From positions 1 to 59,973 of the forward strand of contig NZ_JADPCH010000014.1 in assembly GCF_015670745.1 (NCBI RefSeq): a stretch of DNA of 59,973 nt. The letters are read 5' to 3'. The notes beneath the pieces were generated by a model. That model did no database searches. It had not been told where the DNA came from and saw nothing but the letters and a program-made list of their open reading frames with translations. A program made the position numbers and the translations under genes. This document shows positions 1-59,973 of the stretch, piece by piece (the stretch's first letter is position 1; every line of letters begins with the position of its first letter). The stretch is from Collinsella aerofaciens (GTDB lineage Bacteria; Actinomycetota; Coriobacteriia; Coriobacteriales; Coriobacteriaceae).

Positions 1-1
1 C

Positions 2-37
2 ATGTCTCCAGTGGAATACGAGCGGCAATACGCTTGA
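2..37 (+). CDS. C-terminal tail of another IS3-type transposase OrfB (partial)
   Basis: The bases read MSPVEYERQYA followed by TGA. This matches the typical last residues of IS3-family OrfB proteins (compare TPEEYRNQALAA in the orfB just downstream). The gene starts outside the window. After the stop, the sequence to base 77 ends in CA. Read inward it has TGGAGTGGG and then AAACTGGACT, which resembles the terminus of the resident element. I infer the right end of a second, related IS abutting this one. Confidence 0.6.
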   Translation: MSPVEYERQYA

Positions 38-85
38 GGATCCTTAAAAGAAAGTCCAGTTTATCCTTCCCACTCCACTTTCTTT

Positions 86-577
86 ATGCGCGTTGATTTG
101 AGGGTGAAGCATGATGTCGAGGCCAGGAAGGCGGCCATAGGGCTCTTCGAGCTCGGACACGGGTATAAATCTGCCGCGATTGCCCTTTCGCTTCCCGCGG
201 AAGCCGTGAGAAGATGGCAGGAGATATACCGCGCATTCGGGAGCGAGGTGCTGCTGCGCATGGACGGAAAGCAGGGCAGGTACACATACGAGCAGAAGGT
301 CGCCGCCGCCTCCGCCGTCGTCGACGGCGGCATGACGAAGACCGAGGCGATGGCGGCGTTCGGCATAATGTCGATGTCGCCGCTCAAGAAGTGGTGCGCG
401 CTATACCGCGAGGGCGGCGCGGAGGCCCTGCGCCCGAGGCCCAAGGGCCGGCCGAGCGGTTCCAGGGCGAGGCCGCGGACCCGCGAGGAGGAGCTCGAGG
501 AGCGGTGCCGTAGGCTCGAGGCCGAGGTGGCCTACCTAAAAAAATTACGCGCCCTGGTCGAGAGGGACGGGCTCTGA
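86..577 (+). CDS. IS3-family transposase OrfA, 163 aa
   Basis: OrfA is the DNA-binding subunit of an IS3 transposase. Residues about 5-120 hold two helix-turn-helix-like units (KHDVEARKAAIGLFELGHGY and then VRRWQEIYRAFGSE; later a MTKTEAMAAFGI segment). The end, EEELEERCRRLEAEVAYLKK, is a leucine-zipper-like coiled coil used for dimerisation in this family. The ATG at 86 aligns with MSIDLRVKHD of the right-hand copy. No good Shine-Dalgarno is visible. The frame crosses the A-rich slip site at 538-544 and ends at 577, so ribosomes that do not shift make OrfA alone. Confidence 0.85.
   Translation: MRVDLRVKHDVEARKAAIGLFELGHGYKSAAIALSLPAEAVRRWQEIYRAFGSEVLLRMDGKQGRYTYEQKVAAASAVVDGGMTKTEAMAAFGIMSMSPLKKWCALYREGGAEALRPRPKGRPSGSRARPRTREEELEERCRRLEAEVAYLKKLRALVERDGL
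536..547 (+). other. Programmed -1 frameshift site between orfA and orfB
   Basis: In the orfA frame the codons are CTA AAA AAA TTA, with seven consecutive A at 538-544. Slipping back by one base enters the orfB frame, which is open from here to 1449. The right-hand copy keeps the same seven-A run in the same codon context. IS3 elements commonly use A-runs to make the OrfAB fusion transposase. Confidence 0.75.
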
Positions 578-1449
578 CCAGGGCGAAGGCCGAAGCGGTC
601 GCGGCCCTGCGCGCCGAGGGGCACGCGCTCGGGCACCTGCTCGCATGCGCCGAGCTCAAGCGGTCGACCTACTACTACGCCCTCGCGCACCCGCCGAGGC
701 CCACGCGCGCCGAGCTCTGGGAGGCGGCCGCCGAGATCTTCTCGCGCACCGCCAACGGCTGCGGGCACCGGCAGATAGCGATGTGCCTCAGGGCGGAAGA
801 GGGGGTCGTGATAGCTGACAAGACCGTGCTCAAGATGATGCGCGAGATGGGGATTCGCTGCGGCATCAGACGCGAGACGGCCTACCACAGGTACAACTCG
901 TACAGGGGCGTCGTCGGCAGAACGTTCGAGAACGTGATCGCGAGGGGTTTCGACGCCGGGGCCCCGTGGCAGAAGCTGGGGACGGACGTCACCGAGTTCA
1001 AGGTGGCTGGCGGTAAGGCCTACTGGGCCCCGACGCTGGACTTCTGCACCAAGGAGATCGTGGCGAGCGACATATCGACCACGCCCGACATGGCCCAGCA
1101 GGTGAGGATGCTCGACGAGCTGCTGTCCAAGATCCCCGAGGGCGTCGCCCCGACCATGCACTCGGACCGGGGCTGGCAGTACCAGCACGCCTCGTACACA
1201 TCCAGGCTCGAGGCCGCCGGCATCGTCCAGAGCATGTCCAGGAAGGCGAACTGCATCGACAATGCCGCCACCGAGCAGCTCTTCGGCCACGTCAAGGACG
1301 AGTTCTACAGGGGCCGCGAGTGGAAGACGTTCGAGGATTTCAAACGCGACCTGGAGGAATACATAGTCCACTGGAACACGAGCCGGAGGCAGGTAAGATT
1401 GAAGGGCCTGACCCCGGAGGAGTACCGGAATCAGGCCCTTGCGGCCTAG
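538..1449 (+). CDS. IS3-family transposase OrfB (DDE integrase domain), made by frameshift
   Basis: This is the catalytic half of the transposase (rve/DDE superfamily). The open frame begins at the slip site and reads through an HTH_21-like region (RSTYYYALAHPPRP, then FSRTANGCGHRQIAMCL) into the integrase core. The acidic triad is visible: Asp in LGTDVTEFKV, Asp in MHSDRGWQY, and Glu in DNAATEQLFGHVKDEF. The end TPEEYRNQALAA is normal for OrfB, so it is intact downstream. An internal ATG at 781 would remove the first part and is not the likely start. Synthesis as an OrfAB fusion is the family mechanism. Confidence 0.85.
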   Translation, partial: KKITRPGREGRALTRAKAEAVAALRAEGHALGHLLACAELKRSTYYYALAHPPRPTRAELWEAAAEIFSRTANGCGHRQIAMCLRAEEGVVIADKTVLKMMREMGIRCGIRRETAYHRYNSYRGVVGRTFENVIARGFDAGAPWQKLGTDVTEFKVAGGKAYWAPTLDFCTKEIVASDISTTPDMAQQVRMLDELLSKIPEGVAPTMHSDRGWQYQHASYTSRLEAAGIVQSMSRKANCIDNAATEQLFGHVKDEFYRGREWKTFEDFKRDLEEYIVHWNTSRRQVRLKGLTPEEYRNQALAA

Positions 1450-1516
1450 TCGCTATTTAGGGCGTCCAAGATTTGGGGCGCAGTTCAATTCGGTAGCGGG
1501 CTTTTTGCTACCGATA

Positions 1517-1554
1517 TGCCGGGATTCGAACCCGACAGGGTGCGAATCCCGGCA
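1517..1554. repeat. 12-bp perfect hairpin resembling a tRNA T-arm
   Basis: TGCCGGGATTCG (1517-1528) pairs perfectly with CGAATCCCGGCA (1543-1554), with a small CCC/GGG stem inside the loop. On the minus strand it contains CGGGTTCGAATCCCG, which looks like a tRNA T-stem and loop. No acceptor stem, anticodon arm or CCA is present, so this is not a tRNA gene. It lies 30 bp outside the IS right end and could be a terminator stem or the scar of a tRNA-targeting element. Confidence 0.5.
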
Positions 1555-1570
1555 TCATCGCAAGGCCTGT

Positions 1571-1784
1571 GGTCAAAAAATGGCAAATATGAGTACTGTT
1601 ACCATTTTAGTTACAGCGATTTCATGCCTTCAGAAGGCGATTTAGCCGTCGGGCGTCCTACGGCGGAAAAATTGCAGACGTTTATCGGCTAAGTACTTGG
1701 ACATATGTTGCGTGACACTACATATTTTGCAAATAAATAATGTTACAGGACTTGTGACAGTACTCATATTTGACGTTTTTTGCC
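1571..1784. repeat. Diverged inverted repeat pair bracketing about 120 bp
   Basis: AAATATGAGTACTGT at 1585-1599 recurs exactly inverted at 1757-1771. Similarity extends about 45 nt on each arm (a run of A before the shared block and GTTAC/GTAAC after it). Neither side has a ribosome binding site. The space between holds no convincing gene. Together with the hairpin above, this accounts for the gene-free 1488-1844 stretch. It may be a small non-autonomous element or paired regulator sites. Confidence 0.45.
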
Positions 1785-1844
1785 CATAGCCCTCTATACC
1801 TAGGCATATCGGCGGCAAAACGGGCTTCAAAGCGCCCTTCGCAA

Positions 1845-1879
1845 ACAAAAACCGGGGCCCGCATGATGCGGACCCCGGC
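1845..1879 (-). terminator. Rho-independent terminator of glnA
   Basis: On the minus strand GCCGGGGTCCGC and GCGGGCCCCGG form a stem with loop ATCAT, followed by TTTTTGTTT. It lies about 30 nt past the glnA stop. Confidence 0.85.
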
Positions 1880-1909
1880 TCAATACCGTGACGATATGTC
1901 AGTTACGCT

Positions 1910-3997
<2,088 letters not shown>

Positions 3998-4425
3998 ACG
4001 GAACTCCCTTCGTATCGGCACCGCGTGAGATGCGGTGTTGATTACTAACGAACGAGTCATAGCTTAGACTCGCCGTGTTTCCGCGACATTACCGTCATGT
4101 TGCCGTCGCGAAACCAATCAATGAGGTTACCCTATCGAGGCGGCGTTGCCACCCTCAACAGCCAATCAACTGTATAAATTGCAGACCTCTCCCCATGGTT
4201 TAAGGGTAGTCAACTTGGAATGGGGCTCTATTAACTGGTATTTCGCATCAGATACCATTCAATATAACCCCCATCCTACATTGACCGCTCTGTTATAGGA
4301 AATGCCGATAGCGAAGCATTTTCGATTGGTATCACCAAATCGTGAGAGAAACTCCACCTTAGCGCAGTGGTACTGTAGAATCCTTGCAACAAAACATCGC
4401 ACCCAGGCATCTAAAGGAGCACGAT
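3998..4425. promoter_or_regulatory. Divergent intergenic region between glnA and metF
   Basis: This 428-bp gap must hold the promoters of both divergent units. Visible structure: an imperfect palindrome GTTTCCGCGA (4077-4086) / TCGCGAAAC (4106-4114), a possible glnA operator, and a GGTAT...ATACC dyad near 4240. I see no clear consensus promoter, SAM riboswitch or cobalamin riboswitch ahead of metF, although the downstream MetH uses B12. Confidence 0.4.
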
Positions 4426-5298
4426 ATGCGCGTCGACGAGGTTTTTAAGCAGGCAGCATCCCAAGGCACCGCGCCCGTTTCGTTTGAGATGTTCCCGCCC
4501 AAGGGCGAGCTGACCCTCGACACGGCTCGCGAAGTGGCAGGCAATCTGTGCAAGCTTTCGCCGAGCTTTGTCTCGGTCACCTGCTCGGCCGGCGGCTCGG
4601 GCAACGGCGCCGCCACCGCCCCCATCGCACATATGATTACGAGCGAATTCGATACGCCCTCGGTGGCACACCTCACCTGCGTTGGCCGCACGCATGCCGA
4701 TATTGCCGCCAAGATCGACGAGTACCGCTCCGCCGGTGTAGAAAATGTGCTGGCCCTGCGCGGTGATCTTCCCGCCGGCGCGACCGAGGACGACAAGCCC
4801 GCCTCGGACTACGCCTACGCCCGCGACCTCATCCCCGAGCTCGTCGACGCCGGCTTTTGTGTGGGCGCCGCAGCCTACCCCGAGGGCCACATTGCCTGCG
4901 AGGACCTCAACGTCTCGGTCGAACACCTCAAGCAAAAACAGGACGCCGGCGCGAGCTTCTTTGTGACGCAGCTCTTCTTTGATAACGAGTGCTTCTACCG
5001 TTTTCGCGAGCTTGCCGACAAGGCCGGTATCACCGTGCCCATTACCGCGGGCATCATGCCGTTTATGGGCAAGTCGCAGATCAGCCGCATGGTCTTTATG
5101 TGCGGCGCGTCGCTGCCCTCCCCCGTCATCAAGATTCTCGCCAAGTACGAGAACGACCCCGAGAGCTTGCAGGCAGCCGGTGTAGATTATGCCGCCCGTC
5201 AGCTTTGCGACCTTAAGGAGCACGGTGCCGACGGTCTGCACCTGTACACTATGAATCGTCCTGCGATCGCCGCAACCATTATGGAGCGCCTGGGGTAA
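4426..5298 (+). CDS. metF: 5,10-methylenetetrahydrofolate reductase, 290 aa
   Basis: It reduces methylene-THF to methyl-THF, the methyl donor for MetH two genes downstream. The TIM-barrel family signatures are present: VSFEMFPPKGELTLD near the N-terminus (catalytic Glu in the FEMFPPK block), FVSVTCSAGGSGNG, ENVLALRGDLP, ASFFVTQLFFDN and PITAGIMPF. ATG 4426 is chosen over an upstream ATG at 4384 because AAAGGAG precedes it at a good distance. The stop TAA overlaps the next start (TAATG), which indicates translational coupling. The length is normal. Confidence 0.95.
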   Translation: MRVDEVFKQAASQGTAPVSFEMFPPKGELTLDTAREVAGNLCKLSPSFVSVTCSAGGSGNGAATAPIAHMITSEFDTPSVAHLTCVGRTHADIAAKIDEYRSAGVENVLALRGDLPAGATEDDKPASDYAYARDLIPELVDAGFCVGAAAYPEGHIACEDLNVSVEHLKQKQDAGASFFVTQLFFDNECFYRFRELADKAGITVPITAGIMPFMGKSQISRMVFMCGASLPSPVIKILAKYENDPESLQAAGVDYAARQLCDLKEHGADGLHLYTMNRPAIAATIMERLG

Positions 5299-6086
5299 TG
5301 GAAAAACCGCACATCGATACAACCGCTGTCGAAGTGCCGGCCGACCTTGCGTCGCCGGCGCTTTATCGTATCGATGATGCCCACCATCCCCGCGTCGATC
5401 GTGCCGAGATGCTGCGCTACCTGGGCTACAGCGGTCAGCAAATTGAGCCCGAGCTGTCGCAGCGTATTGAGCTTGTCGTTGAACGTTTGGAACTGGACAT
5501 TGAGCCCCGTGGCGTGCGACGCGTGTTTGCCGTCGATGCCACGGGCGTAGACGAGCAGGGAGAGCCCTGCATCCGTCTGGTCGGCACCAACGTTGAGCTG
5601 CGCGGTCGCGATATCTATCGACATCTCAAAGACGCCCGATTTGCCGCGCTCATGGCATGCACCCTCGGCATGGACGCCGAGCGTCGCCTGCGCACCACGG
5701 GAGCCCAGCAGCCCCTAGAGGGAGCTGTGCTCGATGCCGCGTGCTCTGCCTATGTGGAAGCTGCCGTCGAGCAGATGGACCAGCAGGTCAAGGCTGCGGC
5801 CGCCGCACACGGACTCGCCGGCAACTGGCGCTTCAGTCCCGGATACGGCGACTGCCCGCTTACGGCACAACGCTCGATCGTGAATGCGCTCAACGCCACG
5901 CGGCTCATCGGGCTTACCGTCACGCCTACCAGCCTACTCATGCCCACAAAGAGCGTGACCGCGGTGATCGGTCTGTTTGACGGCGAGGTCCACGACGCCC
6001 AGAGCCGCCCCACCTGCAATATCTGCCGCATGCGCGAGCACTGCCGCTTCCGCGCCGCCCACACCACCTGCTATTCCAGCCATTAG
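5298..6086 (+). CDS. Stand-alone methionine synthase reactivation (activation-domain) protein, 262 aa
   Basis: It resembles the C-terminal activation domain of MetH (Met_synt_B12), which binds SAM and supports reductive remethylation of oxidised cob(II)alamin. Family features seen: RFAALMACTLGMDAERRLR, NWRFSPGYGDCPL and the loop LMPTKSVTAVIGL. The Cys-rich end CNICRMREHCRFR plus a later Cys is typical of stand-alone versions in anaerobes and may carry redox or metal chemistry. It sits between metF and metH with a 1-nt overlap upstream and a 9-nt gap downstream. The MetH below lacks exactly this domain, which supports the assignment. Confidence 0.85.
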   Translation: MEKPHIDTTAVEVPADLASPALYRIDDAHHPRVDRAEMLRYLGYSGQQIEPELSQRIELVVERLELDIEPRGVRRVFAVDATGVDEQGEPCIRLVGTNVELRGRDIYRHLKDARFAALMACTLGMDAERRLRTTGAQQPLEGAVLDAACSAYVEAAVEQMDQQVKAAAAAHGLAGNWRFSPGYGDCPLTAQRSIVNALNATRLIGLTVTPTSLLMPTKSVTAVIGLFDGEVHDAQSRPTCNICRMREHCRFRAAHTTCYSSH

Positions 6087-6095
6087 GAGCCCCCG

Positions 6096-8654
6096 ATGTT
6101 TACTCCGCTTATCACTCATGATCTGGACGGTGCCGCGTTGGCGGCGCCCGTTGATGCCGCACGCCGCAATGGCGCCACGTACAAGACGCGCACGATCGAC
6201 GACCTTCGCATTAAGGACGATCGCCTGCGCGCCGCCATCGAGGGCACGGGACACCTGCTGTTCGACGGCGGCATGGGCACCATGCTGCAGGCGGCCGGCA
6301 TGAAGGCCGGCGCCCTGCCCGAGCTGCTCAACTTTGAGGAGCCCCAAGTCATTACCGATATTCAGCGTCAGTACGTCGACGCCGGCTGCGACGTAATCAC
6401 CGCCAACACCTTTGGCGCCAACGCCCACAAGCTCGACGGTGCCGCCACCGTGGCAGACGTCTTTGCCGCGGCCGTCACCTGCGCCCGCGCGGCCGGCGCC
6501 CGCTACGTCGCCGGTGACATCGGCCCCATCGGCGCCCTGCTGCGCCCCCTGGGCACCCTCAGCTTTGACGAGGCCTACGACCTCTTTGCCGAGGAGGTGC
6601 GCGCCGGCGTCGCTGCGGGCGTCGACCTCTTTATTATCGAGACTATGACCGACCTGGCCGAGATCAAGGCGGCGGTCCTCGCCTGCCGCGAGAACTCCGA
6701 CCTGCCCGTCTTTGCCACCATGACCTTTGAGGAAGACGGTCGCACCTTCCTGGGCACGAGTCCCGAGGTGGCCGCCATCACGCTCGATGCCATCGGCGCC
6801 GACGTTTTGGGCATCAACTGCAGCCAGGGACCGGCCGAGCTCCGGGGGCTCGCCGCACGTATGCTCACCGTTACCGATAAGCCCATTATGGTGCAGGCCA
6901 ACGCGGGACTCCCCCATGTGGACGACGACGGCAACACCGTCTTTGATATCCAAGCCCCCGAATACGCCGAGGCCGTCGCCGGCATGATCGCCGACGGCGT
7001 GAGCGTCGTGGGCGGCTGCTGCGGCACCACGCCGGCGCACATGGCAGCGCTACGCACGCTTATCGATAACCACACGCCCAGCCCACGCCGCCGCAAGCCC
7101 AGCATGTCGGTCACGAGCGCCCAAACGGTCGTGGACCTTCCCTGCGACGGCCACAAGATCGCCGTCATCGGCGAGCGCATCAACCCCACCGGCAAAAAGC
7201 GCCTGCAGCAGGCCCTGCGCGACGGCGACCTGGACTACGTTGTGAGCCAGGGCATCAGCCAGCAGGAACAGGGCGCCGACATTCTGGACGTCAACGTGGG
7301 CCTGCCCGAGATCGACGAGGTCAAGATCATCCAACAGGCGGCCGAACAGCTCCAGGGCTCCACGCTGCTGCCGCTGCAGATCGACTCCACCGACCCCGCA
7401 GCCGTCGAGGCCGCCGTGCGCCGCTACGCCGGCAAGCCCATCATCAACTCGGTCAATGGCAAGCAGCAGATCATGGATGAGATCTTTCCGCTGGTCGCCC
7501 ACTACGGCACCAACGTTGTCGGACTTACGCTCGACGAAGGCGGCATCCCCGATACCGCCGAGGCCCGCTTCGCCATCGCCGAACGCATCGTGGCCGAGGC
7601 TGCCCGCTACGGCATCGGACCGGACCGCATCCTCATCGACTGTCTGGTCATGACCGCCTCGACCAATCAACGCCAGGCCGAGCAGATCCTGCGCGCCATG
7701 TCCCTGTGCAAGGAGCGTCTGGGCGTCAAATGCGCGCTCGGCGTGTCGAACATCAGCTTTGGCCTGCCTGCCCGCCCGCTGCTGGGCTCGGTCTTTTTGG
7801 CCGCCGCTTTTGGCGCAGGTCTTGATGCCCCCATCATGAACCCGGGCTCCAAGCGCTTTATGGATACCGTCTACAGCTATCGCGTCCTGAGCGTTGAGGA
7901 CGAGGGCTCGACCGGATACATCGAGCGCTACGGCGGCTGGACCGATCCGTATAAGATCGCCGCCAACCCGGCAGCTGCTCAGGCAGTATCGACCGACGCT
8001 GTGCCCGCTGCTGGCACCGCCGGCACCGACGGCAACGACGGCCCGATTCGTCGCATGGTCGTCTCGGGCCGCAAAGGCGAGATCGCTGCCGAGACCGAGC
8101 GTCTGCTGGCAGATCACGACGCCATGGACCTCATCAACAATCACTTTATCCCCGCCCTCGATGAGGTTGGCGTCCTCTTTGACCAGGGCAAGTTCTTCTT
8201 GCCGCAGCTTATGGCCTCGGCCGAGGCAGCACGTGTTGGTTTTGACACCATCAAGCGCCTGATGCCCGCCGGCGAGATTGCCGACAAGGGCAAGATCTGC
8301 GTGGCCACCGTCAAGGGCGACATCCACGATATTGGCAAGAACATCGTCAAAATGCTGCTCGACAACTACGGCTACACCGTCTTTGACCTAGGCCGCGACG
8401 TCGACCCGCAAGAGGTGCTCAAGACCGTGCAGGAGCGTGACATTAAGCTCGTCGGCCTCTCGGCGCTTATGACTACCACGGTCGTCGCCATGGAGGAGAC
8501 CATCAAGTTGCTTCATGCCGAGGTGCCGGGCGTCAAGATCATCGTAGGCGGCGCCGTGCTCACCCCCGAATACGCCAAGCAGATCGGCGCTGACTACTAC
8601 GCCAAGGACGCCGCCGAGAGCGCTCGTATCGCCGAAGAGGTCTTTGGGCAGTAA
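6096..8654 (+). CDS. metH: Cobalamin-dependent methionine synthase, short form without activation domain, 852 aa
   Basis: It transfers a methyl group from methyl-THF via cobalamin to homocysteine. Domains in order: homocysteine-binding barrel (about 50-340; LFDGGMGTMLQ, with zinc-ligand Cys in GINCSQGP and GGCCGTTP), pterin-binding barrel (about 360-610; VIGERINPTGKK, ILDVNVG, DSTDPAAVEAA), cobalamin cap (about 650-735) and B12-binding fold (about 740-852; GDIHDIGKN with the base-off His). A full MetH has about 1200 residues. The missing activation domain is encoded by the preceding gene. ATG 6096 follows AGGAG. A linker near residues 630-650 is rich in Ala and Gly. Confidence 0.95.
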   Translation: MFTPLITHDLDGAALAAPVDAARRNGATYKTRTIDDLRIKDDRLRAAIEGTGHLLFDGGMGTMLQAAGMKAGALPELLNFEEPQVITDIQRQYVDAGCDVITANTFGANAHKLDGAATVADVFAAAVTCARAAGARYVAGDIGPIGALLRPLGTLSFDEAYDLFAEEVRAGVAAGVDLFIIETMTDLAEIKAAVLACRENSDLPVFATMTFEEDGRTFLGTSPEVAAITLDAIGADVLGINCSQGPAELRGLAARMLTVTDKPIMVQANAGLPHVDDDGNTVFDIQAPEYAEAVAGMIADGVSVVGGCCGTTPAHMAALRTLIDNHTPSPRRRKPSMSVTSAQTVVDLPCDGHKIAVIGERINPTGKKRLQQALRDGDLDYVVSQGISQQEQGADILDVNVGLPEIDEVKIIQQAAEQLQGSTLLPLQIDSTDPAAVEAAVRRYAGKPIINSVNGKQQIMDEIFPLVAHYGTNVVGLTLDEGGIPDTAEARFAIAERIVAEAARYGIGPDRILIDCLVMTASTNQRQAEQILRAMSLCKERLGVKCALGVSNISFGLPARPLLGSVFLAAAFGAGLDAPIMNPGSKRFMDTVYSYRVLSVEDEGSTGYIERYGGWTDPYKIAANPAAAQAVSTDAVPAAGTAGTDGNDGPIRRMVVSGRKGEIAAETERLLADHDAMDLINNHFIPALDEVGVLFDQGKFFLPQLMASAEAARVGFDTIKRLMPAGEIADKGKICVATVKGDIHDIGKNIVKMLLDNYGYTVFDLGRDVDPQEVLKTVQERDIKLVGLSALMTTTVVAMEETIKLLHAEVPGVKIIVGGAVLTPEYAKQIGADYYAKDAAESARIAEEVFGQ

Positions 8655-8679
8655 CACAACGGAAACAACCGAGCACCAA

Positions 8680-8717
8680 AACGTGCCGCACGCGCCACTT
8701 GGCACGTGCGGCACGTT
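8680..8717 (+). terminator. Strong hairpin after metH
   Basis: AACGTGCCGCACG (8680-8692) pairs perfectly with CGTGCGGCACGTT (8705-8717) and a GCCA/TGGC stem lies in the loop. There is no T-run, so it may be a weak terminator or RNA-stability element between metH and the next gene. It starts 25 nt past the metH stop. Confidence 0.5.
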
Positions 8718-8762
8718 AGAATAGATAAGACTATGCTCGTTTTGGCAGATAGGAGCGCAAGG

Positions 8763-10127
8763 ATGGCGATCACGCCCGCAGAAATCGCGGAAACCCGCGG
8801 CATGGTTGAGGAGCAGAACCTCGACATCAGGACCATCACCATGGGTGTTTCGCTCATGGGTTGCGGTGACGAGAACCTCGACCGCATGTGCACGAAGATC
8901 TACGACCACGTGACGCACACGGCTGAGCATCTGGTCGAGACCGCCGAGAACCTCGAGCGCGAGTACGGTATCCCCATCGTCAACAAGCGCGTTTCCGTCA
9001 CCCCGGTGGCCCAGATCGCCGCGTGCTGCAAGGATGAGGACCTCACCCCCATCGCGCATGCCCTCGACCGCGCGGCCGAGACGCTCGGCATCGACTACCT
9101 GGGCGGCTTCTCCGCACTCGTCCAGAAGGGCATCGGCGACGCCGACCGCCGCGTCATCCAGTCCATCCCCCAGGCGCTCGCCACCACGAGCCGCGTCTGC
9201 TCCAGCGTCAACGTCGCCAGCCTGCGCGCCGGCATCAACATGGACGCTGTGCTCATGGCCGCCCAGACCATCATCGACGCCGCCAAGCTCACGGCCGACC
9301 AGGATTCCGTTGGCGCCTCCAAGTTTGTCTGCTTTGCCAACATGGTCGAGGACTCCCCGTTTATGGCGGGCGCCGTCCACGGCGGTGGCGAGGCCGACGC
9401 CGTCATCAACGTAGGCGTCTCGGGCCCCGGCGTTATGGCCGCAGCCCTGGAGACGCTGCCCGATTCCGCATCGATGATGGAAGTCGCCGAAAAGATTAAG
9501 CAGACCGCCTTTAAGATCACCCGCGCCGGCGAGCTCATGAGCCGCGAGGCCGCCCATCGTCTGGGTGTCGAGAAGGGCATTGTCGACCTGTCGCTGGCTC
9601 CCACGCCTGCCATCGGCGACTCCGTTGCCCGTATCCTCGAGATCATCGGCGTGGGCACCTGCGGTGGCCCGGGCACGACCTGTGCGCTCGCCATGCTCAA
9701 CGATGCCGTCAAGAAGGGCGGCGTCATGGCCAGCTCCAGCGTGGGCGGTCTCTCCGGCGCCTTTATCCCCGTGTCCGAGGACGCCGGCATGATCGCCGCC
9801 GTCGAAGCCGGCGCGCTTTCGCTCGAGAAGCTCGAGGCCATGACCTGTGTGTGCTCCGTTGGCCTGGACATGATCGCCATCCCCGGCGACACCCCGGTCG
9901 AGACCATCGCCGGCATCATCGCCGACGAGATGGCCATCGGCGTCATCAACAACAAGACCACGGCCGTGCGCGTGATTCCCGCCATCGGCAAGGGCGTGGG
10001 CGACTGCGTCGAGTACGGCGGCCTGTTTGGCCGTGCGCCCATCATGCCGGTGAACCCCAACGCCGGCACCGTGCTTGCCCACCGTGGCGGACGCTTCCCG
10101 GCACCGCTGAACTCGCTCAAGAACTAG
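8763..10127 (+). CDS. UPF0210 / DUF711 family protein, 454 aa
   Basis: This is a conserved protein of unsettled function. The N-terminal block [20 protein letters not shown] and later [28 protein letters not shown] and [20 protein letters not shown] are the family's conserved segments as I recall them, and the length matches (about 450). In other bacteria the gene often follows a small ACT-domain gene, which is absent here. The open frame begins at 8706, but ATG 8763 is preferred: AGGAG lies 7 nt ahead, and 8706 falls inside the metH hairpin. A long structured repeat begins 18 nt after its stop. Confidence 0.85.
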
Positions 10128-10145
10128 CTGAGGGGTTCGGGCGAG

Positions 10146-10277
10146 GAGCCCCGAGGAGGGCAAATATATAAGGTCGCCTGCTCGGACAGTCCTGACTCGC
10201 ACGGAGAGCACATTAAGTGCTCTCCGGCTCGTGCGGAACTCGCGATCGACCTTATATATTTGCCCTCCCCGGGGCTC
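10146..10277 (+). ncRNA. Covarying long-hairpin element, copy 1
   Basis: The outer 31-nt arms (10146-10176 and 10247-10277) pair with a single mismatch and contain GGGCAAATATATAAGGTCG. Inside are the core CGGACAGTCCTGACTC (10183-10198), an inner stem GGAGAGCAC/GTGCTCTCC with loop ATTAA (10203-10225), and CGTGCGGAACTC (10230-10241). Copy 2 at 25634-25769 has the same cores but entirely different stem sequences, each still fully paired. The element begins 18 nt after the UPF0210 stop, in the same orientation as that gene. Whether it acts as RNA or as a mobile DNA hairpin is not known. Confidence 0.7.
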
Positions 10278-10445
10278 CCGCACAACGGGACCTCGGTTGG
10301 GTTCTATCCCTTTGGCAGTCGCTTCGCTCCTGCACCACTTGGCTGATACGGCGGTTTGGCGTTGGAACGGTTCTTTTTCTGATATATTCTGGTTGCGGCT
10401 CTTCTTTTGGGAGGAGTCGCTTTTTTGTTGCTAGGAGGTTGGCCC

Positions 10446-11333
10446 GTGGCTGATGATTTGATTCATTCTGAGCTGCTTGCTGCGGATTGGAATGGCGAAT
10501 GGATGCGCCTGCAAGCTGCTCGGCGACGGGCTGATGATTCTTTTGAGTGGGATAAAAGGGCTCGGCATTTTCGACCTCTTGAGACTGCTCCGTATGCCCG
10601 GGATTTTATGAAATTGCTGGCTCTTGAGCCTGGTGAATCGGTGCTTGATATGGGGTGTGGGGCTGGGTCGATTGCTATTCCGCTTGCGCAAGACGGGCAT
10701 CCTGTGATTGCGGCTGATTTCTCCCCCGCCATGCTGGGCACGCTTGATGCCGGCATTGAGTATTACGGGCTCGAGGATCTTATTACGCCGCTTGAGCTTG
10801 CTTGGGATGATGACTGGAATTTGGTTGGACCGGTCGCGAAAGCGGTAGATGTTGCCTTTGCCAGTCGCTCTGTCACCACGACCAACCTAAAAGGCGCGCT
10901 TGCCAAGCTCGACCGCACGGCTCGCCGGCGTTGTGCTGTCACGATGGTCGCCAACTCCAGCCCGCGCTACGACCTGCACGTGATGAACGCCATCGGCGCC
11001 TCGGTTACCTGCAGTAATGGCTTTGTGTACGCCTTCAACATCCTCATTCAAATGGGCGCCCTGCCGCAGGTTACGTACTTTGAATCGCCTCGTCGCGATA
11101 CCTTCGATAGCCTTGAGGCAGGTGTGGCAGACTTCTCCCGCATGCTTGAGCATGGCAACGAGGATAAGGTCGACCGTCTGCGCGACTACATCGCCCAGCA
11201 CATGATCGAGAATCCCCATGCCGGTGAGCCGGGCTCCAAGGGCGTGCCGCAGGGGCGCTATATGCTCGATCATGTCCGCAAGGTTCGTTGGGCGTTTATT
11301 GCATGGGAGCCGGTCTCTGCACCCCGCTCGTAG
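10446..11333 (+). CDS. Class I SAM-dependent methyltransferase, 295 aa
   Basis: The Rossmann methyltransferase motif I is LDMGCGAGSIAIPLAQDG (about residues 64-81), followed by the acidic strand end AADFSPAMLG and a motif-IV-like VDVAFASRSV. The substrate is unknown. GTG 10446 is chosen because AGGAGG lies 8 nt upstream; the frame is open to 10407 without a better signal. The first third is more AT-rich than the neighbours and the codon use shifts after about 10860. It is preceded by a 168-bp gap after the long hairpin, with TATATT near 10380 as a possible -10. Confidence 0.8.
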   Translation: MADDLIHSELLAADWNGEWMRLQAARRRADDSFEWDKRARHFRPLETAPYARDFMKLLALEPGESVLDMGCGAGSIAIPLAQDGHPVIAADFSPAMLGTLDAGIEYYGLEDLITPLELAWDDDWNLVGPVAKAVDVAFASRSVTTTNLKGALAKLDRTARRRCAVTMVANSSPRYDLHVMNAIGASVTCSNGFVYAFNILIQMGALPQVTYFESPRRDTFDSLEAGVADFSRMLEHGNEDKVDRLRDYIAQHMIENPHAGEPGSKGVPQGRYMLDHVRKVRWAFIAWEPVSAPRS

Positions 11334-11491
11334 TCTGTTCGCAGCCCGCACCGCCCACTCACTCGGCATCCGCATTCTTTTTGAACTGGGCAAACGCGCT
11401 CCACACCGCGCCGTTCCTGCGCTATCGTGGGACAGCTCACGTAGATTAAGGCCCCATTGCGGGGCGCCCCATACATAGAAAGCGAGAACCC

Positions 11492-11791
11492 ATGGCACTG
11501 ACAGGAGCACAGGTCAAGCAGCTTCGCAGCATGGCCCATCACCTCAACCCCGCCATCATCATCGGCAAGTCCGATGTCAACGAGGGCACCGTCGAGCAGA
11601 CGGTCGCCTATCTGGAGAAGCACGAGCTCGTTAAGTGCTCCGTGCTCGATGGCTCCAGTCTTTCCGCCCGCGAGGCCGCCGAAGAGCTCGCTGAGCGCTG
11701 CCACGCCGAGGTCGTCCAGGTCATCGGCCGCAAGTTCTCGCTGTATCGCGAGTCCTCGCGCAAGGACATCGAGAAGATCAAGCTCGTCTAA
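11492..11791 (+). CDS. yhbY: YhbY-type ribosome-associated RNA-binding protein (CRM domain), 99 aa
   Basis: It is a single CRS1-YhbY (CRM) domain: LTGAQVKQLRSMAHHLNPAI, then the GxxG-type loop IIGKSDVNEGTV, and VVQVIGRKFSLYRES near the end. These proteins bind pre-50S ribosomes. The length is normal for the family. The ATG at 11492 follows GCGAG with modest strength. It has its own terminator 36 nt downstream and appears monocistronic. Confidence 0.9.
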   Translation: MALTGAQVKQLRSMAHHLNPAIIIGKSDVNEGTVEQTVAYLEKHELVKCSVLDGSSLSAREAAEELAERCHAEVVQVIGRKFSLYRESSRKDIEKIKLV

Positions 11792-11827
11792 GAGCCAGTG
11801 ATCGGCGAGCCAACACATAGCAAGCTT

Positions 11828-11861
11828 ACGGGTGCCCAAGTACTTCGGGCGCCCGTTTTTT
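11828..11861 (+). terminator. Terminator of yhbY
   Basis: ACGGGTGCCC (11828-11837) pairs with GGGCGCCCGT (11847-11856), followed by a run of six T. Its T-run overlaps the stop codon of the convergent regulator gene. Confidence 0.85.
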
Positions 11862-14859
11862 ATCGCTCGACCAGCACGCGATTGAGCCGCCCCTCCACCA
11901 AGCGCTCGTATAGACGCCGCGTCTCGGGCTCGGGCACGCCATTGACCTGCTCCCTCAGATGGTGCATATGCCCGCTGTACAGCTCGACGATATCGCGCCG
12001 TCGCCCCGCCGCACTGTAGACGCGCATGGCGCAGCGCACCATATCCTCACGCGCCGTTTCCTGCCGAAGCCCCGACTCCGCCAGCCAAATCGCCGACTGC
12101 AGATCGTTTTCTTCTAGAGCGGCATTTGCTCCCTTAATCATGCAATCGATGTACTTTGACTGCATAATGCGCCGCATGCGCAAAAAGTAGGTGGGATTAC
12201 AGCCATTGGGAACATACAACGGTCCGGCATAAAGCTGCTCAATCTTAAGGCACAACTCGACCAGATGGGGCCCGCGCGCACCCGTGCGATTTCCCAAAAC
12301 CTCGCGGCTTATCTGGTCAAACAGCCGTACATCGGTCTTGACGTAGTCGCCGTTGAGCCCAATGCATTCATTTTGGATGAGCACGCATGACTTGCCATCC
12401 GGCGTCGGCCCCAAAGCCGACCGCAAGCGCGATATCGTCGAGTACAGGTTGTTGCGGGCGCTATTGAACTCGGCATGGGGCCACAGCTCCATGGCCAGCG
12501 TCTCACGATCGACGAGCGCATCCATGCCCAGCGCAAGCCGCTCGGCAAGCGTCGCCGCCTTCTTGCGGCGCCACATTTTGTCCGTGATGGGAAACCCGTC
12601 GCGCTCGGCGCGAAACGCACCAAACATGCGAATCTCGATATGGTCGATGGTATCAACGGCTTCAACCTCGCCGGCCTGGAATAGGCGCTCGCCCTCCCCT
12701 TCCAAATCGTCGCGCAGCGAGTACCGCGACAGCTCGCGCACGGGAAGCTTCTTGCGTATCCTGGCCGCCGGCTCGCCCAGACAATGCATGGCAAGGCGCG
12801 CAAAGAGCCGATACGATGGCTCTAGAATCCCCGCACGATTCATGGACATCCAGGCCGCAAGATCGCTGTCTCGGCCCGCACAGGCCAAATGCAGCGCCAC
12901 CATCCAGGCCTCCGCTCCACCAACCTGCGTCTGGCTTATATCGAGCAACTCCGCTTCCTCGCGCACCGAAACCATCGAGGTGTTACGCAGATATGCCGCG
13001 CGTTCCAGCAGCAATGCGTTATCGCGCATGTACGCAATCGACTCCTCGGCAAGTTTGAGCACTTGGACCGCACGGAACTTTGCATTAACCGGCCGTCCCT
13101 CTGCCAGCGACTGCCAGCCTTCTAGCAACAGGCCAAACAGCTGAATCTGGTTGTCGCGCATGCGCACAGCAAAACGATCGAGCTCGTTGAACGCCGCGTC
13201 GTCGGTTACCGGCAAGCCGGAAAGGAGCCGCCGTGCCGCCAACACCATGCGCACCCAGATAGCCATCGCCCTAAGCCCGCGTACGTCGAGCGCCTCCCGC
13301 ACCACCGTCATCTCGTCGTCGCGCTCGTCGGTTCCCGCAAACGACCCGTCAAAGAGCTCCACCAGCATACTATCGGCCCGTATAACAATCCCCGCGATGT
13401 CGAGCTCGCAGTCGTAGGCCTTGCTCGTTTTGAGCTGTTGTAGAACGCCGCCGTCATCTCCCCGCTCGGTCAGGCACCGCTTGACCTCGATATGCGCAGA
13501 CAACATATCGAGTGCGGTATGGGATGTCTCGATTTCTGGCACGGCCAGGTTCGTAGGAAGCCCAAGCCCGTTGTCCCCATAGCAAAAAGCCGTCAGCGTC
13601 TGGGCCACCCTCCATGAAACGGGGTCTATTTCGCAGGCCGCCCGTTCGCCCCCGCGCTCGATGACCGATGCCATATAGCGAGCGAGCTTTGTATTGGACA
13701 CGCTGACCGCTGCCAGATATACGCCAAGCGCTTCGGCAGGCGTTGGCTCTGGAGCCGGATCGTCGGCATCGATCGTGCCCAGCGCCGCTCGGCAGATATC
13801 GGCCCCGTGCCCCGTCAGAGCCAGATCGACCCCATACTGCCCAGCAAGTTCAAGGACCGCTTCACGGTCCAAAAAGGCGTCCGCCAGGCCCATCGCCGCA
13901 TCGCATCGGCCCGCCTTAAGCAAAATCCGGGCCGCCCTCGGAACAAGTTCGGGGCGAACCTCGGCCACCAACTTACGCAAGCGCAAGCGTCCGTTATCCT
14001 CCGTGCCCAGACACGTAAAACTCCGCTCGGCGGGATCCAAGCCAAAGATCGGGTAGTCGCGCACAAAATAGGACTGGTCGACCATCGACAGCCTCACCCC
14101 ACAGGCCTCGAGTTCTGCGATATTGCCCTCGCCCATCAAAACCATGAGACATGCCACGCAAAACAGCGCATTATTGTCGAGCGAAGCCAGATCGGCAAGT
14201 GCCGCGCCATATACGTTGACAATCTCGTTTTCGAGCAGACCGGCTACGTCACCTTGGCCATACAGACCCGTCTGCAATGCCGAAACGAGCTCGGGCACGC
14301 CCTGCGTGAGCTGATAAAAGTCGAGCGATGTGCTGATCGAAAACGCCGATGCCCACGCCGAATACTCAAAGGCATGCACCTTAAGCATCTGCGCATTGAT
14401 CTTAACCGAATCGCCCAGCCCATGAATCAGCTGACGATTTGAAGGACGGCAGGAGATAAAGACCCCTACCCCCATAGCGCGCAGGCCGCGAATCCTGTCG
14501 ATGAGGTCTTCGGTATCGTGCTGATCGAGGTTTGGCACATTATCAATCGCGATAAGGGAGTGCGGTTTGTCTTTGAGTTCTTCGGTAACCACCTCGAGCT
14601 GCATAAACACCTCGCGCCCAATGGCGCGATCCGCCTCGATAATCCGCACGGGGCCTCGCGTCGGGTCGCATTTAACCTCATGGGTGTACTGCAGCAGCAC
14701 CGAGGTCTTCCCAAACCCGTCGGGCGCATAAAGAACCACGATGCCGGCCTTTCGGCCCTTGGCGATAAGCTCATTCATCAAGCGTTCGCGTCGCACCATA
14801 TAGCCTCCGCCCAGCGGCATCAGCTCGAGGTCGTCTATACCGCTCAAATCGTTTACCAT
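11860..14859 (-). CDS. Large STAND-type regulator with C-terminal BTAD/SARP DNA-binding module, 999 aa
   Basis: This is a multidomain transcriptional regulator. The N-terminal NTPase has a Walker-A-like loop APDGFGKTS (about 44-52) and a Walker-B-like SLIAIDNVPN (about 100). A long helical, TPR-like middle follows. At about 745-850 is an OmpR-like winged helix as in SARPs (IEIRMFGAFRAERDG, then LWPHAEFNSARNNLYSTISR and LRSALG). The last 150 residues form a bacterial transcriptional activation domain (KIEQLYAGPLY, then EDMVRCAMRVYSAAGRR). This layout is reminiscent of MalT/SARP hybrids common in Coriobacteriia. No target or ligand is evident from neighbours. Start ATG 14859. Confidence 0.8.
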   Translation of the reverse strand: MVNDLSGIDDLELMPLGGGYMVRRERLMNELIAKGRKAGIVVLYAPDGFGKTSVLLQYTHEVKCDPTRGPVRIIEADRAIGREVFMQLEVVTEELKDKPHSLIAIDNVPNLDQHDTEDLIDRIRGLRAMGVGVFISCRPSNRQLIHGLGDSVKINAQMLKVHAFEYSAWASAFSISTSLDFYQLTQGVPELVSALQTGLYGQGDVAGLLENEIVNVYGAALADLASLDNNALFCVACLMVLMGEGNIAELEACGVRLSMVDQSYFVRDYPIFGLDPAERSFTCLGTEDNGRLRLRKLVAEVRPELVPRAARILLKAGRCDAAMGLADAFLDREAVLELAGQYGVDLALTGHGADICRAALGTIDADDPAPEPTPAEALGVYLAAVSVSNTKLARYMASVIERGGERAACEIDPVSWRVAQTLTAFCYGDNGLGLPTNLAVPEIETSHTALDMLSAHIEVKRCLTERGDDGGVLQQLKTSKAYDCELDIAGIVIRADSMLVELFDGSFAGTDERDDEMTVVREALDVRGLRAMAIWVRMVLAARRLLSGLPVTDDAAFNELDRFAVRMRDNQIQLFGLLLEGWQSLAEGRPVNAKFRAVQVLKLAEESIAYMRDNALLLERAAYLRNTSMVSVREEAELLDISQTQVGGAEAWMVALHLACAGRDSDLAAWMSMNRAGILEPSYRLFARLAMHCLGEPAARIRKKLPVRELSRYSLRDDLEGEGERLFQAGEVEAVDTIDHIEIRMFGAFRAERDGFPITDKMWRRKKAATLAERLALGMDALVDRETLAMELWPHAEFNSARNNLYSTISRLRSALGPTPDGKSCVLIQNECIGLNGDYVKTDVRLFDQISREVLGNRTGARGPHLVELCLKIEQLYAGPLYVPNGCNPTYFLRMRRIMQSKYIDCMIKGANAALEENDLQSAIWLAESGLRQETAREDMVRCAMRVYSAAGRRRDIVELYSGHMHHLREQVNGVPEPETRRLYERLVEGRLNRVLVER

Positions 14860-15245
14860 GCCCGCTCCTCAACTCGACCGTATGGACACTGTAGCCGCAA
14901 GACCATACAAGCCGCGCTATGAATAGAGCGACCTTGTGTTTTAGGTTGTCTTTTGGTACGAAAGCGGCAAGTTTTTGTACAGCGAGGGCCGATTGTTATT
15001 AATCCCCCGACTAATCGGTCTTTAAGCAGGTAAATGAGCTTGTCAGCTTGTCCCATCTAAGCGGCAGTGTAACGCAGATGAACAAGGTTCAGCCATGTCA
15101 TTCAACTCGCCTAGCACCCGCTACCGTCTACGACCTTCTAGTGGCATTTTTGCATAGAATCTGGTATGGAATGAACCAAGCTGTTGGACATCTGGCGTTC
15201 GTCAAGCTTACGGCAAGTTTTTGGTCAAGTGGGCGGAAAGGGGTA
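14860..15245. other. Intergenic region, no gene seen
   Basis: About 390 bp lie between the regulator start and the nagB terminator. It presumably holds the regulator promoter. A weak dyad CCGATT...AATCGG occurs near 14988-15017. No ORF with a ribosome binding site and no RNA gene was found. Confidence 0.5.
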
Positions 15246-15275
15246 GCAAAAAGGCCCCCGCAAAGCGGAGGCCTT
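15246..15275 (-). terminator. Terminator of nagB
   Basis: On the minus strand AAGGCCTCCGC/GCGGGGGCCTT form a stem with loop TTT, followed by TTTTTG. It lies about 30 nt past the nagB stop. Confidence 0.85.
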
Positions 15276-15307
15276 AATCAAGGCTATGTCGAGGTGCAGG
15301 ATTCGCG

Positions 15308-16036
15308 CTACTCGCAGAGCGAAAGGGCGGCCTCGTCAGCAACGACGACGCAATTGGTGTGGAGCTGCAGGATCGAAGCGGGGCACTCGGGCGTAACCGG
15401 GCCATAGCACATATCGTGCACAGCCTGAGCCTTGGCCTCGCCGTTGGCGACAACCAGGATCATGCGAGCATACATGATGGTCTGGGTGCCCATGGTGTAA
15501 GCCTGACGGGGCACATCATCGATGCTGTCGAACAGGCGGCTGTTGGCCTGAATGGTGCTCTCGGTGAGGTCGACGCAGTGCGTGCCCTTGGAGAAGTGGT
15601 CATCGGGCTCGTTGAAGCCGATGTGGCCGTTGTTGCCAATGCCGAGCAGCTGCAGATCCGGGTAACCGGCGTCGGCGACGATCTTGTCGTACTCAGAGCA
15701 GGCAGCGGCGGCGTCGGGGTTGGAACCGTCGGGCACATGCGTGTTGTTCAGGTCGATGTTGATGTGATCGAAGAAGTTCTCACGCATGAAGTAGTGATAG
15801 CTCTGGGGATCGTCATGCGAAAGGCCGCGATACTCGTCCAGGTTGTAGGTGCTGACCTCGGCAAAGTCGACGTCGCCCTTCTTGTACCAAGCAGCGAGCT
15901 GCTTGTAGGCACCGATCGGGGTGGAGCCGGTGGCAAGGCCCAGCACACAGTCGGGCTTGAGGATAACCTGGGCCGAGATGATATTAGCGGCCTTGCGGCT
16001 CATATCCTCGTAGTCTTTAGCTTTAATGATCTTCAT
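15308..16036 (-). CDS. nagB: Glucosamine-6-phosphate deaminase, 242 aa
   Basis: It converts glucosamine-6-phosphate to fructose-6-phosphate and ammonia. Motifs seen: VLGLATGSTPIGAY (phosphate loop), EVSTYNLDEYRGL with the catalytic Asp region, LLGIGNNGHIGFNEP (active-site His) and YTMGTQTIMYAR. The open frame extends to 16387, but MKIIKAKDYEDMSRKAA is the family start and GAAAGGA precedes it. It lies downstream of crr and glmM on the same strand. nagB opposes glmM-directed amino-sugar synthesis, so the cluster balances amino sugars between cell wall and catabolism. Confidence 0.95.
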   Translation of the reverse strand: MKIIKAKDYEDMSRKAANIISAQVILKPDCVLGLATGSTPIGAYKQLAAWYKKGDVDFAEVSTYNLDEYRGLSHDDPQSYHYFMRENFFDHINIDLNNTHVPDGSNPDAAAACSEYDKIVADAGYPDLQLLGIGNNGHIGFNEPDDHFSKGTHCVDLTESTIQANSRLFDSIDDVPRQAYTMGTQTIMYARMILVVANGEAKAQAVHDMCYGPVTPECPASILQLHTNCVVVADEAALSLCE

Positions 16037-16233
16037 TACGCGTCCTTTCTCGTACAAGAGAGGCAAGGCTCCCTTACAAGCACTTGCCCGCGGCCCGCGT
16101 CGGCCGCAACCAACGTGTGCGGCCACCAGGGCGAGGTCGCGTAATGTATGTGTCTCGTGTCTAACCGCGTCGAGGCCCCTGCCCGTCCACGGTGACCCAA
16201 AGCCTTTTAGCTTCGGACAAATCCCATCTTGCC

Positions 16234-16267
16234 ACGGAGGGCGTCCTCTTTCAAGGGCGCCCTCCGT
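16234..16267. repeat. Hairpin between crr and nagB
   Basis: ACGGAGGGCG (16234-16243) pairs with CGCCCTCCGT (16258-16267). There is no T-run on either strand, so this is a stem of unknown role in the 271-bp gap after crr. Confidence 0.45.
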
Positions 16268-16307
16268 AAACGTGTTTGAATTGTAGGCTAATGGCCACGT
16301 GCACTTG

Positions 16308-16805
16308 CTAGCGCTCGCGAGCAACGATAAGCTGGTCCATCTCTTCGACATGCACGCCAACGGAGCCCTTGATGCTCGAGAACTCAACGGAGTTGCACAC
16401 CAAGATGGGAACCGTCACATCGTAGCCCTCGGCAGCAATTGCCTCGCGATCGAACTCGATGAGCACATCGCCCTTATGGACGATGTCGCCCACTTGCGCA
16501 TGTACGGTAAAGTGCTTGCCCTCGAGCTGAACAGTGTCCAAACCAACGTGGATGAGCACGTCCAAGCCATCGACTGTGTTAAGCGCAACGGCGTGTCCCG
16601 TGGGAAAAATGGCCTCGACCTTGGCGTCTGCCGGCGCAATCACGCACGTGCCGGTAGGCTGAATCGCCACGCCCTGGCCCAAAAGGCCGGTGGCAAACGT
16701 CTGGTCATTGACCTCGGACAACGGAATGACATCACCCGAGATGGGAGCATCCAGCGTAAGGACTCGACCACGCATACCAAAAGACCTTAGGACTTTAGTG
16801 AACAT
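16308..16805 (-). CDS. crr: PTS glucose-type EIIA component, 165 aa
   Basis: It is a soluble phosphocarrier of the sugar phosphotransferase system. The fold signature is clear: PISGDVIPLSEVNDQTFATG, then GVAIQPTGTCVIAPADAKV and the phosphorylated His in GLDVLIHVGLDTVQLEGK (about residue 90). No EIIB or EIIC domain is attached, so it either feeds separate permeases or acts in catabolite control. The frame opens with TTG at 16826; ATG 16805 (MFTKVLRSFG) follows a close GAGGGGGAG. The exact start is uncertain, and an ATG 10 codons in is also possible. Confidence 0.88.
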   Translation of the reverse strand: MFTKVLRSFGMRGRVLTLDAPISGDVIPLSEVNDQTFATGLLGQGVAIQPTGTCVIAPADAKVEAIFPTGHAVALNTVDGLDVLIHVGLDTVQLEGKHFTVHAQVGDIVHKGDVLIEFDREAIAAEGYDVTVPILVCNSVEFSSIKGSVGVHVEEMDQLIVARER

Positions 16806-16876
16806 GCTCCCCCTCGGACATACCAATCAATCAAAATAACCTTGTCAGTTTACCACTTGGCACCCGTTTTTGGCCA

Positions 16877-18214
16877 TTAGGGAAGTTCGCGCTTGACAAC
16901 CTCGACGATGTCGTCAACAACGCGCTGGGTCAACTCGTGCGTCTCGGCCTCGGCCATCACACGGACCAGCGGCTCGGTACCGCTCGGGCGCACCAGAATG
17001 CGGCCGCGGCCATCAAGCTCCTTCTCGGCAGCAGCGACGGCATCCCAGATGGGCTGGCAATCGTCCAGACCAGCCTTGTTGTCGGAATGCACGTTGACGA
17101 GTACCTGCGGGTACTTCTTCATGATGCCGGCAAGATCGGTGAGGGTGCGTCCGGTGCGCTTGAGCACGGCCAGCAGCTGCAGAGCCGTCACCAAGCCGTC
17201 ACCGGTGGTGTTGTGCTCCAGGAAGATGATGTGGCCGGACTGTTCGCCGCCGATGACGGCGCCGTCCGCGAGCATACGCTCAAGAACATAACGGTCGCCC
17301 ACGGCGGTCTGAACCATCTCGAAGCCCTGCTCCTTCATAGCGATGGAGAAGCCCAGGTTGCACATGACGGTCGAGACGATCTCGGAGTTGGCGAGCTTGC
17401 CGCGAGCGGCGAGGTCAGAACCGCAGATAGCCAGGATGTAGTCACCATCGATCTCATTGCCCTCGCTGTCCACGAACAGCACGCGGTCGGCGTCGCCGTC
17501 GTGGGCCAGACCGATGTCAGCATGGGTGCGCAGCACGAGCTCGCGCAGGGGCTCGAGGTGCGTAGAGCCGCACTCGACGTTGATGTCGGTGCCGCAATAA
17601 TCGGTGTTGATGGCATGGACCGTAGCACCCAGGCGCTGCAGCGCGGCGGGCGTGGTCTGGCAAGAAGCACCGTGGCCGCAGTCGACGGCAACGACCAGGC
17701 CGTCGAGCCTCAGGCCATCAAGCGTATCGATGGCGTGGTCGACGTATGCCTTGCGAGCGTCCTTCATCTTGATGATGTGGCCCACGCCGGCACCGGTCGG
17801 CAGCGTGTCGGCAGCCATGGCTTCCTCGGACATGACCCAGGCGCTGATCTCTTCCTCGACAGCATCGGGAAGCTTCATGCCCTTGCGGCTAAAGAACTTG
17901 ATGCCGTTGAACTCCGGCGGATTATGCGAAGCGGAGATGACGATGCCGCCATCGAGCTCGTTTTGGACGGTGAGCAGCGCCACGGCCGGCGTAGGAATGA
18001 CGCCGCAGCAGTGCGGGCGGCCGCCCTCGGCCATAATGCCGGCGGTCAGAGCGCTCTCGAGCATAGTGCCCGAAAGGCGCGTGTCACGGCCGATGCAGAT
18101 GTCCGGACCAAGAAACTTGGTCGCCGCGCGGCCCAGGCGAAACGCGAGGTCGCACGAAAGATCGGCGTTGGCGACGCCACGAACGCCGTCGGTACCGAAG
18201 ATGTTCTGGGGCAT
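16877..18214 (-). CDS. glmM: Phosphoglucosamine mutase, 445 aa
   Basis: It interconverts glucosamine-6- and -1-phosphate for peptidoglycan precursor synthesis. All four alpha-D-phosphohexomutase elements are present: FGTDGVRGVAN at the start, the phosphoserine loop VISASHNPP (Ser about 96), the metal loop AHDGDADRVLF, the sugar loop GGEQSGHI, and the phosphate loop VRPSGTEPLVRV near the end. It is full length. It follows rpsI after a terminator and lies upstream of crr and nagB. Confidence 0.97.
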   Translation of the reverse strand: MPQNIFGTDGVRGVANADLSCDLAFRLGRAATKFLGPDICIGRDTRLSGTMLESALTAGIMAEGGRPHCCGVIPTPAVALLTVQNELDGGIVISASHNPPEFNGIKFFSRKGMKLPDAVEEEISAWVMSEEAMAADTLPTGAGVGHIIKMKDARKAYVDHAIDTLDGLRLDGLVVAVDCGHGASCQTTPAALQRLGATVHAINTDYCGTDINVECGSTHLEPLRELVLRTHADIGLAHDGDADRVLFVDSEGNEIDGDYILAICGSDLAARGKLANSEIVSTVMCNLGFSIAMKEQGFEMVQTAVGDRYVLERMLADGAVIGGEQSGHIIFLEHNTTGDGLVTALQLLAVLKRTGRTLTDLAGIMKKYPQVLVNVHSDNKAGLDDCQPIWDAVAAAEKELDGRGRILVRPSGTEPLVRVMAEAETHELTQRVVDDIVEVVKRELP

Positions 18215-18263
18215 AGGATCGCTCCTTCCCTAGCAGGCGATATGCAACCGCCCGCCCTAGTCG

Positions 18264-18306
18264 AAAAAGAAAAGCGGGACCCGCCGAGGAATCGGCAGGC
18301 CCCGCT
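18264..18306 (-). terminator. Terminator of rplM-rpsI
   Basis: On the minus strand GCGGGGCCTGCCG and CGGCGGGTCCCGC pair around ATTCCT, followed by TTTTCTTTTT. Confidence 0.88.
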
Positions 18307-18337
18307 TGTACATTGTATCTCGAAAGGAGATAAAACC

Positions 18338-18733
<396 letters not shown>

Positions 18734-18735
18734 CT

Positions 18736-19179
18736 TTAAGCCTCCAGCTCAATCTTCGTGGGGTTCTGGGCAGCATGCGGATGCTCGGCACCAGCGTAGA
18801 CCTTAAGCTTGGTCATCTGGGCACGGCCGAGGGTGGTCTTGGGCAGCATACCGCGAACGGCGCGCTCGATGACCTTCTCCGGGTGCTTCTCCATAGCCTG
18901 GCGGAAGCTCTCAGCCTTGAGGCCGCCGTTGTAGCCGCTGTGGCGATAATAGGTCTTCGTGTCGGCCTTGTTACCGGTAAGCTGGACCTTATCGGCGTTG
19001 ATGACGACAACGAAGTCGCCGCAGTCGCTGTTGGGCGTGAACTGGGGCTTGTTCTTACCGCGCAGGATCATTGCGATCTGGGTGGCAAGACGGCCCAGGA
19101 CAGCACCATCGGCGTCGACGAGAACCCAGTTGCGCTGGACCTCGCCCTGCTTGGCGTAGTGAGTCGATTTCGAAATCAC
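18736..19179 (-). CDS. rplM: 50S ribosomal protein L13, 147 aa
   Basis: Family blocks are [52 protein letters not shown] and [20 protein letters not shown]. The start codon is GTG at 19179 with GGAGGAG 6 nt ahead. It is the first gene of the operon, so its promoter lies within 19180-19340. Confidence 0.98.
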
Positions 19180-19372
19180 TTAGACTCCTCCATGTACAGT
19201 ACGTGTTGTTACAGAGATTCACGGGGCTCTGCAAGTAACCCGTCCATATTACCCCGCTCGCCGTACGAGTCAACAGGTATTTTGGCTCCGACCAGAGTTT
19301 CTGCACATGTCATCCACGAGCCGTGATTTTCCAGCTCTTTAGCTGTTGTCATTTTTTGAGGGTTCGCCGTCG

Positions 19373-20251
19373 CTAGCGTTCAACGAACTCTTGGATTTCC
19401 GCGAGCAGGCTCTTTGCCTCCTGACGGCCCTGGATATACAGGTCCAAAAGCTTTGCCGGATCGTGCTCGACATGGCCGACCTCGACCGGCTTTTGCGGAG
19501 CGACGACCAACGCACGGCCCTCGCGCTCATACTTCCACAGATGCATGCGCTGAATGTTATAGCGGTCGTGGCGCGTCTCGATAGCCTCGAGCAGATAGGG
19601 GTAGTCGGCATAACGGGCGCGCGCGGCGGGCATAAACTCGTAGGGCTTTTTCTCGTACGAGCGGTCCTGCGTGACGATGACGACCGCGCGATCGAAGCCC
19701 GCCTCCTCCAGCACGTGCTCGATGGGGACCGAATCGGCTACGCCGCCGTCGACGTATTTGTGCCCGTCAATCTCGACAGGCGGCGTCACCAGCGGCAGCG
19801 ACGTCGAGGCGCGCACGGCGTAGAGGTCGAGCACGGCGCTTTTGACCGGCAGGTACGCGGCGGTTCCAAAGAGCATGTCCGTCACGACGGCGTACATCTC
19901 GATGGGGCTCGCGTCGAACGTCTCGTTGTCAAAGGGATCCAGGCGGTCCTGGACATCGTTGAAGATAAAGTCGTAGCCGACGATGGAGCCCGTGGACGCA
20001 AACGATGCGGCGCCCATGAAGCGGTTGTCGTTGCAGAAAGCCAGGTTGATGCGGTTGGCACGGCCAATCTGGTGCGACTTGTAGTTCACGCCGTTGAGGG
20101 CGCCGGCCGACACGCCATATACCGCCGGAATCTCGACACCGGCCTCCATGAGAACGTCGAGCACGCCTGCGGTAAATTGCCCGCGAAAGCTGCCGCCCTC
20201 CAAAACGAGCGCGACCTTGCCAGCATTTTTCGCCTTATCTTCTGCAGTCAT
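19373..20251 (-). CDS. Patatin-like phospholipase, 292 aa
   Basis: It is a predicted serine acyl hydrolase with a Ser-Asp dyad. The oxyanion loop is LEGGSFRGQFTAGVL (about 17-31), the nucleophile elbow is YGVSAGALNG (GxSxG, about 45-54), and the catalytic Asp is in KYVDGGVADSVP (about 165). No signal peptide is seen, so it is probably cytosolic as in the YlbK/RssA group. The last third is Glu/Arg-rich. Substrate unknown. It is monocistronic, with the hairpin-repeat array just upstream. Confidence 0.88.
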   Translation of the reverse strand: MTAEDKAKNAGKVALVLEGGSFRGQFTAGVLDVLMEAGVEIPAVYGVSAGALNGVNYKSHQIGRANRINLAFCNDNRFMGAASFASTGSIVGYDFIFNDVQDRLDPFDNETFDASPIEMYAVVTDMLFGTAAYLPVKSAVLDLYAVRASTSLPLVTPPVEIDGHKYVDGGVADSVPIEHVLEEAGFDRAVVIVTQDRSYEKKPYEFMPAARARYADYPYLLEAIETRHDRYNIQRMHLWKYEREGRALVVAPQKPVEVGHVEHDPAKLLDLYIQGRQEAKSLLAEIQEFVER

Positions 20252-20338
20252 GTTGACCTCCTGCTGTTTCGTTTTGGCTTTCTTCTACCCAGTTTTGGGA
20301 TGGCGAGAGCGCAGGTTTTTCGAGGCGGCAGGTGAAGC

Positions 20339-20601
20339 GGAAAGTGTGTCCCAGTTTGAGGCGAGATTCCGGGACGGATTTTCCGCTAGCCATTCATTTG
20401 GAAACTGCATCCCATTCCGAACGAGGATTCCGGGATGTACTTTCCGCTTGAGCTGCCATTGGGAAAGCATATCCCACTCTACGGCTCGATTCCGGGTCGC
20501 AGTTTCCGCTTGAGGCATCATCCGGAAACTACGTCCCAGTCTGAGCGCGGATTCCGGGACGTACTTTCCGCCTGGGCTGCCATCGGGAAAGCGTGTCCCA
20601 C
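20339..20601. repeat. Tandem array of about 61-bp hairpin repeats (four units plus a partial fifth)
   Basis: Units begin near 20339, 20400, 20461, 20524 and 20585. Each starts GGAAAnTnnnTCCCA and continues to GATTCCGGGAnGnAnTTTCC, so each forms a hairpin of about 14 bp with a variable loop. Unit spacing is near 61 bp and arms differ between units with partial compensation. There is no coding potential. The array occupies the gap between patatin and the ssrA terminator. Confidence 0.75.
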
Positions 20602-20617
20602 CTGCGCTGCTGCGACG

Positions 20618-20875
20618 TTTTCTTTACGCCCGCACCCTGCATAGAGTTCGATTCTCCGCGGTTTGGGGCTTGCGTTGGCGCGGGGCATGGGCAGCCGGAG
20701 CTTAATCGGCATCGCATCTATATCTGGTCGCGACTTTGCGCGGAGAATCCGCGTGTTCGCTTCGCGAACCCGCACCGGCTTCGGCCGCCTGCCGGCGTCC
20801 TCGCCCGCGGGCTAAAAACGCTTACGCGTTTTCTTTACGCTCGCGCCCTGCATAGAGTTCGATTCTCCGCGGTAC
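20618..20875. repeat. Direct repeat pair containing inverted copies of the tmRNA 3' end
   Basis: A block of about 48 bp (TTTTCTTTACGC..., ending GAGTTCGATTCTCCGCGGT) occurs near 20618-20662 and 20828-20873 with a few differences. Its last 17 bp (20644-20660 and 20855-20871) equal the T-arm end of the resident tmRNA (20938-20954) but inverted. ssrA 3' ends are common integrase targets, so these may be remnants of past integrations. Between them, GC-rich dyads (CCGCGTGTTCGCTTCGCGAA) lack coding potential. Confidence 0.6.
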
Positions 20876-20883
20876 GGACTAGA

Positions 20884-20920
20884 AATAAAAAGGCAGGTAG
20901 ATACGAATATCTACCTGCCT
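20884..20920 (-). terminator. Terminator of ssrA
   Basis: On the minus strand AGGCAGGTAGATA and TATCTACCTGCCT pair around TTCG, followed by TTTTTATTT. It starts 8 nt after the tmRNA CCA end. Confidence 0.93.
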
Positions 20921-20928
20921 GTTACTTA

Positions 20929-21292
20929 TGGTGGAGGCGCGGAGAATCGAACTCCGGTCCACGAAAGCCCCCTGATTGGCATCTCCAAGCTCAGTCGCTG
21001 GTTTAGTCTCGGACGCTTTGCGCGCAGCGACACGCTCGCGGCGTCCTAACCGGTTCGGTCTTAGCCCGCGCCATACCGATTACGTGCGCAGGAGCATTCC
21101 CCTAAAATGACGTCGCGCCGGTGTCGGGGAAATCACCGGGTTGACGCGCCGCTATAAACTAAGCAGCGAGAGCCATAGGCTCAAAAGAAGAGTTGTTGTC
21201 AATTCAATTTGACGGTACCCCTGTTTAGCGAGGCGAGGAGACCTCGGCTTGCTTCCTCTCTCAGAGCTATCGTGTCGAAACCAGTCGCCCCC
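20929..21292 (-). ncRNA. ssrA: Transfer-messenger RNA (tmRNA), 364 nt
   Basis: It rescues stalled ribosomes and tags the nascent peptide. The 5' end GGGGGCGACTGGTTTCGACA pairs with the 3' strand CGCCTCC before ACCA, giving a 7-bp acceptor with one G-U. The T-arm CGGAG-TTCGATT-CTCCG and an encoded CCA are present. The tag frame (21159-21200) reads DNNSSFEPMALAA then TAG, ending in the usual ALAA degron. I take GAC as the resume codon, but this is not certain. It is one-piece, not permuted. Confidence 0.95.
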
Positions 21293-21529
21293 GAATGTCG
21301 GGAAAGTCTGGATGGCATTGGGCACGAGCACCCAACACCCGTCGACTTTTCAAGGAACATGCGGGGCGAGCCCCGCTTGTGGAGTGTTATCTTACCACGT
21401 TCTGAAAGCGGACAGCTGTTCTATGCACGAGCTGTGAAGACCTCAATGTGCGCAGCACTTCACACTTTTGCTACCGATCGCGTCACGTATTTTTTCGCCA
21501 AGCAAAATTGACCCGTCGAAAGGACCGTT
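21293..21529. promoter_or_regulatory. Divergent promoter region of ssrA and the 144-aa gene
   Basis: It holds the ssrA promoter on the minus strand (TAAGAT near 21390 as a candidate -10) and a CGGGGCTCGCCCCG dyad near 21363-21376 between that and the RNA start. GTCGAAAGGA precedes the plus-strand gene. No other gene is seen. Confidence 0.4.
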
Positions 21530-21964
21530 ATGGATACCAAGCAGCAACTCGTCAATGCCCTCGCAGGCCTGGGCTCAACCATTACCGAAGCTATGGATGT
21601 CATCGAAGGCTTTGTCCCCTGCGGACATCCCGCCCTCACAGTATCGAACGCACTCGTCGCGCTGGACGCTGACGATGATGCAGCTCTCGCCCAGCAGCTT
21701 GAGACCGTCAAGGACTTTATCGACCACGTGAGCGAAAACCGCGGCGTGACCGCCTACCACGGCATCGAGGTCGAGCTCGCGGGTCCCAAAGCCGATCTGT
21801 TCGCAGCAATCCGCGAGGTAGGCGCCCTTATGCAGACCGCAGGCGTCAAGAACACCCAGGTCAACGAGTGGGTCTACCGCAGTCTGGCAGTACTCGACAG
21901 CTCCGACGAAAAGGCAGCCGAGCAGCTCGCAGAAAGTCCCGCCATTAAGGCCGAGCTTTTGTAA
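21530..21964 (+). CDS. Conserved-looking hypothetical protein, 144 aa
   Basis: I do not recognise the family. It is acidic and mostly helical, with no signal peptide or membrane segment: NALAGLGSTITEAMDVIEGF at the start, an Asp/Ala-rich middle (VALDADDDAALAQQLETVKD) and a repetitive helical end. GAAAGG precedes the ATG. Codon use matches the core genes, which supports a real gene. It is divergent from ssrA and convergent with the PIN toxin gene. Confidence 0.7.
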   Translation: MDTKQQLVNALAGLGSTITEAMDVIEGFVPCGHPALTVSNALVALDADDDAALAQQLETVKDFIDHVSENRGVTAYHGIEVELAGPKADLFAAIREVGALMQTAGVKNTQVNEWVYRSLAVLDSSDEKAAEQLAESPAIKAELL

Positions 21965-22022
21965 ATAGCAGACGCGGGTCCCTTGGCGCATCGTCGTCCA
22001 AGAGGCCCGCAAACAGTTCGCG

Positions 22023-22538
22023 TCAACCGATAGCCGCGCCGCCGCGTTCGGCCAAAGCAAGAATCGGCATCATTTGGCGAGGTGTCTTTGCCGCAAGATC
22101 GGCATGTTCGAGCAGCTTGAGATCGTTAGTCACCAAGTAATCGACCTGTGCGCGCTTGCACGCGGCGAGCACCAAGTTGTCCTCGTAATCGCGATGGAGC
22201 GCTAAGTATTTGTCGGCCAGCCAAAGGTCCGACGCATCTGCACCCACGGCCGCGGCGTTTTCGGTCATGTTTCGAACAAACGCCAACGCCGCATCGCCAA
22301 TTGCGCGGGCAGATGCCTCGTCGAGCGTTCCCCCGCTGGCAAGAACGCTACGCTTCAGCTCGTGTTGGACAACGTACAGTACGTCCTTAGCGATATGCAC
22401 CGGGAAGAACAGCAACGCCCCCGTCTCCGTCGCCTGCCCAATAAACGCACGCGCGGCAAGCGACTCGGCATGGTCGACGCAAAACGAATCAACCCATACG
22501 TTGGCGTCCACCATTATTTTGAGAGGAGCCCCGTTCAC
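22023..22538 (-). CDS. PIN-domain toxin (VapC-like ribonuclease), 171 aa
   Basis: PIN-domain acidic residues are visible: MVDANVWVDSF (first Asp), the middle acidic segment EDNLVLAACKRAQVDYLVTND (second and third Asp), and LKLLEHADL after it. The likely activity is metal-dependent RNA cleavage. The GTG at 22538 is chosen because it overlaps the antitoxin stop (GTGA) and AAAGGGG precedes it. An ATG at 22514 is the alternative. The open frame above it overlaps the antitoxin and is not used. The pair forms a type II toxin-antitoxin operon. Confidence 0.82.
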   Translation of the reverse strand: MNGAPLKIMVDANVWVDSFCVDHAESLAARAFIGQATETGALLFFPVHIAKDVLYVVQHELKRSVLASGGTLDEASARAIGDAALAFVRNMTENAAAVGADASDLWLADKYLALHRDYEDNLVLAACKRAQVDYLVTNDLKLLEHADLAAKTPRQMMPILALAERGGAAIG

Positions 22539-22888
22539 AGGATCATCCCCTTTTGGCGATAGCGCTCGTCCATGGCTTCGGAATAGATTACGCCCCAATC
22601 GCGATCGTCGGATACGGGCGACGTAGCGATGCCCAGGTCCGCGTAAAGCTGATCCGCCGCCGCCCATGATGCGGCGAACGGAGTATCGTGCGCGACGGTC
22701 TGCTGCCGGTCGTCGACGGCCGCAAGCACTTCTTCACACTGCCCGCCACCCTGTGCGACTTTGGCCACGACCTTTTTGATGAGCTCGGGCAGCGAGGCGC
22801 CCGAAAGCCGCAGCGCCTCCTCGGCACGGTTCTTGACCTGGCGATCCACGCGAACGTTCACCTGCGCCATGCCACTAACAGCACCCAC
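22535..22888 (-). CDS. Ribbon-helix-helix antitoxin (RelB/DinJ-like), 117 aa
   Basis: The N-terminal MAQVNVRVDRQVKNRAEEAL, then LRLSGASLPELIKKVVAKVA, matches the RelB/DinJ ribbon-helix-helix pattern, which dimerises and binds palindromes. The C-terminal half (Trp, Asp and Tyr-rich) would wrap the toxin. GTG 22888 has GAGGGG 8 nt upstream, whereas the internal ATG at 22870 has none, so the longer form is chosen. The toxin start overlaps its stop. RelB-like with a PIN toxin is a less usual pairing than VapB or Phd. Confidence 0.78.
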   Translation of the reverse strand: MGAVSGMAQVNVRVDRQVKNRAEEALRLSGASLPELIKKVVAKVAQGGGQCEEVLAAVDDRQQTVAHDTPFAASWAAADQLYADLGIATSPVSDDRDWGVIYSEAMDERYRQKGMIL

Positions 22889-22906
22889 GTTGAACCCCTC
22901 TCTTCA

Positions 22907-22946
22907 ATTGCTAGCTTTGCTAGCAATACTATATAGAGAAGCTAGC
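22907..22946 (-). promoter_or_regulatory. Palindromic operator of the PIN toxin-antitoxin operon
   Basis: ATTGCTAGC-TTT-GCTAGCAAT (22907-22927) is a perfect palindrome and a third GCTAGC lies at 22941-22946. Between them on the minus strand is TATATAGTAT, a likely -10. The layout fits autorepression by the antitoxin. Confidence 0.7.
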
Positions 22947-22969
22947 AAATGGTCAAATGCAAAAGGGCT

Positions 22970-23001
22970 GCGCCCAGACGGCACCGATGCCGTCTGGGCG
23001 C
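22970..23001 (-). terminator. Terminator of the P-type ATPase operon
   Basis: GCGCCCAGACGGC and GCCGTCTGGGCGC form a 13-bp stem, followed on the minus strand by AGCCCTTTTGCATTT. Confidence 0.75.
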
Positions 23002-23030
23002 AGGCCAGATAACGTGGGCGAACACGCCTG

Positions 23031-25106
23031 CTAGCGCAGATATGCCTTCGCGTTGCCCAGGCTGTAGGCGATCGTTGAGCCGTTGTGCAGCAGTGACGAC
23101 GTCTGCGGGGTAATCGCGCCGGTAATGCCGAGCGCCAAAAGCGCCGAGTTCGTGAGCATCACCTTGGAATACGAACTCGTCAGACGGTCGATAAGCCCCT
23201 GACTCATGCGGCGCAGGCGCACGATCGCGGCCAGATCCGTATCGGTCAGGATGATATCGGCGACCTCCTTGGCGATGTCGCTTCCGCCACCCATCGCCAG
23301 GCCCACGTCGGCCAAACCGAGCGCCGGCGAATCGTTGACGCCGTCGCCCACCATGGCAACGTGGCGCCCCTCGCTCTTAATGCGCTCCACATAAGCGTAC
23401 TTATCCTCGGGCAGCAGCTCGGCCTTAAACTCGTCGACCCCCGCCTCTCGCGCAATGCGCTCGGCCGTGCGTTCGGAGTCGCCCGTAAGCATAACGACAT
23501 GTTTGACGCCCAGCGCATGCAGATCGGCGATGGCCTCGCGCACTCCGGGCTTGAGCGGATCCTCGATGCCGAGCACGCCCACGACCGTGCCGTCGACCGC
23601 CAGGTACAGCGGCGACAAGCCCTGCATCTGGGACTCGATGCGCTCCTTGATGTCGGATTCGAGCTGCGCGCCCTCATCCTCAAATACAAAGTGCGCGGAA
23701 CCGATGATGGCGCGACGCCCTTCGATGGACGAAGCGATACCGTGTGCCACGATGTACTCGACGGCGGCGTGGCGCTCGCGATGCTCGAGCCCACGCTCGC
23801 GGGCGGCGTTGACCACGGCACGTGCCACCGGATGCGGAAAATGCTCCTCCAAGCAAGCGGAAAGGCGCAGGATCTCGTCCTCGCTCCAGCCATCGGTGGT
23901 GAGTACGCAGGCAAGACGCGGCTGCGCCTCGGTGAGCGTGCCGGTCTTATCAAACACGATGGTGTCGGCCTTGGCAAACGCCTCAAAGTACTTCGCGCCC
24001 TTGACCATAACGCCCATCTTGGCGGCATCGCTCATGGCGGTCATGACGGCGACCGAACCCGTGAGCTTGAGTGCGCACGAGTAGTCGACCATCAGCGCCG
24101 CTGAGGTCTTGATAAGGCTGCGGGTGGTAAGCGCAACCAGGCCCGCGAGCAGGAAGTTCCACGGGACAATCTTGTTGGCGAGGTCCTCCATATGCGACTG
24201 GCCCTCGGACTTGAGTGAATCGGCCGTCTGCACGAGCGAGACGATCGAGCGGAGCTTGGTCTGAGCCGTGTTGGCGCGCACGCGCACCAAGATGCTGCCG
24301 TCTTCCACGACGGTCCCGGCGAACACGTCGTCGCCCACGCTGCGCTCAACGGCAAGCGGCTCGCCGGTCAGGGTCGCCTGGTTGACCATGGCGCTCCCCT
24401 GCTCGACAACACCGTCGATGCAAATGGACATGCCAGTGCGCACGGCGACCAAATCGCCGGGTTCAAGCTCGGTGGCGGCAACGCTTACCTCGGTGTCGCC
24501 GACGACCTTCTGCGCCTTGTCGGGCACATCGAGCAGCGAGTTGATGAGCTCGTTTTCGCTCATGGCGCGGGTGTAGTCCTCGAGCAGCTCGCCCACGTTG
24601 AGCAGGAACATCGTCTGGCCCGCGGTGTCGACATCACGTTTGACGAACGAAATGCCGATGGCCGAAGCGTCAAGCACAGGAACGGTTAGGCGCGGCTGCG
24701 CCAGCTCATGAAGGGCAGCGCGCAAAAATGCCATGTAACCGGCCACGACAAAGATAGCACGCAGCGGCGTCGGCAAGAACCAGCGGCGCGCGTAGTGGGC
24801 GCCGATAAGTGTGGCAAGATCCATGACGAGCTTGTGCTTGCGCGGCTCGAGTTGCATCACGTAGCCCGACTTGGCATCGGCGATAGCTTGAGCATCGAGT
24901 GCGCCCAGGGCGTCGAGCACGCTCGCGCGGCGCGGCTCGTCGTACTCCAGCGCCATCTGGCCAATACGGCCATAAACGCGCACCTTGTGCACGCCGTCGA
25001 TATCGCCGCTGAGCTTAAGAAGTGCATCGAGATCGCTCTCTGGCACAGGACCCGCCAATTGAAGACGGGTCCTGCCGGGGATCTCGCTGATAATCGAGAA
25101 TCTCAT
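23031..25106 (-). CDS. Heavy-metal-type P1B ATPase, 691 aa, metal unknown
   Basis: It is a membrane metal pump. The actuator motif TGEP (247-250), phosphorylation motif DKTGTLT (386-392), HP motif in EEHFPHPVARAV and the GDGVNDSPAL hinge are present. The membrane motif is YSCALKL (Cys about 344) rather than the usual CPC or CPH, so substrate cannot be assigned from family rules. The N-terminus (about 1-85) is an HMA-like fold without a CxxC. It follows the 81-aa gene by 18 nt. The palindromic promoter upstream resembles DtxR-family metal boxes, so Fe or Mn are candidates. Confidence 0.85.
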   Translation of the reverse strand: MRFSIISEIPGRTRLQLAGPVPESDLDALLKLSGDIDGVHKVRVYGRIGQMALEYDEPRRASVLDALGALDAQAIADAKSGYVMQLEPRKHKLVMDLATLIGAHYARRWFLPTPLRAIFVVAGYMAFLRAALHELAQPRLTVPVLDASAIGISFVKRDVDTAGQTMFLLNVGELLEDYTRAMSENELINSLLDVPDKAQKVVGDTEVSVAATELEPGDLVAVRTGMSICIDGVVEQGSAMVNQATLTGEPLAVERSVGDDVFAGTVVEDGSILVRVRANTAQTKLRSIVSLVQTADSLKSEGQSHMEDLANKIVPWNFLLAGLVALTTRSLIKTSAALMVDYSCALKLTGSVAVMTAMSDAAKMGVMVKGAKYFEAFAKADTIVFDKTGTLTEAQPRLACVLTTDGWSEDEILRLSACLEEHFPHPVARAVVNAARERGLEHRERHAAVEYIVAHGIASSIEGRRAIIGSAHFVFEDEGAQLESDIKERIESQMQGLSPLYLAVDGTVVGVLGIEDPLKPGVREAIADLHALGVKHVVMLTGDSERTAERIAREAGVDEFKAELLPEDKYAYVERIKSEGRHVAMVGDGVNDSPALGLADVGLAMGGGSDIAKEVADIILTDTDLAAIVRLRRMSQGLIDRLTSSYSKVMLTNSALLALGITGAITPQTSSLLHNGSTIAYSLGNAKAYLR

Positions 25107-25124
25107 AGTTTGTGCCTGGGAGCG

Positions 25125-25370
25125 TTACTCAGCTGCCTCGTCAGCAGCGGCCTCGCTCTGGGTGATGTAGGCAGCCTCGGCAACCATGTCATCGACATTG
25201 GCCTTGGCCTGCTCGACCATGTCCTGGTAGCCGTTCTTGATGCGCATGCCGCACGCGATACCCTGCACGCAGGCATTCTTGACCGGAGCGCTGGTAAGCA
25301 GCTTGATGCCGGCCGTGCCAAGCAGAAAACCGCCACCGACAAGCAGGGTGTTAAACGTCGACTTCTTCAT
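25125..25370 (-). CDS. Small single-pass membrane protein paired with the P-type ATPase, 81 aa
   Basis: MKKSTFNTLLVGGGFLLGTAGIKLLTS gives one N-terminal membrane segment. The rest, with Cys in NACVQGIACGMRIKNGYQ and an acidic Ala/Glu tail, is soluble. I recall similar small proteins (DUF6110-like) beside heavy-metal ATPases, but this is from memory only. GGGAG lies upstream of the ATG at 25370. The gene is first in the operon, so it may act as an accessory or chaperone subunit. The two Cys could bind metal (inference). Confidence 0.7.
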   Translation of the reverse strand: MKKSTFNTLLVGGGFLLGTAGIKLLTSAPVKNACVQGIACGMRIKNGYQDMVEQAKANVDDMVAEAAYITQSEAAADEAAE

Positions 25371-25458
25371 GTTGCTTCTCCCTTTTGCCGCATTTGACGC
25401 GGCACGGTGCCTCAGCACCCGAGTAAACAAGTTTGCTCGAGCACACTTTTGGAAAATA

Positions 25459-25487
25459 GTTTAGTTTATCTAACTATTGAGGTCAAC
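25459..25487 (-). promoter_or_regulatory. Promoter with DtxR/MntR-like palindrome for the metal ATPase operon
   Basis: On the minus strand TTGACC (25487-25482), a 17-bp spacer and TAAACT (25464-25459) make a good sigma-70-type promoter. The palindrome TAGTTTATCTAACTA (25463-25477) lies over the spacer and touches the -10. Its TAGTT/AACTA arms resemble DtxR-family boxes (TTAGGTTAGCCTAACCTAA). The regulator is not in this window. Confidence 0.6.
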
Positions 25488-25553
25488 AAAGGTTAACTTT
25501 TTGGAAATCTTGGGGCGCGATGTAACCAAGAGGACCGCCCCTGCGCCACATCC

Positions 25554-25585
25554 ACAAAAAATGAGGGCGCCAACGGCACCCTCAT
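25554..25585 (-). terminator. Terminator of gatCAB
   Basis: On the minus strand ATGAGGGTGCC and GGCGCCCTCAT pair around GTT, followed by TTTTTTGTGG. It lies beyond the long-hairpin element, which is therefore inside the gatB 3' UTR. Confidence 0.85.
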
Positions 25586-25633
25586 TCACTCTATTCCATT
25601 CAGCCTACCTGACCCGAACGGCCGAGTCGTCAC

Positions 25634-25769
25634 GGAACCGAGGGGCCGGGCGCAGGGCCTTGCCTCTCAATGAGTTCCGCACGAACAGGAGGCGCCAGTG
25701 GCGCCTCCGTCGTGAGTCAGGACTGTCCGAAATTGAGAGGCAAGGCCCTGCGCCCGGCCCCTCGGTTCC
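25634..25769 (-). ncRNA. Covarying long-hairpin element, copy 2
   Basis: The outer arms of 38 nt (25634-25671 and 25732-25769) pair perfectly and share no sequence with the arms of copy 1. In the gatB-sense direction the core CGGACAGTCCTGACTC (25729-25714) is followed by the inner stem GGAGGCGCC/GGCGCCTCC with loop ACT, and CGTGCGGAACTC (25683-25672). The element starts 3 nt after the gatB stop and precedes the gat terminator, so it should be co-transcribed. Conserved unpaired cores with compensating stems suggest selection on RNA or single-strand DNA structure. Confidence 0.75.
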
Positions 25770-25772
25770 CGC

Positions 25773-27449
25773 TTACGAGAGCGACGTTCTCAGCAACTCG
25801 TTGAAGAGCTTCGGGTTGCCCTTGCCGCGGCTCGCCTTCATGCACTGGCCCACCAAAAAGCCGATGACCTTCTGGTTGCCGTCACGATACTGTTGCGCCT
25901 GATCGGCACAGTTTGCCAGCACCTCGTCCACGATCGGCTGCAGCGCGCCGGCATCGCTCACCTGACGCATACCGCGCTCGTCGACGATCTTGTTGGGATC
26001 GTCGCCGGTCTGGGCCATGGCCTCAAAGACCTCGTGCGCCTGGTTGGAGCTGATGGCATCGGTCGCCAGCAGCTTAGCCAGCGCTGCCACCTGAGCCGGC
26101 GCGATGCCGGACTCGGCGAGCGACACGCCTGCGCCCTTAAGGTAGGCGATCATCTCGTTCACCAGCAGGTTTGCGACCGTCTGGGCCTCCTTGCCGGCCA
26201 TACCGGCAGCAGCGGCCTCAAAGAAGTCAGCAAACTCGGGGTCGCCGGCGATCTGCTCGGCATCGGCCGCCTTAATACCAAAATCGGCCTCAAAACGGGC
26301 ACGCTTGGCATCGGGCAGCTCGGGAATCTCGCCACGGCAGCGGTCGATGAACTCGTCGTCCAGGTCGAACGGCGCCAGATCGGGATCGGGGAACAGGCGA
26401 TAGTCGTCAGCCGTCTCCTTGACACGCATGACCACGGTGCGCTTGCGGCTGGGCTCCCAGTGGCGGGTCTCCTGATAGATGATGCCGCCCTCCTCGAGCA
26501 CCTCGGCCTGACGGCAGATCTCGTAGGCAAGGCCGTCGTGCAGGCTCTTAAACGAGTTGAGGTTCTTGAGCTCGGTCTTGGTGCCCAGCTTGGTCTCGCC
26601 GCGGCGACGCAGCGACACGTTGCCGTCGCAGCGCATGGAACCCTTCTCCATGGAGCAGTCCGAAATGCCCAGCGTCACAAAGATGCGACGGAGCTTTTCC
26701 ATAAACAGACGCGCTTCCTCGGGCGTGCGCAGATCGGGCTCGGTGACGAGCTCAATCAGCGGCGTGCCGCAGCGGTTGTAGTCGACGAGCGACTCGGCCG
26801 CGGCGGTAATGCGGCCCTCGGCACCGCCCACGTGCACCATCTTGGCAGCGTCCTCCTCCATGTGGATGCGCAGGATGCGGATGGGCACCGTGTAGGAACC
26901 GTCCTCGCGACGCTCGGGCATCTGCAGGCTGGACGCGTCGTAGCTGGCCAGGTGGCCGGCACGCTGGTTGCCCTCGCGCATGGTCGACGTCATGGACGTA
27001 GACAGGCCCTCGGCGTTGGCCGAAGCGCTCGCCAGACTCTGGGCCTCGGCCTCGCCAAACGCGCAGTCGGGGCGCTCGGCGGCACCGCGACCGGTCACAT
27101 CCAGATCCAGGTGACCGTACATGGCAAAGGCGACCGGACCCTGCGTGGTCTGGAAGTTCTTGGCCATATCGGGATAGAAGTAGTGCTTGCGGTAGAACAT
27201 CGAGTGGCGCTGAATCTCGCAATTGGTGGCGAGACCTGCCTTGACGATGCTCTCGATGGCGCGCTTGTTGGGCACCGGCAGGGCGCCGGGCAGGCCCAGG
27301 CACACCGGGCACACGTTGGCGTTGGGCTCGTCATCGTGGCTGAGCTTGCAGTTGCAAAACATCTTGGTATCGAGTGCGGTGAGCTCGGTATGGATCTCCA
27401 GGCCGATCACGGCCTCCCAATCCTGCAGGACCTCGGAAAGCTCCTTCAT
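25773..27449 (-). CDS. gatB: Asp-tRNA(Asn)/Glu-tRNA(Gln) amidotransferase subunit B, 558 aa
   Basis: With GatA and GatC it converts mischarged Glu-tRNA(Gln) or Asp-tRNA(Asn). Seen: the start VIGLEIHTELTALDTKMFC, zinc-type Cys residues in CNCKL and CPVCLG, KNFQTTQGPVAFAMYG, the conserved GTPLIELVTEPDLRTPEEA, KGSMRCDGNVSLRRR and the helical YqeY-like tail. It is about 70 residues longer than usual. The extra sequence is near residues 119-186 (ASASANAEGLSTSMTSTMRE), in a part that is short in typical GatB. Start overlaps the gatA stop (TAATG). Confidence 0.96.
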   Translation of the reverse strand: MKELSEVLQDWEAVIGLEIHTELTALDTKMFCNCKLSHDDEPNANVCPVCLGLPGALPVPNKRAIESIVKAGLATNCEIQRHSMFYRKHYFYPDMAKNFQTTQGPVAFAMYGHLDLDVTGRGAAERPDCAFGEAEAQSLASASANAEGLSTSMTSTMREGNQRAGHLASYDASSLQMPERREDGSYTVPIRILRIHMEEDAAKMVHVGGAEGRITAAAESLVDYNRCGTPLIELVTEPDLRTPEEARLFMEKLRRIFVTLGISDCSMEKGSMRCDGNVSLRRRGETKLGTKTELKNLNSFKSLHDGLAYEICRQAEVLEEGGIIYQETRHWEPSRKRTVVMRVKETADDYRLFPDPDLAPFDLDDEFIDRCRGEIPELPDAKRARFEADFGIKAADAEQIAGDPEFADFFEAAAAGMAGKEAQTVANLLVNEMIAYLKGAGVSLAESGIAPAQVAALAKLLATDAISSNQAHEVFEAMAQTGDDPNKIVDERGMRQVSDAGALQPIVDEVLANCADQAQQYRDGNQKVIGFLVGQCMKASRGKGNPKLFNELLRTSLS

Positions 27450-28963
27450 TACAGCTCGCCTCCCTTCCCGGCAAAATCGGGCGCGACAGAAAGCGCGGGC
27501 GCACCCGTGGCGGCATCGGCAAAGCCGCGCTCCAGGGCGCGGGCAAACGTGAGCAGCTGACGGTCCTTAAACGCCGGACCAACCAGTTGGGCAGAAACGG
27601 GCAGCTGAGTGTCCTCGCCCAGGCCCAGCGGCACCGAGATACCACCGTTGCCGCAAATGTTGAGCGAGATGGTATACAGGTCGGAGAGGTACATCTGCGT
27701 GGGGTCGCTGATCTCGCCAAACTTAAAGGCCGTGCGCGGCGAGGCGGGCATGAGGATGGTGTCCACCTTGGCATACGCGGCGTCGTAGTCCTGCGTGATG
27801 AGCGTGCGGGCCTTTTGCGCGGCGTAGTAGTACTTGTCGTACACGCCCGAGCTCAGCAGGTAGGCGCCGAGCATCTGACGGCGCTTTGCCTCGGCACCAA
27901 AGCCGTGGGCGCGCGAGAGCGAGCTCTGGTCGGACAGGTTGGCGCAGCCCTCCTCCTGGTAGCCGTAGCGAATGCCGTCAAAGCGGGCCAAGTTGGAGAA
28001 CGCCTCGGCCGGGCCGATGACGTAGTAGGCGGCGATGGCGGCGTCCAGGTGCGGCAGGTCGACCTCGACCAGCTCGGCGCCCTGGTTCTGCAGCTCCTGG
28101 GCGGCGCGCTGAACAGCGGCCTTGACCTCGGACGTCAGGCCCTCGGCCTCCATAAACGCGGGGATGATGCCCACGCGCTTGCCCTCGATGCTGTCGTTGA
28201 GATGCTCGGTAAAGTCGACGGCGCAATCCTGGCTGGTGCAGTCGTACGGATCGTGGCCCGCGCCGGTAAGCGCGTTCATGGCCAGCGCGACATCCTCGAC
28301 CGTACGGCCAAAGGGGCCCACCTGGTCGAGCGACGAGCCAAAGGCAACCACGCCGTAACGGCTCACGGCGCCATACGTGGGCTTAATGCCCACCACGCCG
28401 CACAGCGACGCCGGCTGGCGAATGGAGCCGCCGGTGTCCGAGCCCAGCGAGAGCGCGACCTCGCCCGCGGCGACGGCTGCAGCGGAGCCGCCCGAAGAGC
28501 CGCCGGGCACGCGCTCGGTATCCCAGGGGTTGTTGGTGCGGTGGAACGCCGAGCTCTCAGTGGAGCTGCCAAAGGCAAACTCGTCCATGTTGGCCTTGCC
28601 CATGGGCAGACAGCCGGCATCGAGCATGCGCTGGACGCAGGTGGCAGTGTAGACGCTCTGGTAGTTCTCGAGCATATGGGAAGCGCAGGTGGTGCGCGTG
28701 CCCACGAGGTTCATGTTGTCCTTAATGGCCAGCGGCACGCCCGCGAGCGGGGGCAGCGGCTTGCCTGCGGCACGGTCGGCATCCACGCGCGCAGCGGCCT
28801 CGAGCGCAAGCTCGGGCGCCACCTGTAGGAATGCCTGGACCCCGCCCTCGCGCGCCTCGATGGCGGCAAGGGAGGCCTGAGCCACCTCGGTAGCGGTAAA
28901 GTCGCCGGCGGAAACGCCCGCGGCGATCTGGGCGGCGGTAAGGGAATCGAAGCTCTGCGCCAT
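27449..28963 (-). CDS. gatA: Asp/Glu-tRNA amidotransferase subunit A, 504 aa
   Basis: It is the glutaminase subunit of the amidase-signature family. The Lys-Ser-Ser triad is visible: Lys in GVPLAIKDNMNLVGTRTTCA, and the serines in PGGSSGGSAAAVAAG and LGSDTGGSIRQPASLCG. The substrate tunnel segment YGAVSRYGVVAFGSSLDQVG follows. Length is normal. Both ends overlap the neighbours by one base (TAATG), so gatC, gatA and gatB are translationally coupled. Confidence 0.97.
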   Translation of the reverse strand: MAQSFDSLTAAQIAAGVSAGDFTATEVAQASLAAIEAREGGVQAFLQVAPELALEAAARVDADRAAGKPLPPLAGVPLAIKDNMNLVGTRTTCASHMLENYQSVYTATCVQRMLDAGCLPMGKANMDEFAFGSSTESSAFHRTNNPWDTERVPGGSSGGSAAAVAAGEVALSLGSDTGGSIRQPASLCGVVGIKPTYGAVSRYGVVAFGSSLDQVGPFGRTVEDVALAMNALTGAGHDPYDCTSQDCAVDFTEHLNDSIEGKRVGIIPAFMEAEGLTSEVKAAVQRAAQELQNQGAELVEVDLPHLDAAIAAYYVIGPAEAFSNLARFDGIRYGYQEEGCANLSDQSSLSRAHGFGAEAKRRQMLGAYLLSSGVYDKYYYAAQKARTLITQDYDAAYAKVDTILMPASPRTAFKFGEISDPTQMYLSDLYTISLNICGNGGISVPLGLGEDTQLPVSAQLVGPAFKDRQLLTFARALERGFADAATGAPALSVAPDFAGKGGEL

Positions 28964-29274
28964 TACTCGCTCTCCCCCTCTCCCAAAATGGACGGCACGC
29001 GGAAGTAGCGGTCGCGCGCGCTGCCGGCGTTTTCGAGCGCAACGTCGAGCGGCAGGTCGCGCTCGGGCTCGCGCAGGTCGTCGCCCATCACGTTGGACAG
29101 GCTTCCGATAGGATGGAACGTGGGCTCCACGTCGGGCAAGTCATATTGCAGGACGGGCTCGAGCATCTGGACGGCGTCGTTCATGTAGGACGTCATCTGG
29201 GTGAGCTCGTCATCGGTCAGTGCGATCTTTGCATACTCGGCGATGCCGCGCACGTCTTTCTCGCTGAGTGCCAT
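28963..29274 (-). CDS. gatC: Asp/Glu-tRNA amidotransferase subunit C, 103 aa
   Basis: It is the small belt subunit joining GatA and GatB. MALSEKDVRGIAEYAKIALT is the typical start and RYFRVPSIL the typical end (FRVPxVL). The frame opens 18 nt earlier, but GGAAGGGAG lies directly ahead of the ATG at 29274. First gene of the operon. Confidence 0.95.
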   Translation of the reverse strand: MALSEKDVRGIAEYAKIALTDDELTQMTSYMNDAVQMLEPVLQYDLPDVEPTFHPIGSLSNVMGDDLREPERDLPLDVALENAGSARDRYFRVPSILGEGESE

Positions 29275-29480
29275 AGGCGCTCCCTTCCGCATAACAGGTA
29301 AACCGCTCTAGTATACAAGGCAACGCCACTTGGAGCAGGTGCTTTACCCAAATGCAGCGAAAACGTAACGAGGACGGCGGACTGGCAGGCGGCGGGCTGA
29401 CGGTTCTGCAGCGAAACCGCACCGTCCATAGCAAAAACCGTCTCGTCCACAACGAGAACCGTCGCGCCCGCAGCGAAAAG

Positions 29481-29537
29481 CATCACAACATTCGGCATTG
29501 TTCGTCCAAATCGCGATTTTCATCGAATGTTGTGATG
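29481..29537. repeat. Palindromic element H2, copy 1 (CATCACAACATTCG family)
   Basis: CATCACAACATTCG pairs with CGAATGTTGTGATG across 57 nt, and the centre contains AATCGCGATTT. A second copy with the same length and ends is at 41876-41932. In both places it neighbours a CCACCACAAAGG palindrome and follows a minus-strand stop codon. Confidence 0.75.
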
Positions 29538-29552
29538 GTTTGGAAGCCCCGA

Positions 29553-29585
29553 CCACCACAAAGGCGCCTGTCCCCATTGTGGTGG
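29553..29585. repeat. Palindromic element H1, copy 1 (CCACCACAAAGG family)
   Basis: This is a 33-nt palindrome, CCACCACAAAGGCGCCTG then TCCCCATTGTGGTGG. It lies 14 nt after the sortase stop. Other copies are at 40847, 41808, 43398 and a half copy at 58464. Confidence 0.8.
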
Positions 29586-29599
29586 TTCTGGAGAATGCC

Positions 29600-30538
29600 C
29601 TATGCCGAGGCCTTGCCCTTGCGGCGCTTGCGGACCGCGTGGATCACGATGTCCAGCAGCAACAGCACAATGGCCACGACTACGATGAGCACAGCAAACT
29701 CACGCTTGCCCCAGTGGCGGCCGGCCAGCGACTTTTGCTTGTCGACGTCCTTCTTGCTGTACTTGGTGCGCACGCAATGCACCAGCAGGCGATGGTCGTT
29801 CACGCCGTAGGGCGTGCAGGTGACGAGCGTCACCTTGTCGGCACCGGGCTCGATGGTCAGCGACTCCATCTCCTCGGGCAGCACCACCTCGGAGTCCACC
29901 ATCTTGTAGGCGAGCGTCTTGTTCATGGTGTGCAGCAGCACCAGGTCGCCGGGCTCCAGCGAGTGAATGTCGTCGAACATGCTCAGGTTGCGCATGCCCG
30001 AGTGCGCGGTAAGCACGCAATGCGTCGAGGTGCCGCCCACCGGCAGGCTCGTGCCCTCCAGGTGGCCGACGCCCGCCATGAGGACTTCTTCGCTCGTGCC
30101 GTGGTAGATGGGCATGCTCACGTCGATGGAGGGAATCTCGACCCAGCTCATCATGGGGTCGCGGTCAAAAATGAGCTGCTGGGCGTAGGGCTCGATCTGG
30201 TCGGCGGGGAGCTCGGTGGCCTCGCCCGCCAGCTGCTCGTTAAAGGAGCGCGCCTGGAGCAGGATGCGCTCGCGCTCCTCGGCAGATAGTGCGTCCACGG
30301 TGCTGGACACGGTGCTGATCTGGTTGAACACGCCCGAGGCCTCGAGCCGGTCCAAGATCCACGGCCAGGTCATAAGGCCCACGCCAATAAGGATGATGAC
30401 GATAGTGATGAGCCGATCGGCCCAGCGCGGCAGCCGTTTGCGACGACGCTTGGGCTTGGGCTGAGGTTTGGGCTGAGGGCTTGAGCCACCGTTGGCCGCG
30501 GCGTTATTGCTCTTCATATGTTTGGCGCCCTGCACCAT
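29600..30538 (-). CDS. Class C (pilus-polymerising) sortase, 312 aa
   Basis: It is a transpeptidase that covalently joins pilins. An N-terminal membrane segment (about 41-62, RLITIVIILIGVGLMTWPWI) and a C-terminal one (about 283-302, FAVLIVVVAIVLLLLDIVI) flank the sortase barrel, as in class C enzymes. Catalytic residues: His in CVLTAHSGM, Cys in VTLVTCTPYGVN and Arg in NDHRLLVHC. DRDPMM near residue 125 sits where the class C lid motif is expected. GAGGAG lies 9 nt before the ATG. It is about 2.8 kb from the pilin genes on the same strand, with an AbiE-like module between. Confidence 0.92.
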   Translation of the reverse strand: MVQGAKHMKSNNAAANGGSSPQPKPQPKPKRRRKRLPRWADRLITIVIILIGVGLMTWPWILDRLEASGVFNQISTVSSTVDALSAEERERILLQARSFNEQLAGEATELPADQIEPYAQQLIFDRDPMMSWVEIPSIDVSMPIYHGTSEEVLMAGVGHLEGTSLPVGGTSTHCVLTAHSGMRNLSMFDDIHSLEPGDLVLLHTMNKTLAYKMVDSEVVLPEEMESLTIEPGADKVTLVTCTPYGVNDHRLLVHCVRTKYSKKDVDKQKSLAGRHWGKREFAVLIVVVAIVLLLLDIVIHAVRKRRKGKASA

Positions 30539-30658
30539 CGCCGGTCACTCCTCTACAACTCAAGTTGTCTAAACAAATAATAGCCGATTAGCGAGTCCTA
30601 AGTGCCACCACTCGGACAATGGAGTCAGGCCGCATTGCCCGCACAACGTAACCCCCGC

Positions 30659-31432
30659 TCAACCAATTAAGCCATATGTCGCTTTCATCGTCTCGAGCAG
30701 CTGTATCATCGTCACGCCCGCAACCCCGATCTGCTTCAGATTGATGTCACTCGCCTCACAGTCTTTAACAAACGCAAGCATATCGTCCTTGAGTTCTTCG
30801 ACCAGGTTGATGCCTGCCGACTCGCCAAGCAGCTGAGCAAGCCTCAGCGCATCGCGTTTATGCTTTTTGACCTTCCTCGAGTCAACGTTCTCCCCGGCTT
30901 CCCTTCTAGCTTTTAGGTCGAGATACGCCTTCGCTTTGAACGGGACAATGTATTCCGTATCCAGGACCGAAACACCGTCTACGGTCCGAATTCCCTGAAG
31001 AAACAAGCTGTAGTAGGCATCGTCCAACAAAATAGCCGAAAGACTGCTTATGTTTTCATCAACGTGAATTGGCACCACATCAACCCCCTCACGACCCTTT
31101 AGAAAGTCGGGACACTTCGCGAAGAGCTCGATCATATGGGGATAACCCGGCCTCTTTGGCTCCGTAAACCGATAAAAACACGAGGCTTTACTTTCGCCCC
31201 AACCGCAGCGGTAGCCGCCATCACGCACCAAGGTCCATATGGCTTCGGCTGCCTGAGGCAGCCGATCGTCGGCGACAATGACTACATCAAAATCGTGGGT
31301 CGCCCTAAACGAAAGTCCTGCCTCCGCGAGCAAAATGTCGCATGCTGTGCCGCCGATAAGGGCATACGACCCTTCAGCTTCCTGCATATGCTGCCGAAAT
31401 ACTTGGAGACCTTCTACAGCGCTTCCTGCCAT
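30659..31432 (-). CDS. AbiEii-like nucleotidyltransferase toxin, 257 aa
   Basis: It is a DNA polymerase beta-type nucleotidyltransferase, the toxin half of an AbiE-type (type IV) system. The active-site pattern is visible: YALIGGTACDILLAEAG (the GG..A helix), then RATHDFDVVIVADD with the paired Asp residues. A Lys-rich segment, FKAKAYLDLKARREAGENVD, matches the AbiEii C-terminal pattern. Its start overlaps the upstream antitoxin by 19 nt, and GGAAAGGA precedes it. Known relatives block growth by modifying tRNA after phage infection. The target here is unknown. Confidence 0.82.
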   Translation of the reverse strand: MAGSAVEGLQVFRQHMQEAEGSYALIGGTACDILLAEAGLSFRATHDFDVVIVADDRLPQAAEAIWTLVRDGGYRCGWGESKASCFYRFTEPKRPGYPHMIELFAKCPDFLKGREGVDVVPIHVDENISSLSAILLDDAYYSLFLQGIRTVDGVSVLDTEYIVPFKAKAYLDLKARREAGENVDSRKVKKHKRDALRLAQLLGESAGINLVEELKDDMLAFVKDCEASDINLKQIGVAGVTMIQLLETMKATYGLIG

Positions 31433-32382
31433 GGATATTCCTTTCCAAACATGCGATCGACTTCGAGCTGAATTCGTTCATCGTCGATTGCCGCCAAAGA
31501 TAGCGCAAGTGAAATGTCGTCGATACGGGAGGAGTCGGCAAACACGGGCGCATAGCGCCACACTTGGATCATCGCCGTTTCGTTGTCTGGCAGTTCCCCT
31601 TCCGCGACTTCAAGGTCACGCAGCTCACGCCATGCACTTCTTAAGACAGCCTTTTGCTCCATGCTCGGCGCAGCGAGCATCGAACGCGCAGCGAGCGCCG
31701 TCTCACCAGCGTCAGTGAGACGGTCGATCCGTGGTGCCTTCCTTGCAAAAACAACCTTCGAGACGGGTGAGGAGAGCTCCGCCATGTGCTCACTGAGCAG
31801 AAGATCCACGGCCACGGGAAACACAATGACACGCCGTTCGCGCCGCTCGCGCCTTGCGAGTCCCCTGTCTACAAGCTCGGTTATGGCCTCGCTCGCGCGG
31901 CTTGCCGAAATCCCAAGCGCACGACAAAGGTCATCGGAATGATATGACTCCTGCCCTGCCCCCCAGATTGCGGCAGCCTGCGCGTTGGGTGACATCTTGG
32001 TCGCGCGATTATGAAATCTAGTGCCGCCCCTCTCCGTGCAGGCCGCGCCCATAAATGGAAGAAAGGCCTGTCTACCAGAGCAAACAAAGGGGATTCCTTG
32101 TGCGACCAATGCCTTGCGTTGGCGCGCATCGGCATCAAGAAACGAAACGACGACAGGAGCCTCCGCACGCAAGGCTAACTGGCTATAGACTCTCTTAGCC
32201 TCGGGAAGTCCTACGCCAGCAGGCAAACTTGCAAGCAAAAAAGAAAAACCATTTGCGTCAACGGCGCGGACCTCAATCGACCGTAGATGCAGTGGCAAGT
32301 GTGCGGATCCAGGCCAAGTTTTAGCCTTGGCGGAGAGGCCTAGTGCTTCTTGTAAGTAGGTAAGCGCTTCGTTCATTTCCAT
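31414..32382 (-). CDS. AbiEi-like antitoxin / winged-helix regulator, 322 aa
   Basis: It is the partner of the toxin gene that overlaps it. The centre has a MarR/AbiEi-like winged helix (SPNAQAAAIWGAG, then YHSDDLCRALGISASRASEA and ITELVDRGLARRERR). The N-terminal 125 residues may be a degraded nuclease-like or sensor domain. The order antitoxin-then-toxin matches AbiE operons. The palindrome at 32396-32413, 14 bp upstream of its ATG, is a probable autoregulatory site. Base composition is lower in GC than gat or pilin 2, which suggests acquisition. Confidence 0.75.
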   Translation of the reverse strand: MEMNEALTYLQEALGLSAKAKTWPGSAHLPLHLRSIEVRAVDANGFSFLLASLPAGVGLPEAKRVYSQLALRAEAPVVVSFLDADARQRKALVAQGIPFVCSGRQAFLPFMGAACTERGGTRFHNRATKMSPNAQAAAIWGAGQESYHSDDLCRALGISASRASEAITELVDRGLARRERRERRVIVFPVAVDLLLSEHMAELSSPVSKVVFARKAPRIDRLTDAGETALAARSMLAAPSMEQKAVLRSAWRELRDLEVAEGELPDNETAMIQVWRYAPVFADSSRIDDISLALSLAAIDDERIQLEVDRMFGKEYPWQEAL

Positions 32383-32395
32383 CTTTTTCGCTTAG

Positions 32396-32413
32396 TTCCA
32401 GTTAATATTGGAA
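32396..32413 (-). promoter_or_regulatory. Candidate AbiE operator
   Basis: TTCCA-GTTAATAT-TGGAA is an inverted repeat overlapping AT-rich sequence just upstream of the antitoxin start. AbiEi proteins are known to repress by binding inverted repeats. Binding here is inferred. Confidence 0.5.
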
Positions 32414-32463
32414 TTATACATAATTTTCGGAAATAACGAAATTTCTATCAGGTATGGACCCGC

Positions 32464-32616
32464 ATTTGAGTTTTCAAAATATCTCGAATCAACTGAGCGA
32501 TTCGGGATACAATGTTTATAGAAAACGACGCATCCCGCGTAAGTGTTAAGGAGCGCGGGCAGCCTAGTTTTCTAACGTGTTAAACGGCCGGGCTGCAACC
32601 CCGGCCGTTTTTATTT
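32464..32616 (+). ncRNA. Duplicated structured RNA candidate, copy A
   Basis: The conserved lead ATTTGAGTTTTCAAAAT is followed by CGAATC/GATTCG and GGGATACAATG. Then come a closing stem AGAAAAC (32520-32526)/GTTTTCT (32567-32573), an inner stem CCCGCG/CGCGGG, and a terminator AAACGGCCGGG/CCCGGCCGTTT plus TTATTT (32582-32616). In copy B the closing stem is GGAAAC/GTTTCC and the terminator stem is AATGCCCG/CGGGCATT, so pairing is kept while bases change. It is convergent with the 49-aa gene and shares its terminator. Confidence 0.6.
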
Positions 32617-32760
32617 GCGCTTGCGGCGCAAACGCCGAGAACCGTCCGCACCGCGCGTGCGCCTACGGACCTTAAACCGAACCTCATACGAGTCAAAAAA
32701 CGCGATGACGAACGAGCCCACCGCTGCAAGGGCGGCGAGCACGTTAAGGAATTTCAGCAT
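32611..32760 (-). CDS. Small membrane peptide, 49 aa, toxin-like
   Basis: MLKFLNVLAALAAVGSFVIA is a hydrophobic membrane segment, followed by FFDSYEVRF and a strongly basic tail (VRRRTRGADGSRRLRRKRK). GGAGGT lies 6 nt before the ATG, which is unusually good evidence for so short a frame. The stop is directly followed by the two-way terminator at 32582-32610. The peptide is convergent with the structured RNA, a layout seen in type I toxin-antitoxin pairs such as txpA/ratA. I recognise no family. Confidence 0.6.
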   Translation of the reverse strand: MLKFLNVLAALAAVGSFVIAFFDSYEVRFKVRRRTRGADGSRRLRRKRK

Positions 32761-32859
32761 TTGGGGACCTCCGATCGAGTCGTCGGCCGCCCGCGCACGG
32801 GATGCGTCGCAAGGGTATTTTACTGCGAGCGCACGCGTTTGCGCCTGGTGAACGCGATT

Positions 32860-32888
32860 TTGACAAACATTTGTTCGATAGTTACACA
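32860..32888 (+). promoter_or_regulatory. Strong promoter overlapped by a LexA-like box
   Basis: TTGACA (32860-32865), a 17-bp spacer and TACACA (32883-32888) make a near-consensus promoter pointing toward RNA copy B. Overlapping it, 32864-32877 read on the minus strand is CGAACAAATGTTTG, which fits the Gram-positive LexA consensus CGAACRNRYGTTYG. SOS control is inferred. Confidence 0.6.
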
Positions 32889-32941
32889 CACGATCCCTCG
32901 AACGGCGGAACCTGGCCGCGTCGTCCGGGTTTGCCCGACGT

Positions 32942-33094
32942 ATTTGAGTTTTCAAAATGTCCCGAATCGGCGGGGCGATTCGGGATACGATGTCTATAGG
33001 AAACGACGCGCCCCGCGTAAGTGTTCGAAAGCGAGGGCGACCAGTTTCCGGTGTTGTTAAATGCCCGGACTCCGAACCACGGGCATTCTAATCT
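32942..33094 (+). ncRNA. Duplicated structured RNA candidate, copy B
   Basis: It is the second copy, offset 478 bp from copy A. It shares ATTTGAGTTTTCAAAAT, the GAATC/GATTCGGGATAC block and CCGCGTAAGTGTT. The closing stem is GGAAAC (32999-33004)/GTTTCC (33044-33049). The terminator-like stem AATGCCCG/CGGGCATT (33060-33087) is followed by CTAATCTT. It lies about 55 bp downstream of the LexA-boxed promoter, so it may be damage-induced. Confidence 0.55.
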
Positions 33095-33191
33095 TGCACG
33101 CGCGGCGCAAATGCCTTCTACCGTCCGCACCGCGCGTGCGCCTACGGACCTTAAACCGAACCTCATACGAGTCAAAAAACGCGATGACGGA
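33090..33191 (-). pseudogene. Truncated copy of the 49-aa membrane peptide
   Basis: The frame SVIAFFDSYEVRFKVRRR continuing to RGADGRRHLRRACK matches residues about 16-45 of the intact peptide. The start codon, ribosome binding site and first half of the membrane segment are replaced by unrelated sequence. Bases 33120-33189 are identical to 32641-32710 (70 bp), so the duplication is recent or under conversion. Confidence 0.7.
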
Positions 33192-33230
33192 TGAGTCCGC
33201 ATCGGACGGTAGAGGCTGCCTGCGTTGTCC

Positions 33231-33270
33231 AAAAAGAACGGGGCAAACTCCAGCGCGGAGTCTGCCCCGA
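33231..33270 (-). terminator. Terminator of the pilin operon
   Basis: On the minus strand CGGGGCAGACTCC and GGAGTTTGCCCCG pair around GCGCT, followed by TTCTTTTT. It lies about 100 nt after the pilin 1 stop. Confidence 0.88.
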
Positions 33271-33369
33271 AAAGAGAATGGCAAAGCAAGAACGTGGATG
33301 GACGAGAAAAGTGTCCGCAAGTCTCATGGCCATCACATCCCACCTGCCAAAGGGATGGGTGAGTGAGCG

Positions 33370-35196
33370 TTACTCCTGCTCGGACTCCTCAGCCTGCTTA
33401 CGGCTGCGGATGAGGTGCGCCACGCCGATGCACAGCACCGCGCCACCAGCGATCCAAGTGAAGGTCACGCCGTTAAGACCGGTGAGCGGGAGGCCGGTGC
33501 CCTTCTGGTCGACGATGGTGAAGCTGAGCTTACCGGTAGATACGGCGGCAGAATCGGCCTTTACAACACCATCAGCAGCAGTAACGTTGGCAAAATCCTT
33601 GTCGGGAGTCACCGCGGAGCCATCCTGCTGAAGCGTGCCGCGAGCAATGGTAAACTTGACACCTTCGGAAGCGGAGTTATTGTAGCCAGGAGCAGGCTTA
33701 ACCTCCTTGAGGAAATAAGTGCCCTCATCGAGACCGACAACGTTGATCTTGCCTTCGCCCGTCGTCTTGAGCGTGGCATCCTTGGCGTCGTTGTGCTTTA
33801 CACCCTTGGCGTCGATGAATTGGTTCTCAGGGTTGCCGTCAACAACCTCCTGCAAGGTGAACTCAACATCTTTGAGCTGCTTGAGGTTATCGTCTCCATC
33901 CTTGTCACTACCGACCTTGGTAACGTCGATGCCATAGGTGTAGTCGTAGGCGGGATGCACGACTGTAGTGCCTTTGTCTCCTTCAGAGTCAGAGTGAGGG
34001 TTATTGGAATAGGTCAGAGTAACGGTGTTCTCCTGGGCTATACCGAGTATATCGGCGTTAACCTTAGTATGGTCGAGCTTTGCCTGATAGTTCACATAGA
34101 TTTTGGAGCTACCGCTAACGGTAATAGCCTCATCCTTGTCAGATTTAATTTCTCCCTTAAGGTTGTCAAAGGAAACAACGAGCTCATTCTTTCCTTGATC
34201 AGTGACGTAATTCACAGTGTAGTAGTCTGGCTTGACCGTGGCATCGTCAATCTTGACCTTAACAGCAGGTTTGCCGCCGGAGAGCACGGGCACCATCGTA
34301 GAAGGCAGGTCATCAGTAAAGGTATAGCTGTACTGTTCGTAAGTATTGATATTGCTGGCCACGGTACCTGCAAGCTGGTACTCAACCGGCTGGTCGGATG
34401 CAGAGTCCGCAACCCTATTGGGCGCCGTAAAGACATCAGGAGTAGAACCCTCGGGAACAAGTGCGCTCGAATCCACAAAGCTCCCATTGTTGTCGTCCTT
34501 TACGGCCTTGGTCACAGTGGGGACCTGCTTCTTGGGAGCAATGGTCTCAGCAGAACCGCCAACAACGACGAAAATGGGCGAAGTGAAGGTATCGGTGTCG
34601 CGCTTGGGTGGATTAGTGCTAGCGCTGACGTTTTTAGTCACGAAGAGCCAGTAGCCGGTATTCAGACCAGTGAAGGTGCCACCGGTGCTCGTTTTGCACT
34701 CATCCGTCCCTTCAGTGATATTGGCGTCCTCCAGTGCCTTGGCGATCTTGTCGAGAGTCGTTCCGGCATCGAGCTTAGTAGTCTTGTCTGTACCTGACTT
34801 GTAATCACCTTCGGTTTTTGATTTAAGCCAGTCGGCCCACTTCTGAGCATCATTGTCGAAGGGCTTTGTAACGTCGCTAGTATCGGCAGCAAATGCCCCG
34901 ATCACAGCATCCCTAACGGCATCTGACGCCCACTCAATGTCGGAAAGCGTCTTAGCGCCATTCCAGTTGTTAACGCCTTTCAAATCCTGCGTGACCTTGG
35001 CCTTGAAAATCTGGATACCCTTAAAGGTTGTATCCGTATAGGTCTCCTCGTCAATCTTTACATTGCCATCCGAAGCCACCGTTGGCGTGCCATCAGCAAA
35101 CGCCATGGTCACCGGGGCCATGACACCGCCGAAGCTCAGCGCTGCTGTGAGGCCGGCGGTTACTGCCAGGCGTGCGATGTTCTTGCTCATGCTCAT
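33370..35196 (-). CDS. LPXTG-anchored pilin with isopeptide domains (probable backbone pilin), 608 aa
   Basis: It has a signal peptide (MSMSKNIARL..., hydrophobic to FADG), two or three immunoglobulin-like isopeptide domains, an E-box (YFLKEVKPAPGY near 515) and a cell-wall sorting signal LPLTG (569-573) with hydrophobic stretch and RSRKQ tail. The block VVVGGSAETIAPKKQVPTV occupies the place of a pilin motif; its Lys could be the polymerisation residue. ATG 35196 is chosen over the longer frame because GGAGG lies 8 nt upstream. The N-terminal half is paralogous to pilin 2. The 108-nt gap upstream has a GCCCC/GGGGC hairpin (35281-35297). Confidence 0.9.
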   Translation of the reverse strand: MSMSKNIARLAVTAGLTAALSFGGVMAPVTMAFADGTPTVASDGNVKIDEETYTDTTFKGIQIFKAKVTQDLKGVNNWNGAKTLSDIEWASDAVRDAVIGAFAADTSDVTKPFDNDAQKWADWLKSKTEGDYKSGTDKTTKLDAGTTLDKIAKALEDANITEGTDECKTSTGGTFTGLNTGYWLFVTKNVSASTNPPKRDTDTFTSPIFVVVGGSAETIAPKKQVPTVTKAVKDDNNGSFVDSSALVPEGSTPDVFTAPNRVADSASDQPVEYQLAGTVASNINTYEQYSYTFTDDLPSTMVPVLSGGKPAVKVKIDDATVKPDYYTVNYVTDQGKNELVVSFDNLKGEIKSDKDEAITVSGSSKIYVNYQAKLDHTKVNADILGIAQENTVTLTYSNNPHSDSEGDKGTTVVHPAYDYTYGIDVTKVGSDKDGDDNLKQLKDVEFTLQEVVDGNPENQFIDAKGVKHNDAKDATLKTTGEGKINVVGLDEGTYFLKEVKPAPGYNNSASEGVKFTIARGTLQQDGSAVTPDKDFANVTAADGVVKADSAAVSTGKLSFTIVDQKGTGLPLTGLNGVTFTWIAGGAVLCIGVAHLIRSRKQAEESEQE

Positions 35197-35304
35197 CTTC
35201 TTTTCCTCCGTTTTCCGTTTGGTTCTCATTCGATCGGTCATCATCTGTCTGTGTCTTAGCATCTGCTTCGCTACGTCTCGCCCCGCTCCCTGTGGGGCTG
35301 CCAG

Positions 35305-36975
35305 CTACTCTTTATGGCTGCCACCTCCCCGCTTGACCAGGAGCGCGACCACGATGAGCGCGGCTCCGGCGACCGCTGCGGCGGCCGCGGCGTACATTGC
35401 CATATCGCCAGTCGAGGGCATAAAGCCTCCGGTGGTAATGCTAGGGGGTGTGCCGGTGGGCGTGTTGATGAGCGACGCCTCCAGGCTGCCCGTCGACCCG
35501 TCCGCGCTGTCGGCGCGCAGGGGCGACTCGGCCGTGATGGTGAGTTTGGGCTTGGCGGCGGCCACCTGGTCGACGTCCAGGCCCTCGGCCTTGACCGTCA
35601 CGGAGCGCGTGCCCTCAAAGGCGGTGTAGCCCTTGGGCGCCTTGAGCTCGCGGACCTCCAGCTTGCCCGAGTCCACGCCCGAGACGGTCACGCGGCCGTC
35701 CTCGCCCGTGGTGACGGTGGGCTTGCCCTCTGCATCCCACGTGCCGTCAGCCGCTAGCGTGCGGCCGCGGTCGTCGGCGATGCTCAGGACCGCCCCGGCA
35801 AGCGGCTTGTCGCCGTCGCTGCCGCGCTTGGTGAGCGCGAGATCCCAGGTGTAGGCACACGCATCGTCGCTCGGCGTGCGGGTGAAGCCGGCGTCGCCGG
35901 ACTGGTCGGCAAAGGGAGAGCGCGGGTAGCGCAGGTAGACCTCGTTGGGGTTGCCCTTCGCGATGCCGTGGTTGCACGCGCTGTTGAGCGGCGCGTTGTA
36001 CACGGCGACCACGCGGGCGCCCGCGGTAAAGGCGCCTGCCCCGCCGAGCACGGCGATGAGGTCGCCGGTGCGCACGGTGAAGGTCCTGCCGTCGGCCGCT
36101 ACCTTGGTGGCGCACTGGGCCGTGATGTCGGTCCAGCCCTTCGCGGGCTCGGTGCCGGCGCGACCGTCCTTACCGGCCGAGACGGCGTCAAAGCCGCCGT
36201 CCGCGCCCGCCGCCACGTACACGCGCATGCTCGCGGCCACCTTGGAGGGGTCGAGCCCCGCGCTCATGGTGTCGACGAACCGCACCGCGTAGGTGTCGTA
36301 GGCGGTAAGACCCGCCGGGACCATGGCAGAGAGGCGCCAGTACAGGTCGTCGGCGACCGTGGCGTCGGCGGCCTTCTGCCATGCGGCGGCGCTGTCCTCC
36401 AGCACGTGCTTGGCGACCTTGGGGGTCGCGGCCTTGGGCTTGACGGTGACGGCGCTGCCGCCCACCAGGGCCATGATCGGCGCGGTGCCGGCTTCGTTCT
36501 GGGAAATAGCGGCGTCGTCGGCGACGATGAGCCAGTAGCCACAGGACAGCTCGGCCGCCGTGCCCGCGTTAAGGGCCACAAACTCGGCGCCAGAGCTCTG
36601 GAGGGAACGAGCGAGCTGTGCGCTCAGCGCGCTCGTAAGGTGGGAATCGGTGTTGAGCCACTCGGCAGCTTCCTGCGCGGTAGTCTGGGAATTGGACATG
36701 CCGGCGCTGTGCAGCACGGGCAGCGCGACGTCGCGCACGGCGTCGCTTGCCCAGGCGAGCTCGGTGGCGATCTTGGCGTCGCTGTCGCCGTCGACGACGT
36801 TGGCGCTAAAGATCTGATGGGCGTCGTAGCTGCTCGCCACGGTGCCGCTCACCGTGATGGAACCGGTCGAGGTCGGCGCGGCCTGCGCGGATGCGGGGAA
36901 CACAACCGCGCAGGTGCCGATCAGGAGGGCAAGCAGCGCAAACAAGATCGGGAAGGAGCAAACTTTCTTATTCAC
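35305..36975 (-). CDS. Second sortase-anchored pilin subunit, 556 aa
   Basis: It has a signal peptide (VNKKVCSFPILFALLALLIG... to AQAA), an N-terminal domain paralogous to pilin 1 (AWASDAVRDVALPVL; SCGYWLIVADD; MALVGGSAVTVKPKAATPKV), a Cna-B-like domain with E-box (KLEVRELKAPKGYTAFEG) and an atypical sorting signal MPSTG (519-523) with membrane stretch and KRGGG tail. GTG 36975 has GGAGG upstream and overlaps the end of the adhesin gene by 8 nt, so translation is coupled. It is markedly GC-richer than both neighbours, which suggests mosaic origin of the operon. Confidence 0.88.
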   Translation of the reverse strand: MNKKVCSFPILFALLALLIGTCAVVFPASAQAAPTSTGSITVSGTVASSYDAHQIFSANVVDGDSDAKIATELAWASDAVRDVALPVLHSAGMSNSQTTAQEAAEWLNTDSHLTSALSAQLARSLQSSGAEFVALNAGTAAELSCGYWLIVADDAAISQNEAGTAPIMALVGGSAVTVKPKAATPKVAKHVLEDSAAAWQKAADATVADDLYWRLSAMVPAGLTAYDTYAVRFVDTMSAGLDPSKVAASMRVYVAAGADGGFDAVSAGKDGRAGTEPAKGWTDITAQCATKVAADGRTFTVRTGDLIAVLGGAGAFTAGARVVAVYNAPLNSACNHGIAKGNPNEVYLRYPRSPFADQSGDAGFTRTPSDDACAYTWDLALTKRGSDGDKPLAGAVLSIADDRGRTLAADGTWDAEGKPTVTTGEDGRVTVSGVDSGKLEVRELKAPKGYTAFEGTRSVTVKAEGLDVDQVAAAKPKLTITAESPLRADSADGSTGSLEASLINTPTGTPPSITTGGFMPSTGDMAMYAAAAAAVAGAALIVVALLVKRGGGSHKE

Positions 36976-39900
36976 GACGCTCGCCTCCCTTCGCATTCGC
37001 CTTGCGACGAATGTGCATCCAGGCCGCAGCAGCGCAAAGCACCGCCGCGCCGGCAAGGTACGTCAGAGTGACGCCCGACATACCAGAAAGGGGCAAAGAG
37101 GTGGAGTAGGTGTTGGTGAAGACCGGAACGCTCTGTTCCTTGCCAGTGGCCTCGTCCTTGGCTGGAACGTAGATGACCGCATTTTGCTCGTTCTCGGGGA
37201 TGTCCTTGCCATCGGCATTGACGATCTTGGTGTACTTCACATCGCACTTGATCGTCTTATCAGACTGATCAGTTGCGTTGACCGTAATCTTGTAGACCGA
37301 CTTGTCGAACTTGTAGTGCGAGAACAGCGAACTGTTCTCTTTCTCGTGCACATAGTACGTGAAGGTCTTGGAAGCGCCACGGCCCGTGGGATCCGTGCCC
37401 TTGGCGAGATCGGCAAGTGTGTACGTAATCTCATCGACGAAGCGCAGGGTCTGAGGATTGCGGCCACCGGCAGTGGTCAAGACGGTCTTGACGCTGTCGC
37501 CCGTAAAGCTCTCGTTATCCGCAAACTCGAGCGTGAACTCCTTCATCTCGCCACCCTCAACGACCTTAGTCGCCTCAGGAGTCCAAGAGCCGCTGGAGGT
37601 ATAGGGCACGATTCTGTTGGTAAAGGTCGGGCTATGACTGCCACCGATAGTAACCGTAGCCGTTGTTTTGTCCTCTGAGTACCCAACGGAATAGTCTCCG
37701 AGACCAAGTGATTCGAAGCTCTTATCGTCCTCGGCCTTTTTATAGACGACTACCGTTTTTACCTTGTAATATTTAATCGTGAACCCCATGAGCGTTTCAG
37801 AGTGGGATGCATCGTCCTCAACTGTTGCCTCGATCTTGTAAATTGTCTTATCGAATTTGGTGTCTGATTCGTTTTGGCCGCTGATGGGTTCCTCAACGAG
37901 ATAGAAAACGTATTGCCCTGAAGAATAGTCCTTGCCAGAGTCGAAGGTGATACTGCCGTTTGATTGATCAACAGTCGCCTCACCCGCACCACTGCACTCG
38001 CCCATATCTAACGTGCCGTCATCTTTCCAAGAAGGTGCCTTGGTACCGTTAACCTCCTGGCGCAGCAGCTGAAACTTGTACTCGTGCCCATTAAGGGGTT
38101 GTTTGTCTCCCTTTGCATTCACAAGCGCCTTAGTGGCCTCGAGTTTCATGCTCGGGTAAACCCTCAGATCACTGACCTCGCCAACGACAAGATCGCCGTT
38201 GGTCATGATGCCGCCACCGTGGGTGTAGGAGTAGTTGCCACTGATGATGGTCGTAGCATCTCTCTGCGCATCACTTTTAGCCGCATCGGAGGGATGGGCC
38301 TCAAGACCAAACATGTACTTGGCCTCGGCACCGCCATTAGGATCGATGGTAATCTTCTGGCGATCACAGGTACCCTTCCAGCCAGCAGAGCCACCGCCGA
38401 GCATCTTGCCGAGAACGACTGCGACCGTCTTAGTGCTGTCGTCCTTGCGCACGAGGAAGAAATCCTTGTGGCCTTCGTCTTTGAAGGTTGGGGTAATGTA
38501 GTTAGAATCGCTGTCCTCGTTCTTGCTATTACCTCCGGCAGACATGTGATCATTATAACCATGATCCGTATTGTTGTAGATTGCGGCACCATTTGAGTGC
38601 GAGACAATCGTCTCTCCCGTGGGGCAGGCACTGATGCCACCACCCCAGCCGCCGGCATCATTTTGAGTGATTAGCGTCTTTACGATATTGAGCTTGCCGC
38701 CCTGCTGGATAAAGACGCCACCGCCGCCCCAGTCGCCACCACGGTCTTTAGTGCTGCCCGTCATGGTCTTGTTGTTGGTGATGTAAATCTTGCCAGTATC
38801 TCCAGCGTTAATTCTCGCGATCGTACCAGTTCCATTGGCTCCAGCAATACGCAAGCCGCCGCCTTCGCCGTTAACAGATTCGTTGCCCGCAATCGTGCCG
38901 CCTGTCATGGTAAACGTAATCGCCTTGCCCCAGAAGCCAGCGTAGATTCCGCCACCAGCCTCTTTGGAGTAGTTGGCCGTAACAGAACCGCCCGTCATAT
39001 TCAGTGTGCCACCATCGACAGAAGCAATACCGCCGCCGCCGAGCAGACCAAGGTTGAACTTTTCAGTGATATAGGAGTCGACGCGGTTGTTGGTAATATT
39101 TGCCGGATCAACGATTTCAACATTAGCATTTTTGGTAAAGACACCGCCGCCATAGCCATTATTGGGATTGTCGACGTCGTTATAGGGATTCCCATACGTA
39201 GCGTTGCCAGAGATAACACCGCCTAAAAATTTCAGCTTGGCGCCCTTGTCAGCATAGATGCCACCACCAGAAGCAGCCTTGTTTGCAGCGATTACGCCGT
39301 TGGTCATTTTGAGCTCGGCTTTTGCGCCCGTCACGCACAGGCCACCGCCCCAGCCGCCGCCGCTACCGTTGGTGACATACCCGCCAGAAATATTGACAGT
39401 GCCCCGAGAGAAAATAACGTGACCGTCGTAGCCCAGGGTACGAGGCGTTGTGATCATGCCACTCTTAAGGTTGAGCGTGCCCCCTTGCTCAACAGAAATG
39501 ACTCGATTTACATAGCCCTTTTTGCATGCAACGATAGCGCCGAAATCCTTAACAGTGTGCAGGTAGGTCTTTTCGCTAGTACCAAGATCGTTAGGCGTGC
39601 TGTTAGGCGTGCTTTCAGTTACGTAGTATGTGAGTTGTTGTGGAACACTTTCACCCTCGACGAACTGCATCTGTGCTGGCTGACCAGATTCAGCACTGGG
39701 AGCTTCAGTCGGCGAGTCATTCGCCGCACCTTCAACAGTTAGCGTAAAGCCACTACTAATTGTGATAAATGTACAAACAGAATTTCTGTCGTCCTTGTTA
39801 ATGTTACCGTTGCTGTAATAAAGCTTATGACCCGCAAGGTCGATCGTAGTATTTTGACTGATAGTGATTGACTCACTTGAACTAATGTCAGCCGCAAGAC

Positions 39901-40387
39901 GTAGTTTGTCGGGTTTAGTCGACGCGTGAAGGTACGCTGCCAGGTCTTCGTCACTCTTCAGCAGCGTGTACCCATCCGAATCTCGTTGAAGTTCCTGATC
40001 CACACCTTCATTTGCAACAGTAGCGACCTTAGAGACAGACTGTCCATCGTCCGCGGGCTGCGCAGCGCTCTCGGCTCCCGTGTCATCGGCAGACGAATCC
40101 GCTGCAGCGGCATCTTCTCCTTCGCCACCCTCAGCGTCGTCACTATTCTGGTTTTCGGTATCCCCGTTTTTGGTGTTTTCTACATCAGTAGACTCAGTTG
40201 AGGAACCACCCGCCGTCACAGTTTCCTCGGTAGAAGCTGCCTCGGCATCGTTGGCAATGGCCTGCGAGATCGGAGGCATGACGAGCGACAGCACCAGGCT
40301 CAAAACGGATGCTCCGCACAAAACGCCTGCCAATACACGGCGCGTCGCTTTATTACTCTGCTTAGATTTGTCTGAATTTGCTTTCAT
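36968..40387 (-). CDS. Large sortase-anchored adhesin / pilus tip protein, 1139 aa
   Basis: It has a signal peptide (MKANSDKSKQSNKATRR, then GVLCGASVLSLVLSLVMPPI), a low-complexity Glu/Asp/Ser/Asn-rich stretch (about 45-130), and a long region of Gly-rich short repeats (GGGLCVTGAKAELKMTNG, GGGIYADKGAKLKF, GGGVFTKNANVEIVD) that predicts a right-handed beta-helix (about 200-720). Two FctA-like isopeptide domains follow (KITVNATDQSDKTIKCDVKY in the second), and LPLSG (1098-1102) with anchor. GGGGAGGAG precedes ATG 40387. First gene of the pilus operon. Size, position and beta-helix suggest the tip adhesin; the ligand is unknown. Confidence 0.88.
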   Translation of the reverse strand: MKANSDKSKQSNKATRRVLAGVLCGASVLSLVLSLVMPPISQAIANDAEAASTEETVTAGGSSTESTDVENTKNGDTENQNSDDAEGGEGEDAAAADSSADDTGAESAAQPADDGQSVSKVATVANEGVDQELQRDSDGYTLLKSDEDLAAYLHASTKPDKLRLAADISSSESITISQNTTIDLAGHKLYYSNGNINKDDRNSVCTFITISSGFTLTVEGAANDSPTEAPSAESGQPAQMQFVEGESVPQQLTYYVTESTPNSTPNDLGTSEKTYLHTVKDFGAIVACKKGYVNRVISVEQGGTLNLKSGMITTPRTLGYDGHVIFSRGTVNISGGYVTNGSGGGWGGGLCVTGAKAELKMTNGVIAANKAASGGGIYADKGAKLKFLGGVISGNATYGNPYNDVDNPNNGYGGGVFTKNANVEIVDPANITNNRVDSYITEKFNLGLLGGGGIASVDGGTLNMTGGSVTANYSKEAGGGIYAGFWGKAITFTMTGGTIAGNESVNGEGGGLRIAGANGTGTIARINAGDTGKIYITNNKTMTGSTKDRGGDWGGGGVFIQQGGKLNIVKTLITQNDAGGWGGGISACPTGETIVSHSNGAAIYNNTDHGYNDHMSAGGNSKNEDSDSNYITPTFKDEGHKDFFLVRKDDSTKTVAVVLGKMLGGGSAGWKGTCDRQKITIDPNGGAEAKYMFGLEAHPSDAAKSDAQRDATTIISGNYSYTHGGGIMTNGDLVVGEVSDLRVYPSMKLEATKALVNAKGDKQPLNGHEYKFQLLRQEVNGTKAPSWKDDGTLDMGECSGAGEATVDQSNGSITFDSGKDYSSGQYVFYLVEEPISGQNESDTKFDKTIYKIEATVEDDASHSETLMGFTIKYYKVKTVVVYKKAEDDKSFESLGLGDYSVGYSEDKTTATVTIGGSHSPTFTNRIVPYTSSGSWTPEATKVVEGGEMKEFTLEFADNESFTGDSVKTVLTTAGGRNPQTLRFVDEITYTLADLAKGTDPTGRGASKTFTYYVHEKENSSLFSHYKFDKSVYKITVNATDQSDKTIKCDVKYTKIVNADGKDIPENEQNAVIYVPAKDEATGKEQSVPVFTNTYSTSLPLSGMSGVTLTYLAGAAVLCAAAAWMHIRRKANAKGGERRE

Positions 40388-40846
40388 CGATGTCTCCTCC
40401 CCAAGAGACCGCAATCTTGCTCTTTCACTATCAAGCGTATCTGCGCAACCTGTAATTGCGCACACTTAGTAACGAATACTGTAACGATTGTTTGAACATC
40501 TTGGCAAAATGACCGATAGTTTTTTAGCGAATTGTCAATTCTCTTGACATTTGCTCAGATTTACCTTCGTTTATTCGCTATCTATTTTTTGTTTCTACTG
40601 GTAATTTAGTTGCCATCATTTTTTTAATGGCATTAGATTAATTTGCACAAATTTTTGCTCAAGAGCAAGCATCCCGCTCACGGTCGAAAATCGACTGTGA
40701 GCAGTAGGTCATTAACCGGAAGGAATATCCTACCAAACTGATGAGAATATCTTTAACCCATCGGTGGTGAGAAGCATGATGTTCAGCCAACAATGTTTGA
40801 ATTTTCACACAGATTTTAGGCATCAATTCGCCCAAATCGCCCGAGA
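40388..40846. promoter_or_regulatory. AT-rich upstream region of the pilus operon
   Basis: About 460 bp, clearly richer in AT than the rest. It contains the dyad TGTCAA (40533-40538) / TTGACA (40544-40549), which is also a TTGACA-type -35 on both strands, and T-rich tracts. A 64-aa open frame (40659-40853) has no ribosome binding site and I do not call it. The composition would suit a regulated or nucleoid-protein-bound surface-gene promoter. Confidence 0.45.
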
Positions 40847-40879
40847 CCACCACAAAGGCGCCTGTCCCCTTTGTGGTGG
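40847..40879. repeat. Palindromic element H1, copy 2
   Basis: CCACCACAAAGGCGCCTG then TCCCCTTTGTGGTGG, 33 nt, a perfect stem. It lies 13 nt after the HAD stop codon. Confidence 0.8.
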
Positions 40880-40892
40880 TTCTCCCCCGGCG

Positions 40893-41714
40893 CTACAGCA
40901 GATGTTCCTCGATAAAGATCGCGATGCCGTCTTCGTCGTTGCTCGCGGTTACAAAATCGGCAGCGGCACGGGTGGCGTCGCTGCCATTTGCCATGGCCAC
41001 GCCCACGCCGGCGTCGGCCACCATGCAGGTGTCGTTGTCCGCATCGCCAAACACGCAGATGTTCTGGAACTCCATGCCGTTGAGCTCCGCCACGCGCACA
41101 AGGCCGCGCGTCTTGGACACGCGCGGATCCATGAACTCGTAGAGCCGCTGCGTGGTTTGCAGAGCCGCCGCCTTAACAGTGTCATCGGCAAACGTCGACG
41201 CCCGCTCAATCACCTGCGGCATCACCTCGGGCGCCATGGTAAACATCACCTTGGGCTGCGGCTCGCGCAAAAACTCGGCAAAATCGACCACCTGGTAGGG
41301 CACGCCGTCGACGCGCGACAGGTGCTCGACGCACGCGTTGCTCTCGGGCACGTAGAACACGCCGTCTCGGGGGCAGACGGGCGTTGCCGGAAGGCCCTCC
41401 ATGTGCTTGCAAATGCGCGCAATGGTCTCGCCCGGCAGCGGGTAGCTCAGCTCGTTGATGTCGTGTGCACGGTCGATGACCTCGGCGCCGCCGCAGCCCA
41501 CGAGCACGTCCACCAGGCCTTCGATACCCCAGAGCTCGTACATGGCCTCGGTCGCGCGGGCGTCGCGCCCGGTGCACAGGCCAAAGAGCACGCCGCGCTC
41601 GCGCAGTGCGCGAATCGCCGCCACGGTGCGCGGGGACACCGTGTGCTGGCTCGTGAGCAGCGTGCCGTCGATATCGCAGAACACGGCTTTGATGTGGCTG
41701 AAGGTGACGTCCAT
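40893..41714 (-). CDS. HAD-superfamily phosphatase, Cof type, 273 aa
   Basis: Motif I is AVFCDIDGTLLTSQH (nucleophile Asp), motif II is in GLCTGRDARAT, motif III Lys in KTRGLVRVAEL, and motif IV GDADNDTCMVADAGVG. The cap between motifs II and III is type IIB as in Cof/YbiV sugar-phosphate phosphatases. Substrate unknown. The frame is open to 41903 but ATG 41714 starts the domain and has AGAAAGG upstream. It is flanked on both sides by H1 palindromes. Confidence 0.9.
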   Translation of the reverse strand: MDVTFSHIKAVFCDIDGTLLTSQHTVSPRTVAAIRALRERGVLFGLCTGRDARATEAMYELWGIEGLVDVLVGCGGAEVIDRAHDINELSYPLPGETIARICKHMEGLPATPVCPRDGVFYVPESNACVEHLSRVDGVPYQVVDFAEFLREPQPKVMFTMAPEVMPQVIERASTFADDTVKAAALQTTQRLYEFMDPRVSKTRGLVRVAELNGMEFQNICVFGDADNDTCMVADAGVGVAMANGSDATRAAADFVTASNDEDGIAIFIEEHLL

Positions 41715-41807
41715 GGGGGCCTTTCTGGGTTGTGCGGCGGTGCTGAATGAGGTCGGAAATGGTGTACATGGTATACCAAGGCGCGCACGGGGCGCTTTGG
41801 CGCAAAA

Positions 41808-41840
41808 CCACCACAAAGGTGCCTGGTCCCTTTGTGGTGG
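41808..41840. repeat. Palindromic element H1, copy 3
   Basis: CCACCACAAAGGTGCCTGG then TCCCTTTGTGGTGG, 33 nt. It lies between the MFS stop (after H2) and the HAD start. Confidence 0.8.
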
Positions 41841-41875
41841 CCGAACCCGAAGGGTGGCCTGGCCGGAACGCAAAC

Positions 41876-41932
41876 CATCACAACATTCGACGTTTTTCGG
41901 CAAAATCGCGATTTTTATCGAATGTTGTGATG
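41876..41932. repeat. Palindromic element H2, copy 2
   Basis: CATCACAACATTCG and CGAATGTTGTGATG, 57 nt apart at their ends, with AATCGCGATTT in the centre as in copy 1. It begins 4 nt after the MFS stop codon on the minus strand and could act as its terminator stem. Confidence 0.75.
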
Positions 41933-41936
41933 GTTT

Positions 41937-43223
41937 TTACCGTCTCGCGGCACGATCAAAATGCCGGCGTCCAAACAGCAGCAACGCCGCGGGAACCGCC
42001 GTCACGACCATGCCCGCACCAACGAGCGTCTGCTGCACGCCAAACGTCGCCGCCAGCCACGGGGCAATCGCCAGCGGGGCCACGCCGGCGAACATGTTGC
42101 CAAAACCCATGACCGAGTTGACGCGACCGAGCTGCTCGAGAGGAGACGTCGTTTGCACGATGGTGTTGTGGAGCGGATTGACGACTCCCCAGGCCATACC
42201 CAGGGCAATCTGGCCGACAAGGGCCACGCCTACGTACGGCGTCCCCACATAGAGCAGGCTTCCCAGCCCCACGGACATGAGTGCCACGAGCAGCGTTTTG
42301 AGGCTGACGAAGCGTGGCGGCAAGCGGAGCGCAACCACGGCGCCCAGCACCGCACCCACGCCAGATGCCGACGAGAGCCAGCCCATCCATTCGACACCGA
42401 CATGCAGAACATCGCGGTAGAAGAACGACTCCAGCGGATCGAAAGCTCCATAGCCAAAGTTCGAAAGGAAAATAATGCAGAACAGCAGGGCGAGGACGCT
42501 GTTGGTAAAGACCGTCTTGATGCTGGTCGCGAAGGTGACGCGGGCGGATTTACTGGAGTCGGAGCTTTGACTGGCAGTACTTGCCGTTGTGCTGCTATCC
42601 GCGGGAGTACTTTCGCGTGCGGCGACGCGACCTGCTTGCGGCCTAAATCCCCAACCGGCGACGAGCGCCGGTACGGTAAAGATCATCATGAGCACGAACA
42701 CTGCGCGTGACGATGCAGCCGCCGCGACAAAGCCGCCTAATGTAGGCCCAACGATGATGCTCACGTTGGAGAACATGGTGATGGTGGAGTTGATGTCTTT
42801 GAGCTCGACGGGGTCGTCGGTGAGGTAGGCAGGATAGGATGTGGCGATGGGCTGGGCGAACCCCATCACAAAGCCCAGGAACACCGCGCCGGCAAGGACT
42901 GTTCCGGTCGCGCTGCCAAAGGCGATGATTGCCGTGCCGGTTGCCAACGTGCCGACGATACTCGCCCGGAAATGCCGGCACGGACCCCAAGCGTCAAGCG
43001 CCGCTCCGCCCGCAAAGGATCCCAGGATCACAAATACATTCATAAACAGGACGGCCAGCGATGTCGCGACGACCGAAGCGCCGTCCGCATAGGTGAGCGT
43101 TCCGATGACGCCGATAAAGTAGCTGGTCTGGAAACCGGTGTAGATGAGAAAGCGCATCGCCACCAGGCGCTTGGCCTGCACGGAAAGCGATGATTGAGGC
43201 TTTGAGAAAAGAGGGGCGAGCAT
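41937..43223 (-). CDS. Major facilitator superfamily transporter, 428 aa
   Basis: It has about 12 hydrophobic segments in two halves of six, joined by a hydrophilic Ser/Thr-rich loop near residue 200 (ESTPADSSTTASTASQSSDS). Conserved-looking turns include GAALDAWGPCRHFRA after TM2 and GVVNPLHNTIVQTTSPLEQL, where PxxxxxxQ and GRVNS fit the drug/effector exporter type (MFS_3). The substrate is unknown. AAGGAG lies 6 nt before ATG 43223; the longer frame (43262) lacks a signal. Confidence 0.88.
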   Translation of the reverse strand: MLAPLFSKPQSSLSVQAKRLVAMRFLIYTGFQTSYFIGVIGTLTYADGASVVATSLAVLFMNVFVILGSFAGGAALDAWGPCRHFRASIVGTLATGTAIIAFGSATGTVLAGAVFLGFVMGFAQPIATSYPAYLTDDPVELKDINSTITMFSNVSIIVGPTLGGFVAAAASSRAVFVLMMIFTVPALVAGWGFRPQAGRVAARESTPADSSTTASTASQSSDSSKSARVTFATSIKTVFTNSVLALLFCIIFLSNFGYGAFDPLESFFYRDVLHVGVEWMGWLSSASGVGAVLGAVVALRLPPRFVSLKTLLVALMSVGLGSLLYVGTPYVGVALVGQIALGMAWGVVNPLHNTIVQTTSPLEQLGRVNSVMGFGNMFAGVAPLAIAPWLAATFGVQQTLVGAGMVVTAVPAALLLFGRRHFDRAARR

Positions 43224-43397
43224 GGAGACTCCTTGTTTCATACGAATGCGGACGGCGGGCATTCGGCACCGTCTGTCAAATCAATCTATCCGCATGAAAC
43301 ATTAAGGACGCATCAAGCCCCTTCTCTCCGTTTTTCGCCCGTCATGAACTTCTTGTCAGATTGTAAGGCATGTCCCACACATCTATCAAAGGAAAAA

Positions 43398-43430
43398 CCG
43401 CCACAAAGGTGCCTGGCCCCTTTGTGGTGG
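43398..43430. repeat. Palindromic element H1, copy 4
   Basis: CCGCCACAAAGGTGCCTGG then CCCCTTTGTGGTGG, 33 nt. It is 3' of the moaC-mobB gene, past its terminator. Confidence 0.8.
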
Positions 43431-43449
43431 AAATGACGTTTGCCCAGAT

Positions 43450-43488
43450 AAAACCTGCCAAATTAACCTGTCTTTTTTGGCAGGTTTT
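43450..43488 (-). terminator. Terminator of the moaA-moaC/mobB operon
   Basis: AAAACCTGCCAAA (43450-43462) pairs perfectly with TTTGGCAGGTTTT (43476-43488). A T-run follows on either strand, so it could work in both directions. It overlaps the stop codon at 43487. Confidence 0.8.
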
Positions 43489-44791
43489 AGACCAGATGGT
43501 CTTGGATCAGATCGCAGATGGCTCGGGCGTCGTTGATGTTGATGGCTCGGGTCGCAAAACCGGCGTCGAATGCCTGGCGTGCCAGGGCCTCATTGCAGGC
43601 AAGGGCCAGCGTGCGACCGTCGACCAGGTCGAGCGAGCTCTTGCCGCGCAGACGGTCAACGCCGGAGCGCGCGACCACGATGTTGTCGAAGCCCTCGGTC
43701 TTGTAGCCCTCGATGATCACCACGTCGACATCGTTGTAACGCGACAGCAGCTCGCGCGCGGGCATCTCGTCCTCCTCGCGCGTGTCGGCGTACTCCGCCC
43801 AGCGCGTGGCGCAGATGAGGCCCACGTGTTTGGATCCAGCCTGGTGATGGCGCCAGGTGTCCTTAGCGGGCACATCGATATCAAAGCCGTGATGTCCATG
43901 ATGCTTGAGCGAACCCACGCGCAGGCCGCGGCGGGTGAGCTCGGCGATAACCTTCTCGACGAGCGTGGTCTTGCCCGAGTTCTGGTAGCCGATAAACGCG
44001 ATCGCGGGGACGGCCGGAGCTGGAACTGCGGGCGCGACGGCGACGGGTGCGCCTGCGGACGCGGCACCGTCAGCGGACACGGCCTCAACGGCAGCGGCCT
44101 GACGCTCTGCACGATCCCACACGCCCGAGCGGCCGCCCTCCTTGTGCAGCAGGCGCACGTCGACGATCTCCATGCCGCGATCGACCGCCTTGCACATGTC
44201 GTAGATCGTTAGGCACGCAGCACTCGCGCCGGTCAGGGCCTCCATCTCGATACCCGTCTTGCCCGTCACGCCGGCCGTAACCAGTACGTGAAAGCCAACC
44301 TGCCCGTCCGCGCGCGCCGGCGCCCAGCCCTCGGGCACGTCATCGACAGGCGTCCCCGCCGGAGCGATGGGCGCAATATCGCACTTGCTCTTGGTAATGA
44401 GCAACGGATGGCACATGGGAATGATGTCGCTCGTGCGCTTGATGGCCATGATGCCCGCCACGCGTGCGCAGGCAAGCACGTCGCCCTTTTTGGCGCGGTC
44501 CTGCAGCACCATGGCTTGCGTCTCGGGGTGCATGAGGATGGTGCCCTCGGCGATGGCAATGCGATGGGTCTCGGCCTTGTCGGACACGTCGACCATGCGT
44601 ACCTCGCCCTTGGCGTCCACGTGCGTCAGCTCGTCGCGACGGGCGTCACGGGCGGGCTCGGTGGCAGCGCTGACAGTCGGCCGCGCAGACCCGTCGGCGT
44701 TGCCAGCATTCGCCGCAGCCGTGACTTTGTGGGCAGACATCGCGGCCCTGCGAGCGGCCTTGGTGGCATCGGCGTACCTGCTCTTGGCCAT
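43487..44791 (-). CDS. MoaC-MobB fusion protein for molybdenum cofactor synthesis, 434 aa
   Basis: Two functions are joined. Residues about 70-235 are MoaC, cyclic pyranopterin monophosphate synthase (THVDAKGEVRMVDVSDKAET, IPMCHPLLITK, MEALTGASAACLTIYDMCKA with the family's catalytic Lys/Asp region). After an Ala/Pro/Val linker (about 240-270), residues about 271-434 are MobB, a GTPase (Walker A GYQNSGKTTLVEK, then GSLKHHGHHGFDIDVPAKDT and VIIEGYK). The first 65 residues are low complexity. ATG 44791 follows GGAGG, 4 nt after the moaA stop. The two are usually separate proteins. Confidence 0.93.
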   Translation of the reverse strand: MAKSRYADATKAARRAAMSAHKVTAAANAGNADGSARPTVSAATEPARDARRDELTHVDAKGEVRMVDVSDKAETHRIAIAEGTILMHPETQAMVLQDRAKKGDVLACARVAGIMAIKRTSDIIPMCHPLLITKSKCDIAPIAPAGTPVDDVPEGWAPARADGQVGFHVLVTAGVTGKTGIEMEALTGASAACLTIYDMCKAVDRGMEIVDVRLLHKEGGRSGVWDRAERQAAAVEAVSADGAASAGAPVAVAPAVPAPAVPAIAFIGYQNSGKTTLVEKVIAELTRRGLRVGSLKHHGHHGFDIDVPAKDTWRHHQAGSKHVGLICATRWAEYADTREEDEMPARELLSRYNDVDVVIIEGYKTEGFDNIVVARSGVDRLRGKSSLDLVDGRTLALACNEALARQAFDAGFATRAININDARAICDLIQDHLV

Positions 44792-44795
44792 ATGA

Positions 44796-45851
44796 TCATC
44801 CTCCGATTTGGGACATAAATCGTTGCGTGCCCTCAATTATCGCGTGTTCCTGCGGTTTGTGGGCGACAGCATCGCGCCAAATCGAAAGTACCTGCATATC
44901 ATCACCATGGCGCAGGGCGTCGCGCACCGAATACTCGGCATCGCTGAACAGGCACGGACGCACGTTGCCGTCTGCCGTCAGGCGCAGACGGTTGCAGTTC
45001 GCGCAAAAATGATTGGACATGGCGCTAATAAAGCCGACCGTTCCCGCCGCGCCCGGAAAGTGCCAATAGCGCGCAGGGCCCGCGCCGGCAGGAGCGTCGT
45101 TGATGTCGAGCGGCTCGAGCTCGCCCAGTCCCACCGCGGCGGCCCCGGCATTGATGCGCGCCCGCAGCTCGTCACTCGGCACGGTGTCGCTCGCGTCCCA
45201 CAGCTCGGGATTGAGCGCGGGCGCATGCGGGTCCACAGCGCAATGCGAGCTCGTGCGCTCGTCGCCGATGGGCATATATTCGATAAAGCGCAGATGAATG
45301 GGGCGGTCGACGGTCAGCCGTGCGAGGGCCGCCACATCCTGGTTGAGCCGACACACTACAACGCAGTTGACCTTAACGGGCTCAAAGCCCCAAGCCAGCG
45401 CTGCATCGATGCCGGCCATGGTCTGCTCGAGCCGACCCAGGCGCGTGATCTTTCCAAAGAGCGTAGGGTCAAGCGTATCGAGCGAGATGTTGACGCGGTT
45501 AAGTCCGGCATCTTTGAGCCGCGGCGCCAGCTTGGGCAGCAGGGCACCATTGGTGGTGAGCGAGATGTCCTCGATCTGCGGAATCGCACGGATGTCGCGA
45601 ATGAGCGGGATAATACGGCGGCTGACCAGCGGCTCGCCACCCGTCAGGCGCACGCGGCGAATGCCCTCTCCCGCCACCAGACGCACAAAGCGGGCGATTT
45701 CCTCGGCGCTGAGCAGCTCGTCGTGCGCGCGGGGCGCCACGCCATCGGCCGGCATGCAATAGATGCAGCGGAAATTGCACTTGTCGGTAACGGCAATGCG
45801 CAGGTAGTTGATATCACGGCCAAAGCCGTCATGTTGCACGTGCCCGTCCAC
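44796..45851 (-). CDS. moaA: GTP 3',8-cyclase (radical SAM), 351 aa
   Basis: It carries out the first step of molybdenum cofactor synthesis, GTP to 3',8-cyclo-GTP. The radical-SAM cluster is CNFRCIYCMP (three Cys). RLTGGEPLVSR and ISLTTNGALLPKLA bind SAM, and FIEYMPIGD is conserved. The second cluster is in FCANCNRLRLTADG with a later Cys in RPCLFSD. The usual C-terminal GG is retained (FMSQIGG). GTG 45851 has GGGGAGG at good distance; the frame opens at another GTG six codons earlier. Operon with moaC-mobB. Confidence 0.95.
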   Translation of the reverse strand: MDGHVQHDGFGRDINYLRIAVTDKCNFRCIYCMPADGVAPRAHDELLSAEEIARFVRLVAGEGIRRVRLTGGEPLVSRRIIPLIRDIRAIPQIEDISLTTNGALLPKLAPRLKDAGLNRVNISLDTLDPTLFGKITRLGRLEQTMAGIDAALAWGFEPVKVNCVVVCRLNQDVAALARLTVDRPIHLRFIEYMPIGDERTSSHCAVDPHAPALNPELWDASDTVPSDELRARINAGAAAVGLGELEPLDINDAPAGAGPARYWHFPGAAGTVGFISAMSNHFCANCNRLRLTADGNVRPCLFSDAEYSVRDALRHGDDMQVLSIWRDAVAHKPQEHAIIEGTQRFMSQIGG

Positions 45852-45983
45852 GCAGCCCTCCCCTCGCACTGGCCTTTATTCTTCAGGGAATATAGTACCG
45901 CACGGGAAGAATGGGTCGACATGCGTACGACAGGAAAGGTCGCTTCGAGCAAAACGGACTTCCCAAGCCCATCCTCAACATCC

Positions 45984-46048
45984 AAACCGTCCCAAAAATC
46001 GATGATTTTCTTCAATATCAAGAAAAGCATCGATTATTGAGACGGTTT
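45984..46048. repeat. Palindromic element H3, copy 1 (AAACCGTCCCAAAAATCGATG family)
   Basis: This 65-nt near-perfect hairpin has arms that begin AAACCGTCCCAAAAATCGAT and end with the complementary TCGATTATTGAGACGGTTT, with loop CAATAT. A second copy lies at 47224-47288, so the pair brackets the DUF559-like gene. Confidence 0.8.
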
Positions 46049-46086
46049 GCCTGCTCACAATACCCCGCAGAAGGGTCAGAACGCCC

Positions 46087-47124
46087 CTAGAGGCCACCAT
46101 TCCAGTTGCGAATCACGAATTCCCGCAGGTCATTCTGCCGTTTCTGGAACACCTCGCTTCGGTCGCACTTGAGACCCATAGCGAGCGCGATGGCATTCAT
46201 CGCCCGGTGCAATTGCAGCTGATGGGCAAACTGAGTCCCGGTGAGAACGATCATCCTAAAGCCCAGCGCGCTCAGCACGGTCATACGCTCCGCATCCGAC
46301 GCGCTGCGCTGTTTATCAAGATGGTCCGAGCCGTTGTATTCAATCCCCGTACCGCTCGCAGGCGCATATACGTCGATCTCGAAATACCCGGCCTTAGCGA
46401 GATATTTGAACTCGTTGGGAACATCGATCCGATGGTTGAGCTCGACCCTGGTGTACCCTAGCCCGCCCTGGGAACGCTTCGCGACGACCATGATTGCGGT
46501 GGCCGTCTCCATAGGCGAACGAGCAGCGTCCTTTACACGCTTGAGCAACGAGGCCGCGCGCTTCACGCCTCGACGCGAAGGATTCTGCTCGCAAAAAGCA
46601 CGCAGGTCGGCGACGGCATATCGTTGCGAGGCCTCAACATAATCATCGCTCGACAGATGGTTAAGGTGATACCGAGCACACACTTCAAATCCGTACTCAA
46701 GCTGCTCGAGCTCGCTCATCCACGAGCCCGCCTGGACAAGGCACATGGCCTCATCAACCACCAGAAGACCCTCTGCAACCTCGATAAGATGATCCGAAGG
46801 TATGGGCGCCCCAAACACATGGCGTCGGAGACCCGCCGGCCGAGAGCGTTCAAAATCGAAGCTAACCAGCGTATCAATACGGCCGAGTTCCTCTTGAGGA
46901 ATACCAAGTGAGACCAGATAGTCGGCGACAATCTCGACCGCTGCAGATATCCTCAATCCCTTGGCATCGAGCCCCAATTTGGGGAGGCTCGCAGTCGGCT
47001 CCACCTCGCCAGCAAATGAGCCTTCGTCGTATAGGCTGCTTGCCCGTGAGAGCGGCTCTAACGGGCGCGCCGCGTTGTGGTACAGCCAGGCAGTCTTATG
47101 GGACAGGACGATCGGCAAGTCCAT
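46087..47124 (-). CDS. Endonuclease-like (DUF559/VSR-type) hypothetical protein, 345 aa
   Basis: The C-terminal 110 residues look like a small PD-(D/E)XK nuclease fold of the DUF559 type: YFEIDVYAPASGTGIEYNGS (acidic residues), then HLDKQRSASDAERMTVLSAL and FRMIVLTGTQF. The first part resembles AbiEi-like proteins common in coriobacteria but I cannot name it. ATG 47124 is chosen for GGAG upstream and the start MDLPIVLSHKTAWLY; the frame is open to 47235 inside the repeat. It is flanked by the two H3 palindromes, as a cassette. Function not known. Confidence 0.7.
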   Translation of the reverse strand: MDLPIVLSHKTAWLYHNAARPLEPLSRASSLYDEGSFAGEVEPTASLPKLGLDAKGLRISAAVEIVADYLVSLGIPQEELGRIDTLVSFDFERSRPAGLRRHVFGAPIPSDHLIEVAEGLLVVDEAMCLVQAGSWMSELEQLEYGFEVCARYHLNHLSSDDYVEASQRYAVADLRAFCEQNPSRRGVKRAASLLKRVKDAARSPMETATAIMVVAKRSQGGLGYTRVELNHRIDVPNEFKYLAKAGYFEIDVYAPASGTGIEYNGSDHLDKQRSASDAERMTVLSALGFRMIVLTGTQFAHQLQLHRAMNAIALAMGLKCDRSEVFQKRQNDLREFVIRNWNGGL

Positions 47125-47223
47125 GAGCTCTCCAATGGGTCGGATAACCAACCTTATTCCCCTGCTCACGGATTCGCACACTTCCACGTACAAGAAAGCA
47201 TTCCACCCGTACGAGCGACAGAA

Positions 47224-47288
47224 AAACCGTCCCAAAAATCGATGCTTTTCTTCAATATCGAGAAAAACATCGATAATTGGGACGGTTT
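47224..47288. repeat. Palindromic element H3, copy 2
   Basis: This 65-nt hairpin, AAACCGTCCCAAAAATCGAT...ATAATTGGGACGGTTT, has loop CAATAT as in copy 1. A few arm positions differ from copy 1 with pairing kept (GATAATTGGG versus GATTATTGAG). Confidence 0.8.
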
Positions 47289-47337
47289 AGGGCGAGGTGA
47301 GAGGTCGGAGGGCCAGAGCAAGCCGCACTCCGACGGG

Positions 47338-49236
47338 TTAATCCAGCTCTTTTAAGCCATGCGCTAGCTGCCAGTACTCGCCGCGCTGGGCGAGCAATTC
47401 CTCGTGGGTGCCGCGCTCGACGATGCGGCCATGTTCGAGGACCATGATGGCGTCGGCGTCGCGGACGGTGGACAGGCGGTGCGCAATCATAAATGTGGTG
47501 CGGCCGCGCATGATGCGGTCCATGCCGCGCTCGATGAGCTTTTCGGTGCGCGTGTCGATGGAGCTTGTTGCCTCGTCCAGGATAAGCACCGGCGGGTCGG
47601 CCACGGCCACGCGCGCGATGGCGAGCAGCTGGCGCTGGCCCTGCGACAGGTTGGCGCCATCGGCCGTGACCGGCGTGTCGTACCCTCTAGGCAGGCGGCG
47701 GATAAACGAATCCGCGCAGGCAGCCTCGGCGGCGGCGCGCACCTCCTCGTCGGTCGCGTCGAGCTTGCCAAAGCGGATGTTCTGCGCAATGGTGCCGCTA
47801 AACAGGTGCGTGTCCTGCAGCACAATGCCGAGCGACCCGCGCAGGCTGGCCTTGGCAATGTGCTTGACGTCGATGCCGTCGTAGGTAATCTCGCCGACAT
47901 CGACCTCGTAAAAACGGTTGATGAGGTTGGTGATGGTCGTCTTGCCGGCGCCTGTGGAGCCCACAAACGCGATCTTTTGCCCCGGCTTGGCAAACAGGTT
48001 GAGGTCCGTGAGCACACGGGTGCCCGGCACGTAGGAAAAGTCCACGTCATGGAAGCGCACGTCGCCGGCAAGCGGGACCAAGCCGCACGTGAGCTCGGTA
48101 CCGTCGGCAGCCACCGCGCGGCCCGACTCATCAACGGCAGCCACATCATGCAGGCGCCCGTACGCGCCCACGCCCTGGCCCTCGGGAATCTTCCATGCCC
48201 ACGCGGCGTCGCCCGTCTGCACCAGCTCCACGCAGCCCTCGTCCACCTCGGGCTCAAGATCCATGGCGGCAAACAGGCGCTCGGCGCCGGCCAACGCATT
48301 GAGCAAGAAGTTGCCCAGCTGCGTAAACTGGTTGATGGGCATGGCGGCCTGGCGCACAAAGACCAGGTAGCTTGCGAGCGCGCCCACGTCGGCGAGCCCC
48401 TTGATGCAGAGTATGCCGCCCGCCACGGCGACGATGGCATAGTTGACGTAGCCAATCACCACGGTCATGGGCACCATGGAGTTGGCATAGCTCACGGCGG
48501 CGGTGCCGGTGCGGCGAAGCTCGTCGTTGCGGCAGGTGAAGCCGGCGACATTCGCTGTCTCGCGGTTAAAGACCTTGATGACCTTTTGGCCCGAGACCAT
48601 CTCTTCGATATATCCGTCCAGGTCGCCAAGCGATGCCTGCTGGGCGGCAAAAAAGCGCTTAGAGCGCGCGCCCGAGTAGCGCGCATACAGCACAATGGCC
48701 GCATCGCACACGAGCGTGATAATCGTGAGCTGCCAGTTAAGGATGATGAGCATGGCCGTGGTGCCCACAACCTGAATGGCGGCCTGAATCACGTTGGCAA
48801 AGCTGTTGTTGAGCGCCTCGGAGACGGTGTCGACGTCGTTGGTGAAAAAGCTCATGATGTCGCCCGAGCGCGTGCTGTCAAAATAACTGAGCGGCAGCGT
48901 CTGGATGTGCGCGAACAGGTCGCGGCGAATATCGGACACCACGCGTTGGGCCGCGCGCACCATGATCTGTGAGTAGCCCAGGGCCGAGAGCACGCCCGCG
49001 GCGTAGATGATCGCCGTCAGGATGACCTGCTTGGCAAGCAGTTCCTCCCCGCCCGTGGCCAAACCGTTAACGATGGGGCGCACCATGTAGGTGCCGGCGA
49101 GGCTCGCGATGGCGGCGACGGAGGCGAGCACGCCCACCGCGAGCAACGAGAACTTGGCATGCCCCATGTAGGAGAGCAGGCGGCGCACCGTGCGCTTGAG
49201 GTCGGCCGGGCGTGCTTGGGCTGCGGTCTTAGGCAT
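47338..49236 (-). CDS. ABC exporter half-transporter with canonical ATP site, 632 aa
   Basis: Six membrane segments (about 20-320) are followed by an ATPase domain. Walker A is FVGSTGAGKTTITN, the signature is the variant LSQGQRQLLAIA, Walker B is VLILDEATSSID with the catalytic Glu, and the H-loop is MIAHRLSTV. About 60 extra residues between membrane and ATPase parts (VELVQTGDAAWAWKIPEGQG) are unusual. The open frame runs back to 49908 but that part is a shadow of the upstream gene. ATG 49236 overlaps the partner's end by 8 nt. It likely forms a heterodimer with it. Confidence 0.92.
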   Translation of the reverse strand: MPKTAAQARPADLKRTVRRLLSYMGHAKFSLLAVGVLASVAAIASLAGTYMVRPIVNGLATGGEELLAKQVILTAIIYAAGVLSALGYSQIMVRAAQRVVSDIRRDLFAHIQTLPLSYFDSTRSGDIMSFFTNDVDTVSEALNNSFANVIQAAIQVVGTTAMLIILNWQLTIITLVCDAAIVLYARYSGARSKRFFAAQQASLGDLDGYIEEMVSGQKVIKVFNRETANVAGFTCRNDELRRTGTAAVSYANSMVPMTVVIGYVNYAIVAVAGGILCIKGLADVGALASYLVFVRQAAMPINQFTQLGNFLLNALAGAERLFAAMDLEPEVDEGCVELVQTGDAAWAWKIPEGQGVGAYGRLHDVAAVDESGRAVAADGTELTCGLVPLAGDVRFHDVDFSYVPGTRVLTDLNLFAKPGQKIAFVGSTGAGKTTITNLINRFYEVDVGEITYDGIDVKHIAKASLRGSLGIVLQDTHLFSGTIAQNIRFGKLDATDEEVRAAAEAACADSFIRRLPRGYDTPVTADGANLSQGQRQLLAIARVAVADPPVLILDEATSSIDTRTEKLIERGMDRIMRGRTTFMIAHRLSTVRDADAIMVLEHGRIVERGTHEELLAQRGEYWQLAHGLKELD

Positions 49237-51058
49237 GGCGCTCACCCCCTTCCAAAGGTGATCCGCATGCGACGGAGGAAAACGGATCATTCGCGCAGCC
49301 ACCGTCGTTGCCATCGCCGGCGTCCGCGTTCCCCGCAAACTCCATCTGCGAGGCGTAAATCTCCTGGTATATGTTGTCGCCCGCCAGCAGTTCCTCGTGC
49401 GTGCCCACGCCGTGGACACGACCGTCGTCCAGCACCACAATGCGATCGGCATCCATGACACTCGCGATGCGCTGGGCGATGATGAGCACGGTCGCATCGG
49501 GAATCCGAGCGATGTGCTCGCGAATCTTTGCGTCGGTCGCCATATCGACCGCGCTGGTGGAGTCATCAAAAATGAGCACGCGCGGATGCTTGAGCAGCGT
49601 GCGCGCGATGCACAGACGTTGCTTCTGGCCACCCGAGACACCGGCGCCGCCTTGGCCCAACTCGCCGTCCAGCCCGCCGATGCGATCAAGGAACTCGTCC
49701 ACGCACGCCGCGCGGCAAGCCGCGAGGAGCTCATCGTCCGATGCCTGCGGATTGCCCCACTGCAGGTTCTCGCGCACGGTGCCCGTGAACAGCACATTCT
49801 TTTGCAGCACAATGCCCACAGCGTCGCGCAAGGCGGCGAGGTCGTAGTCGCGCACGTCGCGTCCGCCCACAAGCACGGCGCCTTCGGTGGCGTCGTACAG
49901 GCGCGCAATCAGCTGCACAAGCGAGCTCTTGCCCGAGCCCGTGCCGCCGAGGATGCCCACCGTCGAGCCGCTCTCGATGCGAAGGTCGATATGCTCGAGC
50001 ACATCCTCGGCTGCATCCGCGCGGTATTTAAAGGAAACGTCGCGAAACTCGATACTGCCGTCCGCTGGCGCCGCAGTCGCGAGGTCTCCCGCAGGGTTGG
50101 CGATAAAGGGTTCCTCGTCGAGCACCTCGGCGATACGGCCCACACTCGTAAGAGCGCGCGTGAGCAGCAAAAACACGTTGGAAATCATCATGAGCGAGTT
50201 CATGATCAGCAGCACGTAGCTCATAAAGCCCGTGAGAGAGCCTACACCCAACTTGCCGGCGAGAATCATGCGGCCGCCAATCCACAGGATGGAGAGCGCA
50301 GCCACGTACATCGACAGCTGAAACACCGGCAGGTTGAGCACCGCGCTGCCAAAGGTCTTTGTCGCAGTGCGCGCGAGCTCGGTATTGACGGTGTCGAACT
50401 TGGCCTCCTCGTGCTCGGTACGAACGTAGGCCTTGACGGCACGCACGGCGGTGAGGTCCTCCTGTACCACGCCGTTGAGGTGGTCCATCGAGGTCTGGAG
50501 TTGGCGGTAGAGCGGACTCACGCGATAGGTGATGACGCCCAGCACGATTGCCAGCACGGGCAAGATGATCGCAAAGACGGTGGCGAGCGGGCGCGACAGC
50601 ATCAGCGCGTAGATAAGGCCGACGATAAGCGTCACCGGGCCGCGCACCATAGGGCGAAAGCCGTTGCCCACAGCATTTTGGATAACGGTGATGTCCGTGG
50701 TCATGCGGGTGACGAGCGAGCTGGCGTCGTAGTTGTCCAGGTTGCCAAAGGCGAGCGTTTGAATCTTTTTGTACTCGGCCTCGCGCAGGTTGGCGCCTAG
50801 GCCCGAGGCAACGCGGGCGGACGTGCGGGCATAACCCAAGCCCAGTACCAGCGAAAGCGCAGCGCACACCAACATGTACGCACCCTGTAGCAGCATGTAG
50901 TTGATATCACACGCAGGCACGCCCACATCGATGATGTTGGCCATGATGACCGGGATAAACAGCTCGAGCACCGTCTCGACCGACACAAAGAACACGCCGA
51001 GGATGGCATCGCGACGGTATGCCCCTAGATAGGAAAACAGTATTTTGAGATTGCGCAC
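49229..51058 (-). CDS. ABC exporter half-transporter with degenerate ATP site, 609 aa
   Basis: It has six membrane segments and an ATPase domain: Walker A LGGTGSGKSSLVQ, canonical signature VSGGQKQRLCIA, Walker B VLIFDDSTSAVD with Asp in place of the catalytic Glu, and the H-loop His replaced by Gln (IIAQRIASV). With the partner's LSQGQ signature this makes one degenerate and one active site, as in TM287/288- and BmrCD-type heterodimers. The substrate is probably a drug or lipid (family inference). Translationally coupled to the downstream half. Confidence 0.92.
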   Translation of the reverse strand: MRNLKILFSYLGAYRRDAILGVFFVSVETVLELFIPVIMANIIDVGVPACDINYMLLQGAYMLVCAALSLVLGLGYARTSARVASGLGANLREAEYKKIQTLAFGNLDNYDASSLVTRMTTDITVIQNAVGNGFRPMVRGPVTLIVGLIYALMLSRPLATVFAIILPVLAIVLGVITYRVSPLYRQLQTSMDHLNGVVQEDLTAVRAVKAYVRTEHEEAKFDTVNTELARTATKTFGSAVLNLPVFQLSMYVAALSILWIGGRMILAGKLGVGSLTGFMSYVLLIMNSLMMISNVFLLLTRALTSVGRIAEVLDEEPFIANPAGDLATAAPADGSIEFRDVSFKYRADAAEDVLEHIDLRIESGSTVGILGGTGSGKSSLVQLIARLYDATEGAVLVGGRDVRDYDLAALRDAVGIVLQKNVLFTGTVRENLQWGNPQASDDELLAACRAACVDEFLDRIGGLDGELGQGGAGVSGGQKQRLCIARTLLKHPRVLIFDDSTSAVDMATDAKIREHIARIPDATVLIIAQRIASVMDADRIVVLDDGRVHGVGTHEELLAGDNIYQEIYASQMEFAGNADAGDGNDGGCANDPFSSVACGSPLEGGERHA

Positions 51059-51246
51059 GCAGGTTCAACCCCCATCAAACGTTGTTCGCAAACGCACGTA
51101 TTATTGCGCGCCGAATAATGGTGTCAAGTATTCCGAAATCGTTTTCTGCAAGGTTAGCGCCGGCGGCGAGTTCTCGTGATGTGTGTCCATATTCACTCGG
51201 AATAATGGTGCGCGAGACTTTTTTCGCTCCGGCGTCAACACAAACC

Positions 51247-51277
51247 TTGACTCTACAATCGTTGTAGGGTTTTCACT
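51247..51277 (+). promoter_or_regulatory. MerR-type promoter of the MATE gene
   Basis: TTGACT (51247-51252) and TTCACT (51272-51277) are separated by 19 bp, two more than normal. The spacer holds the dyad CTACAATCGTTGTAG. This is the hallmark of promoters activated by MerR-family regulators, which often sense drugs. No merR gene is in the window. Confidence 0.7.
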
Positions 51278-51317
51278 ACACTGGTAGCTAAACGAACCAA
51301 GCCAGAAAGCCCCGCCC

Positions 51318-52664
51318 ATGGAACACGACCTCACACGCGGCAATGTCCTTAAGACCATCGCGGTCTTTGCCCTGCCCTATATGCTCTCGTACTTTTTGCA
51401 GATGCTCTACGGCATGGCCGACCTGTACATGATGGGGCAGTTTAGCGGCGCCGCCGGCATCACCGCCGTGGGTAATGGCGCGCAGACGCTCTATATCATT
51501 ACCGTGACGCTCGTGGGCCTGGCCATGGGAACGACGGTCATCGTCGGCCACGCCGTGGGCTCGCGTCGCTTCGACCGCGCCGAGACCGCCATCGGCAACA
51601 CCATCACGCTCTTTATGGGTGTCTCGGTGGTGCTGGCCGCTATCCTGCTCGCACTGTGCCCGCAAATCGTGGCGCTCATTGGCACGCCGGCCGAGGCAGT
51701 CGAAGGAACCGCCGCCTACCTGCGTATCTGCTTTGTCGGCATTCCGTTTATCGCCGCATACAACATTCTTTCGGCCATCTTTCGCGGGCTGGGCGATTCG
51801 CGCTCGCCCATGTACGTGATCGGCGTGGCGTGCATCATTAACATCGCGCTCGATTTTCTGTTTATCGGGCACATGGGGCTCGGCCCCGTGGGCGCGGCGC
51901 TCGGCACGGTAACCGCCCAGACGGCCAGCGTTGCCCTCGCACTCGTGTGGCTCAAGAGCCGCCGCACGAACATCCACGTTAAGCGCAGCGACCTGCGCCC
52001 CCAGCCCGAGGTGCTCGGCAGCATTCTTAAGATCGGCGTGCCCGTGGCCGTGCAGGACGGCTGCATCCAGGTGGCGTTTATGTTCATCACCGTCATTGCC
52101 AACCACCGAGGGCTCGTCGACGCCGCCGCCGTGGGCCTGGTCGAGAAGATGATCAGCTTTTTGTTCATTGTGCCGAGTTCCATGGGTGCCACCGTCAGCG
52201 CGCTCACGGCGCAAAACGCCGGCGCGGGCAAGGGCGACCGCGCATGTCAGGTGCTTAAAGACGCCATGACGATCTCGGTGGTGTACGGCTGCCTGATCAC
52301 GGTGCTGATGTGGCTGGTGGCGCCGGCGTTTATCGGCTTTTTTGCCAAGGACTCTGCGGTGGTCGCGGCCGGCACCGGCTATATGCGCAGCTATATTTTC
52401 GACGCGATTTTTGCCGGCATCCACATTTGCTTTAGCGGCTTTTTCGCTGCGTATGGCAAGAGCTACATCGGCTTTGCGCACAACGTGCTGGCCGTGGCGC
52501 TCATTCGCGTGCCGGGCGCGTGGCTGCTGTCGAACGCCTATTCCGACACGCTGTTTCCCATGGGCATCGCTTCGCCGTGCGGGTCGATTCTGTCGGCAGT
52601 CATCTGTGTTGTCGCGTTTACCGTGCTCAACCGACGCGGGGCTTTTGACAAGTTGGCAGCGTAG
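51318..52664 (+). CDS. MATE-family efflux transporter, 448 aa
   Basis: It has twelve hydrophobic segments in two pseudo-symmetric halves. Family features are LPYMLSYFLQMLYGMADLYM at the start, GLAMGTTVIVGHAVGSRRFD, AIFRGLGDSRSPMY (typical of DinF/NorM relatives), GVPVAVQDGCIQVAFMF and VSALTAQNAGAGKGDRA. It exports drugs or metabolites with Na+ or H+. The plus-strand gene is alone behind a MerR-type promoter and divergent from the ABC exporter genes, so the locus looks like an inducible efflux island. Confidence 0.92.
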   Translation: MEHDLTRGNVLKTIAVFALPYMLSYFLQMLYGMADLYMMGQFSGAAGITAVGNGAQTLYIITVTLVGLAMGTTVIVGHAVGSRRFDRAETAIGNTITLFMGVSVVLAAILLALCPQIVALIGTPAEAVEGTAAYLRICFVGIPFIAAYNILSAIFRGLGDSRSPMYVIGVACIINIALDFLFIGHMGLGPVGAALGTVTAQTASVALALVWLKSRRTNIHVKRSDLRPQPEVLGSILKIGVPVAVQDGCIQVAFMFITVIANHRGLVDAAAVGLVEKMISFLFIVPSSMGATVSALTAQNAGAGKGDRACQVLKDAMTISVVYGCLITVLMWLVAPAFIGFFAKDSAVVAAGTGYMRSYIFDAIFAGIHICFSGFFAAYGKSYIGFAHNVLAVALIRVPGAWLLSNAYSDTLFPMGIASPCGSILSAVICVVAFTVLNRRGAFDKLAA

Positions 52665-52675
52665 CGGGGCAACGT

Positions 52676-52762
52676 GAGATTGCCCTGATCGACGACATCA
52701 TCAGCGACGATCCCACAACCTACGTGACGCAGATCACGGTGCCGGTTGCCCCGTCCAAATAA
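52676..52762 (+). pseudogene. C-terminal remnant of an unknown gene (copy 1)
   Basis: The frame EIALIDDIISDDPTTYVTQI followed by TVPVAPSK and TAA is open but has no start. A related tail (TYMTQIMLPATTPK and TAA) is found at 54042-54095 on the other side of the toxin-antitoxin block. I do not recognise the parent family. Confidence 0.5.
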
Positions 52763-52804
52763 GAACTGCCCAGAAAACGTTCGGCTGAAAGCAGAATCTT
52801 GACG

Positions 52805-53010
52805 TTATAGGCCATATTTTGCCTCAAGGTCATCGAGAGCCTCAAAGGCATCACGCGCCATGCCAGCAGTACGCTCCCGCTCGGCCACAGCTATACGAGC
52901 CATCAGACGAGCCTTAGCCTGTTCCTGAACCATGAAGTCATAGTCTTCAGATCGAAGTACAACAAATTTGCTATAGCCGTTTTTTGTAACAGTCACTGGA
53001 CCAGGAGCCT
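52805..53010 (-). pseudogene. Phd/YefM antitoxin remnant (N-terminus lost)
   Basis: GPVTVTKNGYSKFVVLRSED, then YDFMVQEQAKARL and a long helical tail, is the typical second half of a Phd/YefM antitoxin. The DNA-binding first half is missing: upstream the frame passes into low-complexity shadow sequence and the 140-aa toxin gene. There is no start codon with a ribosome binding site. It is probably what is left of an older antitoxin gene beside the present pair. Confidence 0.65.
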
Positions 53011-53057
53011 CCCAACAAGCTCGCCAAACGCCGGGGACAATCCCCGATATGGCGGTT

Positions 53058-53480
53058 TTACTCCTCCGGAATCGGAAACGCGCGGATGAACTCTGCGGGC
53101 GAGAAGGTCTTGATGGTCGAGCGCACAAAAGCGGCGCGATCGCGCGTGATGATAAAGTCCACGCCGGCACGCTCGGCCATCGCGCGGATACAGCCGTCCT
53201 CAAAGTCTGGCTCATCGGAATAGGCGGAGGTAAAACAAGCTTCTTGGTCGAGAGGCTCTACCGAGTAGCTCTTAAGACAGTCGCGCACTACCTCGCGGGC
53301 GCGCGCCTCGCCTGCCTGTTTAGTGAGAATGTAGTACGCGTCCTTGAGAGAGCAGGCCGAAACAACACCCTCTATAAGTCCCACGTCAACGAGCCCCTTG
53401 GTCGTTTGCGCCGCCCCATGCTCCGGCCGGCCCGGCAGCACGCAATCGAGCAGAAAATTGGTATCGAGAAATGCCCTCAT
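53058..53480 (-). CDS. PIN-domain toxin (VapC-like), 140 aa
   Basis: MRAFLDTNFLLDCVLPGRPE holds the first PIN acidic residue (LDTN). DEPDFEDGCIRAMAERAGVD carries the middle acidic residues and FIITRDRAAF the last. It is a predicted metal-dependent ribonuclease. The ATG overlaps the antitoxin stop (ATGA), so translation is coupled. Length is typical for the family. The partner upstream is a Phd-type antitoxin. Confidence 0.87.
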   Translation of the reverse strand: MRAFLDTNFLLDCVLPGRPEHGAAQTTKGLVDVGLIEGVVSACSLKDAYYILTKQAGEARAREVVRDCLKSYSVEPLDQEACFTSAYSDEPDFEDGCIRAMAERAGVDFIITRDRAAFVRSTIKTFSPAEFIRAFPIPEE

Positions 53481-53869
53481 AGGTAGCGCTCCCTCGCGAC
53501 GCGCTTTTCATCTTCAACCGTCATCGTATCGAGCGGCGTTCCCTTTGGCATGCTAGCCACGATATCGAGATACTCCTGGTAATCCTCATTCTCCGCGAGC
53601 ATCTCACGGATCTCCTTCCAGGTGATCTTGGGATGCCACATCGTACCCACGTCGCGCTTGGGCTTGTCCGAGCCGCGCGTCGGCTTTGCACCCCCGCGCT
53701 CCTGGGCAGCATCATATTCCACCGTAACTGGACCTTCATAGTCGAGCGGCACGATCTTGAACAACGGCTTGCTCCGCTTGAAGACCACAACCTCCTCGCC
53801 CTCATTGGCAACCCTTTCGGCCACCTGTGTAAGGTTTTGGCGCAGTTCCGAAAACGCGACGGTAACCAT
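53477..53869 (-). CDS. Phd/YefM-type antitoxin, 130 aa
   Basis: The start MVTVAFSELRQNLTQVAERV and EEVVVFKRSKPLFKIVPLD match the Phd/YefM fold, which dimerises and binds operator DNA. The C-terminal part (HPKITWKEIREMLAENEDYQ) is an acidic toxin-wrapping region. It is longer than many antitoxins (80-90). ATG 53869 has GAGAGGAG 6 nt upstream; the frame opens 18 nt earlier without support. Upstream lies a 12-bp perfect palindrome. Confidence 0.85.
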   Translation of the reverse strand: MVTVAFSELRQNLTQVAERVANEGEEVVVFKRSKPLFKIVPLDYEGPVTVEYDAAQERGGAKPTRGSDKPKRDVGTMWHPKITWKEIREMLAENEDYQEYLDIVASMPKGTPLDTMTVEDEKRVARERYL

Positions 53870-53904
53870 AGCGGCTCCTCTCAACATATATCTTCACTGC
53901 TAAG

Positions 53905-53936
53905 TATACACGTTAATGTTAATGTTAACGTGTATA
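53905..53936 (-). promoter_or_regulatory. Operator of the Phd/PIN toxin-antitoxin operon
   Basis: TATACACGTTAA (53905-53916) and TTAACGTGTATA (53925-53936) form a perfect inverted repeat with 8-nt spacer TGTTAATG. It lies 35 bp upstream of the antitoxin start. Antitoxin autorepression is inferred. Confidence 0.7.
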
Positions 53937-54041
53937 AAACTCATCACAATGGGGCAGCCCCGTTGTGAGACCTCACTGCGGGGCCCCTTTGCCTTGTATG
54001 AATCTTCTATCGCTCCGGAACGACACCGCTCCGCAGGGTCA

Positions 54042-54095
54042 CCCTCAGCAACCTACATGACGCAAATCATGCTGCCCGCCACCACGCCCAAATAA
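54042..54095 (+). pseudogene. C-terminal remnant of an unknown gene (copy 2)
   Basis: The frame PSATYMTQIMLPATTPK then TAA matches DPTTYVTQITVPVAPSK at 52712-52759. DNA similarity continues past both stops (AAATAA then AACTGCCC or AACCTCCC). There is no start. A terminator at 54095-54135 follows immediately, as for a former gene end. Confidence 0.5.
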
Positions 54096-54135
54096 AAACC
54101 TCCCGGAAAGTATCAACCTTTCCGGGAGGTTTTCT
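54095..54135. terminator. Bidirectional terminator downstream of ligA
   Basis: AAAACCTCCCGGAAAG (54095-54110) pairs perfectly with CTTTCCGGGAGGTTTT (54118-54133). T-runs flank both sides. It serves ligA on the minus strand and ends the plus-strand remnant. Confidence 0.88.
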
Positions 54136-54153
54136 AATTTGATTATCGATGTC

Positions 54154-56454
<2,301 letters not shown>

Positions 56455-56490
56455 TCAAACCGCACCGAATCGGCAGCCGCCAGACTGGGG

Positions 56491-56693
56491 TGGACAGTTA
56501 GTTCAGATACGTATAAATCCTAGAGCTAAATCAGGCACGAACACCCCTGTTTCGACGAATTCGGGCTCCTCGAGACCATGTAAACGTCCCACTCTCCCTT
56601 CCAAACACCCATTCGAGCCCCATCCCAATCAAAAATTGCTCAAAACGCATTCCAAGCTGTCCCAGATTTATACGTATCTGAACTAACTGTCCA
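56491..56693. mobile_element. MITE-like element with 29-bp perfect inverted ends, 203 bp
   Basis: TGGACAGTTAGTTCAGATAC continues to TATAAATC (56491-56519) and recurs exactly inverted at 56665-56693. The 145-bp interior has no ORF. It sits between ligA and the htrA terminator, where about 450 bp carry no gene. No clear target-site duplication is visible. It fits a non-autonomous transposable element; a transposase with these ends is not in the window. Confidence 0.7.
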
Positions 56694-56763
56694 GACCATT
56701 ACGAACCAGGCCTCTTGTCAGCCCCAAGTGATCCGTTTTCCTCCGTCCCCAACGGATCAATAA

Positions 56764-56804
56764 GAAAAGAGGGGGGCTGTCCCGCGTTGATGGGACAGCC
56801 CCCC
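56764..56804 (-). terminator. Terminator of htrA
   Basis: On the minus strand GGGGGGCTGTCCC and GGGACAGCCCCCC pair around ATCAACGC, followed by TCTTTTCTTATT. Confidence 0.92.
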
Positions 56805-56831
56805 TGGCATCGGTATGTGCGATACAGCTCG

Positions 56832-58292
56832 TTAGAAACCCTGGCCGTAGCCCTGGCCCTGGCCCTGCTGGCCTAGCAGCTCCTCCAGGTACTGGCGCAG
56901 CTGCTCGTCGGTAATACCACCGTTGCCGGTGTCGGTCGAACTGTCGTCCTGCTGCTGGTTCTGCAGCTCTTCATCGGAGCCCAGCTCGACGGTGACCTTC
57001 TTCTCTTCCTTGCCGCGCATAAGCGTGATCTCGACCTTCTCGCCCACCTCGTGGCTGCGCAGCGCGATGATCAGGCCATCGGCGCTCGTGATTTCGTCGT
57101 CGCCCAGCTTGGTGATGACGTCGCCCTCCTGAATGCCGGCCTTGGCAGCAGGACCGTCCTCGACGACGCTCGCCACATACGCGCCGCTATCGGTGCTCAG
57201 CTTGTTGGTGCGGGCGTTGAGCGCATTGACGCTCGAAAGCGTAGCGCCCATGTACGGATGCACCGGCGTCTTGCCGTCGATAATCTGGTCGGCAATGTTC
57301 TTGGCGTAGTTAACGGGAATAGCAAAGCCCACGCCCGAGCTGGAGCCCGAATAGCTCTCGATGAGCGAGTTGATGCCCACCAGCTCACCATTGTCGTTAA
57401 CGAGCGCGCCACCCGAGTTGCCCGGGTTGATGGCGGCATCGGTCTGGATCATGTTGGCATAGATGGTGTTACCGCTGGTAGAGCTCATGGCCGTGGAGCG
57501 GTAGAGCGCCGACACAATACCCGTGGAGACAGACTGCTCGTTGCCGAACGGCGAACCGATTGCCATGACCCACTCGCCCACGTTGAGCTTGGAGGAATCA
57601 CCGATCTCGATCGGCGTGAGCTTGGAGGCGTCGGCGTCCTTGAGCTTGATGACGGCCAGGTCGCTCGAGGCATCGTTGCCCACGAACTCGGCCTCGTACG
57701 TGGTTCCGTCGTCCATGGTAACCACGTACTGGTCATAGCCATCGACCACGTGGTTGTTGGTGAGGATGTGGCCCTCGGTATCGAGCACTACGCCCGAACC
57801 GACGCTGCCCGAGCTGTCCGACTCGTCGGCAGACTGCGAAAGCGAGCCATTCTGGCTGCCGCTCGAAGTGGCGGTGATGGAAACCACGGAGGGCAATGCC
57901 TTGGCAGAAACGGCCTCGGCCAGCGTGGTGTCCTCGGAGTCGATCGTGATCTTTTGCGTCGATGAACCCGAAGCGCCCGCCGTCACGGCATTCTTGCCGC
58001 CACCGATATCGAGCGTGCCGCTCATAATGAGCGCGATGACCAGCAGGGCGCCGCAGGCACAGCCGGCGAGTGCCGTAATAAAGATCGGCAGCTTTTTGGT
58101 CTTGGTCTTGACCACCGTGTGCTTGTTCACGACCTGTTGGCCGCCCAGCGGCTTGCCGGTCTGTGTGTCGTAGGCCTGCACGTAGGGAATGTTGCTACCG
58201 GCAGGCGTCGACTCCACCTGCACACGTGGCTGCTGCTGGGTCTCGCCGGCGTTGCCCGCGTCCTGGGGACGCTGGGAATCGTTCTCGCTCAT
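56832..58292 (-). CDS. HtrA/DegP-type membrane-anchored serine protease with PDZ domain, 486 aa
   Basis: It is an envelope quality-control protease. The cytoplasmic Gln/Pro-rich N-terminus (about 1-70) is followed by one membrane segment (KLPIFITALAGCACGALLVI, about 71-93). The trypsin-like domain has the triad His in TNNHVV, Asp in SSDLAVIKL and Ser in NPGNSGGALV. A PDZ domain follows (PYMGATLSSV, later GIQEGDVITKLGDDEI), and a Gln/Gly tail. ATG 58292 has GAAAGG upstream; the frame opens 39 nt earlier without support. Confidence 0.94.
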   Translation of the reverse strand: MSENDSQRPQDAGNAGETQQQPRVQVESTPAGSNIPYVQAYDTQTGKPLGGQQVVNKHTVVKTKTKKLPIFITALAGCACGALLVIALIMSGTLDIGGGKNAVTAGASGSSTQKITIDSEDTTLAEAVSAKALPSVVSITATSSGSQNGSLSQSADESDSSGSVGSGVVLDTEGHILTNNHVVDGYDQYVVTMDDGTTYEAEFVGNDASSDLAVIKLKDADASKLTPIEIGDSSKLNVGEWVMAIGSPFGNEQSVSTGIVSALYRSTAMSSTSGNTIYANMIQTDAAINPGNSGGALVNDNGELVGINSLIESYSGSSSGVGFAIPVNYAKNIADQIIDGKTPVHPYMGATLSSVNALNARTNKLSTDSGAYVASVVEDGPAAKAGIQEGDVITKLGDDEITSADGLIIALRSHEVGEKVEITLMRGKEEKKVTVELGSDEELQNQQQDDSSTDTGNGGITDEQLRQYLEELLGQQGQGQGYGQGF

Positions 58293-58321
58293 AGCTGCGA
58301 TCCTTTCGTCTAATAACCAAA

Positions 58322-58345
58322 GGCCCGCCAAACATGTGGCGGGCC
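58322..58345. terminator. Hairpin upstream of htrA
   Basis: GGCCCGCC (58322-58329) and GGCGGGCC (58338-58345) pair around AAACATGT. ATCATTGTT follows on the plus strand. It could terminate plus-strand reads from outside or be part of the htrA leader. Confidence 0.45.
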
Positions 58346-58463
58346 ATCATTGTTCACGTTGAGTTGTACCCCAATATGCGGGCACAAGTGTATGAGAACG
58401 CAATCTTTTAGGAAGGCTTAAGTTCTGCTGCAGATTCGAGAGGAACCCGCACCCGCGTCAAAA

Positions 58464-58481
58464 CCACCACAAAGGTGCCTG
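58464..58481. repeat. Half of palindromic element H1, interrupted by an IS
   Basis: CCACCACAAAGGTGCCTG is the left half of the H1 palindrome. The expected second half is replaced by TGAACTGCGCCCC, the end of the right-hand IS3 copy. The other half should lie beyond the window. Confidence 0.8.
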
Positions 58482-58519
58482 TGAACTGCGCCCCGAAACT
58501 TGGACTGAATAAATAGCGA

Positions 58520-59431
58520 CTACGCCGCAAGGGCCCGGTTCCGGAACTCCTCCGGCGTCAGGCCCTTCAATTTTACCTGCCTGCGCCGCGTGTTCCAATG
58601 GGCTATGTACTCCTCCAGGTCGCGCTTGAAGTCCTCGAAGCTGCCCCACTCCCTGCCGCGGTAGAACTCGTCCTTCACGTGGCCGAAGAGCTGCTCGGTG
58701 GCGGCGTTGTCGATGCAGTTCCCCTTGCGCGACATGCTCTGGGTGATGCCCGCCCCCTCCAGCCTGGAGGTGTAGGACTCGTGCTGGTACTGCCAGCCCA
58801 TGTCCGAGTGCATGGTCGGCGCCGCCCCGCCGGGCAGGGCCTCGAGGAGCCGGTCGAGCATCCTGTGCTGCTGGGCGAGGTCCGGCGAGGTCGATATGTC
58901 GCTCGCCACGATCTCCTTCGTGCAGAAGTCGAGCACCGGGGCCCAGTAGGCCTTGGCGCCGGCGACCTTGAACTCGGTGACGTCGGTGCCGAGCTTCTGC
59001 CACGGCCCGTCGGCGCCGAAGTCCCTCGCGATGACGTTCTCGAACGTGCTCCCCACGAGCCCCCTGTAGGAGCTGTACCGGCGGCGGGAGCCCCGGCGGC
59101 GTATCCCGCACCGGATGCCCATCTCGCGCATCATCTTGAGCACGGTCTTGTCGGCCACGACCGCGCCCAGCTCGGCGCGCAGGCACATGGCTATCTGCCG
59201 GTGCCCGCAGCCATTGGCGGTGCGCGAGAATATCTCGGCCGCGGCGTCGCGCAGCTCGGGCCTGGTCGGCCTCCGCGGGTGCGCCAGCGCGTAGTAGTAG
59301 GTCGACCTCCTGAGCCCCGAGCACTCCAGCAGGTGGCGCAGGGAGTGCCCCTCCGCGCGCAGCGCCCTCACCGCCTCGGCCGCCGCCCTGGTCAGAGCCA
59401 GTCCCGCTCGACCAGGGCGCGCAATTTTTTT
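58520..59431 (-). CDS. IS3-family transposase OrfB (DDE integrase domain)
   Basis: It is the catalytic subunit, made by -1 frameshift from orfA. The integrase triad is in LGTDVTEFKV, MHSDMGWQYQHESY and NAATEQLFGHVKDEF. A helix-turn-helix precedes it (RSTYYYALAHPRRPTRPELR, then FSRTANGCGHRQIAMCL). The open frame extends further upstream (to 59761) but that stretch is the shadow of orfA. The end TPEEFRNRALAA is like the left copy. It appears intact. Confidence 0.85.
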   Translation of the reverse strand, partial: KKIARPGRAGLALTRAAAEAVRALRAEGHSLRHLLECSGLRRSTYYYALAHPRRPTRPELRDAAAEIFSRTANGCGHRQIAMCLRAELGAVVADKTVLKMMREMGIRCGIRRRGSRRRYSSYRGLVGSTFENVIARDFGADGPWQKLGTDVTEFKVAGAKAYWAPVLDFCTKEIVASDISTSPDLAQQHRMLDRLLEALPGGAAPTMHSDMGWQYQHESYTSRLEGAGITQSMSRKGNCIDNAATEQLFGHVKDEFYRGREWGSFEDFKRDLEEYIAHWNTRRRQVKLKGLTPEEFRNRALAA

Positions 59432-59889
59432 AGGTAGGCGACCTCGGCCTCGAGCCTGCGGCAGCGCTCCTCGAGCTCCTGCTCGCGGGTGCGGGCCCGG
59501 GGCTTCGACCTCGACCCCCTCGGCCTGCCCTTCGGGCCGGGCCGCAGCGCCTCGGCGCCGCCCTCGCGGTAGAGCCTGCACCAGCGCTCCAGCGGGGACT
59601 TCGACCTGATCCCGAACTCGGCCATGGCGTCGGTCTTCGCCATCCCGCCGTCGACCACGGCCGACGCCGCGGCGACCCTCTGCTCGAATGTGTACCTGGA
59701 TTGTTTCCCGCCCATGGACAGCAGCGCCTCGCTTCCGAACGCCCGGTATACCCACTGCCATTCTCTCACGGTCTCGCGGGGGACGGACAGGGTCTCGGCC
59801 GCCGGCTTGCAGCCGACGCCGGCGTCGAAGAGCTCGACGGCCCGCCTCCTGGACTCCAGGTCGTGCTTCACCCTGAGGTCTATACTCAT
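59392..59889 (-). CDS. IS3-family transposase OrfA, 165 aa
   Basis: It is the DNA-binding subunit: MSIDLRVKHDLESRRRAVEL, then VREWQWVYRAFGSEALLSMG and a coiled-coil end ERCRRLEAEVAYLKK. ATG 59889 is chosen because it aligns with the left copy start at 86; an upstream ATG (59940) lies within the 77-bp shared end. About 65 percent identical to the left OrfA by eye. Confidence 0.85.
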   Translation of the reverse strand: MSIDLRVKHDLESRRRAVELFDAGVGCKPAAETLSVPRETVREWQWVYRAFGSEALLSMGGKQSRYTFEQRVAAASAVVDGGMAKTDAMAEFGIRSKSPLERWCRLYREGGAEALRPGPKGRPRGSRSKPRARTREQELEERCRRLEAEVAYLKKLRALVERDWL

Positions 59890-59936
59890 GGAAAACTGGA
59901 GTGGGAAGGATAAACTGGACTTTCTTTTAAGGATCC

Positions 59937-59972
59937 TCAAGCGTATTGCCGCTCGTATTCCACTGGAGACAT
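59937..59972 (-). CDS. C-terminal tail of another IS3-type transposase OrfB (partial)
   Basis: It has the same MSPVEYERQYA and stop as at 2-37, inverted, inside the 77-bp terminal repeat. The rest of the gene is outside the window. Confidence 0.6.
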   Translation of the reverse strand: MSPVEYERQYA

Positions 59973-59973
59973 G

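Follow-up and report, generated by a model that had tools for sequence, protein, structure and literature searches.

Collinsella aerofaciens carries a gene for a predicted PD-(D/E)XK-like nuclease enclosed by two 65-nt palindromes, with further solo copies of the palindrome elsewhere in the genome. We interpret this arrangement, with moderate confidence, as a REP-like repeat system in which the palindromes are recognised by the product of the gene that they bracket. Bracketing extends across a clade of related proteins, with palindromes that are mostly specific to a subfamily. Solo palindromes, gene-less alleles with one palindrome or none, and inverted alleles are all present. The gene is under selection, arm pairing is kept through sequence change, and the arms co-vary with segments of the protein. 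From this pattern we infer binding, cleavage and any role of the protein in the spread of the palindromes. The DNA analysed, hereafter the window, is a 59,973-nt stretch that makes up the entire contig C5 of genome G000 (2.11 Mb, 44 contigs).

The bracketed gene and its palindromes

The features of the window are the following.

29477..29541, no strand: solo family-A palindrome between gatC-like and sortase-like genes (names from ORF reading), present in 20/20 aligned loci
41872..41936, no strand: solo family-A palindrome with CATCAC arms, immediately 3' of an MFS transporter gene
45984..46048, no strand: 65-nt family-A (H3) palindrome 3' of the bracketed gene, arms AAACCGTCCCAAAAATCGATG
46087..47124, minus strand: bracketed gene encoding 345 aa with a PD-(D/E)XK-like C-terminus (DUF559/MTES_1575-like), ATG at 47124 preceded by GGAGAG
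46321..46518, minus strand: predicted nuclease core, S203-P-M-E206, D251, E262-Y263-x-G265 and H268, invariant in 15 relatives
46525..46749, minus strand: codons 126-200, with 17 of the 23 amino acid changes private to G000, which alone also has changed inner arms
46795..46950, minus strand: codons 59-110, with all 9 fixed amino acid differences between three CGTCCC-arm and 14 CATCAC-arm genomes
47224..47288, no strand: 65-nt family-A (H3) palindrome 5' of the bracketed gene, 100 bp ahead of its ATG

The two bracketing palindromes are direct repeats, 92% identical, with arms that are 89-90% complementary. Their exact coordinates and length had been given by an earlier sequence-only reading, which also placed one gene between them, and a single minus-strand gene is indeed found there. 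Their folds as single-stranded DNA have energies of -21.6 and -23.0 kcal/mol, where shuffled sequences average -4.8 and -5.55 (z = -9.8 and -9.7; 0/200 shuffles as good). The arm motif AAACCGTCCCAA, with up to one mismatch, occurs 4 times in the window, every time within the two bracketing palindromes, a number that 0/100 shuffles reach. The same reading held that the arms differ with pairing kept, which fails between these two copies: three of the five differences fall where neither fold has a pair, and one arm mismatch in each copy is absent from its partner. Pairing preserved by changes in both arms appears once many palindrome copies are compared. The solo copies at 29477-29541 and 41872-41936 had been overlooked.

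The bracketed gene ends with a stop codon at 46087-46089, and the GGAGAG before its ATG is a plausible ribosome site; the TTG start at 47235 proposed by the ORF caller falls inside the 5' palindrome and is unlikely. Split in G004 and interrupted by one stop in G006, the gene is elsewhere under purifying selection, with a median dN/dS of 0.126 compared to 0.053 for moaA (105 pairs from 15 orthologues, excluding G004, G006 and G011).

The DUF559-like C-terminus proposed from the sequence holds as a likeness to DUF559/MTES_1575, but the window protein is under both Pfam cut-offs (12.9 of 20.6 bits for DUF559 and 17.8 of 38.2 bits for MTES_1575). The DUF559 gathering score that it misses is reached by L126 (25.2 bits) and by a bracketed relative, L088 (22.3 bits). 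Residues invariant in 15 clade members include S203-P-M-E206, D251, E262-Y263, G265, H268, D277 and R280; we read them as a putative PD-(D/E)XK core, in which the S203-P-M-E206, D251, E262-Y263-x-G265 and H268 motifs would be catalytic. The N-terminal part of the window protein has no Pfam model above cut-off. Scanned against Pfam, 11 members gave mostly weak DUF559/MTES_1575 hits along with chance hits, two of them having no hit at all, and none showed a transposase or a Y1 transposase domain. NCBIfam returned nothing convincing, and among the PADLOC defence models the window protein has no match at E 0.1 and its relatives weak hits only. Because a PDB search found no solved relative and AlphaFold2 gave no usable model (mean pLDDT 34), the nuclease fold is assigned from the weak Pfam hits and the motifs.

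A search for a phage or virus origin produced no phage match and no relative on viral contigs, and the two matching plasmid records from Collinsella are both distant paralogues. A circular 1785-bp record, 'plasmid 11', was rejected as an excised element: what it contains is a fragment of an IS21 transposase gene next to a distant paralogue.

Bracketing across the protein clade

In a tree of 32 proteins, the 15 bracketed rows and the unbracketed L227 form one clade (support 99/98) of PD-(D/E)XK-like (DUF559/MTES_1575-like) Coriobacteriales proteins. Two palindromic repeats of 56-77 nt thus enclose 15 of its 16 rows, a count that includes near copies, with two A rows and three C rows among them. 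The bracketing label requires 3 changes on the tree compared to 11.0 in shuffles, of which 0/500 were as low. The bracketed subfamilies are A, B, C, D, F, G and the more distant H, and their palindromes mostly differ from one subfamily to the next. H3 is therefore not unrelated to the gene family, a possibility that the sequence-only reading had set against its own proposal: bracketing follows the gene clade. L227 (G102) has no repeat pair within 900 nt despite its position inside the clade, and L223 has a weak bracket, with a pair score of 14, whose palindromes were recognised only by reading the ends (AAAGCATCGCAT / ATGCGATGCTTT).

Two cases were kept apart from these counts. L104, the outlying H relative, is bracketed by a shorter, 50-nt palindrome and lies off the main clade. 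In the distant E group, a palindrome (CATATGAACATG..) lying ~350 bp away from the gene was rejected as a bracket; it resembles the operator of a neighbouring gene, with half copies further off. A distant relative, in L114, is flanked on both sides by tandem ACTCAGTACTGACAG-like units (about 6007-6080 and 7761-7910).

Comparing the 400 nt upstream with the 400 nt downstream of ORFs from the same loci, we find a score of >=42 for 18 of 49 family ORFs and for 3 of 327 other ORFs (control median 10, 99% quantile 40, maximum 58). The family ORFs are not an independent sample, as orthologues are among them. The window gene and L071 score low since their stop-to-stop ORFs overlap a palindrome. The highest control, L084, sits within a family-A bracket, and three other top controls that were inspected are flanked by a different repeat, CCACCACAAAGG.

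A search of 395 genomes of the order at 1e-45 gave matches in 34, of which nine lie outside the genus. Palindromic pairs of 62-68 nt bracket seven of the eight loci examined from these nine (G204 is the ninth). L245 and L246 are the same locus, 93% identical including the flanks; because the flanks match too, transfer between bacterial families is rejected. For a second bacterial family (f2) the evidence is one genome, G152, in an assembly with 6% contamination, and G135 duplicates the G201 locus.

Alleles and solo palindromes

At the site next to moaA we compared 21 close genomes, defined by a moaA DNA identity >=90%: 18 carry the A gene with two palindromes, one a solo palindrome without the gene, and two neither. 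By protein search, an orthologue of 84-87% identity is present in 17 of 42 other genomes of the genus (18 genomes counting the window), a patchy distribution within one clade. The moaA-side flank is common to all 18 genes and the opposite flank variable. Both palindromes are present at all 18 loci, although the second copy is split across two contigs in G011, and G023 has an extra insert between gene and palindrome. The brackets are direct wherever both copies are complete and matched (16/18 loci, the exceptions being L085 and L070, for which no pair was scored). The gene-less allele in G030 (L129) keeps a single palindrome and both flanks, and is the kind of site that the sequence-only reading had suggested looking for. 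In G005 and G020, which have neither gene nor palindrome, moaA is joined to the next gene at ACACAAACC, and both alleles can be read as deletions between two copies of this sequence.

The same genome holds a member of subfamily C, whose protein is 37% identical to the window protein and whose palindromes are unrelated in sequence to those of A. At the C site the same 21 genomes comprise nine with gene and pair, four with a solo palindrome (G011, G020, G025 and G031) and eight with none; these counts exclude distant genomes and G032, where a contig end cuts the locus. A C pattern matches 23 of 43 genus genomes; the pattern used to compare the alleles missed one copy in several pair alleles as well as the G025 solo, which was read separately. 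C brackets are inverted repeats in seven of nine alleles and direct in L098 and L099, and the orientation of the segment within its flanks is reversed in three pair alleles (G034, G006 and G007). The alleles without a palindrome share one junction, at which the first 7 nt of the palindrome (AAACATG) are retained; this would be consistent with insertion next to a matching target or with imperfect loss.

C-like palindromes (CAGCATCCAAAG..) also form pairs ~1.1 kb apart in L197-L199 and L201, the L197 pair enclosing a short antitoxin-like ORF. A further repeat, TAGTCATCGGGGACGTTCTTTAACGACTAGTC.., lies within ~15 nt of C-like palindromes in L200, L206 and L210.

The earlier suggestion that bracketing could let the gene move as a cassette is partly supported. 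Loss and inversion are both visible, but among the loci compared we saw no arrival at a new position and no fresh insertion whose ends were clear. With all 18 A genes of the genus on one flank, recent movement to new sites is not seen.

Solo copies exist for six of the seven palindrome families searched genome-wide. A joined query of the genomes concerned gave four solo copies for B, three for D, two for F, at least six for H and none for G. For family A we found five palindromes in G000, four in the window and one on contig C39, so H3 is not abundant, as the sequence-only reading had considered it might be. BLAST with H3 finds just the two bracketing copies, since these have CGTCCC arms and the solo copies CATCAC or CGTCAC arms. 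A half-palindrome A pattern (<=2 mismatches) matches in 22/43 genus genomes, with 1-7 matches per strand in each, and in 0/21 other genomes; its reversed control has zero matches in every genome row.

The four palindromes of the window sit 1-59 nt from the 3' end of a neighbouring gene. Of 18 further solo copies, a crude gene caller places eight <=105 nt from a 3' end (B/D 6/7, A 2/3, C 0/1, F 0/2, H 0/5). The two F copies placed fall inside predicted ORFs, and two of the five H copies and the sole C copy (L291) lie between divergent genes. The A, B and D positions are REP-type locations and not usual operator locations; H and the one C copy differ.

One other set of genes is flanked by family-A palindromes, a type of case for which a search had been proposed. 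At the C39-type site (L180-L193) two copies enclose a 4.9-kb ubiX/ubiD/transporter-like operon (names from ORF reading) in G003, G008 and G011, that is in 3 of the 13 genomes with the locus fetched; six others have one palindrome without the operon and four have one palindrome with it. This site was rejected as a clean insertion, its flanks being too variable for clear ends, and so was L186, where the palindrome is present in 2 of 21 aligned genomes (G003 and G030) and the flanks are too variable for an empty allele. Two other repeats occur near solo copies in the window. Directly before the sortase-side palindrome (about 29350-29480, and L159-L178) there is an array of ~21-nt units (..CAACGAAAACCGTCCCGCC..); the number of units varies among strains, and the last one forms the palindrome's left arm. 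The MFS gene lies between copies of a different palindromic repeat, CCACCACAAAGGTGCCTGG.. (41804-41840 and 43394-43430), which is also present in other genomes (L072 and L082).

Probable palindrome recognition, competing explanations and known systems

Each of the outer 19 positions is Watson-Crick paired in 79-100% of 85 distinct A palindromes, and both arms have changed at positions 6, 9 and 13-17; 42 C palindromes have such changes at positions 11, 12 and 17. Part of this pairing is built in, because the collecting pattern fixes 12 (A) or 20 (C) end letters with <=5 substitutions; in A, only positions 13-19 are free of its constraint. The two strands of the A palindrome can be told apart by a C.A/T.G mismatch at position 20 in 61/85 copies.

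Arm sequence and protein sequence change together. CGTCCC arms occur in three of 17 orthologues (a set that leaves out the split gene of G004), on both sides in G000 and G011 and on the 5' side only in G010. These three share 9 fixed residues versus the other 14, all in codons 59-110; P is about 4e-5 for nine of 85 variable positions to span so short a stretch. Average moaA identity is 97.0% across the arm groups and 98.0% within them. The solo copies of G000 have not switched to CGTCCC arms, so only the brackets follow the protein. Synonymous changes cluster in codons 59-110 and 126-200, from which we conclude that these segments are exchanged by recombination; the target-recognition domains of type I restriction enzymes are likewise exchanged in this way. 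Part of the co-variation may be linkage, since a single tract in G010 could carry codons 59-110 along with the 5' palindrome; an additional event is required to account for the 3' palindromes of G000 and G011. With this caveat, the co-variation argues that the protein reads its palindrome, and it lends indirect support to the earlier idea that the protein acts on the palindromes. Palindrome and protein similarity correlate in 13 rows (r 0.50, P 0.0004) and in 12 rows (r 0.38, P 0.008), and not significantly in the 11 rows left after near-pair removal (r 0.21, P 0.15); C and L231 have alike palindromes and unlike proteins. Overall, we consider it probable that the protein recognises its palindrome.

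In a REP-like system of this kind, the nuclease would most likely bind the palindrome, perhaps as a single-stranded hairpin during replication or repair, and nick it. After nicking, palindromes could occasionally be copied or excised and the two brackets could recombine; direct repeats would then give a deletion leaving a solo palindrome and inverted repeats an inversion of the gene. We regard the chances that the protein spreads or excises palindromes as evenly balanced. A more tentative extension is a separate class of palindrome elements spread by a PD-(D/E)XK nuclease, in which codons 59-110 and 126-200 would be swappable segments reading the outer and inner arms, and a change of segment would force a change of bracket. 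Several observations speak against the explanation: the low copy number of the palindromes, the absence of a clear new insertion among the loci compared, the absence of solo copies for G, the unbracketed L227, and the share of only 8 in 18 placed solo copies that lie near a 3' end. Deletion and inversion between repeats, moreover, require no special enzyme. Family-A solo copies are often just behind genes.

That last position bears on two other explanations. A DNA-binding regulator, with the 5' palindrome as its operator and the 3' and solo copies as further binding sites, would fit the palindrome 100 bp ahead of the ATG and the swapped protein segment of G010, which only the 5' palindrome matches. 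The 50-nt palindrome of the H relative L104, the H solo copies (two of five between divergent genes and none <=105 nt from a 3' end) and the placed C solo (L291), likewise between divergent genes, also favour regulation. The 3' copy is, however, as regular as the 5' copy, the palindromes of the window lie 1-59 nt behind gene 3' ends, 6/7 B/D solos are <=105 nt from a predicted 3' end, and the solo copies of G000 kept their arms when the brackets switched; we consider autoregulation unlikely. The A, B and D copies behind genes would suit passive hairpins, acting as terminators or mRNA stabilisers and lost or inverted by ordinary recombination, with no functional link to the gene. Deletion between direct repeats is common, and the 4.9-kb operon is bracketed as well in 3/13 genomes. 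Yet passive repeats leave unexplained both the mostly different palindromes in each subfamily of one clade and the co-variation of arms and protein, and we hold this explanation to be improbable.

Close relatives have a pair, a solo palindrome or neither at fixed sites, and the gene is patchy inside one clade. Both observations bring to mind a homing cassette, in which the nuclease cuts a single-palindrome allele and repair copies the gene and second palindrome from an occupied one. Homing endonucleases usually destroy their own site upon insertion, whereas the occupied alleles here retain two intact palindromes and would also be cut, which makes homing improbable. The likeness to homing endonuclease genes is thus one of presence and absence at fixed sites, and the difference, if the palindrome is the site, is that it is intact on both sides of the gene.

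Other known systems share single aspects of the locus. IS200/IS605 elements have hairpin ends around a single gene, as here, but the bracketed proteins have no Y1 transposase domain and no mobility of the gene was seen. DUF559/MTES_1575 nucleases resemble the protein in its C-terminal SPMET, D and EYxG..H motifs and in weak profile hits; we take these nucleases to be very-short-patch-repair-like (Vsr) and often fused to AbiEi-like domains, and we know of no palindrome bracketing as a feature of those families. As to anti-phage defence, the window protein matches no PADLOC model. A literature search, with most subscription journals outside its coverage, found no paper on a nuclease-palindrome system.

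REP/RAYT is, to our knowledge, the best-described case of a chromosomal enzyme and dispersed palindromes that evolve together. Two papers describe a single RAYT gene copy bracketed by two palindromes with solo palindromes elsewhere, palindromicity kept through change, lineage-specific palindromes and orthologues at one site (PMC2817692, PMC3116915); they also report single-copy RAYTs with dispersed REPINs (PMC3116915) and more than 100 REP copies (PMC2817692). The window gene and its relatives are likewise flanked by two copies of a palindromic repeat, solo palindromes occur, and within family A repeat and gene co-diverge with palindromicity kept; across distant families co-divergence is not significant (11 rows). 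Here, however, the enzyme is a DUF559/MTES_1575-like nuclease, with no Y1/HUH transposase (Pfam Transposase_17) in the 11 members scanned, the palindrome is about 65 nt long, and a genome has a handful of copies (five found in G000), not >100. Nor are the flanks consistently inverted as in REP/RAYT, the A brackets being direct and those of C inverted in 7/9 only. Because the organisation is that of REP/RAYT while enzyme family, copy number and orientation differ, we speak of a REP-like palindrome with a nuclease partner. If this is true, it would represent a new family of sequence-specific nucleases with natural specificity switches, for which G000, G010 and G011 against the 14 other orthologues offer a ready-made comparison of the residues that would read bases. 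In gut bacteria of the genus Collinsella and in some relatives, the nuclease-palindrome units look like a counterpart of REP/RAYT with an unrelated enzyme. An organisation shared by two unrelated enzymes would imply that it arises independently.
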